64,000 nt of DNA from Rhodobacter sp. GTDB lineage: Bacteria > Pseudomonadota > Alphaproteobacteria > Rhodobacterales > Rhodobacteraceae. The DNA is taken from NCBI GenBank assembly GCA_020250445.1, contig JADCEF010000010.1, positions 32,730-96,729 on the forward strand, read 5' to 3'. Under the pieces are notes generated by a model. That model was not told where the DNA came from. It was given only the letters and a program-made list of their open reading frames with translations, and ran no database searches. This document shows positions 1 through 64,000 of this stretch, piece by piece. Both the position numbers and the translations under genes were made by a program. Position 1 is the stretch's first letter; every line of letters begins with the position of its first letter.

Positions 1-240
1 TCCACCAAGTCCATGCACGGTCATCTGATCGGCGGTACCGGTGCCGTGGAACTGCTGGCCTGCATCATGGCGCTGCGCGATGGCGTGATCGCGCCCACCA
101 TCGGCTATGAGGAACCTGATCCGGAATGCGCGCTGGATGTGGTGCCCAACACCGCGCGGGCGGCGCAGGTGGACGTGGTGTTGTCGAATGCCTTTGCCTT
201 CGGCGGGCTGAACGCCGTTCTGGCCCTGCGCCGCGCCTGA
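1..240 (+). CDS. fabF: beta-ketoacyl-ACP synthase (KAS I/II type), C-terminal part, truncated by window start
   Basis: Frame 1 reads [50 protein letters not shown]...[18 protein letters not shown], typical KAS C-terminus with catalytic-His region and GG(L/T)NA motif. Confidence 0.85.
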
Positions 241-340
241 CGGCTTGCGTCTTTTGCCTGCGGACCTGCCGCCCGGCCGCGGCGCGGCACCGGTGCCGTC
301 TTGTTGCACCCTGAATCCCGCCTTGCAGCGCCGCGTTCAA

Positions 341-377
341 ATGAAAAGACCCTGCCAGGGGGTGCCCGGCAGGGTTT
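341..377 (-). terminator. intrinsic terminator between fabF-like and ialB-like genes
   Basis: Inverted repeat ACCCTGCC...GGCAGGGT with T-rich tract on the minus strand. Confidence 0.5.
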
Positions 378-446
378 GTGGTGCCCTGTTTCTGCGGCCG
401 GCAATTCAGCCCGGTCCGGGCCATGCCAAGGATCAGGTCCGCGCGG

Positions 447-1088
447 TCAGTTCACAGGGGCCTTGGAAACGGCGTCAAACCCGGCGGTGAACCCCTTCAG
501 CGACAGGTCAATGTTTACAGGTTGATCCGGGGCACCGGCCGGAACGATGGTGATCGTCGCCTTGGCCCCCTTCTTGAAGCCGTCGATCTCGGCCTGCGTA
601 AAGCCGACGCGCGCGATACAGCCCAGGGGCGCGCACCAGGTAAAGGGATAGCGCTTTGGCTGCGCACCGTCGACCGCGATGGTCAGCTGTTCGGTCAGCA
701 GCGTTTCCAGCGGGACCACGATCGTGGCACCGGCAACTGCCTGTTGACCCGGGGGCAGGGCAAAGAGACTGACTTCGGCCACGTTATTGCCTTCGCCGTC
801 CTGCAGAAGCTGGTAAAGCTGGCACGGATCGGCACCGTCTTCGGTGCGCATGCAGCGTTGTTCCCACTTCTCAAAGGTCGCGGCGGTATAGGTCGTTCCC
901 GGACCGTCCGCCGCTTCGGCTTCGGTCCCCATCGACAGATCGCCAGTGGCACCGTCAGCCGGGGCCGTGGTCTCTGGCGGGGTTTCAGGTGCCGTGGTTT
1001 CCTGCGCAACGCCGAAACCGGCCATCGCAACAGTCAGGCCAAGGGCAAGAAGCAGGGGTCTGTCAAGCAAGGTCATCCGGTCTTCCAT
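447..1088 (-). CDS. invasion-associated locus B (IalB) family protein
   Basis: Signal-peptide-like N-terminus; WEQRCMRTEDGADPCQLYQLLQDGEGNNVAEVSLFALPPG...RYPFTWCAPLGCIARVGFT typical of the IalB family; start at 1088 or 1076. Confidence 0.8.
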   Translation of the reverse strand: MEDRMTLLDRPLLLALGLTVAMAGFGVAQETTAPETPPETTAPADGATGDLSMGTEAEAADGPGTTYTAATFEKWEQRCMRTEDGADPCQLYQLLQDGEGNNVAEVSLFALPPGQQAVAGATIVVPLETLLTEQLTIAVDGAQPKRYPFTWCAPLGCIARVGFTQAEIDGFKKGAKATITIVPAGAPDQPVNIDLSLKGFTAGFDAVSKAPVN

Positions 1089-1190
1089 CCGTGCTGCACA
1101 TCTTCGGACTGCGTTATCATGCCGTGCTGCGACTGTCAGGACAGAAAAATCAAGGGATCGGGTGCGGGAAAGGTCACGTTTGCGACAACA

Positions 1191-1220
1191 GAAAAAGGGC
1201 CCGCAGCCAGGCCCTTTTTC
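1191..1220. terminator. bidirectional intrinsic terminator-like hairpin
   Basis: GAAAAAGGGCCCGCAGCCAGGCCCTTTTTC, A-tract and T-tract on either side of a GC stem. Confidence 0.6.
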
Positions 1221-1344
1221 CAAAACGTTTCTTTCTCCCTGTCGGACTGGCCGACTTCATTGCGCAGAACGCTAAGGCCAATTCCTGCAGGCGTCAACGG
1301 GATTCTTTTTTGCTTGAATGGCCACCCCAACCGTTGAAAAACAT

Positions 1345-1378
1345 GAAAAAATGGCCGCACCCTGTTCAGGGCGCGGCC
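1345..1378 (-). terminator. intrinsic terminator on minus strand
   Basis: Minus strand GGCCGCGCCCTGAACAGGGTGCGGCCATTTTTT. Confidence 0.65.
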
Positions 1379-1484
1379 AGTCCGACAGGGAGGAAGTCGA
1401 CCCGGACCTGACAGCGGGTACCGGGCAAGACCCAGACTGCCAGACGGGGATTAAGAAAGAATTTCGGGAACGGAATGTGATGGA

Positions 1485-3032
1485 GTGCGCAGGGACATGT
1501 CAGGGGACGGCACGATTTTCGTTGGCGGCGGCGGCGAGGGCTATGGATTGCCGCAATCCCTTCTGCTGGGCCACAGCAACCGCCACGGAATGATCGCGGG
1601 GGCCACGGGCACCGGCAAGACCGTGACGCTTCAGGTGCTGGCGGAAGGCTTTTCCGCAGCCGGCGTTCCGGTTTTCCTTGCCGATGTGAAGGGCGATCTT
1701 GCCGGGCTTTCCAGGCCCGGATCGCCGGCAGACAAGCGCCACGATGCCTTTGTGAAACGCGCGGGCATGATCGGACTGGATCTGCAATACCGCGCCTTTC
1801 CCGTCACTTTCTGGGATATCTTCGGCCGGCAGGGTCACCCGATCCGCACCACCGTGGCTGATATGGGGCCCTTGCTGCTGTCGCGTCTGATGGAACTGAC
1901 CGAACCGCAGGAAGGTGTCCTGAATATCGCCTTCCGCCTGTCCGATGAAGAAGGGCTGCCGTTGCTGGATCTGAAGGATCTGCAGGCACTTCTGGTGTTC
2001 ACCGGCGAGAATGCCGGCCCCATCGGCCTGCGCTACGGCCATGTTTCCGCCGCGACGGTCGGGTCCATCCAGCGCCGTCTGCTGGTGCTGGAAAACCAGG
2101 GCGGCGCACTGCTGTTCGGCGAACCCTCGCTGAATCTGGGCGATCTTCTGGCGGTGGACGAAAGCGGCGAAGGGCGCATCAATATCCTTGCCTCGGACAG
2201 GCTGATGGCCTCGCCCCGGCTTTATGCCACCTTCCTTTTGTGGATGCTGTCCGAATTGTTCGAGATGCTGCCCGAAGCGGGCGATCCTGAAAAGCCGAAG
2301 CTCGTCTTCTTCTTCGACGAGGCACATCTGCTGTTCAGGGATGCCCCGAAGGCGCTGGTGGACAAGGTGGAACAGGTGGTTCGCCTGATCCGATCCAAAG
2401 GCGTCGGCGTCTTTTTCATCAGCCAAAGCCCGGATGATGTGCCCGAAAGCATCCTTGGCCAGCTTGGCAACCGCGTGCAGCATGCGCTGCGCGCCTTCAC
2501 CGCCCGTGACCAAAAGGCGCTGCGGCTGGCGGCGCAGACCTATCGCGACAATCCGCGCTTTTCCACCGAAGAGGCGATCCGCAGCGTCGGCACCGGCGAG
2601 GCGGTAACCTCGTTTCTGGATGCAAGGGGCGCGCCCGGCATCGTCGAGCGCACGCTTGTCCGTCCCCCGTCGTCGCAGGCCGGCCCCATTGACCCTGCCG
2701 AGCGTGCGGCCGTGATCGCGGCATCCCCGTTCACGGGCAAATACGACGTGGCGGTTGATCGCGACAGCGCGTTCGAAAGGCTGCGTGCGCGGGCCGGGGC
2801 CGCCGCCGGGGCCGGGTCGGTCAAGGGCCGGTCTGCCGAACAGGAAGAGACGTTCAACAAGGCCCGCCGCCTGGATGGCGCGCCCCACGCAGGACCCGCC
2901 CCGAAACCTGCCGCCCGGCGGGGCGACAGCGTGACCGAAGCCTTCGCAAAATCCTTTGCGCGCCAGCTTGGCAGCAAGTCCGGTCAGGCCCTGGTGCGGG
3001 GCGTGCTGGGGTCGCTGTTCAAAGGGCGGTGA
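1485..3032 (+). CDS. HerA-like helicase/ATPase, DUF853 (YjgR) family
   Basis: Walker A GATGTGKT, FLADVKGDLAGLS, LVFFFDEAHLLF Walker B, FFISQSPDDVPESILGQLGNRVQHALRAF. Confidence 0.85.
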   Translation: MRRDMSGDGTIFVGGGGEGYGLPQSLLLGHSNRHGMIAGATGTGKTVTLQVLAEGFSAAGVPVFLADVKGDLAGLSRPGSPADKRHDAFVKRAGMIGLDLQYRAFPVTFWDIFGRQGHPIRTTVADMGPLLLSRLMELTEPQEGVLNIAFRLSDEEGLPLLDLKDLQALLVFTGENAGPIGLRYGHVSAATVGSIQRRLLVLENQGGALLFGEPSLNLGDLLAVDESGEGRINILASDRLMASPRLYATFLLWMLSELFEMLPEAGDPEKPKLVFFFDEAHLLFRDAPKALVDKVEQVVRLIRSKGVGVFFISQSPDDVPESILGQLGNRVQHALRAFTARDQKALRLAAQTYRDNPRFSTEEAIRSVGTGEAVTSFLDARGAPGIVERTLVRPPSSQAGPIDPAERAAVIAASPFTGKYDVAVDRDSAFERLRARAGAAAGAGSVKGRSAEQEETFNKARRLDGAPHAGPAPKPAARRGDSVTEAFAKSFARQLGSKSGQALVRGVLGSLFKGR

Positions 3033-3116
3033 CTGCCGCGGCATTGGCGCGCATCCCCATTGGACTGCCCCCGCTTTCGGCATAGGCTGCTGCATCGGCA
3101 TGGGGGGTATCACCGC

Positions 3117-5090
3117 ATGATTGTGGAGTTGGGACATTTCGCCTTGGTGCTGGCCCTTGCGGTCGCGCTGATCCAGTCGGTCGTGCCGCTGATCGGGGCG
3201 CAGCGGCGCTGGGGCACGTGGATGTCGGTCGCCGAACCGGCGGCCACGACCCAGGTGCTGCTGATCGGGTTTTCCTTTGCCGCGCTGACCTATGCCTTTG
3301 TCACTTCGGACTTTTCGCTGCGACTGGTCGTGCAGAACTCGCACACGCTCAAGCCGATGATCTACAAGATTTCCGGCGTCTGGGGGAACCACGAAGGCTC
3401 GCTTCTGCTTTGGGTGCTGATCCTGGCGCTGTATGGGGCCTGCGTGGCCTGGTACGGCGGCAACCTTCCGCCGTCGTTGCGTGCCCGTGTTCTGGCCGTG
3501 CAGGGGATGATCGGGGTGGCCTTTCTGGCCTTCCTGCTGTTCACCTCGAACCCGTTCCTGCGGCTGGCCATTCCGCCGATGAACGGGCGCGATCTGAACC
3601 CGCTGCTGCAGGACCCGGGCCTGGCCTTCCATCCGCCGTTCCTCTACCTGGGCTATGTCGGGCTCAGCATGGCGTTTTCCTTTGCGGTGGCCGCCCTGAT
3701 CGAGGGGCGCGTCGATGCCGCCTGGAGCCGCTGGGTGCGCCCCTGGACACTGGCCGCCTGGGTCTTTCTGACCATCGGCATCGCCCTTGGGTCATGGTGG
3801 GCCTATTACGAACTGGGCTGGGGCGGCTTCTGGTTCTGGGACCCGGTCGAGAATGCCTCTTTCATGCCCTGGCTCTTTGCCGCCGCCCTGCTGCATTCGG
3901 CGATTGTGGTGGAAAAGCGCGAGGCGCTGAAAAGCTGGACGATCCTGCTGGCGATCCTGGCCTTCGGCTTTTCGCTGATCGGCACCTTCATCGTGCGCTC
4001 GGGCGTGATCACCTCGGTCCATGCCTTTGCCAATGATCCCGAACGCGGGGAATTCATCCTGATGATCCTGGGCCTGTTCATGGGCGGCGCGCTGACGCTT
4101 TATGCCGCCCGCGCCAGCGCGATGGAGGCGAAGGGCGTTTTCGCCCCGGTCAGCCGTGAAAGTGCGCTGGTGGCCAACAACCTGCTGCTGGCGGTTTCCG
4201 CCTTTGTCGTCTTTGTCGGCACGGTCTGGCCGCTGGTCGCCGAACTGGTGTTCGACCGCAAGCTGTCGGTCGGCCCGCCCTTCTTCAACATGGCTTTCAC
4301 GCCCTTTGTCGTGGCGCTTGCCGTGCTGCTGCCGGTCGGATCGGTCCTGCCGTGGAAGCGCGGCGACCTGACCCGGGTGGCGCAGCCGCTGGCGGGTGTG
4401 CTGGTGCTGTCTATGGCCCTGGGTGCCCTTGCCTGGACGCTGCAGACCCAGCGCAGCATCCTTGGCCCCGTCGGTCTGGTTCTGGCGGCCTGGGTGGTGC
4501 TTGGGGCGCTGGCAGACCTGTGGCAGCGCGCCGGACGCGGGCCGCTGGCCCTGCGGCTGGCGCGGCTTACCCGGCTGCCCCGGTCGGACTGGGGCAAGGC
4601 TGCGGCGCATGTCGGCTTTGGCGTGACCGTCTTTGCCGTCGCCGCCGTGACCGCCTGGAAGACCGAGGATATCCGCGTGGTCCGGATTGGCGAAACCTAT
4701 CCGCTGGGGCCCTATGTGGTGCAGCTGCGCGACGTGCGCGATGTGCCCGGCCCGAACTACATGGCGACGCAGGCCGAGCTTGTCCTGCAGCGGGGCGGGC
4801 AGGAAATTGCAACCCTGCGTCCGGAAAAGCGCATATATCCCGTGGCGCGGATGCCCACGACCGAGGCCGGGATCGACCATTCCCTGCTGCGCGATGTCTA
4901 TCTGGTGATCGGCGACGAACAGGCGGCGGGCGGCTGGGCGGTGCGCAGCTATATTGAACCATTCGTCAATTTCATCTGGATCGGCTGCCTGCTGATGGCC
5001 TTGGGCGGCGGGCTCAGCCTGTCTGACCGGCGCTTCCGTGTGGCCGCCGGTGCGCGGCGTGCGGCCCCGGGCGCGGTGGCGGCCGAATGA
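3117..5090 (+). CDS. ccmF: cytochrome c maturation heme lyase CcmF
   Basis: Multi-TM protein with GVWGNHEGSLLLWV and WGGFWFWDPVENASFMPWL (WWD domain). Confidence 0.92.
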   Translation: MIVELGHFALVLALAVALIQSVVPLIGAQRRWGTWMSVAEPAATTQVLLIGFSFAALTYAFVTSDFSLRLVVQNSHTLKPMIYKISGVWGNHEGSLLLWVLILALYGACVAWYGGNLPPSLRARVLAVQGMIGVAFLAFLLFTSNPFLRLAIPPMNGRDLNPLLQDPGLAFHPPFLYLGYVGLSMAFSFAVAALIEGRVDAAWSRWVRPWTLAAWVFLTIGIALGSWWAYYELGWGGFWFWDPVENASFMPWLFAAALLHSAIVVEKREALKSWTILLAILAFGFSLIGTFIVRSGVITSVHAFANDPERGEFILMILGLFMGGALTLYAARASAMEAKGVFAPVSRESALVANNLLLAVSAFVVFVGTVWPLVAELVFDRKLSVGPPFFNMAFTPFVVALAVLLPVGSVLPWKRGDLTRVAQPLAGVLVLSMALGALAWTLQTQRSILGPVGLVLAAWVVLGALADLWQRAGRGPLALRLARLTRLPRSDWGKAAAHVGFGVTVFAVAAVTAWKTEDIRVVRIGETYPLGPYVVQLRDVRDVPGPNYMATQAELVLQRGGQEIATLRPEKRIYPVARMPTTEAGIDHSLLRDVYLVIGDEQAAGGWAVRSYIEPFVNFIWIGCLLMALGGGLSLSDRRFRVAAGARRAAPGAVAAE

Positions 5091-5545
5091 TCCGCGCCGG
5101 TCTGCTGGCGCTGGTGCTGCTGGCGGCTGCTCCGGCAGGGGCGGTGCAGCCGGACGAGGTCTTGCCGGATCCGGCGTTGGAAGCGCGGGCACGCGCGCTG
5201 TCCCAGGGGCTGCGCTGCCCTGTCTGCCGCAATGAAAGCATCGACGAATCCCATGCCGATGTGGCGCGTGACCTGCGGCTTGTGCTGCGCGAGCGGCTGG
5301 TTGCAGGCGACAGCGATGAAGAGGCGATCAATTTCATCGTGGCCCGCTATGGCGAATATGTGCTGCTGAACCCCACCGCCCGCGGATCGAACCTGCTTCT
5401 GTGGCTGGCCGGCCCCGCCATGCTGGGGGCAGGCGGGCTGATCGCGGCGCTGTATCTGCGCCGCCGCAGCGGTGCGGGCGACCCCGCGCCCGAAACCCTG
5501 TCCGAGGCTGATGCCCGGCGCCTTGCCGAACTGCTGGATCGGTAA
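5087..5545 (+). CDS. ccmH: cytochrome c-type biogenesis protein CcmH
   Basis: LRCPVCRNESIDESHADVARDLR motif, C-terminal TM; ATGA overlap with ccmF. Confidence 0.9.
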   Translation: MIRAGLLALVLLAAAPAGAVQPDEVLPDPALEARARALSQGLRCPVCRNESIDESHADVARDLRLVLRERLVAGDSDEEAINFIVARYGEYVLLNPTARGSNLLLWLAGPAMLGAGGLIAALYLRRRSGAGDPAPETLSEADARRLAELLDR

Positions 5546-5579
5546 CGCCTGTCCGGGCCGGGGTGCCCCGCAGGCCCTG

Positions 5580-6140
5580 TCAGGCCCCCCGCGCCAGCGC
5601 CGCAACCCCCGTCCGGGCAATCTCGCGCAGGCCAAGGGGGCGCATCAGTTCGGCAAAGGCATCGATCTTTTCCGGGGTGCCGGTCATCTCGAAGACAAAG
5701 CTTTCAAGGGTGGAGTCGACCACATTGGCGCGGAAGATCTCGGCCAGCCGCAGCGCCTCGATCCGGTGTTCGCCGCGCCCTGCCACCTTGAACAGCGCCA
5801 GTTCGCGCTGCACCGAGGGGCCGTCGACCGTCAGGTCATGCACCTCGTGCACCGGCACCATGCGGGCCAGCTGCGCCTTGATCTGGTCGATCACCTGCGG
5901 CGTGCCGGTGGTGACCACGGTGATCCGGCTGCGGTGCCCCTGATGGTCCACCTCGGCCACGGTCAGGCTTTCGATGTTGTAGCCGCGCCCCGAAAACAGC
6001 CCGATCACGCGGGCCAGCACACCGCTTTCATTGTCCACCAGCACCGCCAGGGTATGGGTTTCATTCACCGGCGCATTCGGATCGCGCAGGTCATAGGCCG
6101 AATGGCTGGAAGAGCCTTTTTTGATGTTCAGGGGGGGCAT
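5580..6140 (-). CDS. ilvH: acetolactate synthase small subunit
   Basis: ACT-domain sequence THTLAVLVDNESGVLARVIGLFSGRGYNIESLTV; full-length IlvH. Confidence 0.93.
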   Translation of the reverse strand: MPPLNIKKGSSSHSAYDLRDPNAPVNETHTLAVLVDNESGVLARVIGLFSGRGYNIESLTVAEVDHQGHRSRITVVTTGTPQVIDQIKAQLARMVPVHEVHDLTVDGPSVQRELALFKVAGRGEHRIEALRLAEIFRANVVDSTLESFVFEMTGTPEKIDAFAELMRPLGLREIARTGVAALARGA

Positions 6141-6150
6141 TCAAAGTTCC

Positions 6151-6462
6151 TTATTCTGCCGCGTCGGGTGCTGTGCGGCGGGCGTGTTCATCGAGTTTGT
6201 CGGCCAGCCACATCTTGATCAGCGCCTGACGGGTGATGCCGCGATGAGAGGCTTCCCTGTCAAGCGCCTGCACCATCCAGGCGGGGAAATCCACGTTGAC
6301 CCGTTTCGGCACTAGGCCGGGGCGGCGCGCATTGTCCCAATCAAGGAAGTCCTCGAACTCGTCGCTGCCTTCATCGAACAGGCGGTCGAATTCCTCGGCC
6401 GTGATGGTCCGTTTGCCGTCGCGGCTGACCATGACCTGAGCGTCAGCGGATTGTCTGTTCAT
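6151..6462 (-). CDS. brnA: BrnA-family antitoxin
   Basis: LVPKRVNVDFPAWMVQALDREASHRGITRQALIKMWLADKLDEHA (RHH-like BrnA C-terminus); overlaps the brnT 3' end by 20 nt. Confidence 0.75.
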   Translation of the reverse strand: MNRQSADAQVMVSRDGKRTITAEEFDRLFDEGSDEFEDFLDWDNARRPGLVPKRVNVDFPAWMVQALDREASHRGITRQALIKMWLADKLDEHARRTAPDAAE

Positions 6463-6712
6463 ATCGCACTAACTCATCCTTCCGGGCGCGTCGGACCGAT
6501 ATCAGTCGTATTCGCTTTCCCCGCCGCGTGAACATCGCCGTGTAGTAGCGCCCTTCCACCTTTGCAATCCAGCCCAGACGGACCTCTCCGCGCAGAAAAG
6601 GCCCAACTTCCAACCCGAAGGGATCATGCCACAGGGTCTGTGCCGCGACAAAGTCGATGCCGTGCTTGCCATGGTTGGCCACGCTCTTTTTCGGGCCGAA
6701 CTCGAACTCCAT
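6443..6712 (-). CDS. brnT: BrnT-family ribonuclease toxin
   Basis: MEFEFGPKKSVANHGKHGIDFVAAQTLWHDP...GRYYTAMFTRRGKRIRLISVRRARKDELVRYEQTIR, canonical BrnT layout; possible upstream start at 6739. Confidence 0.78.
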   Translation of the reverse strand: MEFEFGPKKSVANHGKHGIDFVAAQTLWHDPFGLEVGPFLRGEVRLGWIAKVEGRYYTAMFTRRGKRIRLISVRRARKDELVRYEQTIR

Positions 6713-6738
6713 TATGGTGGCGAATTCATACCATTTCA

Positions 6739-6852
6739 ACCCCGAACCGGTGCCGCCAGCGCATGCGTTTCCGGCACCGGCGCATTGGAGTCGTGCGGGT
6801 CACAGGCGAAATGGTTCGACGAGCCATTCTTATTGTTCGTTGGGGACATGGT
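6739..6852 (-). pseudogene. decayed duplicate of the ilvH 5' end
   Basis: Minus-strand translation MSPTNNKNGSSNHFACDPHDSNAPVPETHALAAPVRG* aligns ungapped with IlvH N-terminus MPPLNIKKGSSSHSAYDLRDPNAPVNETHTLAVLVDN. Confidence 0.8.
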
Positions 6853-6878
6853 TTTTGTTGACCGGGCGTGGAGAACGC

Positions 6879-6905
6879 AAAAAAAGCCCCGCGGTGAGGC
6901 GGGGC
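6879..6905 (-). terminator. intrinsic terminator downstream of tRNA fragment
   Basis: Minus strand GCCCCGC CTCACC GCGGGGC TTTTTTT. Confidence 0.75.
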
Positions 6906-6933
6906 GTAAGGCATGGATCTGTATAGGAAAGTT

Positions 6934-6977
6934 TGGTTGTGGGGGCAGGATTTGAACCTGCGGCCTTCAGGTTATGA
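6934..6977 (-). tRNA. 3' half of tRNA-fMet (truncated, CAT anticodon region to CCA)
   Basis: Minus strand TCATAACCTGAAGGCCGCAGGTTCAAATCCTGCCCCCACAACCA matches the 3' half of initiator tRNA; no D-arm or 5' acceptor strand upstream. Confidence 0.75.
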
Positions 6978-7002
6978 GGGTCACCCTTGTATCCGGAATA
7001 AC

Positions 7003-7012
7003 CACGCAATTT
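7003..7012. repeat. 10-bp direct repeat CACGCAATTT (left copy)
   Basis: Exact match to 8477-8486. Confidence 0.6.
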
Positions 7013-7124
7013 CCGATTGTTAGTCTATTTCTCGACTCGCAACGTCGGCGTCGTGTCGCACGGAACAGCCGCAAACCATTGGAAAAAAACGGGAATCTGA
7101 TAACGCAGCGTAGAACTGACCCTG

Positions 7125-7661
7125 TCATTGGTCGTCTTGGCAAGGCCGATCAAACCAGCTGCGATCTTGAAGTGTCGGGTTGTCAATATTCCGCGCATTG
7201 CACGACGGGAGGTGAGGTGATGTGTTTCCATCGTAAAGAAGCCCGGGCCCAACCATACCGGTGTAATATCCGTTGCAGGCTTGGCGGTTCCCGCCCAGAC
7301 CGCTCACCGTAAAGGCCTCATCATGGCTCAAGCCATCCAGTCTGGCGTCTTTTTCCGCATCAAAGAGCCCGGACTGGCTTCGGTCATATGAATACACCCA
7401 GACATAGCGATCATTGAAACAGATGCCCTCTAAATCGCGAGCAAGGCGTGTCGCACCGTCTTTGGTGAATAGGTCTCCACTATATGGTTGCGCGGGGTCG
7501 ACCCCGCGCTTGATGATCATCCCGTTGGGAAGAACCACCTTATCGGGGGGGTGCCCAATAACAGCCGGAAGACTCAGCAGCGCAGCAAGGCTGGCCAGAC
7601 CAACTGCAGCCGAAATCAACCGAGGCGACAGCCTTTGCAAGAGCCTTGGACCGCGCATCAT
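7125..7661 (-). CDS. hypothetical protein with N-terminal TM/signal segment; candidate immunity/partner of the upstream MuF-tail protein
   Basis: ISAAVGLASLAALLSLPAVIGH hydrophobic segment; 4-nt ATGA overlap with the upstream ORF stop. Confidence 0.6.
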   Translation of the reverse strand: MMRGPRLLQRLSPRLISAAVGLASLAALLSLPAVIGHPPDKVVLPNGMIIKRGVDPAQPYSGDLFTKDGATRLARDLEGICFNDRYVWVYSYDRSQSGLFDAEKDARLDGLSHDEAFTVSGLGGNRQACNGYYTGMVGPGLLYDGNTSPHLPSCNARNIDNPTLQDRSWFDRPCQDDQ

Positions 7662-8443
7662 CCGCCACCCTTGGCAGAGTATTCGCTTTGGCCAGCGTCC
7701 TTGAAAACTTCTGCCGAAAACGTTGCTGCCCAGCTTCCCGTAATCGCGTAGGGCGTTCCGCCTGTCTCGATACCAAGGCCGAGCGGATCCTCGAAACGGT
7801 CGCTGAACTCGAACCCGGTAGCACCACGGATTTGCAAAATCGCACCTCGGCTATCAACCGCCCCGGTGAATACGCCACGAACGACACCGTCGCCATGCGA
7901 GAACTCGACACTTCTGAAATCATAGACCGCCTCGAAATCGTAGGAAAACGCGCCGCTCTCAGCGCGCCTGGCCGCGTCAGCGATCTGATCCGCAAGCCTG
8001 CGGAACGCTCCCTGCGCACCGTCGTTCCAAGCATACTGTTCTGCAATTTCCCGCAAATGCCCTATCTCCAGGAGATCGACAGGACGCCCGCCTCCAAAAT
8101 AGTAATGGTTCACGAAGTCGGTATCTGTCCATCGATCAGTACTCGAAGCCAGCCCCGTGGAAAATTCGTGAAAAGCGAACTCAGTTTCGCCCGAAATGTA
8201 GGGAACGGCCTCACAGCGGCAATTGTAGTCTTCGCCCGGATGACCTGACGGCGGCGGGTCTGACCAAGAAAAGATGCGGCCATCGTTAACGCGATGCGAC
8301 GTGCGAACCCGCTCGTCGTGCTGTGTTCGCCAAACATACTGACCGGTGGCACCGATCTCCTTGAGCAACAGCCTGATCGGTGTGCCCTTGCGGAGGTAGG
8401 CAATGAAGGCGGCGCGATAGGCGTCGGTGTGGTACATGTTCAT
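7658..8443 (-). CDS. phage MuF/minor-head C-terminal-type protein fused to an uncharacterised C-terminal domain (toxin-like)
   Basis: IGATGQYVWRTQHDERVRTSHRVNDGRIFSWSDPPPSGHPGEDYNCRCEAVPY is a MuF-type tail; C-terminal segment ...FEDPLGLGIETGGTPYAITGSW... Confidence 0.6.
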   Translation of the reverse strand: MNMYHTDAYRAAFIAYLRKGTPIRLLLKEIGATGQYVWRTQHDERVRTSHRVNDGRIFSWSDPPPSGHPGEDYNCRCEAVPYISGETEFAFHEFSTGLASSTDRWTDTDFVNHYYFGGGRPVDLLEIGHLREIAEQYAWNDGAQGAFRRLADQIADAARRAESGAFSYDFEAVYDFRSVEFSHGDGVVRGVFTGAVDSRGAILQIRGATGFEFSDRFEDPLGLGIETGGTPYAITGSWAATFSAEVFKDAGQSEYSAKGGG

Positions 8444-8476
8444 GATCGGGAACTCGATGGGCCGGTGTTCCAGTAT

Positions 8477-8486
8477 CACGCAATTT
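8477..8486. repeat. 10-bp direct repeat CACGCAATTT (right copy)
   Basis: Exact match to 7003-7012. Confidence 0.6.
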
Positions 8487-8534
8487 ATGTAAAAACGTGT
8501 TAACGGCCCGTTCGCTGTTCGGCGGGATTGTTCA

Positions 8535-10316
8535 TCACACCAGCACCGCGCCTTTGGCCCCGATCGCCCCGCGCGTATCCGCATCGCCCAGCATCATCTC
8601 GTTATGTGCCTTGCCCGACGGGATCATGGGGAAGCAGTTTTCGTGCTTTTCCACAAGGCAATCGAAAATCACCGGCCCGTCATAGCGCAGCATCTCCAGG
8701 ATCGCCTCATCCAGATCGGCGGGGTCGGAACAGCGGATGCCTTTGCAGCCAAAGGCCTCGGCCAGCTTCACGAAGTCGGGCAGCGATTCCGACCAGCTTT
8801 GCGAATAGCGTTCGCCATGCAGCAATTCCTGCCACTGGCGCACCATGCCCAGGCGTTCGTTGTTCAGGATGAACTGCTTGACCGGCGCGCGGAACTGCAT
8901 CGCCGTGCCCATTTCCTGCATGTTCATCAGCCAGCTTGCCTCGCCCGCCACATTGATCACCAGCGCCCCGGGGTGGGCAATCTGCACGCCGATGCTGGCG
9001 GGCAGGCCGTAGCCCATGGTGCCAAGTCCGCCCGAGGTCATCCAGCGGTTCGGCTCTTCAAATCCCAGGTATTGCGCGGCCCACATCTGGTGCTGGCCCA
9101 CTTCGGTGGTGATGTAGCGGTCCATGCCCTTTGTCAGCGCCTCTAGCCGCTGCAGCGCGTACTGTGGCTTGATCGTGCGGTCGGAATTGGCGAAATCCAG
9201 GCAGCGCACCGCGCGCCAGGTTTCGATCTGCGCCCACCATTTCGCCAGCCCCGCCTTGTTGGTGCGCGACCCGCGCGCCTTCCACAGGGTCAGCACCTCG
9301 TCCAGCACATGGGCGATGTCGCCGACGATGGGCACATCGACGCGGATCACCTTGTTGATCGACGACGGATCGATGTCGATATGCGCCTTCTTCGAATGCG
9401 GGCTGAAATCCTTGACCCGGCCGGTGATCCGGTCGTCAAAGCGCGCGCCGATGTTGATCATCGCGTCACAGCCATGCATCGCCAGATTGGCCTCATAAAG
9501 CCCGTGCATCCCCAGCATCCCCAGCCAGGCCTGGCCCGAGGCCGGGTAGCAGCCCAGCCCCATCAGGGTCGAGGTGACGGGAAATCCGGTTGCATCCACC
9601 AGCTCGCGCAGCAGCCGGCTGGCGGCGGGGCCGGAATTGATCACGCCACCGCCGGTGTAGAAGACCGGGCGCTCGGCGGTTTCGATCATCTCGACAAGGC
9701 GGGCGATCTGTTCGGGGTCGCCCTGAAGGCGCGGCTGGTAATGGGCGGTGCGGGTCTGTTCCATCGGGGTATAGGTCGCGGTGGCGAACTGCACGTCTTT
9801 CGGAATATCCACCAGAACCGGGCCGGGCCGCCCGTGCGTGGCCACATGAAAGGCCTGGTGAATGGTCTCGCTCAGCTTCGCGGTGTCTTTCACCAGCCAG
9901 TTGTGCTTGGTGCAGGGCCGGGTGATGCCGACCGTATCGGCCTCCTGAAAGCCATCGGTGCCGATCATGAAGGTGGGAACCTGCCCCGTCAGAACCACCA
10001 GCGGGATCGAATCCATCAGCGCATCGACCATGCCGGTGACGGCATTGGTCGCGCCGGGACCCGAGGTGACAAGGACCACACCCGGCTTGCCGGTGGACCG
10101 GGCATAGCCTTCGGCCATATGGACCGCACCCTGTTCATGGCGCACAAGCACATGGCGGATGTCGTTTTGCTGGAAGATCTCGTCATAGATCGGCAGCACC
10201 GCCCCGCCGGGGTAGCCGAAGACCACCTCGACGCCCTGATCCTTCAGCGCCTGAACCACCATCCGCGCGCCGGTCATCGTCGCCGCTTTCGCCGATGTCG
10301 CATGTGCCTTGTTCAT
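8535..10316 (-). CDS. ilvB: acetolactate synthase large subunit, biosynthetic
   Basis: TPP enzyme: VEVVFGYPGGAVLPIYDEI, VTSGPGATNAVTGMVDALMDSIPLVVLTGQV; full length. Confidence 0.93.
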   Translation of the reverse strand: MNKAHATSAKAATMTGARMVVQALKDQGVEVVFGYPGGAVLPIYDEIFQQNDIRHVLVRHEQGAVHMAEGYARSTGKPGVVLVTSGPGATNAVTGMVDALMDSIPLVVLTGQVPTFMIGTDGFQEADTVGITRPCTKHNWLVKDTAKLSETIHQAFHVATHGRPGPVLVDIPKDVQFATATYTPMEQTRTAHYQPRLQGDPEQIARLVEMIETAERPVFYTGGGVINSGPAASRLLRELVDATGFPVTSTLMGLGCYPASGQAWLGMLGMHGLYEANLAMHGCDAMINIGARFDDRITGRVKDFSPHSKKAHIDIDPSSINKVIRVDVPIVGDIAHVLDEVLTLWKARGSRTNKAGLAKWWAQIETWRAVRCLDFANSDRTIKPQYALQRLEALTKGMDRYITTEVGQHQMWAAQYLGFEEPNRWMTSGGLGTMGYGLPASIGVQIAHPGALVINVAGEASWLMNMQEMGTAMQFRAPVKQFILNNERLGMVRQWQELLHGERYSQSWSESLPDFVKLAEAFGCKGIRCSDPADLDEAILEMLRYDGPVIFDCLVEKHENCFPMIPSGKAHNEMMLGDADTRGAIGAKGAVLV

Positions 10317-10386
10317 CGTCTTTTCCTATCCTCGGGCCGCTGTGTCGCGGCGCGTCCTTTCTTCCGTCGCTCGGCAGGCAGGCAAG

Positions 10387-10414
10387 AAAAAGCCCCCGGG
10401 GGTCAATCGGGGGC
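10387..10414 (-). terminator. ilvB leader attenuator terminator
   Basis: Minus strand GCCCCCGATTGACCCCCGGGGGCTTTTTC between leader peptide and ilvB. Confidence 0.65.
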
Positions 10415-10439
10415 GCACGGGAACCTCGATGGTCAACCG

Positions 10440-10487
10440 TTACCGGCCCATGCGCCTTCGCCTTACGATCACCACACCGCCGGGCAT
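10440..10487 (-). CDS. ilvB leader peptide MPGGVVIVRRRRMGR
   Basis: ATG preceded by AAGGAGG RBS; VVIV branched-chain codons; followed by terminator and ilvB. Confidence 0.65.
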   Translation of the reverse strand: MPGGVVIVRRRRMGR

Positions 10488-10512
10488 GTCTGCCTCCTTG
10501 AACCTGCAGCGG

Positions 10513-10541
10513 ACCTTAGATAGGGCGCGCAGGGGCGTCAA
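10513..10541 (-). promoter_or_regulatory. sigma70-like promoter for ilv leader
   Basis: Minus strand TTGACG-N17-TAAGGT upstream of leader peptide RBS. Confidence 0.5.
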
Positions 10542-10675
10542 CGGGAAATGCAGGTATAAACTGTCGCAATGACGTTTTTTTGCGCAATTTTATTGCTCTA
10601 TTCGGGCCGTACTGCGGAATAATCGGAAACATTCCTCTTTGCTGCGTGCCAGGGCGGCGGCGCGGCCCGGTCGCG

Positions 10676-11590
10676 TCACGCCATCAGGGCCAGATAGCCG
10701 CCATAGGCCGCCAGCAGGACCACACCCGCGATCCGGGGCAGGCCGCCCATAAGCGCCGCCACCACCGTCAGCCCGATGGCCGCAGCCGCCGCCCAGGGCA
10801 TGTCGATAGAGACAAAGCGGGCCTCTGCCGGGATCGGTGCGATCACCGCCGTCAGGCCCAGGATGCCGAAGATGTTGAAGATGTTCGACCCCACAATGTT
10901 GCCCACCGCAATCTCGGTCTGCTTGCGCAGCGCGGCCACCACCGATGTCGCCAGTTCCGGCAGCGAGGTGCCGACGGCCACGATGGTCAGCCCGATCACT
11001 GCCTCGGAAATGCCATAGGTGCGCGCGATTGTGGTGGCACTGTCCACCAGAAGCCGCGCACCGATGACCAGCACAACCAGCCCGCCCAGCGTCATCAGGG
11101 CCGCCTGCCAGACCGGGGGCAGGGGAAGGGCGTCATCCGGTTCGGCCTTGCCCGTCAGGAAGGCCACGGCAACAAAGACGATCAATCCGGCAAGCAGCAG
11201 CACCCCGTCCAGCCGGGTGATGTCGCCGTCCAGCAGCATGGCCCAGATCACCGCCGTGGCCAGCAGCATGAACCCAAGGTCGCGCCACAGCTTGCGCATG
11301 GGAAGGATCAGCGGTGCGATCACCGCCGAAATGCCCAGGATCAGCAGGATATTGGCAATGTTCGACCCCAGCACGTTGCCGATGGCAATCGCGGGCTGCC
11401 CCGCCAGCGCCGCCTGCACCGACACCAGCAGTTCCGGGGCCGAGGTGCCGAAGCCCACAATCGTCAGGCCGATCACCATGGGCGAGATGCGATAGGTTCT
11501 GGCGATGCTGCTGGCTCCGCGCACCAGGTACTCCCCGCCGAAGAACAGACCAAGAAGCCCGATCACGAACAGCAGATAGGTCAAGATCAT
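10676..11590 (-). CDS. calcium/sodium antiporter (CaCA family)
   Basis: Duplicated repeats: VIGLTIVGFGTSAPELLVS...AIGNVLGSNIANILLI and VIGLTIVAVGTSLPELATS...AVGNIVGSNIFNIFGI. Confidence 0.88.
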   Translation of the reverse strand: MILTYLLFVIGLLGLFFGGEYLVRGASSIARTYRISPMVIGLTIVGFGTSAPELLVSVQAALAGQPAIAIGNVLGSNIANILLILGISAVIAPLILPMRKLWRDLGFMLLATAVIWAMLLDGDITRLDGVLLLAGLIVFVAVAFLTGKAEPDDALPLPPVWQAALMTLGGLVVLVIGARLLVDSATTIARTYGISEAVIGLTIVAVGTSLPELATSVVAALRKQTEIAVGNIVGSNIFNIFGILGLTAVIAPIPAEARFVSIDMPWAAAAAIGLTVVAALMGGLPRIAGVVLLAAYGGYLALMA

Positions 11591-11695
11591 CCCCCCTGTA
11601 GCTGCCCCGTCACATCGGCGTGAATGCGCGCGGATACAAGGGGTTCCGGGACGAAAAACTGCCACGTCCCCGCATCGGCGCGCCCCGGCAGGCAA

Positions 11696-12082
11696 TCAGC
11701 GGCGCGCGATCAGGTCCCAGCGGTTGCCGAAGGGATCGCGCCAGACGGCGACGGTGCCATAGGATTCGTGGCGCGGCTCCCCCTCGAACACAATGCCTGC
11801 CGCCGTCATCCGCGCATGGTCGCGCGCGAAATCATCCGTCTCCAGAAACAGGAAGACCCGGCCGCCGGCCTGTTTGCCGATTGCGGCCACCTGCTGCGGA
11901 CCTTCGGCCCTGGCCAGCACCAGGGCAACGCCCCCGCCGGGCGGCTCCACCGTAACCCAGCGCTTGTGGCCCTGATCGATGTCCGCCGTCAGGCGAAACC
12001 CCATGACCGTCACGAAAAAGAAGATCGCCGCGTCGTAATCGGGCACCAGCAGCGCCAGCGCGCCCAGGCGTGCGCCGGTCAT
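11696..12082 (-). CDS. VOC family (glyoxalase-like) protein
   Basis: [25 protein letters not shown]...[17 protein letters not shown]. Confidence 0.8.
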
Positions 12083-12915
12083 TCCCGCCCGGCGCGGCTG
12101 TCGGGCAGGGTGATGCGGGCCACCTGTTCGGCAATCGGGTCCACCGACAGCGGGTGCAGTTCGGCCTTGTGATCGGCCGGGTCGCCGATGCTTTGCCATT
12201 GGCCGCCCTTGTAGATCTCCAGCGCGTTGAACTTTGCCTTATAGCCCATCTTGCGGCTGCCCGGCACCCAATAGCCCAGGTAGACGTATGGCAGCCCGGC
12301 CTCACGCGCGATGGCGATATGGTCCAGAACCACATAGGTTCCCAGGCTGGCATCCATCAGGTCGGGGTCATAAAAGGAATAGACCATGCTCAGTCCGTCA
12401 TCCAGCAGGTCCGTCAGGCAGACAGCGGCCAGACGCCGCCCGTTTTCCTGCGGCCCGTTGGGGCGGGCATATTCGATGATGCGGCTGCGGATCGGCGTCT
12501 CTTCGATCATCGCGGCAAATTCGAAGATATCCATGTCGGCCATGCCGCCGTCGGCATGGCGCCGGTCCAGATAGCTGCGAAACAGCGCATACTGGTCTTC
12601 GGTTGCCCAGGGACTTGTCGCGTGGCGCGCCAGGTGCGCATTGCGCCGCAGCACCCGCCTTTGGGTGCGCGAGGGCACGAAATCGTCAACGCGGATCCTG
12701 GCCGAAATGCAAGCCGAACATTCCGCGCAGGACGGCCGGTACAGCACGTTCTGCGACCGGCGGAAGCCCTGCTTCGACAGGGTGTCGTTCAGCCGTTGCG
12801 CATGTTCGCCCTGCAGGGCGGTGAACAGTTTCCGTTCCATCCGCCCCTCAAGGTAAGGGCAGGCCTGCGGAGCCGTCACATAGAATTGGGGCGCGATGGG
12901 AAGGGTATGACGCAT
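12079..12915 (-). CDS. bpt: aspartate/glutamate leucyltransferase (arginyltransferase family)
   Basis: [56 protein letters not shown]. Confidence 0.9.
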
Positions 12916-12982
12916 GGCCGACAGGATGTGCAACTTCCCGACGTTAGCAAGGCCTGATCGTGCCGCCAAGCACCGACTTCAT

Positions 12983-13423
12983 TCAGTTGCGCGCAGGTTT
13001 GTTGATCGCCACTGTTCCCAGCACCAGGTCGCTCAGCCCCTGGCCGCGCGCCGTGGTCAGCATCAGGCCCATGGACAGAAGCTGCGGCAGCAGCGTGCTG
13101 ATCGTCAGCGTATAGCCCAGCGTGTGCAGAAACGCCGTGCCAAGGTCAAACTTCGCGCCGGTCCGGTCGCGGAATTCGATTGCCATCAGCCGCATGCCCG
13201 GCGTCGCTGAATGGCGCGCGAGGCTGATGGTCCGGTACAGAAAGCTGATGGTCAGATACAGCGCCGGCAGGAAGAACAGCGAAAGAAACAGGGTAAAGGG
13301 CACAACGATCATGGTTATGATCGCAATCACGATCGCATCCACAACCCAGGCCAAAGCGCGTTTTATCGGCACATCGGCATAGAATTCGGCCTGATGGTCG
13401 GGGTCGGGCAATGTGGTGTACAT
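12983..13423 (-). CDS. RDD family membrane protein
   Basis: KRALAWVVDAIVIAIITM, SLARHSATPGMRLMAIEFRDRTG. Confidence 0.8.
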   Translation of the reverse strand: MYTTLPDPDHQAEFYADVPIKRALAWVVDAIVIAIITMIVVPFTLFLSLFFLPALYLTISFLYRTISLARHSATPGMRLMAIEFRDRTGAKFDLGTAFLHTLGYTLTISTLLPQLLSMGLMLTTARGQGLSDLVLGTVAINKPARN

Positions 13424-13487
13424 CGGCGGTATCCCTGGACTTTGGTCTGGTGTGGGCGCAGCCCCGGTCGGGGCCGCGCAAGACGCA

Positions 13488-13925
13488 TCAGTACTGGCCG
13501 GTTTCGGGCTGCGCCGCGACCGGGGCCTGCACACCTTTGACGCGCTCCTGCATGAAGGCGTCGAACTCCTGCTTGTCCTTCGCCTCGCGCAGGCGCTGCA
13601 GGAAGGCGTCGAAGGCCTGCTGTTCGTCTTCCAGACGACGCAGCGTTTCACTCTTGTAGGCGTCAAAGGCGCTGTTGCCCGAAGACATCCAGGCCCCTTC
13701 GTGCAGGCGGGTCATGTGCTGCATCCGGCGGCCGCCGCAGGAAGAGGATCGGTTGAACATACGTTTGCTCCAGATCAAGTAGGCCAGCAGGGCAAGTCCC
13801 ACGGGCCAGAAAAAGACAAACCCCAGGACCATGGCGGCGATCCATGCGGGTTTGCCACGGTCGTCAAGCCAAGCTTCCGCCCGGCGTGGCCAACTGGTGA
13901 TGCCGGTCGAAGTCATCGTCGTCAT
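13488..13925 (-). CDS. DUF2852 domain-containing protein
   Basis: AWIAAMVLGFVFFWPVGLALLAYLIWSKRMF...GNSAFDAYKSETLRRLEDEQQAFDAFLQRLREAKDKQEFDAFM. Confidence 0.75.
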   Translation of the reverse strand: MTTMTSTGITSWPRRAEAWLDDRGKPAWIAAMVLGFVFFWPVGLALLAYLIWSKRMFNRSSSCGGRRMQHMTRLHEGAWMSSGNSAFDAYKSETLRRLEDEQQAFDAFLQRLREAKDKQEFDAFMQERVKGVQAPVAAQPETGQY

Positions 13926-13951
13926 GGGCGGTCTCCCCGTTGCGTGCGTTG

Positions 13952-13970
13952 ATGTGAATTTCGTTCACAT
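13952..13970. promoter_or_regulatory. palindromic operator-like site upstream of DUF2852 gene
   Basis: ATGTGAA-TTTCG-TTCACAT perfect 7-bp arms. Confidence 0.4.
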
Positions 13971-14017
13971 TGCAGGATTTTGGGACGGAGCAGCCGGTCT
14001 TCAAGGGGTATGTTAAA

Positions 14018-14524
14018 TTATTTTACATGCCCGGCACTCTGCCTTGGCGCGGGCTGGGCCGTGAACTCGGCCAAGGCCGCGCCGGTGATGCGCCGCAACA
14101 CAGCGGGCGCAATGGCGAAGATATGGCGGGGCGTGCCGGCCGCAGCCCAGACCACGGCAAAATCCATCAGGCGCGGGTCCATCCACAGGGCACAGGGATT
14201 GAGGTGCCCCAGCGGTGCCACGCCGCCGATGGCAAATCCGGTTTCGGCCCGGATCAGCGCGGCGTCCGCCCGTTCCAGCGGCTCTTGGGCCAGGGTGCTT
14301 GCCCGGTCAGGGTCGATGCGGTTTCCGCCTGCGGTCAGAAACAGCCTGAGCTGACCGCTGCCGCTGCCCCGGAACAGGACCGACTTGACGATCTGGTCCA
14401 GCGCGCAGCCGGCCGCAGCTGCGGCCTGCTCTGCGGTCCGTGTCTCGGCTGCCATTTCGCGCAGATCGAACGCAACGCCTGCCGCGTCCAGGGCGGCGCG
14501 GACCCGTTCCAGACTTTTGCTCAT
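14018..14524 (-). CDS. YbaK/EbsC (aminoacyl-tRNA deacylase-like) protein
   Basis: QIVKSVLFRGSGSGQLRLFLTAGGNRID...GFAIGGVAPLGH. Confidence 0.85.
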   Translation of the reverse strand: MSKSLERVRAALDAAGVAFDLREMAAETRTAEQAAAAAGCALDQIVKSVLFRGSGSGQLRLFLTAGGNRIDPDRASTLAQEPLERADAALIRAETGFAIGGVAPLGHLNPCALWMDPRLMDFAVVWAAAGTPRHIFAIAPAVLRRITGAALAEFTAQPAPRQSAGHVK

Positions 14525-14633
14525 GCCATCCTCCCCAAGCTCTGGGGGCGAACCTGCCCGCAAACCGGCCCCCGCCGCAAGCCGCGCGATGGGACAGGTT
14601 GACCCTGCGCCTGCCCGGCGCGACACTGCACCC

Positions 14634-17483
14634 ATGACCTTTGAAAGCCGTATCACGCGCCGTCCCCTTGCCCATGACCCAGAGGCCGCATCCGAAACAG
14701 CCTCGGGTTTCGCCGATCTCGGTCCCGGGCTTGCGGGCCTTCTGGCGGCAACGGCTGGATGCAGCCCGTTCCTGCGCGCCCTGATGATCCGCGAGGCTGA
14801 CTGGCTGCGGCCCGCCCTGCATGTGCCGCCCGAGTCCTGCCTGGCGGCGCTTCTTGCAGGTTGCGATGGTCTGGCCCCCGATCTTTTGGTCCCCGTCCTG
14901 CGGCAGCTCAAGCGGCGCGTGGCCCTGCTGGTGGCGCTGGCCGACCTGGGCGGTGTCTGGACGCTGGAACAGGCCACGGCTGCGCTGACCGACTTTGCCG
15001 ACAGGGCGGTACAGACAAGCCTTTCCGCGCTGGTCGGCGAAGAAATCCGGCGCGGCAAGCTGCCCGGCGCGCAGCCCGGCGATGCGGCCACGGCGGCGGG
15101 CATGGTGGTGCTTGCCATGGGCAAGATGGGCGCGGGGGAGCTGAACTATTCGTCAGACATCGACCTGATCTGCCTGTTTGACGAAACCCGCTATCCCGGT
15201 GCCGCCCCCGAGGCGCGCAGCGCCTTCATCCGGGTGACCCGCCGGCTTGCGGCAGTGCTGTCGGACAGCACGCAGGATGGCTATGTCTTCCGCACCGACC
15301 TGCGGTTGCGTCCCGATGCGGCCGTTACCCCGGTTTGCCTGTCGATGGCCTTTGCCGAAAGCTATTACGAGGCGCAGGGCCGCACCTGGGAACGCGCCGC
15401 CTATATCAAGGCCCGCCCCTGTGCTGGTGATCTGGCGGCGGGCGCGCGGTTCCTGCACAGCCTGATCCCCTTTGTCTGGCGCAGGCACCTCGATTTTGCC
15501 GCCATCCAGGATGCGCATGACATGCGCCTGCGGATCCGCGATCACCGCAATCTGCACGGACCCGTGCAGATCGAGGGGCATGACCTGAAACTGGGGCAGG
15601 GCGGCATCCGCGAAATCGAATTCTTCACCCAGACGCGCCAGCTGATCGCGGGCGGGCGCGACCCCGGCCTGCGCGACCGCACCACCACCGGGGCGCTGGC
15701 AGCGCTTGCCGCCAGGGGCTGGATCCCCACGGAGGTGGCCGAAGAACTGACGCGCCATTACCGCGCGCACCGCGAGCTGGAGCATCGCCTGCAGATGGTC
15801 CGCGATGCCCAGACCCATGTGATGCCATCCACCGCCGAAGGCGTGGCCCGCATTGCGCAGTTCTGCGGCGAGGCGGATGTCGATGCCTTTCGTGACCGCC
15901 TGAAGCGGCGTCTTGACCGGGTGGAAACCCTGACAGGTGGATTCTTTGCGCCCGCCGAGGTGCCCGGCGGCCCTGATCCGTCGCCCCAGACCCGCGCCAT
16001 CGTGGACGGCTGGTTCACCTATCCGGCGCTGCGGTCCGAACGGGCGGTCGCGATCTTTCAGCGGCTGCGCCCGGTGCTGCTGAACAGCCTGGCACGGGCG
16101 GCCAACCCGGACGAGGCGCTCTTGGCGCTTGACGGCTTCCTTGCCGGCCTGCCCGCCGGGGTTCAGCTGTTTTCCCTGTTCGAGGCGAACCCTCCGCTGG
16201 TCGATCTGATCGTCGACATCGCCTCGACCGCGCCGGAGCTGGCACGCTATCTTGCCCGCAACGCCTCGGTGCTGGATGCGGTGATCGGCGGCAGTTTCTT
16301 TGCGCCCTGGCCGGGCGAGGTGGCCCTTGCGGCGGATCTGGCGCGCCTGCTGGACGCCGAGCCGGACTACGAAAAGAAACTCGACACCGCCCGCCGCTGG
16401 ATGAAGGAATGGCACTTTCGCGTCGGGGTGCACCATCTGCGCGGGCTGATCGATGCGGACGAAGCCGGGGCAAGCTATGCCGATCTTGCCGCAGCCACGC
16501 TGCAGGGCCTTTGGCCGGCCCTGTGCCAGCAGATGACCCGCCGCTATGGTCAGATACCGGGACGGGGTGCGGTGGTTCTTGGCATGGGCAGCCTTGGGGC
16601 CGGGCGGCTGAACGCCGCCTCCGACCTTGACCTGATCATGGTCTATGATGCGCCTGCCGATGCCGTCAGCACCGGCCCGCGCCCCTTGGGCGCGCGGGCC
16701 TGGTATGCGCGCCTCACCCAGACGCTGGTCACCGCGCTGACGGCCCCGATGGCCGGGGGCAAGCTCTATGAGGTCGACATGCGCCTGCGCCCGTCGGGAC
16801 GGCAGGGGCCGGTTGCAACCTCGTTCGAGGGCTTTTGCCACTATCACCGGGACGAGGCCTGGACCTGGGAACACCTTGCCCTGACCCGGGCGCGGGTGGT
16901 GGCCGGGGGGGCGGGGCTGGCAGAAGCCGTCGAACAGTTCCGCCGGGCACTGATCCGTGAAAAGGGCCGGGGCGCGCAGGTCATTTCCGATGCCGCCGCC
17001 ATGCGGGCGCGGCTGCTTGCGGCCTGGCCCGCGCCGTCTGACTGGGAAGCAAAGAGCGGCCCCGGTCGGCTGATGGACATCGAGTTTCTGGCACAGACGG
17101 CTGCGCTCCTGGCCGGTGATCCGCAGTGCGGCACCGATCAGCAATTGCGCGCCGGACGGGAATCGGGCTTTCTGTCGGCGGTCGAGGCGGAGACTCTGCT
17201 GGACGCCTGGCGGCTGTTCTGGACCGTGCGGGCAGCAGGCAGGCTGCTGACGGACCGCGACCTGGAACCCCAGGGTCTGGGACAGGGGGGATGCGCCTTT
17301 CTGCTGCGGGAAACCGGGGCGGAAACGGTGGCGGACCTGACCCTGCGGCTGCGGGCGGCGTCAGAGGCGGCGGCGGCGGTGATCGGCGCGAAACTGGCCT
17401 GGGTGCGAGGGGATGGGGAGGCGCGCGATGCGCTTGACAGAAGCAGATCCGAAGGGGCTGGTCCGGGAAAGCTACCGGATTGA
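14634..17483 (+). CDS. glnE: bifunctional glutamine-synthetase adenylyltransferase/deadenylyltransferase
   Basis: MGKMGAGELNYSSDIDLICLFDE and GMGSLGAGRLNAASDLDLIMVYD nucleotidyltransferase cores; RDHRNLHGPVQIEGHDLKLGQGGIREIEF. Confidence 0.93.
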   Translation: MTFESRITRRPLAHDPEAASETASGFADLGPGLAGLLAATAGCSPFLRALMIREADWLRPALHVPPESCLAALLAGCDGLAPDLLVPVLRQLKRRVALLVALADLGGVWTLEQATAALTDFADRAVQTSLSALVGEEIRRGKLPGAQPGDAATAAGMVVLAMGKMGAGELNYSSDIDLICLFDETRYPGAAPEARSAFIRVTRRLAAVLSDSTQDGYVFRTDLRLRPDAAVTPVCLSMAFAESYYEAQGRTWERAAYIKARPCAGDLAAGARFLHSLIPFVWRRHLDFAAIQDAHDMRLRIRDHRNLHGPVQIEGHDLKLGQGGIREIEFFTQTRQLIAGGRDPGLRDRTTTGALAALAARGWIPTEVAEELTRHYRAHRELEHRLQMVRDAQTHVMPSTAEGVARIAQFCGEADVDAFRDRLKRRLDRVETLTGGFFAPAEVPGGPDPSPQTRAIVDGWFTYPALRSERAVAIFQRLRPVLLNSLARAANPDEALLALDGFLAGLPAGVQLFSLFEANPPLVDLIVDIASTAPELARYLARNASVLDAVIGGSFFAPWPGEVALAADLARLLDAEPDYEKKLDTARRWMKEWHFRVGVHHLRGLIDADEAGASYADLAAATLQGLWPALCQQMTRRYGQIPGRGAVVLGMGSLGAGRLNAASDLDLIMVYDAPADAVSTGPRPLGARAWYARLTQTLVTALTAPMAGGKLYEVDMRLRPSGRQGPVATSFEGFCHYHRDEAWTWEHLALTRARVVAGGAGLAEAVEQFRRALIREKGRGAQVISDAAAMRARLLAAWPAPSDWEAKSGPGRLMDIEFLAQTAALLAGDPQCGTDQQLRAGRESGFLSAVEAETLLDAWRLFWTVRAAGRLLTDRDLEPQGLGQGGCAFLLRETGAETVADLTLRLRAASEAAAAVIGAKLAWVRGDGEARDALDRSRSEGAGPGKLPD

Positions 17484-17700
17484 CGGCATCACGCTGGAAG
17501 AGTGCCGGTCGATCTTCATCGACTGGGCGCTGAGCCTGCCGGTCACGGCGGACGTGCCCGATGCGATCCGGACGCTGCTTGCAGCCTATGGCTCTGCCGA
17601 TCCGCAGCATCCCATGGAACAGGTCCTGCGCGACGGTCTGGCGGCGGCACCCCAAGCCCGGCGGCGCGGTGGGCGTGCCGCCCGTGTGGCGCGGATCTGA
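17428..17700 (+). CDS. conserved hypothetical protein overlapping glnE 3' end
   Basis: MRLTEADPKGLVRESYRIDGITLEECRSIFIDWALSLPVTADVPDAIRTLLAAYG...; coherent sequence. Confidence 0.55.
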   Translation: MRLTEADPKGLVRESYRIDGITLEECRSIFIDWALSLPVTADVPDAIRTLLAAYGSADPQHPMEQVLRDGLAAAPQARRRGGRAARVARI

Positions 17701-17756
17701 CTGGCAGCGCCGGTCGTCTGCAGGCCGCTCTTCCCGCTTCCGGGCCGCCTGCCGCC

Positions 17757-18395
17757 TCAGCGCAGGGTGGCGGCTTCGGCGGCAAGGGCCGTGATCGCGG
17801 CCCAGTCGCCCCGGACCATCACATCCTTCGGTGCAACCCAGCTGCCGCCGACACAGACCACATTGGGCAGCGCCAGGTAATCGCGGGCATTCTTCAGGCT
17901 GATGCCGCCGGTCGGGCAGAAGGTGACCTGCGGAAGCGGCGCGCCGATGGCCTTCAGGGCCGGTGCCCCGCCAGAGGCTTCGGCGGGAAAGAACTTCTGG
18001 ACCGAAAAGCCCTTTTCCAGCAGCACCATCACTTCGGTCGCGGTGGCGGCCCCCGGCAGCAGCGGCAGGCCCTCGTCCTCGCAGGCGGCAATCAGCCGGT
18101 CGGTGGCACCGGGCGAGACGCCGAATTTCGCCCCCGCCGCCTTGGCCGCCCTGACATCCGAGGGCGTCAGCAGCGTGCCGGCACCGACAACCCCGCCGGG
18201 CACCCCGGCCATGGCGCGGATCACATCCAGCGCGGCGGGGGTGCGCAAGGTGACCTCCAGCGCGGGCAGGCCGCCCCTGACCAGCGCCTCGGCCAGGGGT
18301 CGGGCATGGGCGACATCCTCGATCACCAGCACGGGGATTACCGGGGCAAGGCGGCAGATTTCGGCGGCGCGGCGGCTTTGGTCGGCGGGGGTCAT
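17757..18395 (-). CDS. eda: 2-dehydro-3-deoxy-phosphogluconate (KDPG) aldolase
   Basis: PVIPVLVIEDVAHARPLAEALVRGGLPALEVTLRTPAAL...VVGAGTLLT...LPGAATATEV...FFPAEASGG...FCPTGGI. Confidence 0.92.
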   Translation of the reverse strand: MTPADQSRRAAEICRLAPVIPVLVIEDVAHARPLAEALVRGGLPALEVTLRTPAALDVIRAMAGVPGGVVGAGTLLTPSDVRAAKAAGAKFGVSPGATDRLIAACEDEGLPLLPGAATATEVMVLLEKGFSVQKFFPAEASGGAPALKAIGAPLPQVTFCPTGGISLKNARDYLALPNVVCVGGSWVAPKDVMVRGDWAAITALAAEAATLR

Positions 18396-18850
18396 CGGGG
18401 GGTTCCTTTGATCGGGGCAGTCAGGGCAGGTGGGTACCCACTGTGGGGCAGTGGTGGGGTGTAATGGCTCAATGGGTTGGCGGGGAGGATTCATCAATCG
18501 TTAATCCTGCGGGCAATCCATCAAGCTGGGCAAAGGCAGGTGGGCACCATCGGTCGTGAACTCGTTCGCACCGGTCTGTCTGATCATTTGCTGCCCCTTC
18601 AGTATGACATCTCGCGAACCCGTCCGCACTTGTCGAAAGCGATAAGATAAAGGACACCATCCTTCAGTGCCTCAATATGGGGCCCGCGAGACCAGCAATT
18701 ATTGGAAAAGATATTGAAACGGCAAGTGACCCCATACCAGAATTCAATTTTTCCCCCAGTGGCAGAGGTCGCGACTGTCCGGGGGGTTTGTATACTCAAA
18801 GTCAATATCGTCTGCATCTACGTGGGGATAGACGTGCTGGTAGGCAGAGA

Positions 18851-19114
18851 TCAGGAAGTCGCGATTGCTTGGCTGGATGGGTTGTGGCTCGAGAGTGGTG
18901 GAAATTCTCCTGAGCCGTCCTCCGAGCGGTTTGATTTGCGCCTGATCAGGCGGGTGATGGCAGTCTCGTCCGGAAAGAGTCCCACAACCCCGGTGCGGCG
19001 TTTGACCTCTCTGTTGAGGCGCTTGACGGGGCTGGCCGGGTGCGGTTTGGTGCGGCGGGCAGCGGGAAAGCCCATACAGGCCGGGACATCGGGCCTGGCC
19101 GTGCCGATGAGCAT
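18851..19114 (-). pseudogene. IS256 (Mutator)-family transposase C-terminal remnant
   Basis: ACMGFPAARRTKPHPASPVKRLNREVKRRTGVVGLFPDETAITRLI matches the IS256-type NPLERLNxEIKRRTxVVGIFPNExAITRL region. Confidence 0.7.
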
Positions 19115-19209
19115 CGCGCGTTCGGCCAGTTCGGGGCGGAGCTGACCGGCGCTGCCGCGAAACCGGCATCAGGGCCGCATGCGAAACACGTCTCTACCTG
19201 ACTTCACCG

Positions 19210-19467
19210 ATGCTGACGGCGGCGGACCCCGGCCCAATGGTCCGCGACCGCCGGAGTGTGGCAAATTGCCCGCATTGGGCCATGGAAATGGCCTTCAGGG
19301 ATGGCGAAAGGCGCGTCCAAACCAACGGGGCAGCCGAGAATCCTGCCACCCTCAACCACATTGAGGCACACCCCGCCCGCAGGACCAGGGGCCGCGATCC
19401 AAGCCGCCTCAGGCTCAAAACCGGCGAGTGGGACGATGACTGTGTCGAAGGCCTCATCGCACCATAA
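19210..19467 (+). pseudogene. ISAs1-family transposase C-terminal remnant
   Basis: VRDRRSVANCPHWAMEMAFRDGERRVQTNGAAENPATLNHI...GEWDDDCVEGLI matches VRSHWSIENxLHWxLDVxFxED...AENxAxLRxIALNLL...WDxxYLxxLL. Confidence 0.6.
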
Positions 19468-19843
19468 TTCCTTCAATTGATTTCTCTGCCTTCGGCCAGC
19501 GGGAACCGTCCTTATGCAACGGCGGTCTCGGACCGGGCGGGGAAACGTGCTGCGTTTCGGGGTCGCGGAATGGCAAGCCGCCTTTCCTGCGGATCAGGAT
19601 GATTTCGGCGTCCCGCAAGCGGCAGGGGATGCTATTTCAGAGCCCCCTCAGAGGCTGTCCGTCAGCCCCGCGACTTTTGCCCTTTACGGAAAATCAATCT
19701 TTGCGTCAGATTGCGCGGCGACCACGGGGCGCGCGTCTTCAAAGGACCGGTGGGGCTGAAAAGGGTTCCCCGGCGAAACCCAGGAAAGGGAGACAGGGAA
19801 AACCCGGAAAGGGGGGCGTCTGTGCGCCCCCCCCTGCAACGCG

Positions 19844-20335
19844 TCACTTGGCCGAAAGCTGACGCAATGCCCCGGCCCAGTCTTCGACGTGATAGCTTTC
19901 CACGATCCTGCCATCTTGCACCCTGTGGATGTCGATCGACATGATGTCAAAACTTTTGCCTTTGCCGTCGACACCAAACAGCGGACCCTGCGGTGTGCCC
20001 GAAGCGCGGCCGCGCACCACAAAGGTGTCGCCGCTTTGCACGATGTCTTCAACCTTCCAGGTCAGGTCAGGGATCAGTTTGTGAAAGCCAGTCATCATCC
20101 CCACGAACTGGTCCCGCGTGCCCGCCACGCCAGTATAATCGCCGTAGCTTTTCCAATCCTCGGAGATGACCGTCTGCGCGGCCAGAGCCGGATCGGCCGG
20201 GTCTGAAGCGGTCAGGATCCGGGTGTAGAAGGCTTCGACCGCCACGCGGTCATCGGCCAGGGCCCCGGTCGCCAGAACCGTTATCGCCAGCGCCAACGCT
20301 GCGGCAGGCATGGCTGCAGGTTTCGTGATGATCAT
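19844..20335 (-). CDS. SnoaL-like/ester cyclase family secreted protein
   Basis: Signal peptide; VEAFYTRILTA...DQFVGMMTGFHKLIPDLTWKVEDIVQSGDTFVVRGRASGTPQGPLFGV...FDIMSIDIHRVQDGRIVESYHVEDWAG. Confidence 0.75.
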   Translation of the reverse strand: MIITKPAAMPAAALALAITVLATGALADDRVAVEAFYTRILTASDPADPALAAQTVISEDWKSYGDYTGVAGTRDQFVGMMTGFHKLIPDLTWKVEDIVQSGDTFVVRGRASGTPQGPLFGVDGKGKSFDIMSIDIHRVQDGRIVESYHVEDWAGALRQLSAK

Positions 20336-20432
20336 CCATTTCCTCCCTTGTTTCAGTGCCGCTTGAAGGCGGCGTAACCCTGATGTAGCGTAAGGCGGTT
20401 ACAAAAGAGAAGCAGGCACCTTTTTGATACCG

Positions 20433-20789
20433 ATGACCGATGCCGAAATCGCCGGTTGCCCCGTTCGCGGGGTTGTCGCCGGGATCAGCACCAAGTGGAG
20501 CGTGCTGGTGCTGCTGTACCTGTCCCGGCAGGACATGCGCTTTGCGGCGCTTCGCCGGGCCATTCCCGACATCTCGCAGCGCGTGCTGACGGCAACCCTG
20601 CGCAAGCTTCAGCGCGATGGGCTGATCTGGCGCGGCGTGAAGCCAACGATCCCACCGCAAGTAACCTATGGTCTGACGCCGCTGGGCAGGTCGCTGATTT
20701 CGCAATTGAGCGGGCTTGCCACCTGGGCGCGTCAGAATCAGGCGGAGATCGAAGCGGCCCGACGCGCCTTCGAGGTCTTGGTGGAGTAG
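20433..20789 (+). CDS. HxlR-family winged-helix transcriptional regulator
   Basis: ISTKWSVLVLLYLSRQDMRFAALRRAIPDISQRVLTATLRKLQRDGLI...YGLTPLGRSL. Confidence 0.87.
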   Translation: MTDAEIAGCPVRGVVAGISTKWSVLVLLYLSRQDMRFAALRRAIPDISQRVLTATLRKLQRDGLIWRGVKPTIPPQVTYGLTPLGRSLISQLSGLATWARQNQAEIEAARRAFEVLVE

Positions 20790-20802
20790 CGCGCCCCACC
20801 GG

Positions 20803-22029
20803 TCAGGCGGTCTTCTGGATTGCCGTCTGATCCACCAGGAACCGCTGGGCAAGCGGAATGGCGGCACCGCCCAGGGCGCGGGCCTGTGGGCCGATGGTGC
20901 CTTCGCGGATCAGCGGCGGCGTGACACCGGACAGGTCCAGGCGGTGGAACGCCCCTTTCGTTTCGGCGACCAGCCGGGCGCGGACCGATGCGGGCATCCA
21001 GCCGTCGATCATCACGGTGTCAATCTCGACCAGGGTCGCGGCGCTGAGGATGGCACCCGCAAGCCCTTCCGCCGCCCCGGCGATCCAGGCCGAAAGAACG
21101 GCATCGCTGACCTGCCAGGGCTCGGGGCTGGCCCAAAGCTGATCTGCATCCTCGCCCGCCGCCGTCATCGCATCGGCCAGCGTCGACAGCGAGGCCACGG
21201 TCATCAGCCGGTGGCTGCGCCCGTCGGGGCCGGGCACCGGCATGGGACCGACACCGGCCGCGTTCCCGGTGCGGCCCGTGAACAGGCGCTGGTTCAGCAC
21301 CAGACCGCCGCCAATGAAGAAGCCGATGTAGAAATACAGGAAATCCGAAGGGCGCTCTCCTGTTCCGAACACAAGCTCGGCCCCGCAGGCCGCCGTCGCA
21401 TCGTTCTGGATGTAGACGGGCATGTCGCAGATATGGGCAAGTTCCGCCGCGATATCGCGGTCGCGCCAGGCATCCAGGGCACCCGGCGGGGCTGCGATAT
21501 GCTGCACCCAGTTCCAAAGCTGGAACGGCATGGCAATGCCAAGCCCGCCGATCCGGTCGCGCTGGGCGGGGGTCAGGGCAGCACCAAGCGCAGGCAGGGC
21601 ATCCTGGACAAAGCGGATGACAGCCTGCGGCGTGGGGTAGCGATAGGTCTGCCGCCGGAAGCCGACCGGCTGACCCAAAAGATCGATCAGAACCAGATCG
21701 ACCGAACGCCGCCCGATCTTGAGCCCGAAAAAGAAGGCCCCGTCCGATGCAAGCGACATCGGCACCGAAGGCTGCCCGATGCGGCCGCGGATCGGCTCGC
21801 CCCGGCGCAGCAGACCGTCGGCTTCCAGCCCGCGCATGATGACCGAAACCGTCTGCACCGAAAGCCCGGTCATCCGGGCGATATCGGATTTGGTCAGCGC
21901 CCCGTCACGGCGCAGCAGCGACAGGACAAGACGTTCGTTATGGGCGCGCATGCCGCTTTGGTTTGACCCGCGCAGCCCGGCGGAGTCGACTGCGGGCCGC
22001 TCTGTCGCGGTGTCATGTTCCTGTGCCAC
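20803..22029 (-). CDS. ROK-family transcriptional regulator (FrcR-like)
   Basis: N-terminal HTH ALTKSDIARMTGLSVQTVSVIMRGLEADGLL; ROK domain; divergent from the frc-type ABC operon. Confidence 0.85.
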   Translation of the reverse strand: MAQEHDTATERPAVDSAGLRGSNQSGMRAHNERLVLSLLRRDGALTKSDIARMTGLSVQTVSVIMRGLEADGLLRRGEPIRGRIGQPSVPMSLASDGAFFFGLKIGRRSVDLVLIDLLGQPVGFRRQTYRYPTPQAVIRFVQDALPALGAALTPAQRDRIGGLGIAMPFQLWNWVQHIAAPPGALDAWRDRDIAAELAHICDMPVYIQNDATAACGAELVFGTGERPSDFLYFYIGFFIGGGLVLNQRLFTGRTGNAAGVGPMPVPGPDGRSHRLMTVASLSTLADAMTAAGEDADQLWASPEPWQVSDAVLSAWIAGAAEGLAGAILSAATLVEIDTVMIDGWMPASVRARLVAETKGAFHRLDLSGVTPPLIREGTIGPQARALGGAAIPLAQRFLVDQTAIQKTA

Positions 22030-22101
22030 GAATCCCTCCCGTGCCGCGGACTAGGTCCGGGCGAAGGCGATTAAGGCCAAGCAAACCACCCCCTGTCAAT
22101 A

Positions 22102-22124
22102 ATAATTCAGAGTGATTTAATTAT
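22102..22124. promoter_or_regulatory. candidate ROK-regulator operator
   Basis: ATAATT-N11-AATTAT inverted repeat in the divergent promoter region. Confidence 0.4.
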
Positions 22125-22237
22125 CTTGACGCGGATCGGGGAATCGGTTTCATCTGTGCTGCGCAGCGGGCGAACGGGCCCGCAGCACGGCGGATCGCCG
22201 TCAAGGCGGCCGCGTCATTCATTCGGGAGGACTACCC

Positions 22238-23269
22238 TTGAAACACACCAGGACACTGACCGGTCTTATTCTGGGTGCGGCAACTGCCGCGCTGATGTCG
22301 GCGGCACCGGCCGCCGCGCAGGACGTTACGGCCTGCCTGATCACCAAGACCGACACCAACCCCTTCTTCGTGAAGATGAAGGAAGGCGCACAGGCCAAGG
22401 CAGCAGAACTTGGCGTTACGCTGAAGACCTTTGCGGGCAAAGTTGACGGCGACCATGACAGCCAGGTTGCCGCCATTGAGGCCTGCATCGCCGACGGCGC
22501 GAAGGGCATCCTGATTGCCGCATCCGACACCAAGGCGATTGTCGACCAGGTGAAAAAGGCGCAGGCAGCCGGCATGGTCGTGATCGCGCTGGACACCCCG
22601 CTTGACCCGGCCGATGCCGCAGATGCCACCTTCGCCACCGACAACTTCGAAGCCGGCAGGCTGATCGGTGCCTGGGCTGCCGCCACGCTTGGCGCAGAAG
22701 CGGCCAATGCCCGGATCGGGTTCCTCAACCTGACCCCGTCGCAGCCGACGGTTGACGTTCTGCGCAACCAGGGCTTCATGACCGGCTTTGGCATCGACAC
22801 GAAAGACGTCAACAAGATCGGCGACGAGGATGATGGACGGATCGTCGGACATGACGTGACCAACGGCAACGAGGAAGGCGGCCGCAAGGCGATGGAGAAC
22901 CTTCTGCAGAAAGACCCCAACATCAACGTGATCCACACGATCAACGAGCCTGCCGCCGTGGGTGCCTTCCAGGCGCTGAAGGCCGTGGGCAAAGAAAACG
23001 ACGTGCTGATCGTGTCGGTTGACGGCGGCTGCCCGGGCGTTCAGTCGGTGAAGGATGGCATGATCGGCGCCACCTCGCAGCAGTATCCGCTGCAGATGGC
23101 GGCACTTGGCGTGGAAGCCATCAAGAAGTGGGCCGATACCGGCGAAAAACCGGCCCCGACCCCCGGCAAGGCCTTCTTTGACACCGGCGTGAACCTGGTG
23201 ACGGACAAGCCCGCCGAAGGCGTGCCGTCCATCGACACCGCCAAGGGCCTGGAGCTGTGCTGGGGCTGA
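22238..23269 (+). CDS. frcB: sugar (fructose-type) ABC transporter substrate-binding protein
   Basis: Signal peptide, [28 protein letters not shown]...[26 protein letters not shown] start with good RBS. Confidence 0.85.
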
Positions 23270-23404
23270 TCAAAGCCGTTGTGCAGGGGTAATGCCCGGT
23301 TCATGATACCTGATGACAGCGGACGGGGCGGCTTTCGGGCCGCCCTTGTTCCAGACAGGGTGCGGCCCGCGCGCAAGGGTTGATCCGGGGGGGAGGGAAG
23401 GAAG

Positions 23405-24466
23405 ATGAGCCAGACACAGGACTTCGAGACGGTTCTCGGACAAAGCGCGACGGCCGTCGCGCATTTCGACGGGCGCAGGACCGGGTTGCAGCGGCTTCAG
23501 CATTTCCTGCATTCCAATCCGGCGATGGTGCCGCTGATCGTCCTTGTCGGGCTGATCCTGTTCTTCGGGATCGCCAAGGGCGAGAAGTTCTTTTCAGCCT
23601 ACACGCTGACGCTGATCATGCAGCAGGTGGCGGTGGTGGGTATTCTGGCCGCCGCCCAGACGCTTGTGGTGCTGACGGCGGGCATCGACCTGGCCATCGG
23701 CGTCATCATGGTCTTTGCCTTTGTGATCATGGGCAACATGGTGGTGGCATACGGCATGCCCGCAGGTCTGGCCCTGCTGGCCGGGTTTGCCGTGGCCGGG
23801 CTTTGCGGTCTTGCCAACGGGTTCCTGGTGGCGCGTCTGCGCCTGCCGCCCTTCATCGTGACGCTGGGCACCTGGAATATCGTCATGGCGATCTGCCTGA
23901 TCTATTCCGCCAATGAAACCATGCGCGAAGCGGATGTGACCGCCGCAACGCCCTGGCTGCACATCTTCGGCATCAGCTTCAAGCTGGGCGGGGCGGTGAT
24001 CACGCTGGGCGTGGTGGCGATGATCGTGCTTTACATCGCGCTGTGGTACATGCTGAACTACACCGCCTTTGGCCGCCACATCTATGCCGTAGGCGACGAT
24101 CCCGATGCGGCAGAGCTTTCGGGCATCCGCACCAACAAGGTGCTGATTGCCACCTACACCCTTGCCGGGGTGATCGCGGGGCTTGCGGCCTGGGTTTCGA
24201 TCGGGCGCAATGGCTCGATCTCGCCCTCGACGGTGACGACGGATTTCAACCTGCAGGCCATCACCGCCGTGGTGATCGGGGGCATCTCGCTGTTCGGGGG
24301 GCGCGGGTCGATCCTGGGCACGCTGTTCGGCGCGCTGATCGTGGGGGTGATGAGCATGGGTCTGAACATGCTGAACGCCGACCCGCAATGGAAAGTGCTG
24401 CTGACAGGCATGCTGATCATCGCCGCCGTCGCGGTGGATCAGTGGATCCGCAAGGTTTCGGGCTGA
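23405..24466 (+). CDS. frcC: sugar ABC transporter permease
   Basis: Multi-TM; AAQTLVVLTAGIDLAIGVIM; FGRHIYAVGDDPDAAELSGIRTNKVLI; AVVIGGISLFGGRGSILGTLFGALIVGV. Confidence 0.87.
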   Translation: MSQTQDFETVLGQSATAVAHFDGRRTGLQRLQHFLHSNPAMVPLIVLVGLILFFGIAKGEKFFSAYTLTLIMQQVAVVGILAAAQTLVVLTAGIDLAIGVIMVFAFVIMGNMVVAYGMPAGLALLAGFAVAGLCGLANGFLVARLRLPPFIVTLGTWNIVMAICLIYSANETMREADVTAATPWLHIFGISFKLGGAVITLGVVAMIVLYIALWYMLNYTAFGRHIYAVGDDPDAAELSGIRTNKVLIATYTLAGVIAGLAAWVSIGRNGSISPSTVTTDFNLQAITAVVIGGISLFGGRGSILGTLFGALIVGVMSMGLNMLNADPQWKVLLTGMLIIAAVAVDQWIRKVSG

Positions 24467-24484
24467 AAGGGGGGGACCGGACAG

Positions 24485-25264
24485 ATGGCTGAACCCATTC
24501 TTGCCGCGCGCGGCCTGGTGAAACGCTATGGCCGGGTCACCGCGCTGGACCAGGCCGATTTCGAACTTTACCCCGGCGAAATCCTGGCGGTGATCGGCGA
24601 TAACGGCGCGGGAAAATCCACCCTGATCAAGGCGCTGTGCGGGGCTGTCACACCGGACGAGGGCGAGATTCTGCTGGATGGTCAGGTGATGACCTTTTCC
24701 AACCCGATGCAGGCGCGCAATGCCGGGATCGAGACGGTGTACCAGAACCTGGCGCTGTCGCCTGCCCTGTCGATTTCCGACAACATGTTTCTGGGGCGCG
24801 AAATCCGCAAGCCGGGAATCCTGGGATCGGTCTTGCGGATGCTGGACCGCAGCGCCATGGAAAAGCGCGCCCGCGACAAGCTGAGCGAACTGGGCCTGAT
24901 GACGATTCAGAACATCGGTCAGGCCGTGGAGACGCTGTCGGGCGGGCAGCGGCAGGGTGTGGCCGTGGCACGGGCCGCCGCCTTTGGTTCCAAAGTGGTG
25001 ATCATGGATGAACCGACCGCCGCGCTGGGCGTCAAGGAAAGCCGCCGGGTGCTGGAGCTTATCCTGGACGTAAAGCGGCGCGGGCTGCCGATTGTGCTGA
25101 TCAGCCACAACATGCCGCATGTCTTCGAGGTGGCCGACCGGATTCACATCCACCGCCTGGGCAAGCGGCTGTGCATCATCAACCCCAAGGACTATTCCAT
25201 GTCCGATGCGGTGGCCTTCATGACCGGCGCAAAAGAACCGCCCGCCGAGGCTGTGGCGGCCTGA
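24485..25264 (+). CDS. frcA: sugar ABC transporter ATP-binding protein
   Basis: Walker A GDNGAGKST, signature LSGGQRQGVAVARA, Walker B KVVIMDEPTAALGV. Confidence 0.87.
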   Translation: MAEPILAARGLVKRYGRVTALDQADFELYPGEILAVIGDNGAGKSTLIKALCGAVTPDEGEILLDGQVMTFSNPMQARNAGIETVYQNLALSPALSISDNMFLGREIRKPGILGSVLRMLDRSAMEKRARDKLSELGLMTIQNIGQAVETLSGGQRQGVAVARAAAFGSKVVIMDEPTAALGVKESRRVLELILDVKRRGLPIVLISHNMPHVFEVADRIHIHRLGKRLCIINPKDYSMSDAVAFMTGAKEPPAEAVAA

Positions 25265-25908
25265 TGGAGGCGCTGGCGGCAAGGATTTTGGCGCTGGCGG
25301 CGGCACGGCCGGGGCGCAGTCTGGTGGCTATTGCCGGGGCGCCGGGGGCGGGAAAATCCACCCTGGCTGCGGCCCTGGTGGACCGGCTGGGGCCGGAGGC
25401 GGCCCTGGTGCCGATGGACGGCTTTCATCTGGACAACGCCATTCTGGATGCGCGCGGACGGCGCTTTGCCAAGGGATCGCCCGACACCTTCGACGTCGCC
25501 GGGTTCGAAGCGGCATTGCAGCGGCTGAAGGCGGGGGGCGAGGTGATCGTGCCGGTCTTTGACCGCTATATCGATGTGTCGCGCGGATCGGCCCGGGTGG
25601 TGCCGCCCGAGGCGCGGATCATCGTGGCGGAAGGCAACTATCTGTTGCTGCGCGATGCCCCCTGGGACCGCCTGCATGGCCTGTGGGACCTGACGGTGTT
25701 TCTGGATGTGCCACTGGCCGAACTGGAACGGCGGCTGATCGCGCGCTGGCTTCACCATGGGCTGAGCGATGGGGACGCCCGGCGGCGGGCAAATGACAAT
25801 GATATTCCGAATGCGCGGCGGGTGATTGACGGCTCGCTTGCGGCGGATGTCGTGATCCGGCCGGACGATCTGCCGGGGCTGACGGTGACGGACCATTCCC
25901 CGGCCTGA
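25264..25908 (+). CDS. frcK: kinase of the frc operon (P-loop nucleoside/fructokinase-like)
   Basis: AIAGAPGAGKSTLAAALVDRL...VPMDGFHLDN...IIVAEGNYLLL; start overlaps frcA stop (TGATG). Confidence 0.8.
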   Translation: MEALAARILALAAARPGRSLVAIAGAPGAGKSTLAAALVDRLGPEAALVPMDGFHLDNAILDARGRRFAKGSPDTFDVAGFEAALQRLKAGGEVIVPVFDRYIDVSRGSARVVPPEARIIVAEGNYLLLRDAPWDRLHGLWDLTVFLDVPLAELERRLIARWLHHGLSDGDARRRANDNDIPNARRVIDGSLAADVVIRPDDLPGLTVTDHSPA

Positions 25909-26216
25909 TGCGGATCAAGGGCCTGCGCGCCTGACCGGGCCACAACGTCCGGGATCAGGGGTGCGGCGCAGGGATGCTGGCCCGACTGACGCTGATCATG
26001 TTTCTCGGTCATGTCCAGCCGCCTGACCGGGACAGGAGCTGTCCTTGCCCCGACCAAGGGCATGGATGCCCGCACCCCGGTCCTGATCCTGGCGGTGCCC
26101 TGCTTTCTCTTTGCGCCCCTTTCAGCCCACTGGTGGCCCGACCGATTGAATGGCAAGATAGCACGCATGCAGAGTTTGATCTGCGCCGATGCAAACTGCC
26201 CGTCAAGGAGCCTGCG

Positions 26217-26702
26217 ATGCCAAAAGGTTACTCTTCCACCCAGATTGCCCTGCATTGGGTGATCGCCGTGCTGATCGTGCTGCAGTTTCTGTTCAACGAT
26301 CCGATGGGAGAGGCCTTTGAAAGCGCGCTGGAGGGTGAGTTGCCGCCCTTCAGCTGGGCGGTCTGGGCGCATATCGCGGGCGGGATCGCCATTCTGGCGC
26401 TGGCGCTGTGGCGGGTGGCGCTGCGCCGCAGCCGGGGGGCACCGCCCCCGCCTGAGGGTGAGCACAGCCTGACCGGGCGGATCGCAACGCTGTCACACTG
26501 GGCGCTTTATGCGCTGATCCTGCTGTTGCCGGTGGGCGGGCTGGTGGCGTGGTTCGGCGGCGTGGAGCTTGCCGGCGAGGGGCATGAGGTGCTGTCGAAC
26601 GTGCTGCTGTTCGTGGTGGCGGTGCATGTGGCGGCGGCGCTGTGGCACCAGTTCTGGCTGAAGGATCATCTGCTGCGGCGGATGATGCGCGCCGAGCGCT
26701 GA
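26217..26702 (+). CDS. cytochrome b561-family protein
   Basis: YSSTQIALHWVIAVLIVLQF...SHWALYALILLLPVGGLVAWFGG...LLFVVAVHVAAALWHQF. Confidence 0.82.
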   Translation: MPKGYSSTQIALHWVIAVLIVLQFLFNDPMGEAFESALEGELPPFSWAVWAHIAGGIAILALALWRVALRRSRGAPPPPEGEHSLTGRIATLSHWALYALILLLPVGGLVAWFGGVELAGEGHEVLSNVLLFVVAVHVAAALWHQFWLKDHLLRRMMRAER

Positions 26703-27023
26703 TCAGCCCAGAAAGACGCGCAGCGTTTCTTCGAACTCGCGCGGCTTTTCGGCGTGAAGCCAGTGGCCCGCGCCGGGAATTTTGGCAAATCGGGCGCGCG
26801 GAAACAGGGCGATGATCGCCCCCCGGTATTCGGGCAGGACATAGTCCGACAGCGACCCTGACAGAAACAGTGTCGGCCCGTCGAAGCGGCCAGTCGCCCG
26901 GGGCCAGCCGATGATACCCGGCATTTCCGCCTCGAGCACATCCAGGTTGATGCGCCAGCGGGGCGGGATGGACTGACGGTCCAGCGATTGCAGGAAGAAG
27001 GCGCGCAGGGCCGGATCGGGCAC
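26703..27023 (-). pseudogene. alpha/beta hydrolase, N-terminally truncated remnant
   Basis: Only the cap/C-terminal part remains (GPTLFLSGSLSDYV...FPRARFAKIPGAGHWLHAEKPREFEETLRVFL); nucleophile-elbow half absent and IS66 remnant abuts the break. Confidence 0.7.
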
Positions 27024-27024
27024 G

Positions 27025-27345
27025 GTGGCGGCAAGGTGGCGGTCCGCCCTGAACCGTATGGCAAAAGCACGCGGCTACCTCTGCGATGGGCAACTCTATC
27101 TCGACAGCAATACCTGCGAGCGGTCAATCCGACCCGTCGCATCGGGCAGGAAAGATGACTTGTTCATGGGTTCCGTCGGGGGCGGAAAGGCCGCGGCCAT
27201 CGCCTACACGCTCAGGGAAACCTGCAGGCTGAACAACGTCGCTCCCGAGGCGTGGCTTACATGGGACCTGCAGCGCTTGCCGGATCGCAAGATCAATCGC
27301 ATCGACGAACGCATGCCGGGGAACTGGAAGCCCGGAAAAACCTGA
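27025..27345 (+). pseudogene. IS66-family transposase (TnpC) C-terminal remnant
   Basis: GYLCDGQLYLDSNTCERSIRPVASGRKDDLFMGSVGGGKAAAIAYTLRETCRLNNVAPEAWLTWDLQRLPDRKINRIDERMP, IS66 ...DNNxxERxxRPxAxGRKNxLFxGSxxGG... pattern. Confidence 0.8.
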
Positions 27346-27782
27346 AACATGCCCCGAAACCGGACGGTCAAGTACAACGGGCACTGCCCGTTCACCGGCA
27401 GAAGTTATCTGTCCCCTGCTTCATCACAATTTCTTGTCCTCGACGCCCCCCATGTTGTCCCGGATGAATCTTCCGGTTCAGACAACCCGGCGAACAGCAA
27501 TTTCCTTTCCAAAGACCTGCATTGCGCTTTTGATCGCGGCCTCATCGGTGTATCACCCATGCGCCTGATCATTGTTCCGCACCCGGTTCAGGGCCTGAAG
27601 GGCAATGGATTTCTGGTTTCTCTGCACGGGAAACCGATACTCGCGGCAAAGTCACCGCATCTGAGTGTCTTGGACACTGCTTTGAACTGGCATCGCCAGA
27701 ACGTTTTCGTCCCATAACCTTCGCTGACATCGCCTTCCCTAGGGGCGCTGCGGACCGAAGTAACCGACAGAACGTCCCCCCC

Positions 27783-30137
<2,355 letters not shown>

Positions 30138-30178
30138 GGCGGCGATGCTAGCGCGTCATGCGGGGAAGTTAAAGAACT

Positions 30179-30193
30179 GTTCTTCTTATGTTC
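30179..30193. promoter_or_regulatory. LexA/SOS box of alphaproteobacterial type upstream of uvrD
   Basis: GTTC-TTCTTAT-GTTC, exact GTTC-N7-GTTC, ~42 bp upstream of uvrD start. Confidence 0.7.
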
Positions 30194-30540
30194 ATAAGTG
30201 GTTAACCTTTGACCTCCGGCAGCCGCGCGGCCCATCGGGCAAGACCGTCGGGGAATGAAGCACCCGAAAAAGCCGAACGCCATGAACCGCCCCGGGTCTT
30301 GCGGAGGCTCAGGCTTGCCAGAAGGGGCCTGAACCATAAGCAGGGCAACGAACAGGTTTTCGCCCGATCTCTGCGGACGCGCGGTCCGTGTGGCCGGCGG
30401 ACACCGGTCCGACCGTTTGGTTTGACATGGGACGTATGCAAGATGGCTACGCGTTCCATCCCGCCTGATCATGCCCATGCCCCCCCTTTGAACCGCCCTG
30501 CCTGTCGCGGTCGGGCGTGCTTTCGCAGCGGGCGCGGCGA

Positions 30541-31236
30541 TCATGACGAGGTCGGTGCACCGCGCGTGCTGATCCTTGCGTCCTGACGATCTTTCCAATG
30601 CCGCGCCGCCGTCACGAAGGCCGCAATCCTTTCAGGGTCTTTGACCCCCGGCGCGCTTTCGACCCCGGACGAGACATCAACCTGCCGCGCGCCGGTCAGG
30701 CGCACGGCCTCGGCCACATTCCCTGCCGTCAGGCCACCGGCCAGCATCCAGGGGCGCAGCCAGCGGCGACCGGCCAGCAGCCGCCAGTCAAAGGCAAGGC
30801 CGTTGCCGCCGGGCAGGGCCGCCCCGCGCGGCGGTTTCGCATCGATCAGAAGCTGATCGGCCACGGTGGAATACTCCAGGATCGCGGGCAGGTCGCCTTC
30901 ATCCGCCACGCCCAGCGCCTTCATCACCGGCAGGCCGTAGCGGCTGCGCACCTCTGCCACCCGGCCGGGCGATTCGGCGCCATGCAATTGCAGCATGTCC
31001 AGCGGCACGGCTTCGACAATGGCATCCAGAGTGGTGTCATCGGCATCCACGGTCAGCGCCACCCGCGCCAGTCCGACCGGGGCAGACAGCGCGGCCAGCC
31101 GCGCCCCGGACAGGGTCAGGTTGCGGGGCGACTTTGCAAAGAACACAAATCCGGCATAGGCCGCCCCGGCATGCGCGACCGCAGCAACATCGGCCGGCGT
31201 GCGCAGGCCGCATATCTTCACACGGATATCGGCCAA
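30541..31236 (-). CDS. trpF: phosphoribosylanthranilate isomerase
   Basis: [35 protein letters not shown]...[11 protein letters not shown]...[16 protein letters not shown]...VDVSSGVES. Confidence 0.93.
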
Positions 31237-31239
31237 GGG

Positions 31240-31602
31240 CTACCTGGCCTTCTGCTTGGGTTCCAGCAGGGCCAGCACCTCATCCTCGGGTTCGGGCCGG
31301 GCGGCGCGCAGCCTTGTCACCTCGCGTTCCAGCCGGGCAACCTCGCGCGCTGTGGTCAAGGCTGTGGTCCGGTGCTTGGATTCCCGCGCCCATTCCCAGA
31401 AAAAGCCGATCAGCAGACCCACCCCGATGCCGCCGAAGATCACCAGAAACAGCGGCAGCCGGATGGACCAGGACAGGCCCAGGAACAGGCCCATATCCTG
31501 CGGCAGGACCTGCAGCGTCACCGGATCACGATTGGCGATGGCGACCGTCACCAGACCGGTCGCCAGCAGCGCAAGCAGCAGGTAGCGAAGGAAGCGGATC
31601 AT
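31240..31602 (-). CDS. LapA domain-containing membrane protein
   Basis: Two TM segments, ANRDPVTLQVLP...RLPLFLVIFGGIGVGLLIGFF. Confidence 0.8.
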   Translation of the reverse strand: MIRFLRYLLLALLATGLVTVAIANRDPVTLQVLPQDMGLFLGLSWSIRLPLFLVIFGGIGVGLLIGFFWEWARESKHRTTALTTAREVARLEREVTRLRAARPEPEDEVLALLEPKQKAR

Positions 31603-31624
31603 GGGGCAGGGTCCCTTGCCGGGT

Positions 31625-31906
31625 TCACTTGCCGTTCAGACGGTCGCGCAGCAGCTTCCCGGTCTTGAAGAACGGCACGTTTTTCTGTTCCACCTCAACG
31701 GCATCGCCGGTGCGCGGATTGCGGCCCAGCCTGGCATCGCGGGTCTTGACCGAAAATGCGCCGAAACCGCGCAGTTCAACCCGGTCACCCTTGGCCAGCG
31801 CTTCGATGATCTCTTCGAATACGGTGTTCACGATCCGCTCGACATGCCGCTGTGTCAGATGCGGGTTTTCTTCAGCGATTCTTTGGATCAGTTCCGACCG
31901 GATCAT
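31625..31906 (-). CDS. ihfB: integration host factor subunit beta
   Basis: [91 protein letters not shown]. Confidence 0.93.
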
Positions 31907-32034
31907 CAGACGTGTCCCCCCCTGTGGTCTCATGTATCGCCACATCATCCGAGGACTATAGGCAATAAATTCAACCGCACAAACAGGAAAACCCTGCCGG
32001 CCCGGATGCCCGGGGCGGCCCGGCGCAAAAGGAA

Positions 32035-32062
32035 GGGGCCCCACCCTGCGGTGAGGCCCCGG
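32035..32062 (-). terminator. rpsA terminator-like hairpin
   Basis: Minus strand GGGGCCTCACCGCAGGGTGGGGCCCC followed by T-rich tract. Confidence 0.5.
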
Positions 32063-32084
32063 ACGGGGCTGCTTTTGCCCCGGA

Positions 32085-33770
32085 TCAGCTTTTGTCGGAA
32101 CCCTTCAGGGCCGCGCCAAGGATATCGCCCAGCGAGGCACCCGAATCGGACGAGCCATATTGTTCGACCGCTTCCTTCTCTTCCGCAATCTCGCGCGCCT
32201 TGATCGACAGGCCCAGGCGGCGGGTCTTCGGATCGATATTTGTCACGCGCACATCGATATGATCACCGACCTGAAAGCGCTCGGGGCGCTGTTCAGAGCG
32301 GTCACGCGACAGGTCAGAGCGGCGGATGAACGACTTGGCGCCGTTGTATTCCACTTCGACGCCACCCTCTTCGATGGCAGTGACCTTGACGGTCACGATC
32401 GAGCCGCGCTTCACGCCGTCGACAGCCTCGGTGAAGCTGTCATTGCCCACGGCCTTGACGGACAGCGAGATGCGTTCCTTCTCGACATCCACTTCGGTGA
32501 CACAGGCTTTCACCGTATCGCCCTTGCGGTAGGTCTGGATCGCGTCTTCGCCGCGCTGGTCCCACGACAGGTCCGACAGGTGGACCATCCCGTCGATATC
32601 GTTGTCGAGGCCCACGAAAAGACCGAATTCGGTGATGTTCTTGACTTCGCCCTCGATGACCGATCCCACGGGATGGGCTTCGGCAAAGACCTCCCAGGGG
32701 TTGCGCTGCGTCTGCTTCAGGCCCAGCGACACGCGCCGCTTGGCGCTGTCAATCTCCAGTACCATGACATCCACTTCCTGCGAGGTGGAAACAATCTTGC
32801 CGGGGTGGACGTTCTTCTTGGTCCAGGACATTTCCGAAACATGGACCAGGCCTTCGACGCCTGCTTCCAGCTCAACAAAGGCCCCGTAATCGGTGATGTT
32901 CGTCACGCGGCCCTTGTGGACGGATCCCAACGGATAGGCTTTTTCCACGGCATCCCAGGGATCGGCCTGAAGCTGCTTCATGCCAAGGGAAATACGGTGG
33001 GTTTCCTTGTTGATCTTGATGACCTGAACCTTCACGGTCTCTCCGATCGACAGGATTTCCGACGGGTGGTTGACGCGCCGCCAGGCCATGTCGGTGACAT
33101 GCAGCAGGCCGTCAACACCGCCCAGATCAACGAAGGCTCCGTATTCGGTGATGTTCTTGACCACACCATCCACGGTCTGTCCTTCGCTCAGGTTCGAGAT
33201 GACCTCGGCGCGCTGTTCGGCGCGGCTTTCTTCCAGGATCGCGCGGCGCGACACCACGATGTTGCCACGGCGGCGGTCCATCTTCAGAATCTGGAAGGGC
33301 TGCTTCATGCCCATCAGGGGGCCCGCGTCACGCACGGGGCGCACATCGACCTGGCTGCCGGGAAGAAAGGCCACGGCCCCGCCCAGATCAACCGTGAAGC
33401 CGCCCTTGACGCGGCCGAATATCGCGCCGTCAACGCGCGTCTCGTTCGCATAGGCCTTTTCCAGACGGTCCCAGGCTTCTTCGCGCTTGGCCTTGTCGCG
33501 GCTGATCACCGCCTCGCCACGGGCATTCTCGACGCGGTCAAGGTAGACTTCCACCTCATCGCCCACGGCGATGTCGGCGGTGCCGCCCAGATCGGCAAAT
33601 TCCTTCAGGTCAACGCGGCCCTCCATCTTGTAGCCGACGTCGATGATGGCCTGGCCCGCCTCGATGGCAATGACCCTGCCCTTTACGACAGAACCCTCTT
33701 CGGGGGTGTCAATCTCGAAGCTTTCCTTCAGCAGGGCTTCGAATTCTTCCATGGTTGCTTTGGCGCACAT
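32085..33770 (-). CDS. rpsA: 30S ribosomal protein S1
   Basis: Repeated S1 domains, e.g. [41 protein letters not shown]. Confidence 0.95.
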
Positions 33771-34264
33771 GCGGTGTAGGTTCCTTTTCGTGTGTTTCGC
33801 TGGCCATGCGGTTGGCTCCGCCGGTCTTTGGTCTGCCGCCGCCGCGATGCCGGAAAACAACAAGGGCCGGAGGTGATCCGACCCTGCAGTCCTCAAGCGA
33901 TCCCGGCTCTGGCGGCCAGTTCAGTGCAGGGGCGTATAGGCGGGATGGCAAAGGAAGGCAAGGCCCCACCTCCCGCAATCCGTTGCGAAAATCGAGGCTT
34001 CAGTCCACGCGCCTCAGATGTACGCTGCCGCATTTCTCCGGTAAACTAATTATAACCGAAGCCTGAATTTCCGCAGATCGCCGTTGATCCGTGCAAAAGA
34101 TGTATTCAAGACCCTCTGACCTCGCACCAACTTCTGATCAATCTTCATGCTTATCTCCGGTGGAAATCTGCGCTTCAGAACCGATCTTTCCATGAAAAAT
34201 TCAGTGCGCCGAGGGTCTATGTGATTATCCGCGATGCAACACCAAGTTAAGTGAATGGCTCAGT

Positions 34265-34417
34265 AGTTCCAAAGGGTTGCAACCCTCGCCCCACGGCATC
34301 AGCGGCCCGCCGTTCACCCCGATCAGCTGTCCGGTAATGCAAGGCGCAAGGACGCCTGAGGCAGAGATCAGGAAGGCTGCCACACAATCCCCCGCCGGGC
34401 CGAGCGCTGGGCACGCG
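34265..34417 (-). pseudogene. SDR-family oxidoreductase C-terminal remnant
   Basis: Minus strand GDCVAAFLISASGVLAPCITGQLIGVNGGPLMPWGEG without upstream Rossmann fold. Confidence 0.55.
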
Positions 34418-34433
34418 TGCCGTCGGGCCCTTT

Positions 34434-35624
34434 TCAGTCGGCAACCCCGGCCGGGCGGACCGGAATGCCGTCGCCAATCCGGTCACTCGGGTGGAGGATC
34501 ACCTTGTCCCCGCTTTCAAGTCCAGACAGAACCTGCGCGAAAGCATCGTTGCGTTCGCCGATCCGAAGGATCTGCAACCGCGCCCTGCCGTCGCGCAGGA
34601 CGAAGGTTGCCCAGTCGGATCCCTCGCGAAACAGCGCGCCGACCGGGATCGACAGAACGTCCTTGCCCCGCCAGGTTACAATGCGGGCAATCACGCGGAA
34701 GCCGTGGCCAAGAAGCCGTCGGTCCTTGTCATCCCCGGTCAGCGCCAGAATGACTTCGACCCGCTGCTCGTCGATCCCGAGGGCAGAGGTCTTGGTCACC
34801 GCCGATGGCTCAACTCTTTCCACCTTTGCGGTGATCGGCGCGCCGCCCCATCCGGTGATCAAGGCATCACTGCCGTCGCGGACCCGCACCGCGTCGCGCG
34901 ACAGAATGTCCACGACAACCTCCATGTTTGCGGGATCGCCGATCTCGATGATCGATGTTCCGGGCAGGACGACCTGTTCGTCTTCGGTCAGAACGCGCAG
35001 GACCTTGCCGGACACCGGGGCGACAAGTTCGACGCAGCAGCGTTCAACGCCGCCTGTTTCGTCGGAAGACAGCATGGCGCGCGCGCTTTCAAGTTCGCGC
35101 TCGCGCACGGCAAGGTTGGCACGCGCACTGTCCAGCGCGGCAAAAGCCGTCTTCTGTTCCAGGATGACGCCGTCAAGCTGCCGCTTGGAGATGGCCGATT
35201 TCTGATACAGAAGACGCGAGCGATCCGCCTCGGAGGACTTGAACTCGAGCGAGGCTTCCGCCTGCGCAAGCAGGGCATGCGCCAGCTGGACAGATGCCTC
35301 GGCGGCTGCGGCTGCGGCCTCGGCCACCGCCCTTTGGCGCGCATCAAGCAGGGCCGGGGCAGCCGGACCGATCAGGGCGACGACCGTCTCGTTCGCCGTT
35401 ACATCATCCCCGGGATGAAGGCTGATCCGGTGAAGCTTGCCGCCCATGCTGGCGGAAATCGTGAAGACTTCGCGGATGCGCGCCTCGCCTTCCTCCTCGA
35501 TGGCTGCATCGATGGTCCGGCGGGCGATCTCACCAAGTTCGACATCGACCGGACGCGGCAGAAAGGCCCAGACACCCAGGCCAAGGGCGGTCACGACCAC
35601 AAGCAACAGGACCAGGCGGCGCAT
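34434..35624 (-). CDS. HlyD/RND-type periplasmic adaptor subunit
   Basis: N-terminal TM, EIARRTIDAAIEEEGEARIREVFTISASMGGKLHRISLHPGDDVTANE, coiled-coil, C-terminal VILHPSDRIGDGIPVRP. Confidence 0.82.
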   Translation of the reverse strand: MRRLVLLLVVVTALGLGVWAFLPRPVDVELGEIARRTIDAAIEEEGEARIREVFTISASMGGKLHRISLHPGDDVTANETVVALIGPAAPALLDARQRAVAEAAAAAAEASVQLAHALLAQAEASLEFKSSEADRSRLLYQKSAISKRQLDGVILEQKTAFAALDSARANLAVRERELESARAMLSSDETGGVERCCVELVAPVSGKVLRVLTEDEQVVLPGTSIIEIGDPANMEVVVDILSRDAVRVRDGSDALITGWGGAPITAKVERVEPSAVTKTSALGIDEQRVEVILALTGDDKDRRLLGHGFRVIARIVTWRGKDVLSIPVGALFREGSDWATFVLRDGRARLQILRIGERNDAFAQVLSGLESGDKVILHPSDRIGDGIPVRPAGVAD

Positions 35625-35627
35625 GTG

Positions 35628-37994
35628 TTATTCCCTTGTCTTCAGAACCTTGATCATGTCCAGCCTGTCGATCCGGCCCCGGACCAGCCAGGCCGACCCA
35701 AGTGCTGCGGCAAGGACGGCCAGACTGGCCGTCGCATAGACATCCCGTCCGATCACGAAGGGAACGCGGTAGAGATCAGACGAAAAGGCCGCGACCATCG
35801 CACTGGCGATACCATAGCCGATCGCCCAGCCAAGCGGCTGTGCCACAAGCACGACAATGGCCAGTTCCCCCATGAGAATTCCCGAAACCTCTCGTCGTGT
35901 GAAGCCAAGCACGCGGAGGCTTGCCAGTTCGCGGCCCTGTTCCGAAAGGGCGATCCTGGCGAAGTTGTACACAACGCCCACGGCGATGATCGTGGCCAGA
36001 CTGACGTAAACCGTTATCATCACGGTGATGTTTTCGGCCAGCGTTTCCTTGAACCGCGTGACGGTCATGGCCTTGAGCGTCACGAACTCTGTCCGGGGTG
36101 CGGCCTTGACAGCGGCGAAGAAGGCGTCTTGCCCGGCGGTATCGATCAACAGGTTCAGGCCCGAAACCAACATGCCGTCGCCCATGATCCGGTTCAGCTC
36201 TGACAGGTCAATCGCGGCACCCAGGCCGACATAGCCGATCGACAGGCCGCTGACCGGCAGGCTGACCTTTGGCCGCGCCCCTTCAAGGAATTCCACCGTG
36301 ACACGGTCGCCCGGGCGCACACCAAGGGCCTCTGACAGGGCCTGTGACAGGATCAGGCCCGTTTCCGGCATTGCCATCGGGCGAAGGTCAGGTGCCAGAA
36401 CGCGCGACAGCCGGGGGTCCTGTGGCCTGCCCGTGACCGCCAGCCGCCTGGACAGGCCGCGATGGCTGATCCGTGCAGGCACGGTGCGGAATGGTTCGGC
36501 AACAAGGACGCCGGGCAGACTGCGTCCGGCAAAGACTGCCCGCGCGGGCTGGGGTGTGGCGAAGGCAATCAGCGCGTCCTGCCGTTCCGCCCGAAAGAAG
36601 GTGACATCGACCATGAGGTTGATCGAAGCTGTTGACCACAGCGACGCCACAAGGATCGCAACCGACATCGCCACGCCGAAGATGCTAAACAGTGTCCGGA
36701 CGGGCCGATGGAACAGATGGCGGGCAATCATGACGCCGGTCTGGCGCAAGCCGGGAAAGGGACGGAACCGGCCAAGCCTGTTCTGATAGGCAGGGGGTGC
36801 GGCAGGCAGCATCGCAACCGCAGGCGGCAAGCGCGCCACTTGTCCCACGCTTCGCAGGGCACCGCCGGCCGCCGATGTGACGGCGACAAGGGCTGCAAGG
36901 CCGTAAACCTGCGGATCCCTTGTGAAGACCAGGAAGGGGAATGAGAAGAAACGGGCATACATGCCGGCAAGCCCCGCCCCAAGCCACGCTCCGGCAACAA
37001 GGCCGATGACAACGCCGATCAGGCTGATGCACAGGACAAATTCCAAGTAGTGCACAGACACCGCCCTTGAGGAATACCCGATGGCCTTGAACAGGCCGAT
37101 CTGCTCGCGTTCCAGCGTGACAAGGCGCGACAGGGTCATGTTCACCAGCATCGCCGCGACCAGAAGGAAGATCGGCGGAAGAACCTTCACCATGGCGCTG
37201 AGCTGTTTCAATTCTGCGTCAAGAAAGGCATGTGAGATCTGGTCCTTGCGTGCCGTGGCCCCCATGCCGCCATAGCGGGCCGTCAGGCGGTCAAGCTCTG
37301 CGATCACCCGGTCGGCCGGGACGCCCGGCACCACCTTCAGCACGACGTTGGAGAAGGCCCCGTCAAGGTTGAAGGCCGCCTCAAGTGACGCGCGCGGTGC
37401 CCATGCGATCCCGAAGCGGCGCGGGTCCGGCATCATGTCTCCGGGACCAAGCGCATAGATGAATTCCGGCGACAGGGCGATGCCCGTCACCTGCATTTCC
37501 ACCCTTCGCCCGTTCATGACCACGGTCAAGGGCGCGCCCGGGCCCAATCCGTGGGCCGAAGCGAAACCTTCCGAAAGAAGGATCTCGCGGTGGGAATCCG
37601 GGTCGGGCATACGGCCCTGCCGCAGGTACAGACGGTTGAGCCCGGCCCCGGCAAGGTCGGGAAGGGAAACAAGAAGCAAAGACCCCGGTTCGGCCATCCC
37701 GGGCAGATCCGGACGGGCAAGCTTGACGATGCGCGCCTCGGCGTCCAGCACCCCGTCAATCGCCTTGATGTCGGCAAGCAGGGCACGCGGCGCACGGGTG
37801 ACATCGGCAAACACATCGGCAAACCGGCTGGTATCATAGTAGCGGGCGCGCGTTTCGGTCAGTGACGAATAGGCCCCGTTTCCAAGGATCAGCGTGGCTA
37901 CGCCCGCAGCCAGAACCAGGGCAATCGCCAGAACCTGCGCCCAGAGACGGCGCAGGTCCCTCAGAACCTTCCGGCGAAGGGGCGAAATCACCAT
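35628..37994 (-). CDS. FtsX-like ABC transporter permease
   Basis: Two FtsX modules; large periplasmic domain; [41 protein letters not shown]-type overlap with ATPase gene. Confidence 0.85.
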
Positions 37995-38764
37995 GTGACC
38001 TCCGCCGGAACTTTCCGTGCGGTGTTGACGGTTTCGTGGGCAATCCGCCCGTCGGCAAAGCGGATGACGCGGTCGGCGATTTCGCTGATTGCGGCGTTGT
38101 GGGTGATGACCAGGGTGGTTGCACCCAGGTTCCGGTTGACCTGGACCAGCGCCTCGAGAACCCGCACACCCGTGGCGCTGTCCAGCGCCCCGGTCGGCTC
38201 GTCGCAAAGAAGCAGTCTGGGATTTTTCGCAATCGCTCTGGCGATGGCCACCCGCTGCTGTTCCCCGCCGGACAGTTGGGCCGGGAAATGATGCTGCCGT
38301 TCGGACAGGCCGACAAGGGCCAGCGCATCGTCGGCTGTCATTGGGTTGCGCGATATCTCGGTCACGAGTTGCACGTTCTCCCGTGCCGTCAGGCTGGGCA
38401 CGAGATTGTAGAACTGGAAGACAAAGCCGACGTGATCGCGCCGGTAGCGCGTCAGGCCCCCCTCGTCCAGCGCGGTCAACTCCATATCCCCGAACCAGAC
38501 CTGACCCGAGCTTGCCGTATCGAGTCCACCGACGATGTTCAGAAAGGTGGATTTCCCCGAACCCGAAGGCCCCAGGATGACGACAAATTCACCCGCCGAT
38601 GCCTGGAAGTCGACAGACCTCAGGGCCGAGACAACGACATCGCCGGTCTGATAGACCTTGGAAAGCGCCTTTACACGCAGCACAGTCTTGGTTTCGCCGT
38701 CCACCCGCACACCTCTGCAGTCACTGGCAAGGATGGGGAACGCTGACGGATGCGTCCATGACAC
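37988..38764 (-). CDS. ABC transporter ATP-binding protein (MacB/LolD-like)
   Basis: [50 protein letters not shown]. Confidence 0.9.
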
Positions 38765-38880
38765 AAGTCAAGTGACATTGCATTAAGGCGGGGCGTCAAG
38801 GCGGGGCCGAAACCGCGACCCGCCCGCTGGCCGGACAGGACCCCCGTCCCGATCCGGGGACAGGGATTGGCCCTTTGGCT

Positions 38881-39084
38881 GGGGGAAACGCGACCCGCGT
38901 TTCCCCCGCCTGTGCGGAACATTGCCCTGTAGAGCCGCAGGTCCGGGAAAGACAGAGGCCAGCGCCCGACCCGGCGGGAGCGAAGCGCCCGCCAGGGGCG
39001 GGGCGGGCGCTGGCCGGGGGCTTTGGCCCCCGGCTGGTCCTGATCCCGGCGTGGCGCTGTGGCAGGGGCGATGGCCCCTGCCAG
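38881..39084 (+). repeat. structured intergenic repeat, copy A
   Basis: Multi-hairpin element: GGGGGAAACGCG-ACC-CGCGTTTCCCCC; GCGCCCGCCAGGGGCGGGGCGGGCGCTGG; CCGGGGGCTTTGGCCCCCGG; GGCAGGGGCGATGGCCCCTGCC. Confidence 0.85.
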
Positions 39085-39134
39085 AGAGACCGGGTATTTT
39101 GGAGTCGACAGGACCGCCCGTCCGGGCGGGAACA

Positions 39135-39335
39135 GGAAACCCGACCCGCGTTTCCCCCGCCCGCGCGGGACAGCGTCCTGTAGACCGGCAGGTCCAGTCA
39201 CAAGGGCAGGCCAGCGCCCGACCCGGTGGGCGGGAAGCGCCCGCCAGGGGCGGGGCGGGCGCTGGCCGGGGACTGTGGCCCCCCGTGGCCCAAGGACCAG
39301 CCTCGCGCTGGGACAGGGGCAATGGCCCCTGCCAG
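39135..39335 (+). repeat. structured intergenic repeat, copy B (tandem to A)
   Basis: Shares 38-nt block GAAGCGCCCGCCAGGGGCGGGGCGGGCGCTGGCCGGGG with A and C; same order of hairpins. Confidence 0.85.
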
Positions 39336-39419
39336 AAGGCGCAAGGCGCGTGAAAACAGACGTGTTTCCCGCGTTGCGGCCAGCCGGCCCCTGCGGACGG
39401 GTCCTCAGGGTCAAACCCG

Positions 39420-40085
39420 TCAGGCAGCGACGGGCAGGATCAGTCCGGGGCCTTCCGCGCGGTTGGAGTTGACTTGCGGATCGACCCTGTGCATCGCAAA
39501 GGCCCCCGCGGGCTGCGGCACCATCACGGTTGCGGCCCCATGCCCGGCCTCGCCCAGCCACAGGGGCCACTGGGCGGGGTTGACCGTCACCGGCTCTCTA
39601 TGGTGCAGGCGGGCCATGTCGGGACCGGCATCGGTCGAGACGATGGCGCAGGTGGTCAGGCTTTGCCCGTCCCGATCCCAGTCCTGCCAGATGCCGGCGA
39701 ACAGCATCGGGGCACCATCCGCCCGGGTGATGTACCAGGGCAGGCGCGCCTTGGCCGGGCCTTCGGTCCATTCGTAAAACCCCGTCGCCGGGATCAGGCA
39801 GCGGCGGCTGCGCACCGCCTCGCGGAAGGCGGGCCTGGTGGCGATGGTATCGGCGCGGGCGTTGATGATCAGCGGGCCGTCGCTGGGCGTCTTGTACCAG
39901 GCGGGCAGAAACCCCCAGCGCATGGCGCGCAGCCGCCGCCTGCCGCCATCGCTGACAATCGCCGCCACGGGCTGCGTCGGGCAGACGTTGAAGCGGGGCA
40001 CCGGTGGCAGGTCATTGCCGGGCATGGCATCGAACAGGGCGGCAATCGCCTCGTTCGGGTGGGTGATGGTGAAGCGCCCGCACAT
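39420..40085 (-). CDS. yedK: SRAP/YedK-family abasic-site DNA-protein crosslink sensor
   Basis: MCGRFTIT (catalytic Cys2), RFNVCPTQPVAAI, RWGFLPAWYK, INARADTIATRPAFREAVRSRRCLIPATGFYEW. Confidence 0.93.
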   Translation of the reverse strand: MCGRFTITHPNEAIAALFDAMPGNDLPPVPRFNVCPTQPVAAIVSDGGRRRLRAMRWGFLPAWYKTPSDGPLIINARADTIATRPAFREAVRSRRCLIPATGFYEWTEGPAKARLPWYITRADGAPMLFAGIWQDWDRDGQSLTTCAIVSTDAGPDMARLHHREPVTVNPAQWPLWLGEAGHGAATVMVPQPAGAFAMHRVDPQVNSNRAEGPGLILPVAA

Positions 40086-40767
40086 CCGGCAAGGATAGCT
40101 GTCCACCCCGCCGATGCCAAGCAACCCTGGTCGCGGCAAAGGGAAGTCTGCACGCCTTTTCGGGGGCGGACCCGATCCGGTTCGCCCTGCCGTGTCCGGC
40201 CGGGTCGCCGGACAAGGTTGCGTGTCAAACCGCCCGAGACAAGGAAGGATTGCCGCGTGCCGCCTGATCCGGGACGTCGATTGGCCCATGTCGGATGCCG
40301 TCGGCCTTCATGCGTTTCAGCGCATCCCGTGACCGGGGTTGCGCAGATTGCAGTCAGGGCAATCAGCGTTGCAGAAAGCACCTTCAGGCCCCGGAGATTT
40401 GTCTTCAGCTTTCCCCGAAGGTCCGGCTCTGCGCCCGTACCGGCACGACGGCCAAGCTTGCCGTTCAGGCAACTGCGTCCAGGCGCGGTTTGTCGCGGTG
40501 CCGAGACAGCATCCAGACCACCCGTCTGGCGGGAAAAGCTTCGAGATTCGCCGGGGCGGGAGGGATTCCGGGCGGACCCCGAAACGCACCGCCCTTTCCC
40601 GCCCGGTCAGGGACCAGTGCCGCATCAGAAGCGTTGGTACAGGCGCAACAAAGCCAAGCGCCCGGCGAGGCCAAGGATGAGCCTTTCGATGCGGCAGGGG
40701 CAACGGACCCGGCCAGCCCAAAGGTGCCGAGCGTCAAAGGCTGGCCCCCAGTCTTCCGGGCGGGATC

Positions 40768-40972
40768 AGGAAACGCGACCCGCGTTTCCCCCGCCCGTGC
40801 GGGACGCTGCCCCGCAGACCGGCAGGTCCGGGACCAGCAGAAGGCCAGCGCCCAACCCGGCGGGCGAGAAGCGCCCGCCAGGGGCGGGGCGGGCGCTGGC
40901 CGGGGGCTTCGGGCCCCCGGTCGGCAAGAGGTGTCATTGTTCCGCTGTGGCAAAGGCGATGGCCCCGGCCAG
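40768..40972 (+). repeat. structured intergenic repeat, copy C
   Basis: GGAAACGCGACCCGCGTTTCC hairpin and the same 38-nt core as A and B. Confidence 0.85.
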
Positions 40973-41051
40973 ACCGCGCGGGGCGCACAGGCTGAAGACT
41001 GTCCTGCTTGCCAGTCAGCAGTCCATGCGGCGGGCACTTTTCAGCAGACTC

Positions 41052-41393
41052 CTAAAGGCGGATGACGTAGTCTTTCAGCGTGGTTTCCACCACATCCCAG
41101 ATGCCGCTGAAGCCCGGTCGGATCACGATGCTGTCGCCGGAGCGCAGGGTGACCGGGGCCTGTCCGTCTTCGGTCAGCACCGACAGGCCAGACAGGATGT
41201 GGCAGTATTCCCATTCACTGTAGCTGACGCGCCATGCGCCGGGCGTGGATTGCCACAGACCGCAATGCAGGCCGTCGCGGTCTTCGAGCGGCCAGGCCGT
41301 ATGCACCGGATCCCCGCGCAGGACGCGGGCCGGGTCGGGGCGGCCGGTTTCGGGCACAAGCCCGTCGCGGGTCAGTCGGGCGAAATGCGTCAT
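41052..41393 (-). CDS. cupin domain protein (DUF861/EutQ-like)
   Basis: GLWQSTPGAWRVSYSEWEYCHILSGLSVLTEDGQAPVTLRSGDSIVIRPGFSGIWDVVETTLKDYVIRL. Confidence 0.8.
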   Translation of the reverse strand: MTHFARLTRDGLVPETGRPDPARVLRGDPVHTAWPLEDRDGLHCGLWQSTPGAWRVSYSEWEYCHILSGLSVLTEDGQAPVTLRSGDSIVIRPGFSGIWDVVETTLKDYVIRL

Positions 41394-41534
41394 CTGGGCT
41401 GCCTCCGGAACTTTGGTTCTGCCCAGCTTATCCCGGCGCGGCGCGCCGGGCGAGAGGCCGTCGCATTCGGAGTGGCCATTCCCGCGAGTCGCCGCTATTG
41501 CTGACCCCGGCCCACCGCTTACGGAGACCGGGAC

Positions 41535-42362
41535 ATGAGCGCAAACGCCCCTTCCTCGCGCCGCATCTCGCCGCCCGATATCCTGGCGCGCAAGGGTGGC
41601 GCACCCATCGTCTGCCTGACGGCCTATACCACCCCGATTGCGCGGATTGCCGATCCGCACTGCGACATCCTTCTGGTGGGCGACAGTCTGGGCATGGTGG
41701 TGCATGGGCTGCCGTCGACGCTGGGCGTCACGCTTGAGATGATGATCCTGCATGGCCGCGCGGTGCAGCGCGGATCGTCGCATGCCCTTCTCGTCATCGA
41801 CCTGCCGTTCGGCAGTTACGAGGAAGGCCCCGAACAGGCCTTCCGCAACGCCGCACGGGTGATGCAGGAAACCGGGGCCGGGGCGGTCAAGCTGGAAGGG
41901 GGCCAGCATATGGCCGAAACCATCGCCTTTCTGGTGGCCCGTGGCATCCCGGTGATGGCGCATGTGGGCCTGACACCCCAGGCGGTGAACGTGTTCGGCG
42001 GCTACAAGGTGCAGGGCCGGGCCGCAGATGCCGCGCGGGTCCGTGCCGATGCCCGCGTTGCCGCACAGGCGGGGGCGTTTTCCGTGGTGCTGGAAAAGGT
42101 GCCCGAACGGCTGGCGCGCGAGATCAGCGAAGACATCGCCATTCCCACCATCGGCATCGGCGCTTCTGCGGCCTGTGACGGGCAGGTTCTGGTGATCGAT
42201 GACATGCTGGGGCTTTTCGCCGGATTTCATCCGAAGTTCGTCCGGCGCTATGCCGAGTTGGGCCAGCTGGCGGATGCGGCGGTGGCGGCCTATGCCGAAG
42301 ACGTCCGCGCCCGGCGCTTTCCGGGGCCGGACCATGTCTTTTCTGACGACGGGCCGGGGTGA
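41535..42362 (+). CDS. panB: 3-methyl-2-oxobutanoate hydroxymethyltransferase
   Basis: [46 protein letters not shown]. Confidence 0.94.
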
Positions 42363-43207
42363 CAGGCGTGATTCCGATCCTGCGGACCGTGACAGAGCTG
42401 CGCGACCGCGTGCGCGGCTGGAAGCGCGCGGGTGCCACCTTGGGTGTTGTCCCCACGATGGGCGCCCTGCATGACGGCCATCTCAGCCTGGTGCGGGCGG
42501 CGCAGCGCGACTGCGACCGGGTGGTTGTGACGATCTTTGTGAACCCCAGACAGTTCGACAGCCCCGATGATCTGGCCGGATATCCGCGCAGCGAAGCGGC
42601 GGATGCCGCCCTGCTGGCACCGCTGGGCGTGGATGCGGTGTTCGCGCCGGGCGCGGATCAGGTCTATCCAAAGGGATTTGCGACCTCTGTCCGGGTAGCA
42701 GGCATCCCGGAACGGCTCGAAGGGTTGCACCGCCCCGGCCATTTTGACGGCGTGGCCACCGTCGTCGCCAAGCTGTTCGGCATGACCCAGGCCGAGCGTG
42801 CCTATTTCGGCGAGAAGGACTGGCAGCAGCTGCAGGTCGTGCGGCGCATGGTGGCAGATCTGGATATCCCGACCGAAGTGGTGGCCTGCCCCACCATCCG
42901 CGAGGCGGACGGCCTGGCCCGGTCGTCGCGCAACGCGCGGCTGACGGCAGAGGCCAGGGCCGTGGCCGCAGCCCTGCCCCGCGAAATGACGAGGGCGGCG
43001 CGCGCGATGCGGGCGGGCATGCCGGTGCCGCAGGCGCTGGCCGCTGCCACGGCCGCCGTGCTGGCCGCAGGCTTTGACCGGGTCGATTACATGGAGCTTT
43101 GCGAAGCGCAGACCCTGCTGTGGACCGACCGGCTCGACAGCCCCGCCCGCCTTCTGGCCGCCGCCCGGGTGGGCGGCGTGCGCCTGATCGACAACATCGC
43201 GGTCTGA
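42359..43207 (+). CDS. panC: pantothenate synthetase
   Basis: [45 protein letters not shown] start overlaps panB stop. Confidence 0.94.
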
Positions 43208-43315
43208 GGGCGAACTTCTGCCAGGATTCGGCAGGGGGCTGTCCGCCCCCTCCTGGCCCGTGGTCAATTACACCCCCGGGAATATTCTTGAAAAAATATC
43301 GTGGCCCGGGCCGGA

Positions 43316-44197
43316 TCAGCGCCGCACCACATCCTTGTGGATGATCACATCGGTCTGCGGATAGGCCTGCAGGATGGCGCGGCGCAGGCTGGCACCGATG
43401 TCATGTGCCTCGCGCAGGGGCTGGTCGCCGTCCAGTTCGATATGCAGGTTGACGAACACGCGGCTGCCCGCCGTCCGGGTCTTCAGATCGTGATAGCCGT
43501 GCACGCCCGGCCAGTCGGCGGCGATGCGGGCGATGCCTTCGATGAGTCCGGGGTCCGCACGGCGGTCCATCAGCGCATCGAAGGCCGCCTTGCCGATGCG
43601 CACTGCGCCCAAAGCCAGCAGCGCCGCCGCCCCCAGGGCCACCACAGAGTCGATCTGATCCAGCCCATAGCGTGCCGAGGCCCAGAGCGACAGAAGGGCA
43701 CCGATGTTCGGCAAAAGATCGCCAAGGTAGTGCAGCCGGTCTGCCTGCACCACGCGGTTGCCCGTGCGCCGGGCCACACGGCCCTGCCACAGCACGAGGG
43801 CCAGCGTCAGGGCGACCGAAACCGCCATGACCGCCATGCCCCGGCCTTCGGCCATCAGCCTGTCCGGTTGCGGCGACACCAGACGCAGGATGGCTGCGGC
43901 AGCGATCACGCTGGCCGAGATCAGAACGAAGATCGCCTGGCCCAGCGCCGCAATGTCCTCTGCCGAGGTGTGGCCGAAGGCATGGTCTTCATCCGGCGGG
44001 CGCGCCGCATAGAGGATCGCGGCCATGGCCCCGACCGAAACCATCAGGTCCATCGCAGAATCGGCCAGCGAGGCGGCCACCGAAAGCGCCCCCGTTTCGC
44101 CAAGCGCCCACAGCTTGAGCAGGACCAGAACGGCCGCGACCGTGACCGAGGCTGCCGCAGCCGAAAGATTGAGCCGCGTGGTTGAGGGAATCGCCAT
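43316..44197 (-). CDS. cation diffusion facilitator family transporter
   Basis: LSVAASLADSAMDLMVS, DEDHAFGHTSAEDIAALGQ. Confidence 0.87.
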   Translation of the reverse strand: MAIPSTTRLNLSAAAASVTVAAVLVLLKLWALGETGALSVAASLADSAMDLMVSVGAMAAILYAARPPDEDHAFGHTSAEDIAALGQAIFVLISASVIAAAAILRLVSPQPDRLMAEGRGMAVMAVSVALTLALVLWQGRVARRTGNRVVQADRLHYLGDLLPNIGALLSLWASARYGLDQIDSVVALGAAALLALGAVRIGKAAFDALMDRRADPGLIEGIARIAADWPGVHGYHDLKTRTAGSRVFVNLHIELDGDQPLREAHDIGASLRRAILQAYPQTDVIIHKDVVRR

Positions 44198-44275
44198 GCC
44201 CGGTCTCCGCCTCTGGACTGCGTCCGGCCTAGACCACCCGTGCCCGTTGCTGCAAGTGCGACCGTCTCGCAGCGG

Positions 44276-44878
44276 TCATTCGATGACTTCGTCCTGGTCC
44301 ACGCCCCAAAGCGCGCCGCTTTGAACCCATCCGCGCTGCCCGTCGACCGACATCCGGCACCAGCCCGGTTCACACCGCAGGATCCGCCCGATCACGCCCA
44401 CCTCGGCCTGAAACGCAACTGGTGCATCCGGATCGGGCAGGGTCCGGAATTCCGCCATATCCAGCATGACAAGCCCGGTGCGCACCCCCGACAGCAGCGA
44501 GTAATGCACCCAGCCGCCAACGCCGTCGGCGTCTTCGACACGCCGCCAGTGTTCGAACTCTGCCGTGACCCGCAACGGCATCCCGGCCCGGGTAAACACC
44601 CAGTCGATGCGGTGCGTCAGCCCCGGCCCGCGCCGGGCATTGCCCTCGTCGGTCTTGAGCGAGACATAGCGCGGCAGCGGCAGGGTGGTGACACTGCCGC
44701 GGCCGGGATCGCGCGGGGGGACTGTCGCGCCAGGCACCGCGCCAGGCACCGCGTCGGGTGCCACGGCAACCGGCGTCGCTTCGACACCGTCGGCGGCCTT
44801 TGGTTCATCGCCCAGGGCCTGCAAGGAAAAGGCCATCAACGCCACCGCAGCCCAGGCTGCCCATCCGGTTCCGGTCAT
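44276..44878 (-). CDS. secreted bacterial SH3-domain protein
   Basis: Signal peptide; LPLPRYVSLKTDEGNARRGPGLTHRIDWVFTRAGMPLRVTAEFEHWRRVEDADGVGGWVHYSLLSG. Confidence 0.83.
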   Translation of the reverse strand: MTGTGWAAWAAVALMAFSLQALGDEPKAADGVEATPVAVAPDAVPGAVPGATVPPRDPGRGSVTTLPLPRYVSLKTDEGNARRGPGLTHRIDWVFTRAGMPLRVTAEFEHWRRVEDADGVGGWVHYSLLSGVRTGLVMLDMAEFRTLPDPDAPVAFQAEVGVIGRILRCEPGWCRMSVDGQRGWVQSGALWGVDQDEVIE

Positions 44879-44976
44879 GCTGTTCTGTCCTGCCTCGACC
44901 GGGGCTTGTACCCTGCCCCGCTTCTCGGCACTTTGCCACCGCTGGACGTGATTTGAAAGCTTCAGGGAGGGGTTCC

Positions 44977-45963
44977 ATGCCCGCAGCGCGCCTGAGTGTT
45001 GTCGTGACGCGACGCTTGCCGGATGTCGTGGAGACCCGGATGAAAGAGTTGTTCACCGTCGAGCTGCGCGATCCCGACACGCGGATGAGCCGGCAAGAGC
45101 TTGCAGCCGCGATGCGGCGCGCCGATGTGCTGGTGCCAACGATCACCGACACCATCGATGCGGGTCTGCTGGGACAGGCCGGCGACAAGCTGAAGCTGAT
45201 CGCCAACTACGGCTCTGGCATCGACCATATCGATGTCGGCACGGCGCGGCAGCGCGGCATCCTGGTGTCGAACACGCCGGGTGTCGTCACCGATGATACC
45301 GCCGACATGGCGCTGGCGCTGATTCTGGCGGTGACGCGGCGCATCCCGGAAGGGCTGGCGGAAATGCAGGCGGGCAGCTGGCAGGGCTGGTCGCCGATGG
45401 CGCATCTGGGCGGGCGCCTTGCCGGGCGGCGTCTGGGCATTCTGGGCATGGGGCGGATCGGACAGGCGGTGGCGCGCCGCGCGCGTGCCTTCGGCATGCA
45501 GATTCACTATCACAACCGCAAGCGCCTGCGCCCCGAGACCGAGGCCGAGACCGAGGCAACGTACTGGGAAAGCCTGGATCAGATGGTCAGCCGGATGGAC
45601 ATCCTCAGCATCAACTGCCCGCATACCCCGTCCACCTTTCATCTGATGAACGCGCGGCGCCTGAAGCTGCTGAAACCCTCTGCCGTGATCGTCAACACCT
45701 CGCGCGGTGAGGTGATTGACGAAAACGCCCTGACACGCGGCCTGCGGGCGGGGGAAATTGCCGGGGCAGGGCTTGACGTGTTCGAGCGCGGGCACGAGGT
45801 TAACCCCCGCCTGCGCGAGCTGCCGAACGTGGTCCTGCTGCCGCATATGGGATCGGCCACGATCGAGGGGCGGATCGAGATGGGCGAGAAGGTGATCATC
45901 AACATCAAGACCTTCGCCGATGGCCACCGCCCGCCGGATCAGGTCGTGCCGGGGATGCTGTAA
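44977..45963 (+). CDS. D-2-hydroxyacid dehydrogenase (glyoxylate reductase-like)
   Basis: NYGSGIDHIDVGTARQRGILVSNTPGVVTDDTADMALALIL, RRLGILGMGRIGQAVARRA, NTSRGEVIDENAL. Confidence 0.88.
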   Translation: MPAARLSVVVTRRLPDVVETRMKELFTVELRDPDTRMSRQELAAAMRRADVLVPTITDTIDAGLLGQAGDKLKLIANYGSGIDHIDVGTARQRGILVSNTPGVVTDDTADMALALILAVTRRIPEGLAEMQAGSWQGWSPMAHLGGRLAGRRLGILGMGRIGQAVARRARAFGMQIHYHNRKRLRPETEAETEATYWESLDQMVSRMDILSINCPHTPSTFHLMNARRLKLLKPSAVIVNTSRGEVIDENALTRGLRAGEIAGAGLDVFERGHEVNPRLRELPNVVLLPHMGSATIEGRIEMGEKVIINIKTFADGHRPPDQVVPGML

Positions 45964-46036
45964 ATACTGATTGGAGGGCGGACGGTTGGAACACCATGCA
46001 ATTTAGGCGCGAAGGGATTAGTGATGAGAAGGTAAG

Positions 46037-47590
46037 TCACACTTCTTGTTTGGCAAGTCGGTAATGTGCCTTTGGGTCTCTTGAGTAATCCCCGCTAACA
46101 AAGACCAATATACCTTTCCGGCAAAGACGTTCTAAGTCCTTCTTGGAAGTTGCCCAAGTTCTGCCAGTCAGACGTTGCGCTTCAGATACTTGTATCGTTT
46201 CATTTCTGTATGCATATGCCGCTATCTTGATCTCATGGTCCTGCATGAGTTTCCATTGATCAACACCAAAGAAAACAGCAACATCACGGTCTGTTGAACG
46301 ACTGCGAACCTTGTGGTCATTTTGCAGTATCACACGAACGACGACTCCGTGCAGAACTTCCTGTCGAAAAACTGGCTCAGGGAGATTGTACTCAGCCATG
46401 CTCTCTTTGATGCGACGCGTCCCTTCGCGTGCCATCTGCACATAGCCCAAGTAGCGCATTGCATCCATCAAGTGGTGGTTTCGTGAGGCACGCATGACAT
46501 AAATTGTCTTCTCGTTCACCGTTGGAACAAAACCGCCTGGGCTTTCGATTTCCATTCGATTGCTGAAAATCTTGACTGTTGTGTCAGTTCCCGAGAATGA
46601 GTAAGAGCGGTGAACGCAAGCATTCACCAGCGCTTCAAACCATGCCCACTTGGGATACTCCGGGGTGGTGACGAATTTTCCGTCATTGTTAAGCCAAGTG
46701 ACCGAGTGCAGTGCTTCCTCGATTGCGGCCGCAGCCTTTTGGATAACTTGGACAATAGAACCCTCACAAAATCTGTCCCTTATTGGTTGGTAAGTCTCAC
46801 CTGAGCCCTCACGATCTCCCTCGAAGCGTTGAACACGAACTCTACACCCGGGAATTGTCCTGGCAGGGTCTTTCGCTGCCAATAAGACAAGTGCGTTGAG
46901 TGGTGCATAGCCGGTTTGCGTCCGTTCGAGCAAATGCCTGTCCACAAGTATTTCCTCGTTGGACCACTTGGATTTCTCTCGTTCGCGATACTTGTCGCAA
47001 AAATCCTGAATTGTGGATTCTTGAAAGTCGCTTGGATAGCTGTACGGAGCTTTTTCGAGTTCAAATGAAACTTCATTTCTTGTCGCTCTAAAATCGCGCT
47101 TTTCTTCTTCGGACATCTTATGCTTGGTATCACCGTATCGTATCCAAGCTTCCGATTTGTTTGTCTCAGCCAGTTTACCAATATAAGGAGTATAGACCAG
47201 GATTAGAAAATCCTGACGATCGCCCAAGCTGATTGGTACTCGCTTGAACTCAGGTCTAGCTGCTGGACACCGCTGCAGATGGCAGGTCTCGATACCATTA
47301 AGGATCGTTGCATCTAGATTTCTGCATCCAGAAAGGGTGCCGTCATCTTCGACGCCAAAGCAAATCACGCCTCCATCTGGAGTGTTGGAAAAGCAACTAA
47401 GATAGGTTGCGAAATCGTCGACGTTGATCTTCTTAGTGGACTTGAACTCAATCCTTCGGTCTTCTACGAAGCGCCCCGTCATTCCTTGGCTGAAGCGTAC
47501 CCATATGTCCCTTGGAGTCCACAGGTCCGGTTGATCACTCACCGAGAACGGTTCATCAAAGGGTAAGGTTAACTGTCCGTGGTCTGCCAT
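46037..47590 (-). CDS. AlbA_2 (Schlafen-type) DNA-binding / HATPase_c_4-like protein
   Basis: EDRRIEFKSTKKINVDDFATYLSCFSNTPDGGVICFGVEDDGTLSGC (AlbA_2); YPKWAWFEALVNACVHRSYSFSGTDTTVKIFSNRMEIESPGGF (RecG-like C-terminal ATPase fold); AT-richer than surroundings. Confidence 0.78.
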   Translation of the reverse strand: MADHGQLTLPFDEPFSVSDQPDLWTPRDIWVRFSQGMTGRFVEDRRIEFKSTKKINVDDFATYLSCFSNTPDGGVICFGVEDDGTLSGCRNLDATILNGIETCHLQRCPAARPEFKRVPISLGDRQDFLILVYTPYIGKLAETNKSEAWIRYGDTKHKMSEEEKRDFRATRNEVSFELEKAPYSYPSDFQESTIQDFCDKYREREKSKWSNEEILVDRHLLERTQTGYAPLNALVLLAAKDPARTIPGCRVRVQRFEGDREGSGETYQPIRDRFCEGSIVQVIQKAAAAIEEALHSVTWLNNDGKFVTTPEYPKWAWFEALVNACVHRSYSFSGTDTTVKIFSNRMEIESPGGFVPTVNEKTIYVMRASRNHHLMDAMRYLGYVQMAREGTRRIKESMAEYNLPEPVFRQEVLHGVVVRVILQNDHKVRSRSTDRDVAVFFGVDQWKLMQDHEIKIAAYAYRNETIQVSEAQRLTGRTWATSKKDLERLCRKGILVFVSGDYSRDPKAHYRLAKQEV

Positions 47591-47602
47591 CTACATCTAG
47601 CC

Positions 47603-47621
47603 TGTCGAGTTGTAGTCGACA
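47603..47621. promoter_or_regulatory. palindromic site 1 upstream of AlbA_2 gene
   Basis: TGTCGA-GTTGTAG-TCGACA. Confidence 0.6.
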
Positions 47622-47659
47622 TACCATATCTTGCTCTGAGAGCGCATCTACATTTAGTG

Positions 47660-47678
47660 TGTCGACCGGCACTCGACA
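47660..47678. promoter_or_regulatory. palindromic site 2 upstream of AlbA_2 gene
   Basis: TGTCGA-CCGGCAC-TCGACA; same arms and N7 spacing as site 1, 57 bp apart. Confidence 0.6.
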
Positions 47679-47730
47679 TACTAGATTATGATTGGCTCCC
47701 ATCGCAAGAGGAACGTCCACAGCACCCCCA

Positions 47731-48297
47731 TCAGCCCTTTGCCCGCTCCACATAGGCGTGATCTTCGGTCGAGATCACCACGCGGGTGCCCGCACCGATA
47801 TGGGGCGGCACCATCACCCGGATACCGTTCGAACAGATCGCAGGCTTGTAGGACGAAGACGCGGTCTGTCCTTTGACCACCGGCTCGGTCTCGATGATCT
47901 CAACGGTCACCTTCTGCGGCAGTTCAATGGCAATCGCCACCCCTTCGAAGGTCTTGAGAGAAACCTTGATCCCGTCGGTCAGGAAGACCTTGTCATCCCC
48001 CACCACATCGGGCGATACGGTGATCTGCTCAAAGGTGTTGGGTTCCATGAAATGGAAGCCTTCGCCATCCTCATACAGAAAATCGTAATCGCGGTCGTCC
48101 ACCGTCGCCTTTTCGACCATCTCGGTCGTGCGCCAGCGTTCCGAAACCTTCACCCCGTCGGAGATACGGCGCATGTCGATGCTGGTGGTGGGCGTGCCCT
48201 TGCCGGGGTGGAAATTCTCGGCCGTCAGAACGACGTAAAGCTTGCCGTCCAGATCGACGACATTTCCCTTGCGCAGGCTTGAGGCGATGACTTTCAC
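47731..48297 (-). CDS. efp: translation elongation factor P
   Basis: [55 protein letters not shown]; full-length EF-P. Confidence 0.94.
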
Positions 48298-48405
48298 GAA
48301 AGCTTCCTTGTGGTTGGCTGGCCCGCGCCGTAATGACGGCAGGCCGTTGCGCCGCCTCTAGCGCATCCGCGCAGGAATCGCCAGCCGAAAGCGGACCGTC
48401 CCGCC

Positions 48406-49473
48406 ATGACCCGAACGCCCCGATCAACCCCCTGGTGGGACACAGCCCGCCACGCCGACCGCCGCCCGGCCCTGCTGGCGCGCAACCGCATTCAGGCTGC
48501 GATCCGCACCTGGTTCACAGGCCAGGACTTTGTCGAGGTCGATCCCTCTGCGCTTCAGGTCAGTCCGGGGAACGAGGCGCATCTGCACGGCTTTGCCACC
48601 GCCGCCATCGGCAATGACGGTGTGGCGCATCCGATGTTCCTGCACACCTCGCCCGAATTCGCGATGAAAAAGCTGCTGGCGGCGGGAGAGACGCAGATCT
48701 TCGCCTTTTGCCATGTCTGGCGCAACCGCGAACGCGGGCCGCTGCACAGCCCGGAGTTTACCATGCTGGAATGGTACCGCGCCGGTGCGCCCTATGACCG
48801 GCTGATGGGGGATTGCGCCCTGCTTTTGCGCCTTGCGGTTCAGGCGGCGGGCGGCGGTCTTTTGCGCCACCGCGACCGCATCTGCGATCCGGCGCTGGAA
48901 CCCGAGCGTCTTGGCGTGGCAGAGGCCTTTCAGCGCCATGCGGGGATCGATCTGCTGGCGACGATGGACGCAAACGGCACAACCGATGCCGGGGCGCTGG
49001 CTGCCGCGCTGCGCCGTCAGGGCATCCGCACCGCGCCGGATGACACCTGGTCCGACATGCTGTCGCGCGTGCTGGTGGACCGGGTGGAACCCCGCCTTGG
49101 ACTGGGGCGCATGACCGTGCTGGACCGCTACCCGGCGGCCGAAGCCGCCCTGGCGCGCCGGGTACCGCAAGATGCCCGCATGGCAGAACGCTTTGAACTT
49201 TATGCCTGCGGGGTGGAACTTGCCAACGGCTTTGGCGAATTGACCGACCCGGCCGAACAGCGGCGCCGCTTTGCACTGGAGATGGACGAAAAACAGCGCC
49301 TTTACGGCGAACGCTATCCGCTGGACGAGGATTTTCTGGCGGCCCTTGCCCGGATGCCGCCGGCCAGCGGCATTGCCCTTGGCTTTGACCGCCTGGTGAT
49401 GCTGGCGACGGGTGCCCCGCGGATCGACGACGTGCTCTGGGCCCCGGTTGCGGATCTGTCCGGTCAGACCTGA
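48406..49473 (+). CDS. epmA: EF-P lysine lysyltransferase (EpmA/GenX)
   Basis: Class II aaRS-like: [50 protein letters not shown]; divergent from efp. Confidence 0.92.
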
Positions 49474-50468
49474 TAGAATTCGCGGTACCAGGCGACAAAG
49501 CGGCGCACGCCTTCGGTGATGTCCGTCCGGGGCAGGGGGCCGACAAGATCGCCGATCAGGGTGGCATCGGCCCAGGTCGCGGGCACATCGCCCGGCTGCA
49601 TCGGCATCATCCGCATGGTCGCGCGTTCGCCCAGCGCCGCCTCGATTGCCCCGACAAAGTCCACAAGGCGCACCGGCGCACCATTGCCGATGTTGACAAC
49701 CCGCCAGGGGGCCACGGGCGAAAGGCTGTCGGCATCGCCCACCGGCACGGTGCCCGGAACCACACCGATCAGCCGCAGGATGCCCTCGATCAGATCATCG
49801 ACATAGGTAAAGTCGCGCAGCATCTCGCCCTGATTGTAGACCTCGATCGGCTGGCCCGCCAGAATCGCGCGGGTGAACTTGAACAGGGCCATATCCGGGC
49901 GGCCCCAGGGGCCGTAGACCGTGAAGAAACGGAAAACCGTCGTCGGGATGCCATAAAGATGCGCATAGGAATGGGCCATGCCTTCGCCCGCCTTCTTGGT
50001 GGCGGCGTAAAACGACATCTGGTGATCGGCCCGGTGCGTTTCGGCATAGGGCATGACCGGATTGGCCCCGTAGACCGAAGAGGTTGAGGCAATCAGCAGA
50101 TGCCCCGGCACCAGCGCCCGAGCCGCCTCCAGCACCTCAAAGGTGCCCGCCAGATTGGCCGTCACATAGTCGCGCGGTGCATCAATGGAATGCCGCACCC
50201 CGGCCTGCGCCGCCAGATGAATGACCGCATCGGGCCGCACCCCATCCATCAGCGCCGCCATCCGGCCAGGTTCCTCGACCAGCCCGGTCACAGCACGGAA
50301 CCCCTCGCTTTGTGCCAGCATCGCGTGCCGCCGCTCCTTCAGGCGGACATCGTAATAGGGCGTCATCGCATCCAGCCCGGTCACCGCCCAGCCATCGGCC
50401 AGCAGCCTGCGGCACAGGTGATAGCCAATAAAGCCTGCCGAACCCGTCACCAGCGCCGTGCCTGCCAT
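49464..50468 (-). CDS. NAD-dependent nucleotide-sugar epimerase (UDP-glucuronate 4-epimerase-like)
   Basis: [59 protein letters not shown]. Confidence 0.88.
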
Positions 50469-50583
50469 CCCTTTCCCCTTAACATTTTCTGTTCACAAAT
50501 ATCCCACGGGGGTCGCCGGTTGGTGCGCCATTGGTCCAAGTACCAACTGGCGACGGGGTGTGAAACCCCCGCTGCACCAGAAT

Positions 50584-51843
50584 TCAGAACCGCGACGGCA
50601 GACAGGGGGCCAGATCAACCTCTGGCATCCGCCCCGCCACCAGATCGGCCACGATCCGCGCCGTGACCGGGGCCAGTGTCAGCCCGATATGCCCGTGGCC
50701 AAAGGCGTGGATCACCTCTGCCCCGGCGCGCGACGGGCCGATCACGGGCAGGCTGTCGGGCATCGACGGGCGAAATCCCATCCAGTCGCGGTCCGGCTCG
50801 CCAAGATGCGGGAACATGTCCCGCGCGCCCTTGATGAGTTGCGCAATCCGGTGCGGCGACGCAGGTGCGGCCAGCCCGCCCAGTTCCACCGTGCCTGCCG
50901 CGCGCAGCCGCCCCGACATCGGGCACAGGTAGAACCCGCGTGCGGCGGGGCAGGCGGGCCGCGACAGCAGGGCCCGGTCCATGTCCCATTCCACATGATA
51001 GCCGCGTTCGGTGTCCAAAGGCACCCTGTCGCCCGCCTGCCGTGCCAGCCCGCGCGAGTGTGCGCCGGCGGCCAGGACCACGCGGCGCGCATGCAGCCGC
51101 GTGCCCTGCGCGAGAATTGTCACGCCATCGACCACGCGCTCCAGCACGTCCGCAGCCCGTTGCAGGTGACGCACGCCTGCCGCCTGCACCGCCCCGGTCA
51201 GCATCAGCATCATCTTTCCGGGGTCGTCCAGGAAGACCGCCTGCGGAAAGAACGCCGCCCCGCCGTCCAGTGGCGGCAGCATCGGCTCCATCGCCGCGAT
51301 TTCGGACGGGCTGATCAGCTCCACCGCAATGCCCAGCGCCCGGCGCCGCGCCATCTCGGCCGCCGCCGCGCGGTAGGCCGCCCTGGTTTCATACAGATAG
51401 AGGCAGCCGCGGCGCTGCAGACTTTCCGGCGCACCGATGTCAGCCGCCAGGTCTTCCCAGGCCGGTCTGGCCAAAGCCAGCAGCGCGGCAATCGCCGCCG
51501 CGTTGCGCGCGGCGGCCGCGGGCAGGGATTGCACGGCAAAGCGCAAAAGCCAGGGTGCCAGCGAGACCAGTGCGCCGCGCCGGATCGACAGCGGCGAATT
51601 GCGGTTGAACAGAAGCGAGGGCAGGTTGCGCAGAACATCCGGGGTTCCCACCGGCATCACCGCATAATCGGCGATGGTGCCGGCATTGCCGTAAGAAGCC
51701 CCCGACCCCGGCATGGCGGGGTCCAGCAGCACCACCTCATGCCCGTCCTGCGCCAGCCGCAGCGCAACCGTCAGGCCGATGACACCGGCACCGATCACCG
51801 CGATGTCGCAGCGGGCATGTCCGGTCATCGGCGCAGCGTCCAT
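50584..51843 (-). CDS. FAD-dependent amino-acid oxidase/dehydrogenase (DadA-like)
   Basis: DIAVIGAGVIGLTVALRLAQDGHEVVLLDPAMPGSGASYGNAGTIA; MGFRPSMPDSLPVIGPS; FGHGHIGLTLAPVTARIVADL. Confidence 0.87.
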   Translation of the reverse strand: MDAAPMTGHARCDIAVIGAGVIGLTVALRLAQDGHEVVLLDPAMPGSGASYGNAGTIADYAVMPVGTPDVLRNLPSLLFNRNSPLSIRRGALVSLAPWLLRFAVQSLPAAAARNAAAIAALLALARPAWEDLAADIGAPESLQRRGCLYLYETRAAYRAAAAEMARRRALGIAVELISPSEIAAMEPMLPPLDGGAAFFPQAVFLDDPGKMMLMLTGAVQAAGVRHLQRAADVLERVVDGVTILAQGTRLHARRVVLAAGAHSRGLARQAGDRVPLDTERGYHVEWDMDRALLSRPACPAARGFYLCPMSGRLRAAGTVELGGLAAPASPHRIAQLIKGARDMFPHLGEPDRDWMGFRPSMPDSLPVIGPSRAGAEVIHAFGHGHIGLTLAPVTARIVADLVAGRMPEVDLAPCLPSRF

Positions 51844-51886
51844 GCGCGCGCCCCGGTCCGCCCGGGGCGGGGGGCGGCGCCCTGCG

Positions 51887-53032
51887 TCACATGCAGGCCT
51901 CGAACAGGGCGCGCGTATTCTCGCGCGTCATGGCAACCGGGTTGCCGCCGCAGGACGGGTCTTCCAGCGCCATGTCTGTCAGCTCGTCCAGCCGGGCGAA
52001 TTCCACGCCCATGGCCGACAGGTTTTCCGGAATGCCCAGCCGGGCGCGCAGGTCCATGACCATGGCATGAAAGCCCGCGAAGCCGCCGTTGATCCCAAGA
52101 TAGGCCGCCGCGCGCTCAATCCGCTCTTCGATGGCTTCGCGGTTGAACTCCAGCACCATCGGCATGACCACGGCATTGGTGGTGCCGTGATGCGTGCCAT
52201 AGACCGCACCGATGGGGTGGCTCAGCGCATGGATCGCCCCCAGGCCCTTCTGGAAGGCGACCGCCCCCATGGCGGCCGCGCTCATCATATGGGCGCGCGC
52301 CTCCATGTCCTGAGGGTTGTCATAGACCTTGGGCACGTTTTCCAGCACCAGCCGCATGCCTTCCAGCGCGATGCCCTGCGACATCGGGTGGTAAAAGGGG
52401 CTGGAATAGGCTTCCAGGCAATGGGCGAAGGCATCCATCCCCGTCCCTGCCGTGATGAAACGGGGCATGCCCACGGTCAGCTCAGGGTCGCAGATGGTGA
52501 CGGCGGGAAGCAGTTTGGGGTGGAAGATGATCTTCTTCTTGTGGGTCTTGGAATTGGTCAGTACCCCGGCGCGGCCCACTTCGGATCCGGTGCCTGCGGT
52601 GGTCGGCACCGCGACGATGGGCGCGATCTTGCTGGCATCGGCCCGCGTCCACCAGTCATCCACATCCTCAAGGTCCCAGACCGGAATGGTCTGGCCCACC
52701 ATCAGCGCAATCATCTTGCCCAGGTCCAGCGCCGATCCGCCGCCAAAGCACACCACCCCGTCGTGTCCGCCCGCGCGGTAGGCCGCAAGGCCCGCCTCCA
52801 TGTTGCCTTCGTTCGGGTTCGGATCAACGTCCGAGAACACTGCCCGGCCCAGACCGGCGGCGTCCAGAATGTTCAGCGCCTGGGCGGTGATCGGCAAGGC
52901 GGCCAGCGCCCTGTCGGTGACCAGAAGCGGTTTTTTCAGGCCAGCGGCCTTGCAGTGATCGGCCAGTTCCGCAATGCGGCCCGCACCGAATTTCACCGGT
53001 GTCGGGTAGGACCAGTTTCCGCGCAGCTTCAT
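51887..53032 (-). CDS. iron-containing alcohol dehydrogenase
   Basis: DGVVCFGGGSALDLGKMIALM, VPTTAGTGSEVGRAGVLTN, FAHCLEAYSSPFYHPMSQGIALEGM. Confidence 0.9.
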   Translation of the reverse strand: MKLRGNWSYPTPVKFGAGRIAELADHCKAAGLKKPLLVTDRALAALPITAQALNILDAAGLGRAVFSDVDPNPNEGNMEAGLAAYRAGGHDGVVCFGGGSALDLGKMIALMVGQTIPVWDLEDVDDWWTRADASKIAPIVAVPTTAGTGSEVGRAGVLTNSKTHKKKIIFHPKLLPAVTICDPELTVGMPRFITAGTGMDAFAHCLEAYSSPFYHPMSQGIALEGMRLVLENVPKVYDNPQDMEARAHMMSAAAMGAVAFQKGLGAIHALSHPIGAVYGTHHGTTNAVVMPMVLEFNREAIEERIERAAAYLGINGGFAGFHAMVMDLRARLGIPENLSAMGVEFARLDELTDMALEDPSCGGNPVAMTRENTRALFEACM

Positions 53033-54420
53033 TTCGCCACCTTCTTCAGATGCCAGGATTTCGGACGGGTCACCGACATGAACCCTAGGTGCGACAGGCT
53101 GGTGCCGCGCCCGGTATCCTTCACGCCGGTCCAGGTCAGGGCAGGGTCAAGGTAATCGCAGCGGTTCATGAAGACGGTGCCGGTTTCCACCTGGGCCCCG
53201 ATCGCCGCCGCGCGGTCGGCATCCTGCGTCCAGATCGATGCGGTCAGGCCATAGGGCGAATCGTTCATCAGCCGGATGGCTTCGGAGTCATCGTGGTAGG
53301 GCATGATGCCGACGACGGGGCCAAAACTTTCCTCGCGCATCACGCGCATGGAATGATCGACATTCACCAGGATCTGCGGTGCCAGATAGGCCCCGCCATC
53401 ATCCGCCGGATGGGCCTTCGGGTCGATCAGCGCCTGTGCCCCCGCCGCAATGGCTTCTGCCGTCTGGGCGCGCACAGTGGCGGCAAAGCGGCGGTTCGCC
53501 ATGGGACCAAGGGTGGTGGCGGCATCGAAGGGGTTGCCAAGGCGAAGCTGGCCGACCCAGGCGACGGCCTTTTCCACGAAAGCATCAAACAGGCTGTCAT
53601 GCACATAGATGCGCTCGATCCCGCAGCAGCACTGGCCCGCATTGTACATCGCCCCGTCCATCAGCCCGTCCACCGCCAGGTCAAGATCGGCATCGGGCAG
53701 GACCAGACCGGGGTCCTTGCCACCCAGTTCCAGGCCAAGGCCGGTAAAGGTGCCTGCCGCCGCCCGTTCAATCGCCGCCCCGCCCCCGACCGATCCGGTG
53801 AAGTTGATGAAGCCAAAGCTCCGCGCGGCAATCAGCGCCTCGGTTGTTTCATGGTCCAGCACGACGGTCTGGAACACATCCGCCGGAACGCCCGCCGCAT
53901 GGAAGGCTTCGGCCAGGCGTTCGCCCACTTTCAGCGTCTGGGTGGCATGTTTCAGCATCACGGTATTGCCGGCGATCAGTGCGGGGGCCAGTGTGTTGAT
54001 CGTGGTCAGATAGGGGTAATTCCACGGGGCGATGATAAAGACCACTCCCACCGGTTCGCGGGTGATGCGCCGCTCGAACCGGTCGCTGTGTTCGGCCACC
54101 ATCGGGGCCAGGGCCGTCGCGGCGATCCCGGACATGTAATCGGTACGTTCGGCGACGCCGCCGAATTCGCCGCCGTAGCGCGTGGGGCGGCCCATCTGCC
54201 AGGCCAGTTCCCCGACCAGTACCTCCTTCATTTCCGCCAGCTTCGCCACCCCGGCCTTCACCAGCGCGATGCGGTCTTCCAGCGGGCGCGCGGCCCAGGC
54301 GGGTTGGGCGGCCTTTGCGCGGGCCACGGCGGCGCGGGCGGCATCCGGCGTCAGCGCGGGCCGTTCCAGATAGACCCGCCCGTCAACCGGCGAGATCAGT
54401 TGGATTGTCTTCGTCATCAT
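53029..54420 (-). CDS. aldehyde dehydrogenase family protein
   Basis: IAPWNYPYLTTINTLAPALIAGNTVMLKHA, FTGSVGGG, LELGGKDPGLVLPDADLDLAVDGLMDGAMYNAGQCCCGIERIYV. Confidence 0.9.
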   Translation of the reverse strand: MMTKTIQLISPVDGRVYLERPALTPDAARAAVARAKAAQPAWAARPLEDRIALVKAGVAKLAEMKEVLVGELAWQMGRPTRYGGEFGGVAERTDYMSGIAATALAPMVAEHSDRFERRITREPVGVVFIIAPWNYPYLTTINTLAPALIAGNTVMLKHATQTLKVGERLAEAFHAAGVPADVFQTVVLDHETTEALIAARSFGFINFTGSVGGGAAIERAAAGTFTGLGLELGGKDPGLVLPDADLDLAVDGLMDGAMYNAGQCCCGIERIYVHDSLFDAFVEKAVAWVGQLRLGNPFDAATTLGPMANRRFAATVRAQTAEAIAAGAQALIDPKAHPADDGGAYLAPQILVNVDHSMRVMREESFGPVVGIMPYHDDSEAIRLMNDSPYGLTASIWTQDADRAAAIGAQVETGTVFMNRCDYLDPALTWTGVKDTGRGTSLSHLGFMSVTRPKSWHLKKVAK

Positions 54421-54463
54421 GTCCCCGTCGGTTCTGCGCGGGCCCGCCCGCGCCAGTCAGGTG

Positions 54464-55843
54464 TCAGGCGCGTTCCAGCAGGCGGCTGACCTCGAAATCC
54501 GTCACCACGCGGTCCATCTCGGAAATCTCCCACTGGGCCGCGTGATGGTAGTGGTCGATCACGTCCCCGCCAAAGGCCGCGCGCAGCATGGCAGAGCCTT
54601 GCATCAGCGCCGCCGCATCGCGCAGGGTCTTGGGAATTTCGCGCACATTGCCCGCCTGATACATGTCGCCGCGCATCTCGGGTTCCAGTTCCATCTTCCT
54701 GTCGATGCCGTCAAGCCCCGCCGCCAGCAGGGCCGCCATCGCCAGGTAGGGGTTCAGATCGGCCCCGCCGATCCGGCATTCGATGCGGACCGATTTCGTG
54801 CCTTCGCCGCAGACGCGGAAGCCCGCCGTGCGGTTGTCATTGGACCACACGGCCTTGGTGGGCGCGAACATGCCCACGCAGAAACGCTTGTAGCTGTTCA
54901 CGTAAGGCGCAAGAAAGGCGGTGATCGCCTGCGCATGGGCCAGTTGCCCGGCAAGGAAATACTTCATCGTGGCCGACATGCCATGTGCGTCCGCCGCATC
55001 GCGGAACGCGGGGGTGCCATTCGTCCACAGCGACTGATGCACATGCGCCGATGATCCGGCGCGGCGGTGGTCGTATTTTGCCATAAAGGTCACCGAGCGG
55101 CCCTTGGACCAGGCAATTTCCTTGACCGCCGTCTTGATGATGCTGTGGTTGTCTGCCGTATCCAGCGCGTCGGAATACCTGACGTTGACCTCTTCCTGCC
55201 CGGCCTCAGCCTCGCCCTTGGAGCATTCCACGGGGATGCCCGCGCCATAAAGCCCGTTGCGCACGGCGCGCATCACCTCTTCCTCCTTGGTGGTCTGGAA
55301 CAGGTGGTAATCCTCGTTATAGGTCGAGATCGGGTGCAGGTCGCGCACCGATCCGTGCTTTTGCAGGCTGTCGCGGATCGATTCGTAGGCGGTCTCGAAA
55401 ATGTAGAATTCCAGCTCCGTCGCCATCATCGGCTCAAACCCTATGGCGCGGGCACGGGACACCTGGCGCTGCAGGATCGCGCGCGGGGAATGCGGCACGG
55501 CCTGATGCGTGTGATGGTCCAGAAGGTCGCACAGCACCAGCGCGGTGCCCGGCAGCCAGGGCAGGCGGCGCAGCGTGGCCAGATCGGGTTTCATCACATA
55601 GTCGCCATAGCCGGCGGCCCAGCTGGTGGATTTGTAGCCCTGCACCGTGTTCATTTCCATGTCGGTGGCCAGAAGGTAATTGCAGCAGTGGGTTTCCTCG
55701 AACCCGCCGTCGATGAAGAACTGCGCGTGAAAGCGTTTGCCCATCAGGCGGCCCTGCATATCGGTCGCGCCGACAAGGACGGTGTCGATTTCGCCCCGCG
55801 CGACGGCCTCTTTCAGCGCGTCAAAAGTCATGTTGCCGGGCAT
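54464..55843 (-). CDS. glutamine synthetase family protein (gamma-glutamylamide synthetase-like)
   Basis: FMAKYDHRRAGSSAHVHQSLW, RFCVGMFAPTKAVWSNDNRTAGFRVCGEGTKSVRIECRIGGADLNPYLAMAALLAAGLDG. Confidence 0.87.
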   Translation of the reverse strand: MPGNMTFDALKEAVARGEIDTVLVGATDMQGRLMGKRFHAQFFIDGGFEETHCCNYLLATDMEMNTVQGYKSTSWAAGYGDYVMKPDLATLRRLPWLPGTALVLCDLLDHHTHQAVPHSPRAILQRQVSRARAIGFEPMMATELEFYIFETAYESIRDSLQKHGSVRDLHPISTYNEDYHLFQTTKEEEVMRAVRNGLYGAGIPVECSKGEAEAGQEEVNVRYSDALDTADNHSIIKTAVKEIAWSKGRSVTFMAKYDHRRAGSSAHVHQSLWTNGTPAFRDAADAHGMSATMKYFLAGQLAHAQAITAFLAPYVNSYKRFCVGMFAPTKAVWSNDNRTAGFRVCGEGTKSVRIECRIGGADLNPYLAMAALLAAGLDGIDRKMELEPEMRGDMYQAGNVREIPKTLRDAAALMQGSAMLRAAFGGDVIDHYHHAAQWEISEMDRVVTDFEVSRLLERA

Positions 55844-56084
55844 GTTGTGCCCCTTTCCCGTTGCTGTCTGTGCCGGGGTCTGCGCCGCCGGTCCGTTTTC
55901 TGGTCAGGGCCGGTCGGCGACCGTCCCGCTGCGTCATGAAAATCTGCGATCTGCTGTCGGTCTGTCACCCCCGGCGGGCAGCGGGCCCGCTGCCCGCAAC
56001 CGCGTCTGTCAACTTTGCGTCACGCTTCACCGCCGCCCGCGCCCTGTCAAGGTCGTTTCGCGGTCAGGGCGGGCCTGAGGCGGG

Positions 56085-56969
56085 TCAGATCAGCGGCGGG
56101 GCCACCGGCTTGCGGCGCAGGCCCGACAGGGCGTTGCCCGCAATCGCCACAAGCAGGATACCGCCCCCCAGAAAGGTTCCGGCACTGGCCGTTTCGCCCA
56201 GGACAAGCCAGACCCAGACCGGTGCCAGCAGCACCTCGACCATCGACAGCAGCGTCAGTTCCGCCGCCGGTACGACCCGGCTGCCCAGGGTATAAAGCGC
56301 CATGCCGGTGGCCAGCATGCCCGCACCCATCGCGACCGAGACCGCGATGTCCTGGGCCGGCACGGCCAGAACCTCGGCCCGGACCCCCAGCACGACCACC
56401 GCCACCGCCATCGAGAACAGCCCGCCCAGCACGACGGCAGGCATCATGTCTTCCAGCTTGCCCCAGCGCAGCGTCAGCGTAAAGGCGGCAAAACCGAAGG
56501 CCGACAGCAGGGCGGCCAGGTTGCCCGCCGTCTCGCCCCCCGCCAGACCGTCGCGCACCATCACGAACATGCCCACCCCTGCCACGGCGATGGCGGCCCA
56601 GGTGGCGGGCCGGACCGGTTCCCTCAGGATGATCCAGCCCAGCAGCGCCGCCATGAAGGGCGATGCGGCAAACAGGAACACGGCATTGGCCACCGTGGTC
56701 GCCTGCAGGGCATAGATTGCGCCGGCAAAGGCAAAGACCAGTCCAAACGCGCCCAGCACACCGGCGACACCGACGCGGCGCAACCGCTCCAGCGGATGCC
56801 CGCCCGACCGCCAGGCGATGAAAGCCAGCAGCACCGGCACCATCCCGGCCGACCGCCAGAACAGGATCGCCCAGGTTCCCGCCGTTTCGATATGGCGGAC
56901 CGCAAGGCCCATGAAGGACCACAGCACCCCCGCCAGAACCACAAGCAGAACACCCCGTGCATAGGTCAT
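56085..56969 (-). CDS. EamA/DMT-superfamily transporter
   Basis: Ten hydrophobic segments in two EamA repeats: GVLWSFMGLAVRHIETAGTWAILFWRS...LLSMVEVLLAPVWVWLVLGE. Confidence 0.87.
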   Translation of the reverse strand: MTYARGVLLVVLAGVLWSFMGLAVRHIETAGTWAILFWRSAGMVPVLLAFIAWRSGGHPLERLRRVGVAGVLGAFGLVFAFAGAIYALQATTVANAVFLFAASPFMAALLGWIILREPVRPATWAAIAVAGVGMFVMVRDGLAGGETAGNLAALLSAFGFAAFTLTLRWGKLEDMMPAVVLGGLFSMAVAVVVLGVRAEVLAVPAQDIAVSVAMGAGMLATGMALYTLGSRVVPAAELTLLSMVEVLLAPVWVWLVLGETASAGTFLGGGILLVAIAGNALSGLRRKPVAPPLI

Positions 56970-57055
56970 GGCGTACCTCGTTTCGGCGCAGTGTCCGATG
57001 GTGCGGCTGACAGCGTCTGTTCCATTCCCGACCCCCGGGCGGGCAGGCACGGCTT

Positions 57056-57994
57056 TCAGTACCCGCGCCCGCGATCCACCAGATGCAGGAACGGCTCCCC
57101 GGCCTCGCCGCGCCGGATGTTTTCCGCGATCACGCGCGATGCCGTCCCGGGCCGGGTGCTGGCCGCGATATGGGGTGTCACGGTGACGCGGGGATGGTGC
57201 CAGAACGGGTGCGCGGGCGGCAGAGGTTCATGGCGAAACACGTCCAGCGTGGCATGGCCGACCTGTCCCGCATCCAGCGCGGCCAGCAGGGCCGCATCAT
57301 CGATCAGCGGCCCGCGTCCGGGATTGATGACAAAGGCCCCCGGTGCCAGCAGCGCCAGACGGGCCGCGTTCAGCGTATTGACCGTATCGGGCGTATCCGG
57401 CAGCAGCAGGACCACGCCCTGTGCGCCGGTCAGGGCCGCCGACAGCCCGTCCGGCCCCGACAGGCAGCGCAGCCCGGGCACAGCGCGCGCCGTCCGGCTC
57501 CACCCCGTTACCGGAAAGCCGAGCACGCTCAGCGCGCGCGCCACCGCCTGGCCCAGCTCGCCCAGCCCCAGCACCGTGACGGGCCGTTCGCAGGCCAGCG
57601 GCGGGGGCGGGGCATCGCCGCGCCAGTGGCCGTCCTGACCAAGGATATGCACATCCATCCCCAGGTGGTGGCGCAGCACATGGCCCACGACCCATTCCAT
57701 CATGCTGGCCGTCATCGCCGGATCCACCATGCGGCACAAAGGCTGGGTCAGGGTGGGATTGCCGACGATCTTTTCCACCCCCGCCCACAGGTTGAGCACC
57801 GCCCTGGCGCGGACGAATGGCGTGAAATCGCGGATCGTCCCGCCGGGCGAGAACAGGATGTAATCCACCGTTTCGGGGGCCGCATCCTGCGTGAGCACGG
57901 CGTCAAGCCCCGCATCCCGCAGCGCCGCCGTCAGGGCACTGCGGTAGTCATCCCACAGGGCGGGGCCTGCCGCGAAAAGGACTGTGATCGGCAT
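57056..57994 (-). CDS. 2-hydroxyacid dehydrogenase, glyoxylate/hydroxypyruvate reductase A-like
   Basis: RARAVLNLWAGVEKIVGNPTL, VTVLGLGELGQAVARALSVLGFPVTGWSR, NPGRGPLIDD. Confidence 0.85.
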   Translation of the reverse strand: MPITVLFAAGPALWDDYRSALTAALRDAGLDAVLTQDAAPETVDYILFSPGGTIRDFTPFVRARAVLNLWAGVEKIVGNPTLTQPLCRMVDPAMTASMMEWVVGHVLRHHLGMDVHILGQDGHWRGDAPPPPLACERPVTVLGLGELGQAVARALSVLGFPVTGWSRTARAVPGLRCLSGPDGLSAALTGAQGVVLLLPDTPDTVNTLNAARLALLAPGAFVINPGRGPLIDDAALLAALDAGQVGHATLDVFRHEPLPPAHPFWHHPRVTVTPHIAASTRPGTASRVIAENIRRGEAGEPFLHLVDRGRGY

Positions 57995-57998
57995 GGCG

Positions 57999-59138
57999 CT
58001 ACCTCGGCCGGTGGACATGGGCGCTTTGAACCACGCCGAAGGCCACCATGAGCACAAGCATCACCGATCCGCCATAAGAAAGGAAGGGCAGGGGCACCCC
58101 CACCACCGGCGCCATGCCCATCACCATCGACAGGTTCACGGCCAGGTAGAAGAAGAAGGTGCAGCCGATTCCGATCAGCAGCAGTTGCGAGAAGCGGTCT
58201 TTCGACTGAATGGCGGAGGCGAGGCAGAAGAAGATGATCAACCCGTACAGCAGCATCAGCGAGAAGGCCCCGATGAAGCCGAATTCTTCTGCAAGTGTGG
58301 TGAAGATAAAATCGGTGTGCTTTTCGGGCAGGAAGTTCAGCCGGCTTTGCGTGCCCTGCATAAACCCCTTGCCCGACCAGCCGCCGGACCCCAGCGCGAT
58401 CTGGGCCTGAATGATGTTGTATCCCGCGCCCAGCGGATCTGTTGTCGGGTCAAGGAAGGTGTCGATGCGGCGATACTGATAATCATGCAGGAACTGCCAC
58501 GGCGTGTCGCGCAGCGTGAACAGCGAAGCAATCGCCCCCGCGCCAAGGGCTGCAACCGCGCCGAAATACCAAAGGCTGACACCGGCTGCGAACATTACCG
58601 CCGCCCCGCCCATCAGCAGCATCAGCGCCGTGCCAAGGTTGGGCTGGATCAGAACCAGCGCCGTCGGGACCGCGATCAGTGCCACAGGGATCAGAACCCA
58701 CAGCGGACGCGAGGTTTTCCGGGTGTCGAGCCAGTCGTAATAGGCGGCCAGCATCATCACCAGGGTGATCTTCATCAGTTCGGACGGTTGCAGCCGAAGC
58801 GGCCCGATATCGATCCAGCGCTGCGCGCCCATGCCGACTTCGCCGAAGAATTCCACCGCCAGCAGCAGCAGAACCGAGATGCCATAGGCAACACCCGCCA
58901 TGTTGCGGATGAACCAGATGGGCACCATGGCAATGGCGAACATCAACAGCAGACCTGCCGCAAACCGCTTCATCTGCGGTTCCGCCCAGGGCTGAAGACT
59001 GCCCCCGGCCACAGAATACAGCATCAGAAAGCCCATCGAGGCGACCGCGACCAAAAGCAGGACCAGACCCCAGTTCAGGTACAGGATCTTGCGGATGCCG
59101 CCGGGGACCGTCTTGATCTGATATTCAAGAAAACTCAT
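57999..59138 (-). CDS. rodA: rod shape-determining protein RodA (SEDS glycosyltransferase)
   Basis: LRLQPSELMKITLVMMLAAYYDW, TALVLIQPNLGTALMLLMGG, FLPEKHTDFIFTTLAEEFGFIG, VVGVPLPFLSYGGSVML. Confidence 0.93.
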   Translation of the reverse strand: MSFLEYQIKTVPGGIRKILYLNWGLVLLLVAVASMGFLMLYSVAGGSLQPWAEPQMKRFAAGLLLMFAIAMVPIWFIRNMAGVAYGISVLLLLAVEFFGEVGMGAQRWIDIGPLRLQPSELMKITLVMMLAAYYDWLDTRKTSRPLWVLIPVALIAVPTALVLIQPNLGTALMLLMGGAAVMFAAGVSLWYFGAVAALGAGAIASLFTLRDTPWQFLHDYQYRRIDTFLDPTTDPLGAGYNIIQAQIALGSGGWSGKGFMQGTQSRLNFLPEKHTDFIFTTLAEEFGFIGAFSLMLLYGLIIFFCLASAIQSKDRFSQLLLIGIGCTFFFYLAVNLSMVMGMAPVVGVPLPFLSYGGSVMLVLMVAFGVVQSAHVHRPR

Positions 59139-59145
59139 GATGTCT

Positions 59146-61089
59146 TCACGCCCGGCTGCTTTCCGCTGCGGTGGGTTCCGGCTTGCGCAGTTTCATGTTC
59201 TTCTGCTGGGTTTCGATCGTGGTGCGCTGGTTGGCCGGATAGGCGCTGAGCGGCGGAAGGCCGTCGCTCAGCGCGCGCAGGATGGCGTCCCGCGCAATCG
59301 GGGCGGCCACGGCCGATCCGCCCCCGCCATGTTCCACCACCACCGACACCGCATAGCGCGGGGCGGTTGCGGGGGCATAGCCCACGAACAGGGCATGGTC
59401 GCGCCGATTCCAGGGCAATTGTTCGTTCTTGATCACGCCGCTGGCCCGTTCGGAGGCGCTGATGTTGCGCACCTGGCTGGTCCCGGTCTTGCCCGCAAAC
59501 AGCATCGCCTCATCGGCTATGCGCGAGGCCCAGGCGGTGCCGCCCTGGGCGTTCATCACTGCGACCATGGCCCCCTGGACCGCGCGCAGGTGCTGGGGGG
59601 CGATGCCCAGCGGCGGGATGGTGCCCACCGGCACCTCCCTGTCCCCGATGGCCCGAACCAGGCGGGGTGACACGGCATTGCCGCTGGCGATCCGCGCGGT
59701 CATCACCGCAAGCTGCAGCGGCGATGCCAGAACATAGCCCTGCCCGATCGAGGCGTTGATCGTGTCGCCGATGCGCCATTCGGCCTTGTGGCGGTCGCGC
59801 TTCCACGCCTTGTCGGGCATGACCCCTTCGCTGATGGCAGACATCGGCAGGTCGTGGCGCACACCCAGGCCCAGCCTGCGGCCCATTTCGGCGATCCTGT
59901 CGATGCCTGCGCGCTGGGCGATGTCGTAGAAGTAAACGTCGCAACTGCTCTTCAATGCCTCTTCCAGGGCCACCGTGCCATGCCCGCCATGTTTCCAGCA
60001 GTGAAACCTGCGCCCGCCGAATTCCAGGTAGCCGGGACAATGAACCGTGGTCTGTTCGGTCACTGCACCCGCTTCCAGCGCGGCAAGGGCGGTGACCATC
60101 TTGAAGGTCGATCCCGGCGGATAGGCCCCCTGCACCGATTTGTTCGCCAGCGGGCGGTGATCATTCTCGATCAGCGCGCTGTAATCGGTCTGCGAGATGC
60201 CGCGCACGAACAGGTTCGGATCGAACGACGGGGCAGAGGCAACGGCGATCAGATCACCATTGGCCACATCCATCACCACTGCGGCCGCGCTTTCTTCGCC
60301 CAGCCGGGCCTGGACGAAGTTCTGCACATCGGCATCGATCGTCAGCCGGATGTCGGCCCCGGCAACGCCTTCTTGCCGGTCCAGCTCGCGCATGACGCGG
60401 CCCACCGAATTCACCTCGATCCGCTTGGTTCCGGAGCGGCCGCGCAGATCGGTCTCCATCCAGCGTTCGACCCCGATCTTTCCGATCTGGAATTTCGGGA
60501 TCTGCAGCAGCGGATCGGGGTCTTCCAGTTCGGCCAGATCTGCGTCGCTGACCGGGCCGACATAGCCCACGACATGGGCAAAATCACCGACAAGGGGATA
60601 GCGGCGGCTGAGGCCGACCTCGGGGTTCACCCCGGGCAGGGCGGGTGCGTTCACGGCAACCGCCGCCAGGTCATCCCAGCGCAGCCAGTCCGCGACCACG
60701 ATGGGAACAAAGGCACTGCGCCGGTCCATTTCCTTGCGGGTGCGGTCCAGCATCTCGGGGGTCAGCGGGATCACCTCGGCCAGTTTGGCCAGCACGGTTT
60801 CCACATCGCCCGTCTCTTCCCGCGTGATCACAACGCGGTAATTCTGTTGATTGCCGGCAATCAGACGGCCGCCGCGGTCAAGGATCAGGCCGCGTGCCGG
60901 CGGGATCAGCCGGATGTTGATGCGGTTTTCTTCGGCCAGAAGCCGGTATTTGTCGGCCTCTTCCACCTGCATGTAGCGCATCCTTGCACCCAGCACGGCG
61001 ATGAAGGCCGCCTGCGCCCCGCCCAGAAACAGCGCCCGGCGCGATACCTTGCGCGCGTTGGCTTCGGTATCTCTTGCGGTCCGTCTCAC
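59146..61089 (-). CDS. mrdA: penicillin-binding protein 2
   Basis: GAYPPGSTFKMVTALAALE (SxxK), KSSCDVYFYDIAQ (SxN), FAGKTGTSQV (KTG); GTG start overlapping mreD stop. Confidence 0.93.
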   Translation of the reverse strand: MRRTARDTEANARKVSRRALFLGGAQAAFIAVLGARMRYMQVEEADKYRLLAEENRINIRLIPPARGLILDRGGRLIAGNQQNYRVVITREETGDVETVLAKLAEVIPLTPEMLDRTRKEMDRRSAFVPIVVADWLRWDDLAAVAVNAPALPGVNPEVGLSRRYPLVGDFAHVVGYVGPVSDADLAELEDPDPLLQIPKFQIGKIGVERWMETDLRGRSGTKRIEVNSVGRVMRELDRQEGVAGADIRLTIDADVQNFVQARLGEESAAAVVMDVANGDLIAVASAPSFDPNLFVRGISQTDYSALIENDHRPLANKSVQGAYPPGSTFKMVTALAALEAGAVTEQTTVHCPGYLEFGGRRFHCWKHGGHGTVALEEALKSSCDVYFYDIAQRAGIDRIAEMGRRLGLGVRHDLPMSAISEGVMPDKAWKRDRHKAEWRIGDTINASIGQGYVLASPLQLAVMTARIASGNAVSPRLVRAIGDREVPVGTIPPLGIAPQHLRAVQGAMVAVMNAQGGTAWASRIADEAMLFAGKTGTSQVRNISASERASGVIKNEQLPWNRRDHALFVGYAPATAPRYAVSVVVEHGGGGSAVAAPIARDAILRALSDGLPPLSAYPANQRTTIETQQKNMKLRKPEPTAAESSRA

Positions 61090-61625
61090 AGCCGTCTCCC
61101 ATAGGCGTCGACCTCGCCCGTTGCGGGCTTGCGCACGCCAAAGGCCAGGCGCGATACGCCCACAACCACAGGATAGCAAAGGATCGAGGCTATCAGTTGA
61201 ATGATCGCCTGCCCCAGGCTGGCCTGGGGCAGGAGCGTCAGCATCAGCACCAGCCGGAACGCCAGAAGCGATGCCGCCATCACCGCCGCCACCATCAGCC
61301 ATTCGACCGCAAAGCTGATTTCGCGCGCAAGGGCCCCGCGCTGGCGCAGGAATTCCGCCGCAAGCACGATGATCGCCGCCCACAGACCCGGAGGGCGCAT
61401 CAGCAGCAGGTCTTCCAGCAGCAGCACGGCCGCGACCAGCAGCACGGGCGCATAATCCGGCCGGCGCAGCACCCAGGCAAAGGTCAGGCACACCAGCAGG
61501 TCCGGCCCCGGCCAGGTGCCGGCAACCGATCCCAGCGGCAGCATCCGAAGAAACAGCAGCGCAAAGGCCAGACCTGCATAAAGCCCGCGATACGCCCAGA
61601 CCGAGCCGACAGGGGATTCAGCCAT
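61086..61625 (-). CDS. mreD: rod shape-determining protein MreD
   Basis: Small multi-TM protein between mreC and mrdA. Confidence 0.85.
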   Translation of the reverse strand: MAESPVGSVWAYRGLYAGLAFALLFLRMLPLGSVAGTWPGPDLLVCLTFAWVLRRPDYAPVLLVAAVLLLEDLLLMRPPGLWAAIIVLAAEFLRQRGALAREISFAVEWLMVAAVMAASLLAFRLVLMLTLLPQASLGQAIIQLIASILCYPVVVGVSRLAFGVRKPATGEVDAYGRRL

Positions 61626-62541
61626 CGCCGGCCTCCGGTGGCGGCGGCGCCGGGGGTGGCCCGATCAGACCCTCAAGCGCCATCGGCGGCACGATCACCC
61701 CGCCCGGTTCGGTGATGCGTTCGGACTCATGGCTGCGCAGCACGCGCAGAAATTCCAGCCGCTGATAGTCCGCGGCAAGGCGCACCCTCAGTCTGCCGTC
61801 CGCGCCCTGCGCGACCTGACCCACCAGCAGACCGGCCGGAAACACCCCGCCGTCGCCAGAGCTGATCACCCGGTCGCCGGGCCGGACCAGATCCTTCTTT
61901 TCCAGGAACTCCAGCGGCGGAGCCGGGGAATTGTCCCCCGAAAGCAGCGCCTTCTGCCCCGAAGGCTGCACCGTGACCGGGATGCGGCTGTTGCTGTCCG
62001 TCAGCAGGATCACCCGGCTGGTGGTCCGCCCCACACCCGAGATGCGCCCGACCAGCCCGATGCCGTCCATCGTGGCCCAGCCGTCGCGGATACCGTCGCG
62101 CGCGCCGACGTTCAGCAGCACCGACTGGCGAAAGGGTGATCCGCTGTCGGCCAGCACCACGCCGGTGACATGGGTCAGCCGCGGGTCAAGCCGCACCTGG
62201 TTCAGATCCAGCAGACGGGCGTTCTTCTGTTCCAGCTGCAACGCGGCCTCGCGCCAGGCCTTCATCTGCTGCAACTCGCGGCGCAGTTCCTGGTTCTGCT
62301 CGTAGATGCGGGCGTAGGACCGGAAATCCTCAATCATCGCGGCCGCCCGGGTGACCGGCAGCATGGCCCAGGAAAACGACGGCACCACCCGGTCGACCAG
62401 CGCCGCCCGCAGGCGTTCCACCCGCGGGCTGTCGATGCGCCAAATCAGGAAAAGTGCAAGAAGCAGCAGCACAAGCCCGCCGACAAGGATTCGCCGGATC
62501 GGTCTTGTGAAGTCAGGGGGAGATCTGCGATCTCTTGCCAC
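61618..62541 (-). CDS. mreC: rod shape-determining protein MreC
   Basis: N-terminal TM, coiled coil, VTGVVLADSGSPFRQSVLLNVGARDGIRDGWATMDGIGLVGRI...TDSNSRIPV. Confidence 0.92.
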   Translation of the reverse strand: MARDRRSPPDFTRPIRRILVGGLVLLLLALFLIWRIDSPRVERLRAALVDRVVPSFSWAMLPVTRAAAMIEDFRSYARIYEQNQELRRELQQMKAWREAALQLEQKNARLLDLNQVRLDPRLTHVTGVVLADSGSPFRQSVLLNVGARDGIRDGWATMDGIGLVGRISGVGRTTSRVILLTDSNSRIPVTVQPSGQKALLSGDNSPAPPLEFLEKKDLVRPGDRVISSGDGGVFPAGLLVGQVAQGADGRLRVRLAADYQRLEFLRVLRSHESERITEPGGVIVPPMALEGLIGPPPAPPPPEAGDG

Positions 62542-62589
62542 GGCGGTCTGATCTCCGGCGCGGGGCGCGTTGCGCGGCGGGCCCCGGGC

Positions 62590-63789
<1,200 letters not shown>

Positions 63790-63915
63790 TCATCCAGCCC
63801 GGACAGGCCGCAAAAGTCAGGTATTGGACCAAGCCGGTGCTGAAAGAGTGTCGTCCGCAGGGGCTGCCTGAGCGCAAAGCGGGAACCTCATTCGCCTGCG
63901 CGCGCTTTGCGCATC

Positions 63916-64000
63916 CTGGCAGGGGCCATCGCCCCTGCCGCAGTGCTGCGCCGATATCAGGACCAGCCGGGGGCCAAAGCCCCCGGCCAGCGCCCGCCCC
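63916..64000 (-). repeat. structured intergenic repeat, copy D (inverted, truncated by window end)
   Basis: Reverse complement GGGGCGGGCGCTGGCCGGGGGCTTTGGCCCCCGGCTGGTCCTGAT...GGCAGGGGCGATGGCCCCTGCCAG matches the 3' ~85 nt of copy A nearly base for base. Confidence 0.85.

Follow-up and report, generated by a model that had tools for sequence, protein, structure and literature searches.

A multi-hairpin repeat of Rhodobacteraceae that is very probably a BOX-type modular MITE

Main finding

The tandem hairpin repeat found in the stretch of 64,000 nucleotides analyzed here (the window) is very probably a BOX-type modular MITE. More precisely, it would be a non-autonomous DNA transposon made of a terminal inverted repeat (TIR), a leader, a 240-nt multi-hairpin unit present in n copies, a tail, and a second TIR. 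We propose that the transposase of an insertion sequence (IS) acts in trans on the ends of the MITE. Landing at stop codons of the form YTAR would spare the gene, either because the target duplication keeps the stop codon or because positions 9-11 of the TIR supply a TGA, so that insertions at gene ends would accumulate. The number of units may then shift through unequal recombination or slippage. In the least certain step of this scheme, the folded module would become part of the flanking genes' 3' untranslated RNA. We tentatively suggest that it could act there as a passive structured 3' end, with effects on RNA stability or on the attenuation of read-through.

Architecture of the elements

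Elements start with the TIR CAGGGTGCTGAAA, followed by a leader of ~75-115 nt before the first unit, one to several units of ~240 nt, and a tail that ends in the inverted TIR TTTCAGCACCCTG, ~100 nt after the last hairpin. Leaders and tails with their TIRs border arrays genome-wide, and we observed arrays of one, two, three, and four units. Complete single-unit elements span 310-372 bp and a two-unit element 608 bp, while shorter forms of 242-245 bp are devoid of most of the unit. None of these complete elements (242-608 bp) contains a transposase; they consist of leader, units, and tail only.

The exact 13-bp TIR has 13 to 31 sites in each of the genomes G000, G001, G002, and G005, where a reversed control pattern has 0 sites. 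The exact-TIR loci that we examined are leaders and tails of elements, plus a few decayed termini and one chance match in a coding region. The scan for the TIR pattern also gave many chance matches outside of Rhodobacteraceae. Phage records had no match to the repeat and the TIR pattern was absent from viral contigs.

A first-pass annotation of this DNA had suggested a mobilized structure that was MITE-like, but larger and more ordered. This suggestion is borne out by the TIRs, by a target duplication and the corresponding empty site, and by an IS that carries a transposase between the same ends. The repeat is very probably a MITE: it has these features, it shares its ends with an autonomous IS, and it lacks an internal transposase.

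Copies in the window

The same annotation had placed two direct copies of the repeat, A and B, at positions 38881-39335. Both are present, their hairpin bodies 40-47 bp apart. The five hairpins that it named are all legible in the sequence, and the 38-nt core said to be identical in A, B, and a third copy, C, has 0 mismatches among the three. The range itself covers only the interior of a larger element (~38802-39419), and the fourth copy that had been listed, D, is detectable but badly decayed (14 bits). The features of the window are given in Table 1.

Table 1. Coordinates of the repeat elements and of their parts in the window.
Feature	Start	End	Strand	Remarks
Leader relict without unit	19566	19640	-	Leader profile, E=1.8e-7
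Element 1 (units A + B)	38802	39419	+	Leader, two units, tail; both TIRs decayed
Leader of element 1	38802	38881	+	TIR relict CGGGGCCGAAA at start; from profile and comparison with intact leaders
Unit A, five-hairpin body	38882	39089	+	
Y-shaped core hairpin of unit A	38960	39018	+	Found family-wide in Rhodobacteraceae
Linker, unit A to unit B	39090	39129	+	
Unit B	39130	39337	+	
Tail of element 1	39338	39419	+	Decayed TIR at end
TCAG outer tetranucleotide beside element 1	39420	39423	+	SRAP/HMCES-like gene (39420-40289) has its stop codon here (TGA on -)
Element 2 (units D + C)	40490	41051	+	Leader ~40490-40565, then D, C, and tail up to 41051
Unit D, badly decayed	40566	40727	+	Two pieces, 14 bits each
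Unit C	40758	40975	+	187 bits
CTAA outer tetranucleotide beside element 2	41052	41055	+	Cupin-like gene (end, 41052) has its stop codon here (TAG on -)
Element 3, tail and partial unit	63833	64000	-	Tail profile, E=1.5e-26; unit, 74 bits

The profile of the unit was built from 66 units. It gives 210 and 178 bits to A and B, respectively, and it recovers C, the decayed D, and the element at the end of the window. Element 1 is matched by the leader profile at 38806-38882 (E=8.8e-12) and by the tail profile at 39402-39319 (E=1.7e-14); the corresponding matches of element 2 are at 40497-40553 (E=4.7e-7) and 41046-40956 (E=7.3e-16). Element 3 is truncated by the end of contig C2, which stops at position 96729, i.e., position 64000 of the window.

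Long open frames cross the array of element 1 on both strands (38671-39570 on the - strand and 38922-39353 on the + strand). Their products would be repetitive peptides, similar to what has been reported for large BOX elements. The frames may reflect the high G+C content.

Distribution in the genome and in the genus

The repeat extends well beyond the window. A search of its own genome returned at least 207 BLAST matches (40 of the 313 candidates were scored), and a sample of 440 kb contains 17 separate arrays or part-copies, which by extrapolation would correspond to ~130 sites in 3.48 Mb. Most of the matches form tandem arrays with ~240 nt per unit, where a body of ~205 nt is conserved and the linker is variable. 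Contigs C2, C4, C7, C39, and C86, as well as many small ones, begin or stop within an array, and the array lengths are therefore lower bounds. The arrays also explain the poor assembly of the genomes of this genus. We saw tandem arrays in no more than four genomes, all of this genus; in the named collection, three genomes with arrays are MAGs under the name Rhodobacter sp.

Some units (L126, L123, L117, L136, L121, and L099; alignment A1, columns ~46-78) have GGTGCAACCCGCACC in the place of GACCGGCAGGTC in the variable middle segment. This version forms a different hairpin at the same place and is mostly found in terminal or single units.

Insertion sites

The elements very often lie at the stop codon of a neighboring gene. 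Among 111 termini, YTRR is the outer tetramer, and a stop triplet occupies positions -3 to -1 outside the TIR in 53 of them, against a background of 1.8% per position. An open frame of at least 100 codons stops exactly at the edge of the TIR in 27 of 109 termini (0.24% in the control), and in 21 further termini the open frame stops at the TGA inside the TIR. It is because genes end at one of these two places that several arrays lie at a constant distance of 74-79 bp from the next convergent gene. Elements 1 and 2 of the window abut the ends of the SRAP/HMCES-like gene (39420) and of the cupin-like gene (41052), respectively. YTAR accommodates the stop codons TAA and TAG, and YTRR would result if, in a genome rich in G+C, these codons drifted to TGA. 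Together, the stop-codon bias and an IS5 group that targets YTAR offer a simple reason why the elements gather at gene ends without killing genes.

The outer tetramers on the left and right sides of 13 elements agree at 29 of 52 positions, compared to 21.1 in shuffled pairs (p = 0.0023). For a 343-bp element at G000:C123, G005 has a contiguous empty site with one tetramer, whereas G000 has CCAA twice. Most target duplications are imperfect, and most insertions are therefore old. G005 and G002 lack the A-B array at the orthologous place. The site of the C-D array is occupied in G005 too. At element 1 and at L132, the relatives carry a different segment of 106-130 bp, so that these two are not clean empty sites. 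At L114 (G000:C97:81281-81643), the two flanks are on separate contigs in G001 (C59 and C104), as would follow from a genome rearrangement by recombination between two elements.

Dynamics of the arrays

Arrays vary in length between genomes. At one orthologous site, with flanks ~92-93% identical, there are two units in G000 and three in G005, and the first and last units correspond by position. A second site carries an element in each of the four array-bearing genomes, and the number of units differs where both ends are assembled. Such common sites with differing unit numbers in sister species, together with the old and decayed TIRs of the copies in the window, are what one would expect if the arrays were ordinary VNTRs, produced by local tandem duplication at each site after a transposition long past. 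However, units of the same array are no closer to each other than to units of other arrays (80.4% versus 80.2% alike, p = 0.375), and recent local duplication is thus not the origin of most arrays. Instead, most multi-unit arrays are old, or they move or exchange units as a whole. Since there are also presence/absence differences and one clean empty site between sister species, we find an explanation by VNTRs quite unlikely.

A candidate helper insertion sequence

A search of 249 genomes of the family for an extended TIR of 15 bp, CAGGGTGCTGAAAAA, found pairs of it in this genome and, elsewhere, only in G076, which belongs to another genus of Rhodobacteraceae. There, they delimit an IS of 1353 bp (G076:C15:94870-96222), with CAGGGTGCTGAAAAA at both ends and CTAA on both outer sides, that contains a frame of 401 codons. 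The protein is an IS5-family transposase (NF033581, E = 3.2e-72, 243 bits for a cut-off of 140), and it also matches the IS1182 profile NF033551, below the cut-off. This YTAR-targeting IS and the MITE have an identical 15-bp TIR and the CTAA target duplication, but the IS encodes a transposase, whereas the MITE has only its ends and not its interior.

Relatives of this IS in other genera have similar TIRs, in which a variant of GTGCTGAAAAA comes after CAGG, and YTAR precedes nearly every IS terminus of the group. Related transposases were found in G000, G001, G002, and G005, and related TIRs on IS copies in G000 and G005. The closest IS end in G000, CAGGCTGCTGAAAAAG (G000:C92), has one mismatch to the TIR of the MITE. 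Several IS copies of G000 are broken or cut by contig ends, and no intact IS with the exact TIR of the MITE was seen among the exact-TIR loci examined inside the genus. Several contigs of G000, G001, and G005 terminate within IS5-type IS copies (L352-L367). The IS is therefore multi-copy, and intact versions of it may exist unassembled. It is mainly because the IS and the MITE have the same ends and the same target rule that we favor mobilization in trans: the MITE is probably moved by the transposase of an IS5-family IS.

Two other groups of transposases were considered as helpers and set aside. The examined loci with IS1182 transposases (PF13751) lack a matching pair of TIRs, and one short PF13751 match, in G076, turned out to correspond to the IS5-type IS that does have the right ends. 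The PF01609 transposases of the genus have no matching pair of TIRs either.

Conservation of the fold

Unit A folds at -137.7 kcal/mol, compared to -110.6 +/- 4.9 kcal/mol for 200 dinucleotide shuffles (z = -5.6 and -5.5 on the + and - strands, respectively), and 0 shuffles were as stable on either strand. The initial impression that loops and linkers vary more than stems is confirmed by a mean column identity of 75.2% in the former and 87.5% in the latter (Mann-Whitney P = 3.5e-6). Selection on the structure had also been suggested. Within the genus its trace is weak, with covariation at 6 of 40 pairs, and we therefore used a cross-genus test, where it is strong. In the Y-shaped core hairpin (Y core), aligned over 31 sequences (mostly one per genus of Rhodobacteraceae), there are 8 pairs with 25 cells changed on both sides; 95.4% of the cells pair, compared to 41-49% in register-shifted controls, and 0 of 500 shuffles were as good. 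Full units from three genera give the same compensatory picture for the core and the last hairpin; hairpin 1 was omitted from this count because MAFFT misaligned it between genera. Structural selection is thus supported across genera.

The Y core was found in 77 of the 150 genera of Rhodobacteraceae sampled. On plasmids of Leisingera/Phaeobacter, a bare Y hairpin lies 13-20 bp past stop codons in 3 of the 4 cases read, and within an rfb operon in two of the four; on the Phaeobacter plasmid, a copy sits between rfbB and rfbD. Phaeobacter inhibens, a cultivated relative, has the bare hairpin. Two other genera have single-unit forms whose TIR is related, one such form lying exactly at a stop codon. 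No described Rfam family accounts for the repeat: in the window, 0 matches reach the gathering score, and the matches of a permissive scan of the locus are all below the gathering scores. Searches of the literature outside of subscription journals found no earlier description of it.

The compensatory changes in the Y core and in the full units, and the presence of the bare hairpin in so many of the sampled genera, could indicate a functional structured RNA or DNA site that is selected by the host (a 3'-end processing signal, a terminator, or a nucleoid or gyrase site) and that was picked up and spread by the transposon. Yet a MITE whose fold serves its own transposition or tolerance would give an equal signal, and the A-B array is missing in two sister genomes. 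As for intrinsic terminators, there are 3 terminator-like matches for 1.6 expected, which does not exceed chance, and no T-run follows the hairpins. We see a host-selected site as unlikely. For the fold in the modular MITE, the most likely role would be a passive one, in which the structured 3' untranslated RNA is tolerated or has a mildly stabilizing effect.

One may also speculate, with considerable doubt, that the Y hairpin is an undescribed functional nucleic-acid element, present at gene 3' ends across Rhodobacteraceae, that was captured by a stop-codon-seeking MITE and multiplied in arrays at more than 100 gene ends in one genus. If this were true, the MITE would in effect have re-tooled the 3' ends of the transcripts of that genus. 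With its strong covariation and no entry in Rfam, the bare hairpin lends itself readily to RNA studies in model roseobacters. Bare hairpins (L034 and L215-L236) have two mutually exclusive folds, since their last GCCC is able to pair with the 5' arm or, alternatively, with the CCCGGCG...CGCCGGG hairpin that follows.

Comparison with known systems

The distinct 5' and 3' modules around variable central modules make this repeat a BOX-type element. The boxB module is short, whereas the unit of Rhodobacteraceae has ~240 nt and five hairpins, and is very G+C-rich. The BOX elements of Streptococcus pneumoniae and S. suis have two different end modules and variable tandem central modules, TIRs that resemble the ends of an IS found in their genus, stable folds, and slow current transposition; the pneumococcal BOX contains the stop codon of 36 annotated genes, and ISSpn2 was proposed as the helper (Croucher et al. 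2011, PMC3049150). The repeat described here has the same arrangement of end and central modules, IS-like TIRs, stable folds, gene stop codons inside the element, and slow transposition, but its host is an alphaproteobacterium and its candidate helper is of the IS5 family instead of ISSpn2. The likeness concerns the plan alone: the repeat works like BOX, and we do not claim common ancestry. A plan that was studied in streptococci is now found with unrelated parts in an alphaproteobacterial genus.

The first-pass annotation had also mentioned REP/BIME elements and RAYT, i.e., palindromes copied by a RAYT (Y1, HUH) transposase and arranged in tandem as in BIME-2. The high copy number, the intergenic location at gene 3' ends, and the tandem arrays of palindromic units are common to both systems, and the bare Y hairpin of Leisingera/Phaeobacter is placed like REP, after stop codons and in an operon. 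But the genus has no RAYT: Y1_Tnp (PF01797) is missing in 7 of 7 of its genomes, whereas it is present in 10 of 61 relatives, and the search was positive in 5 of 14 control genomes, including E. coli. Without this transposase, membership in REP/BIME fails. Moreover, the arrays carry DDE-type TIRs and a target duplication, neither of which HUH elements are known to have. The REP/BIME reading is thus largely refuted for the arrays and, overall, very improbable.

The different segments that relatives carry at L132 and at element 1 (with L242, L243, L081, and L082) recall the transposition of IS1272. This element of the IS1182 family inserts by replacing stem-loops, without target duplication (PMC5678879). 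Its transposase is of a related group and stem-loop replacement would fit the two unclean sites, whereas the IS of G076 and the L117 element do make target duplications. An IS1272-like mechanism might explain these two sites, but it does not suit the clean empty site.
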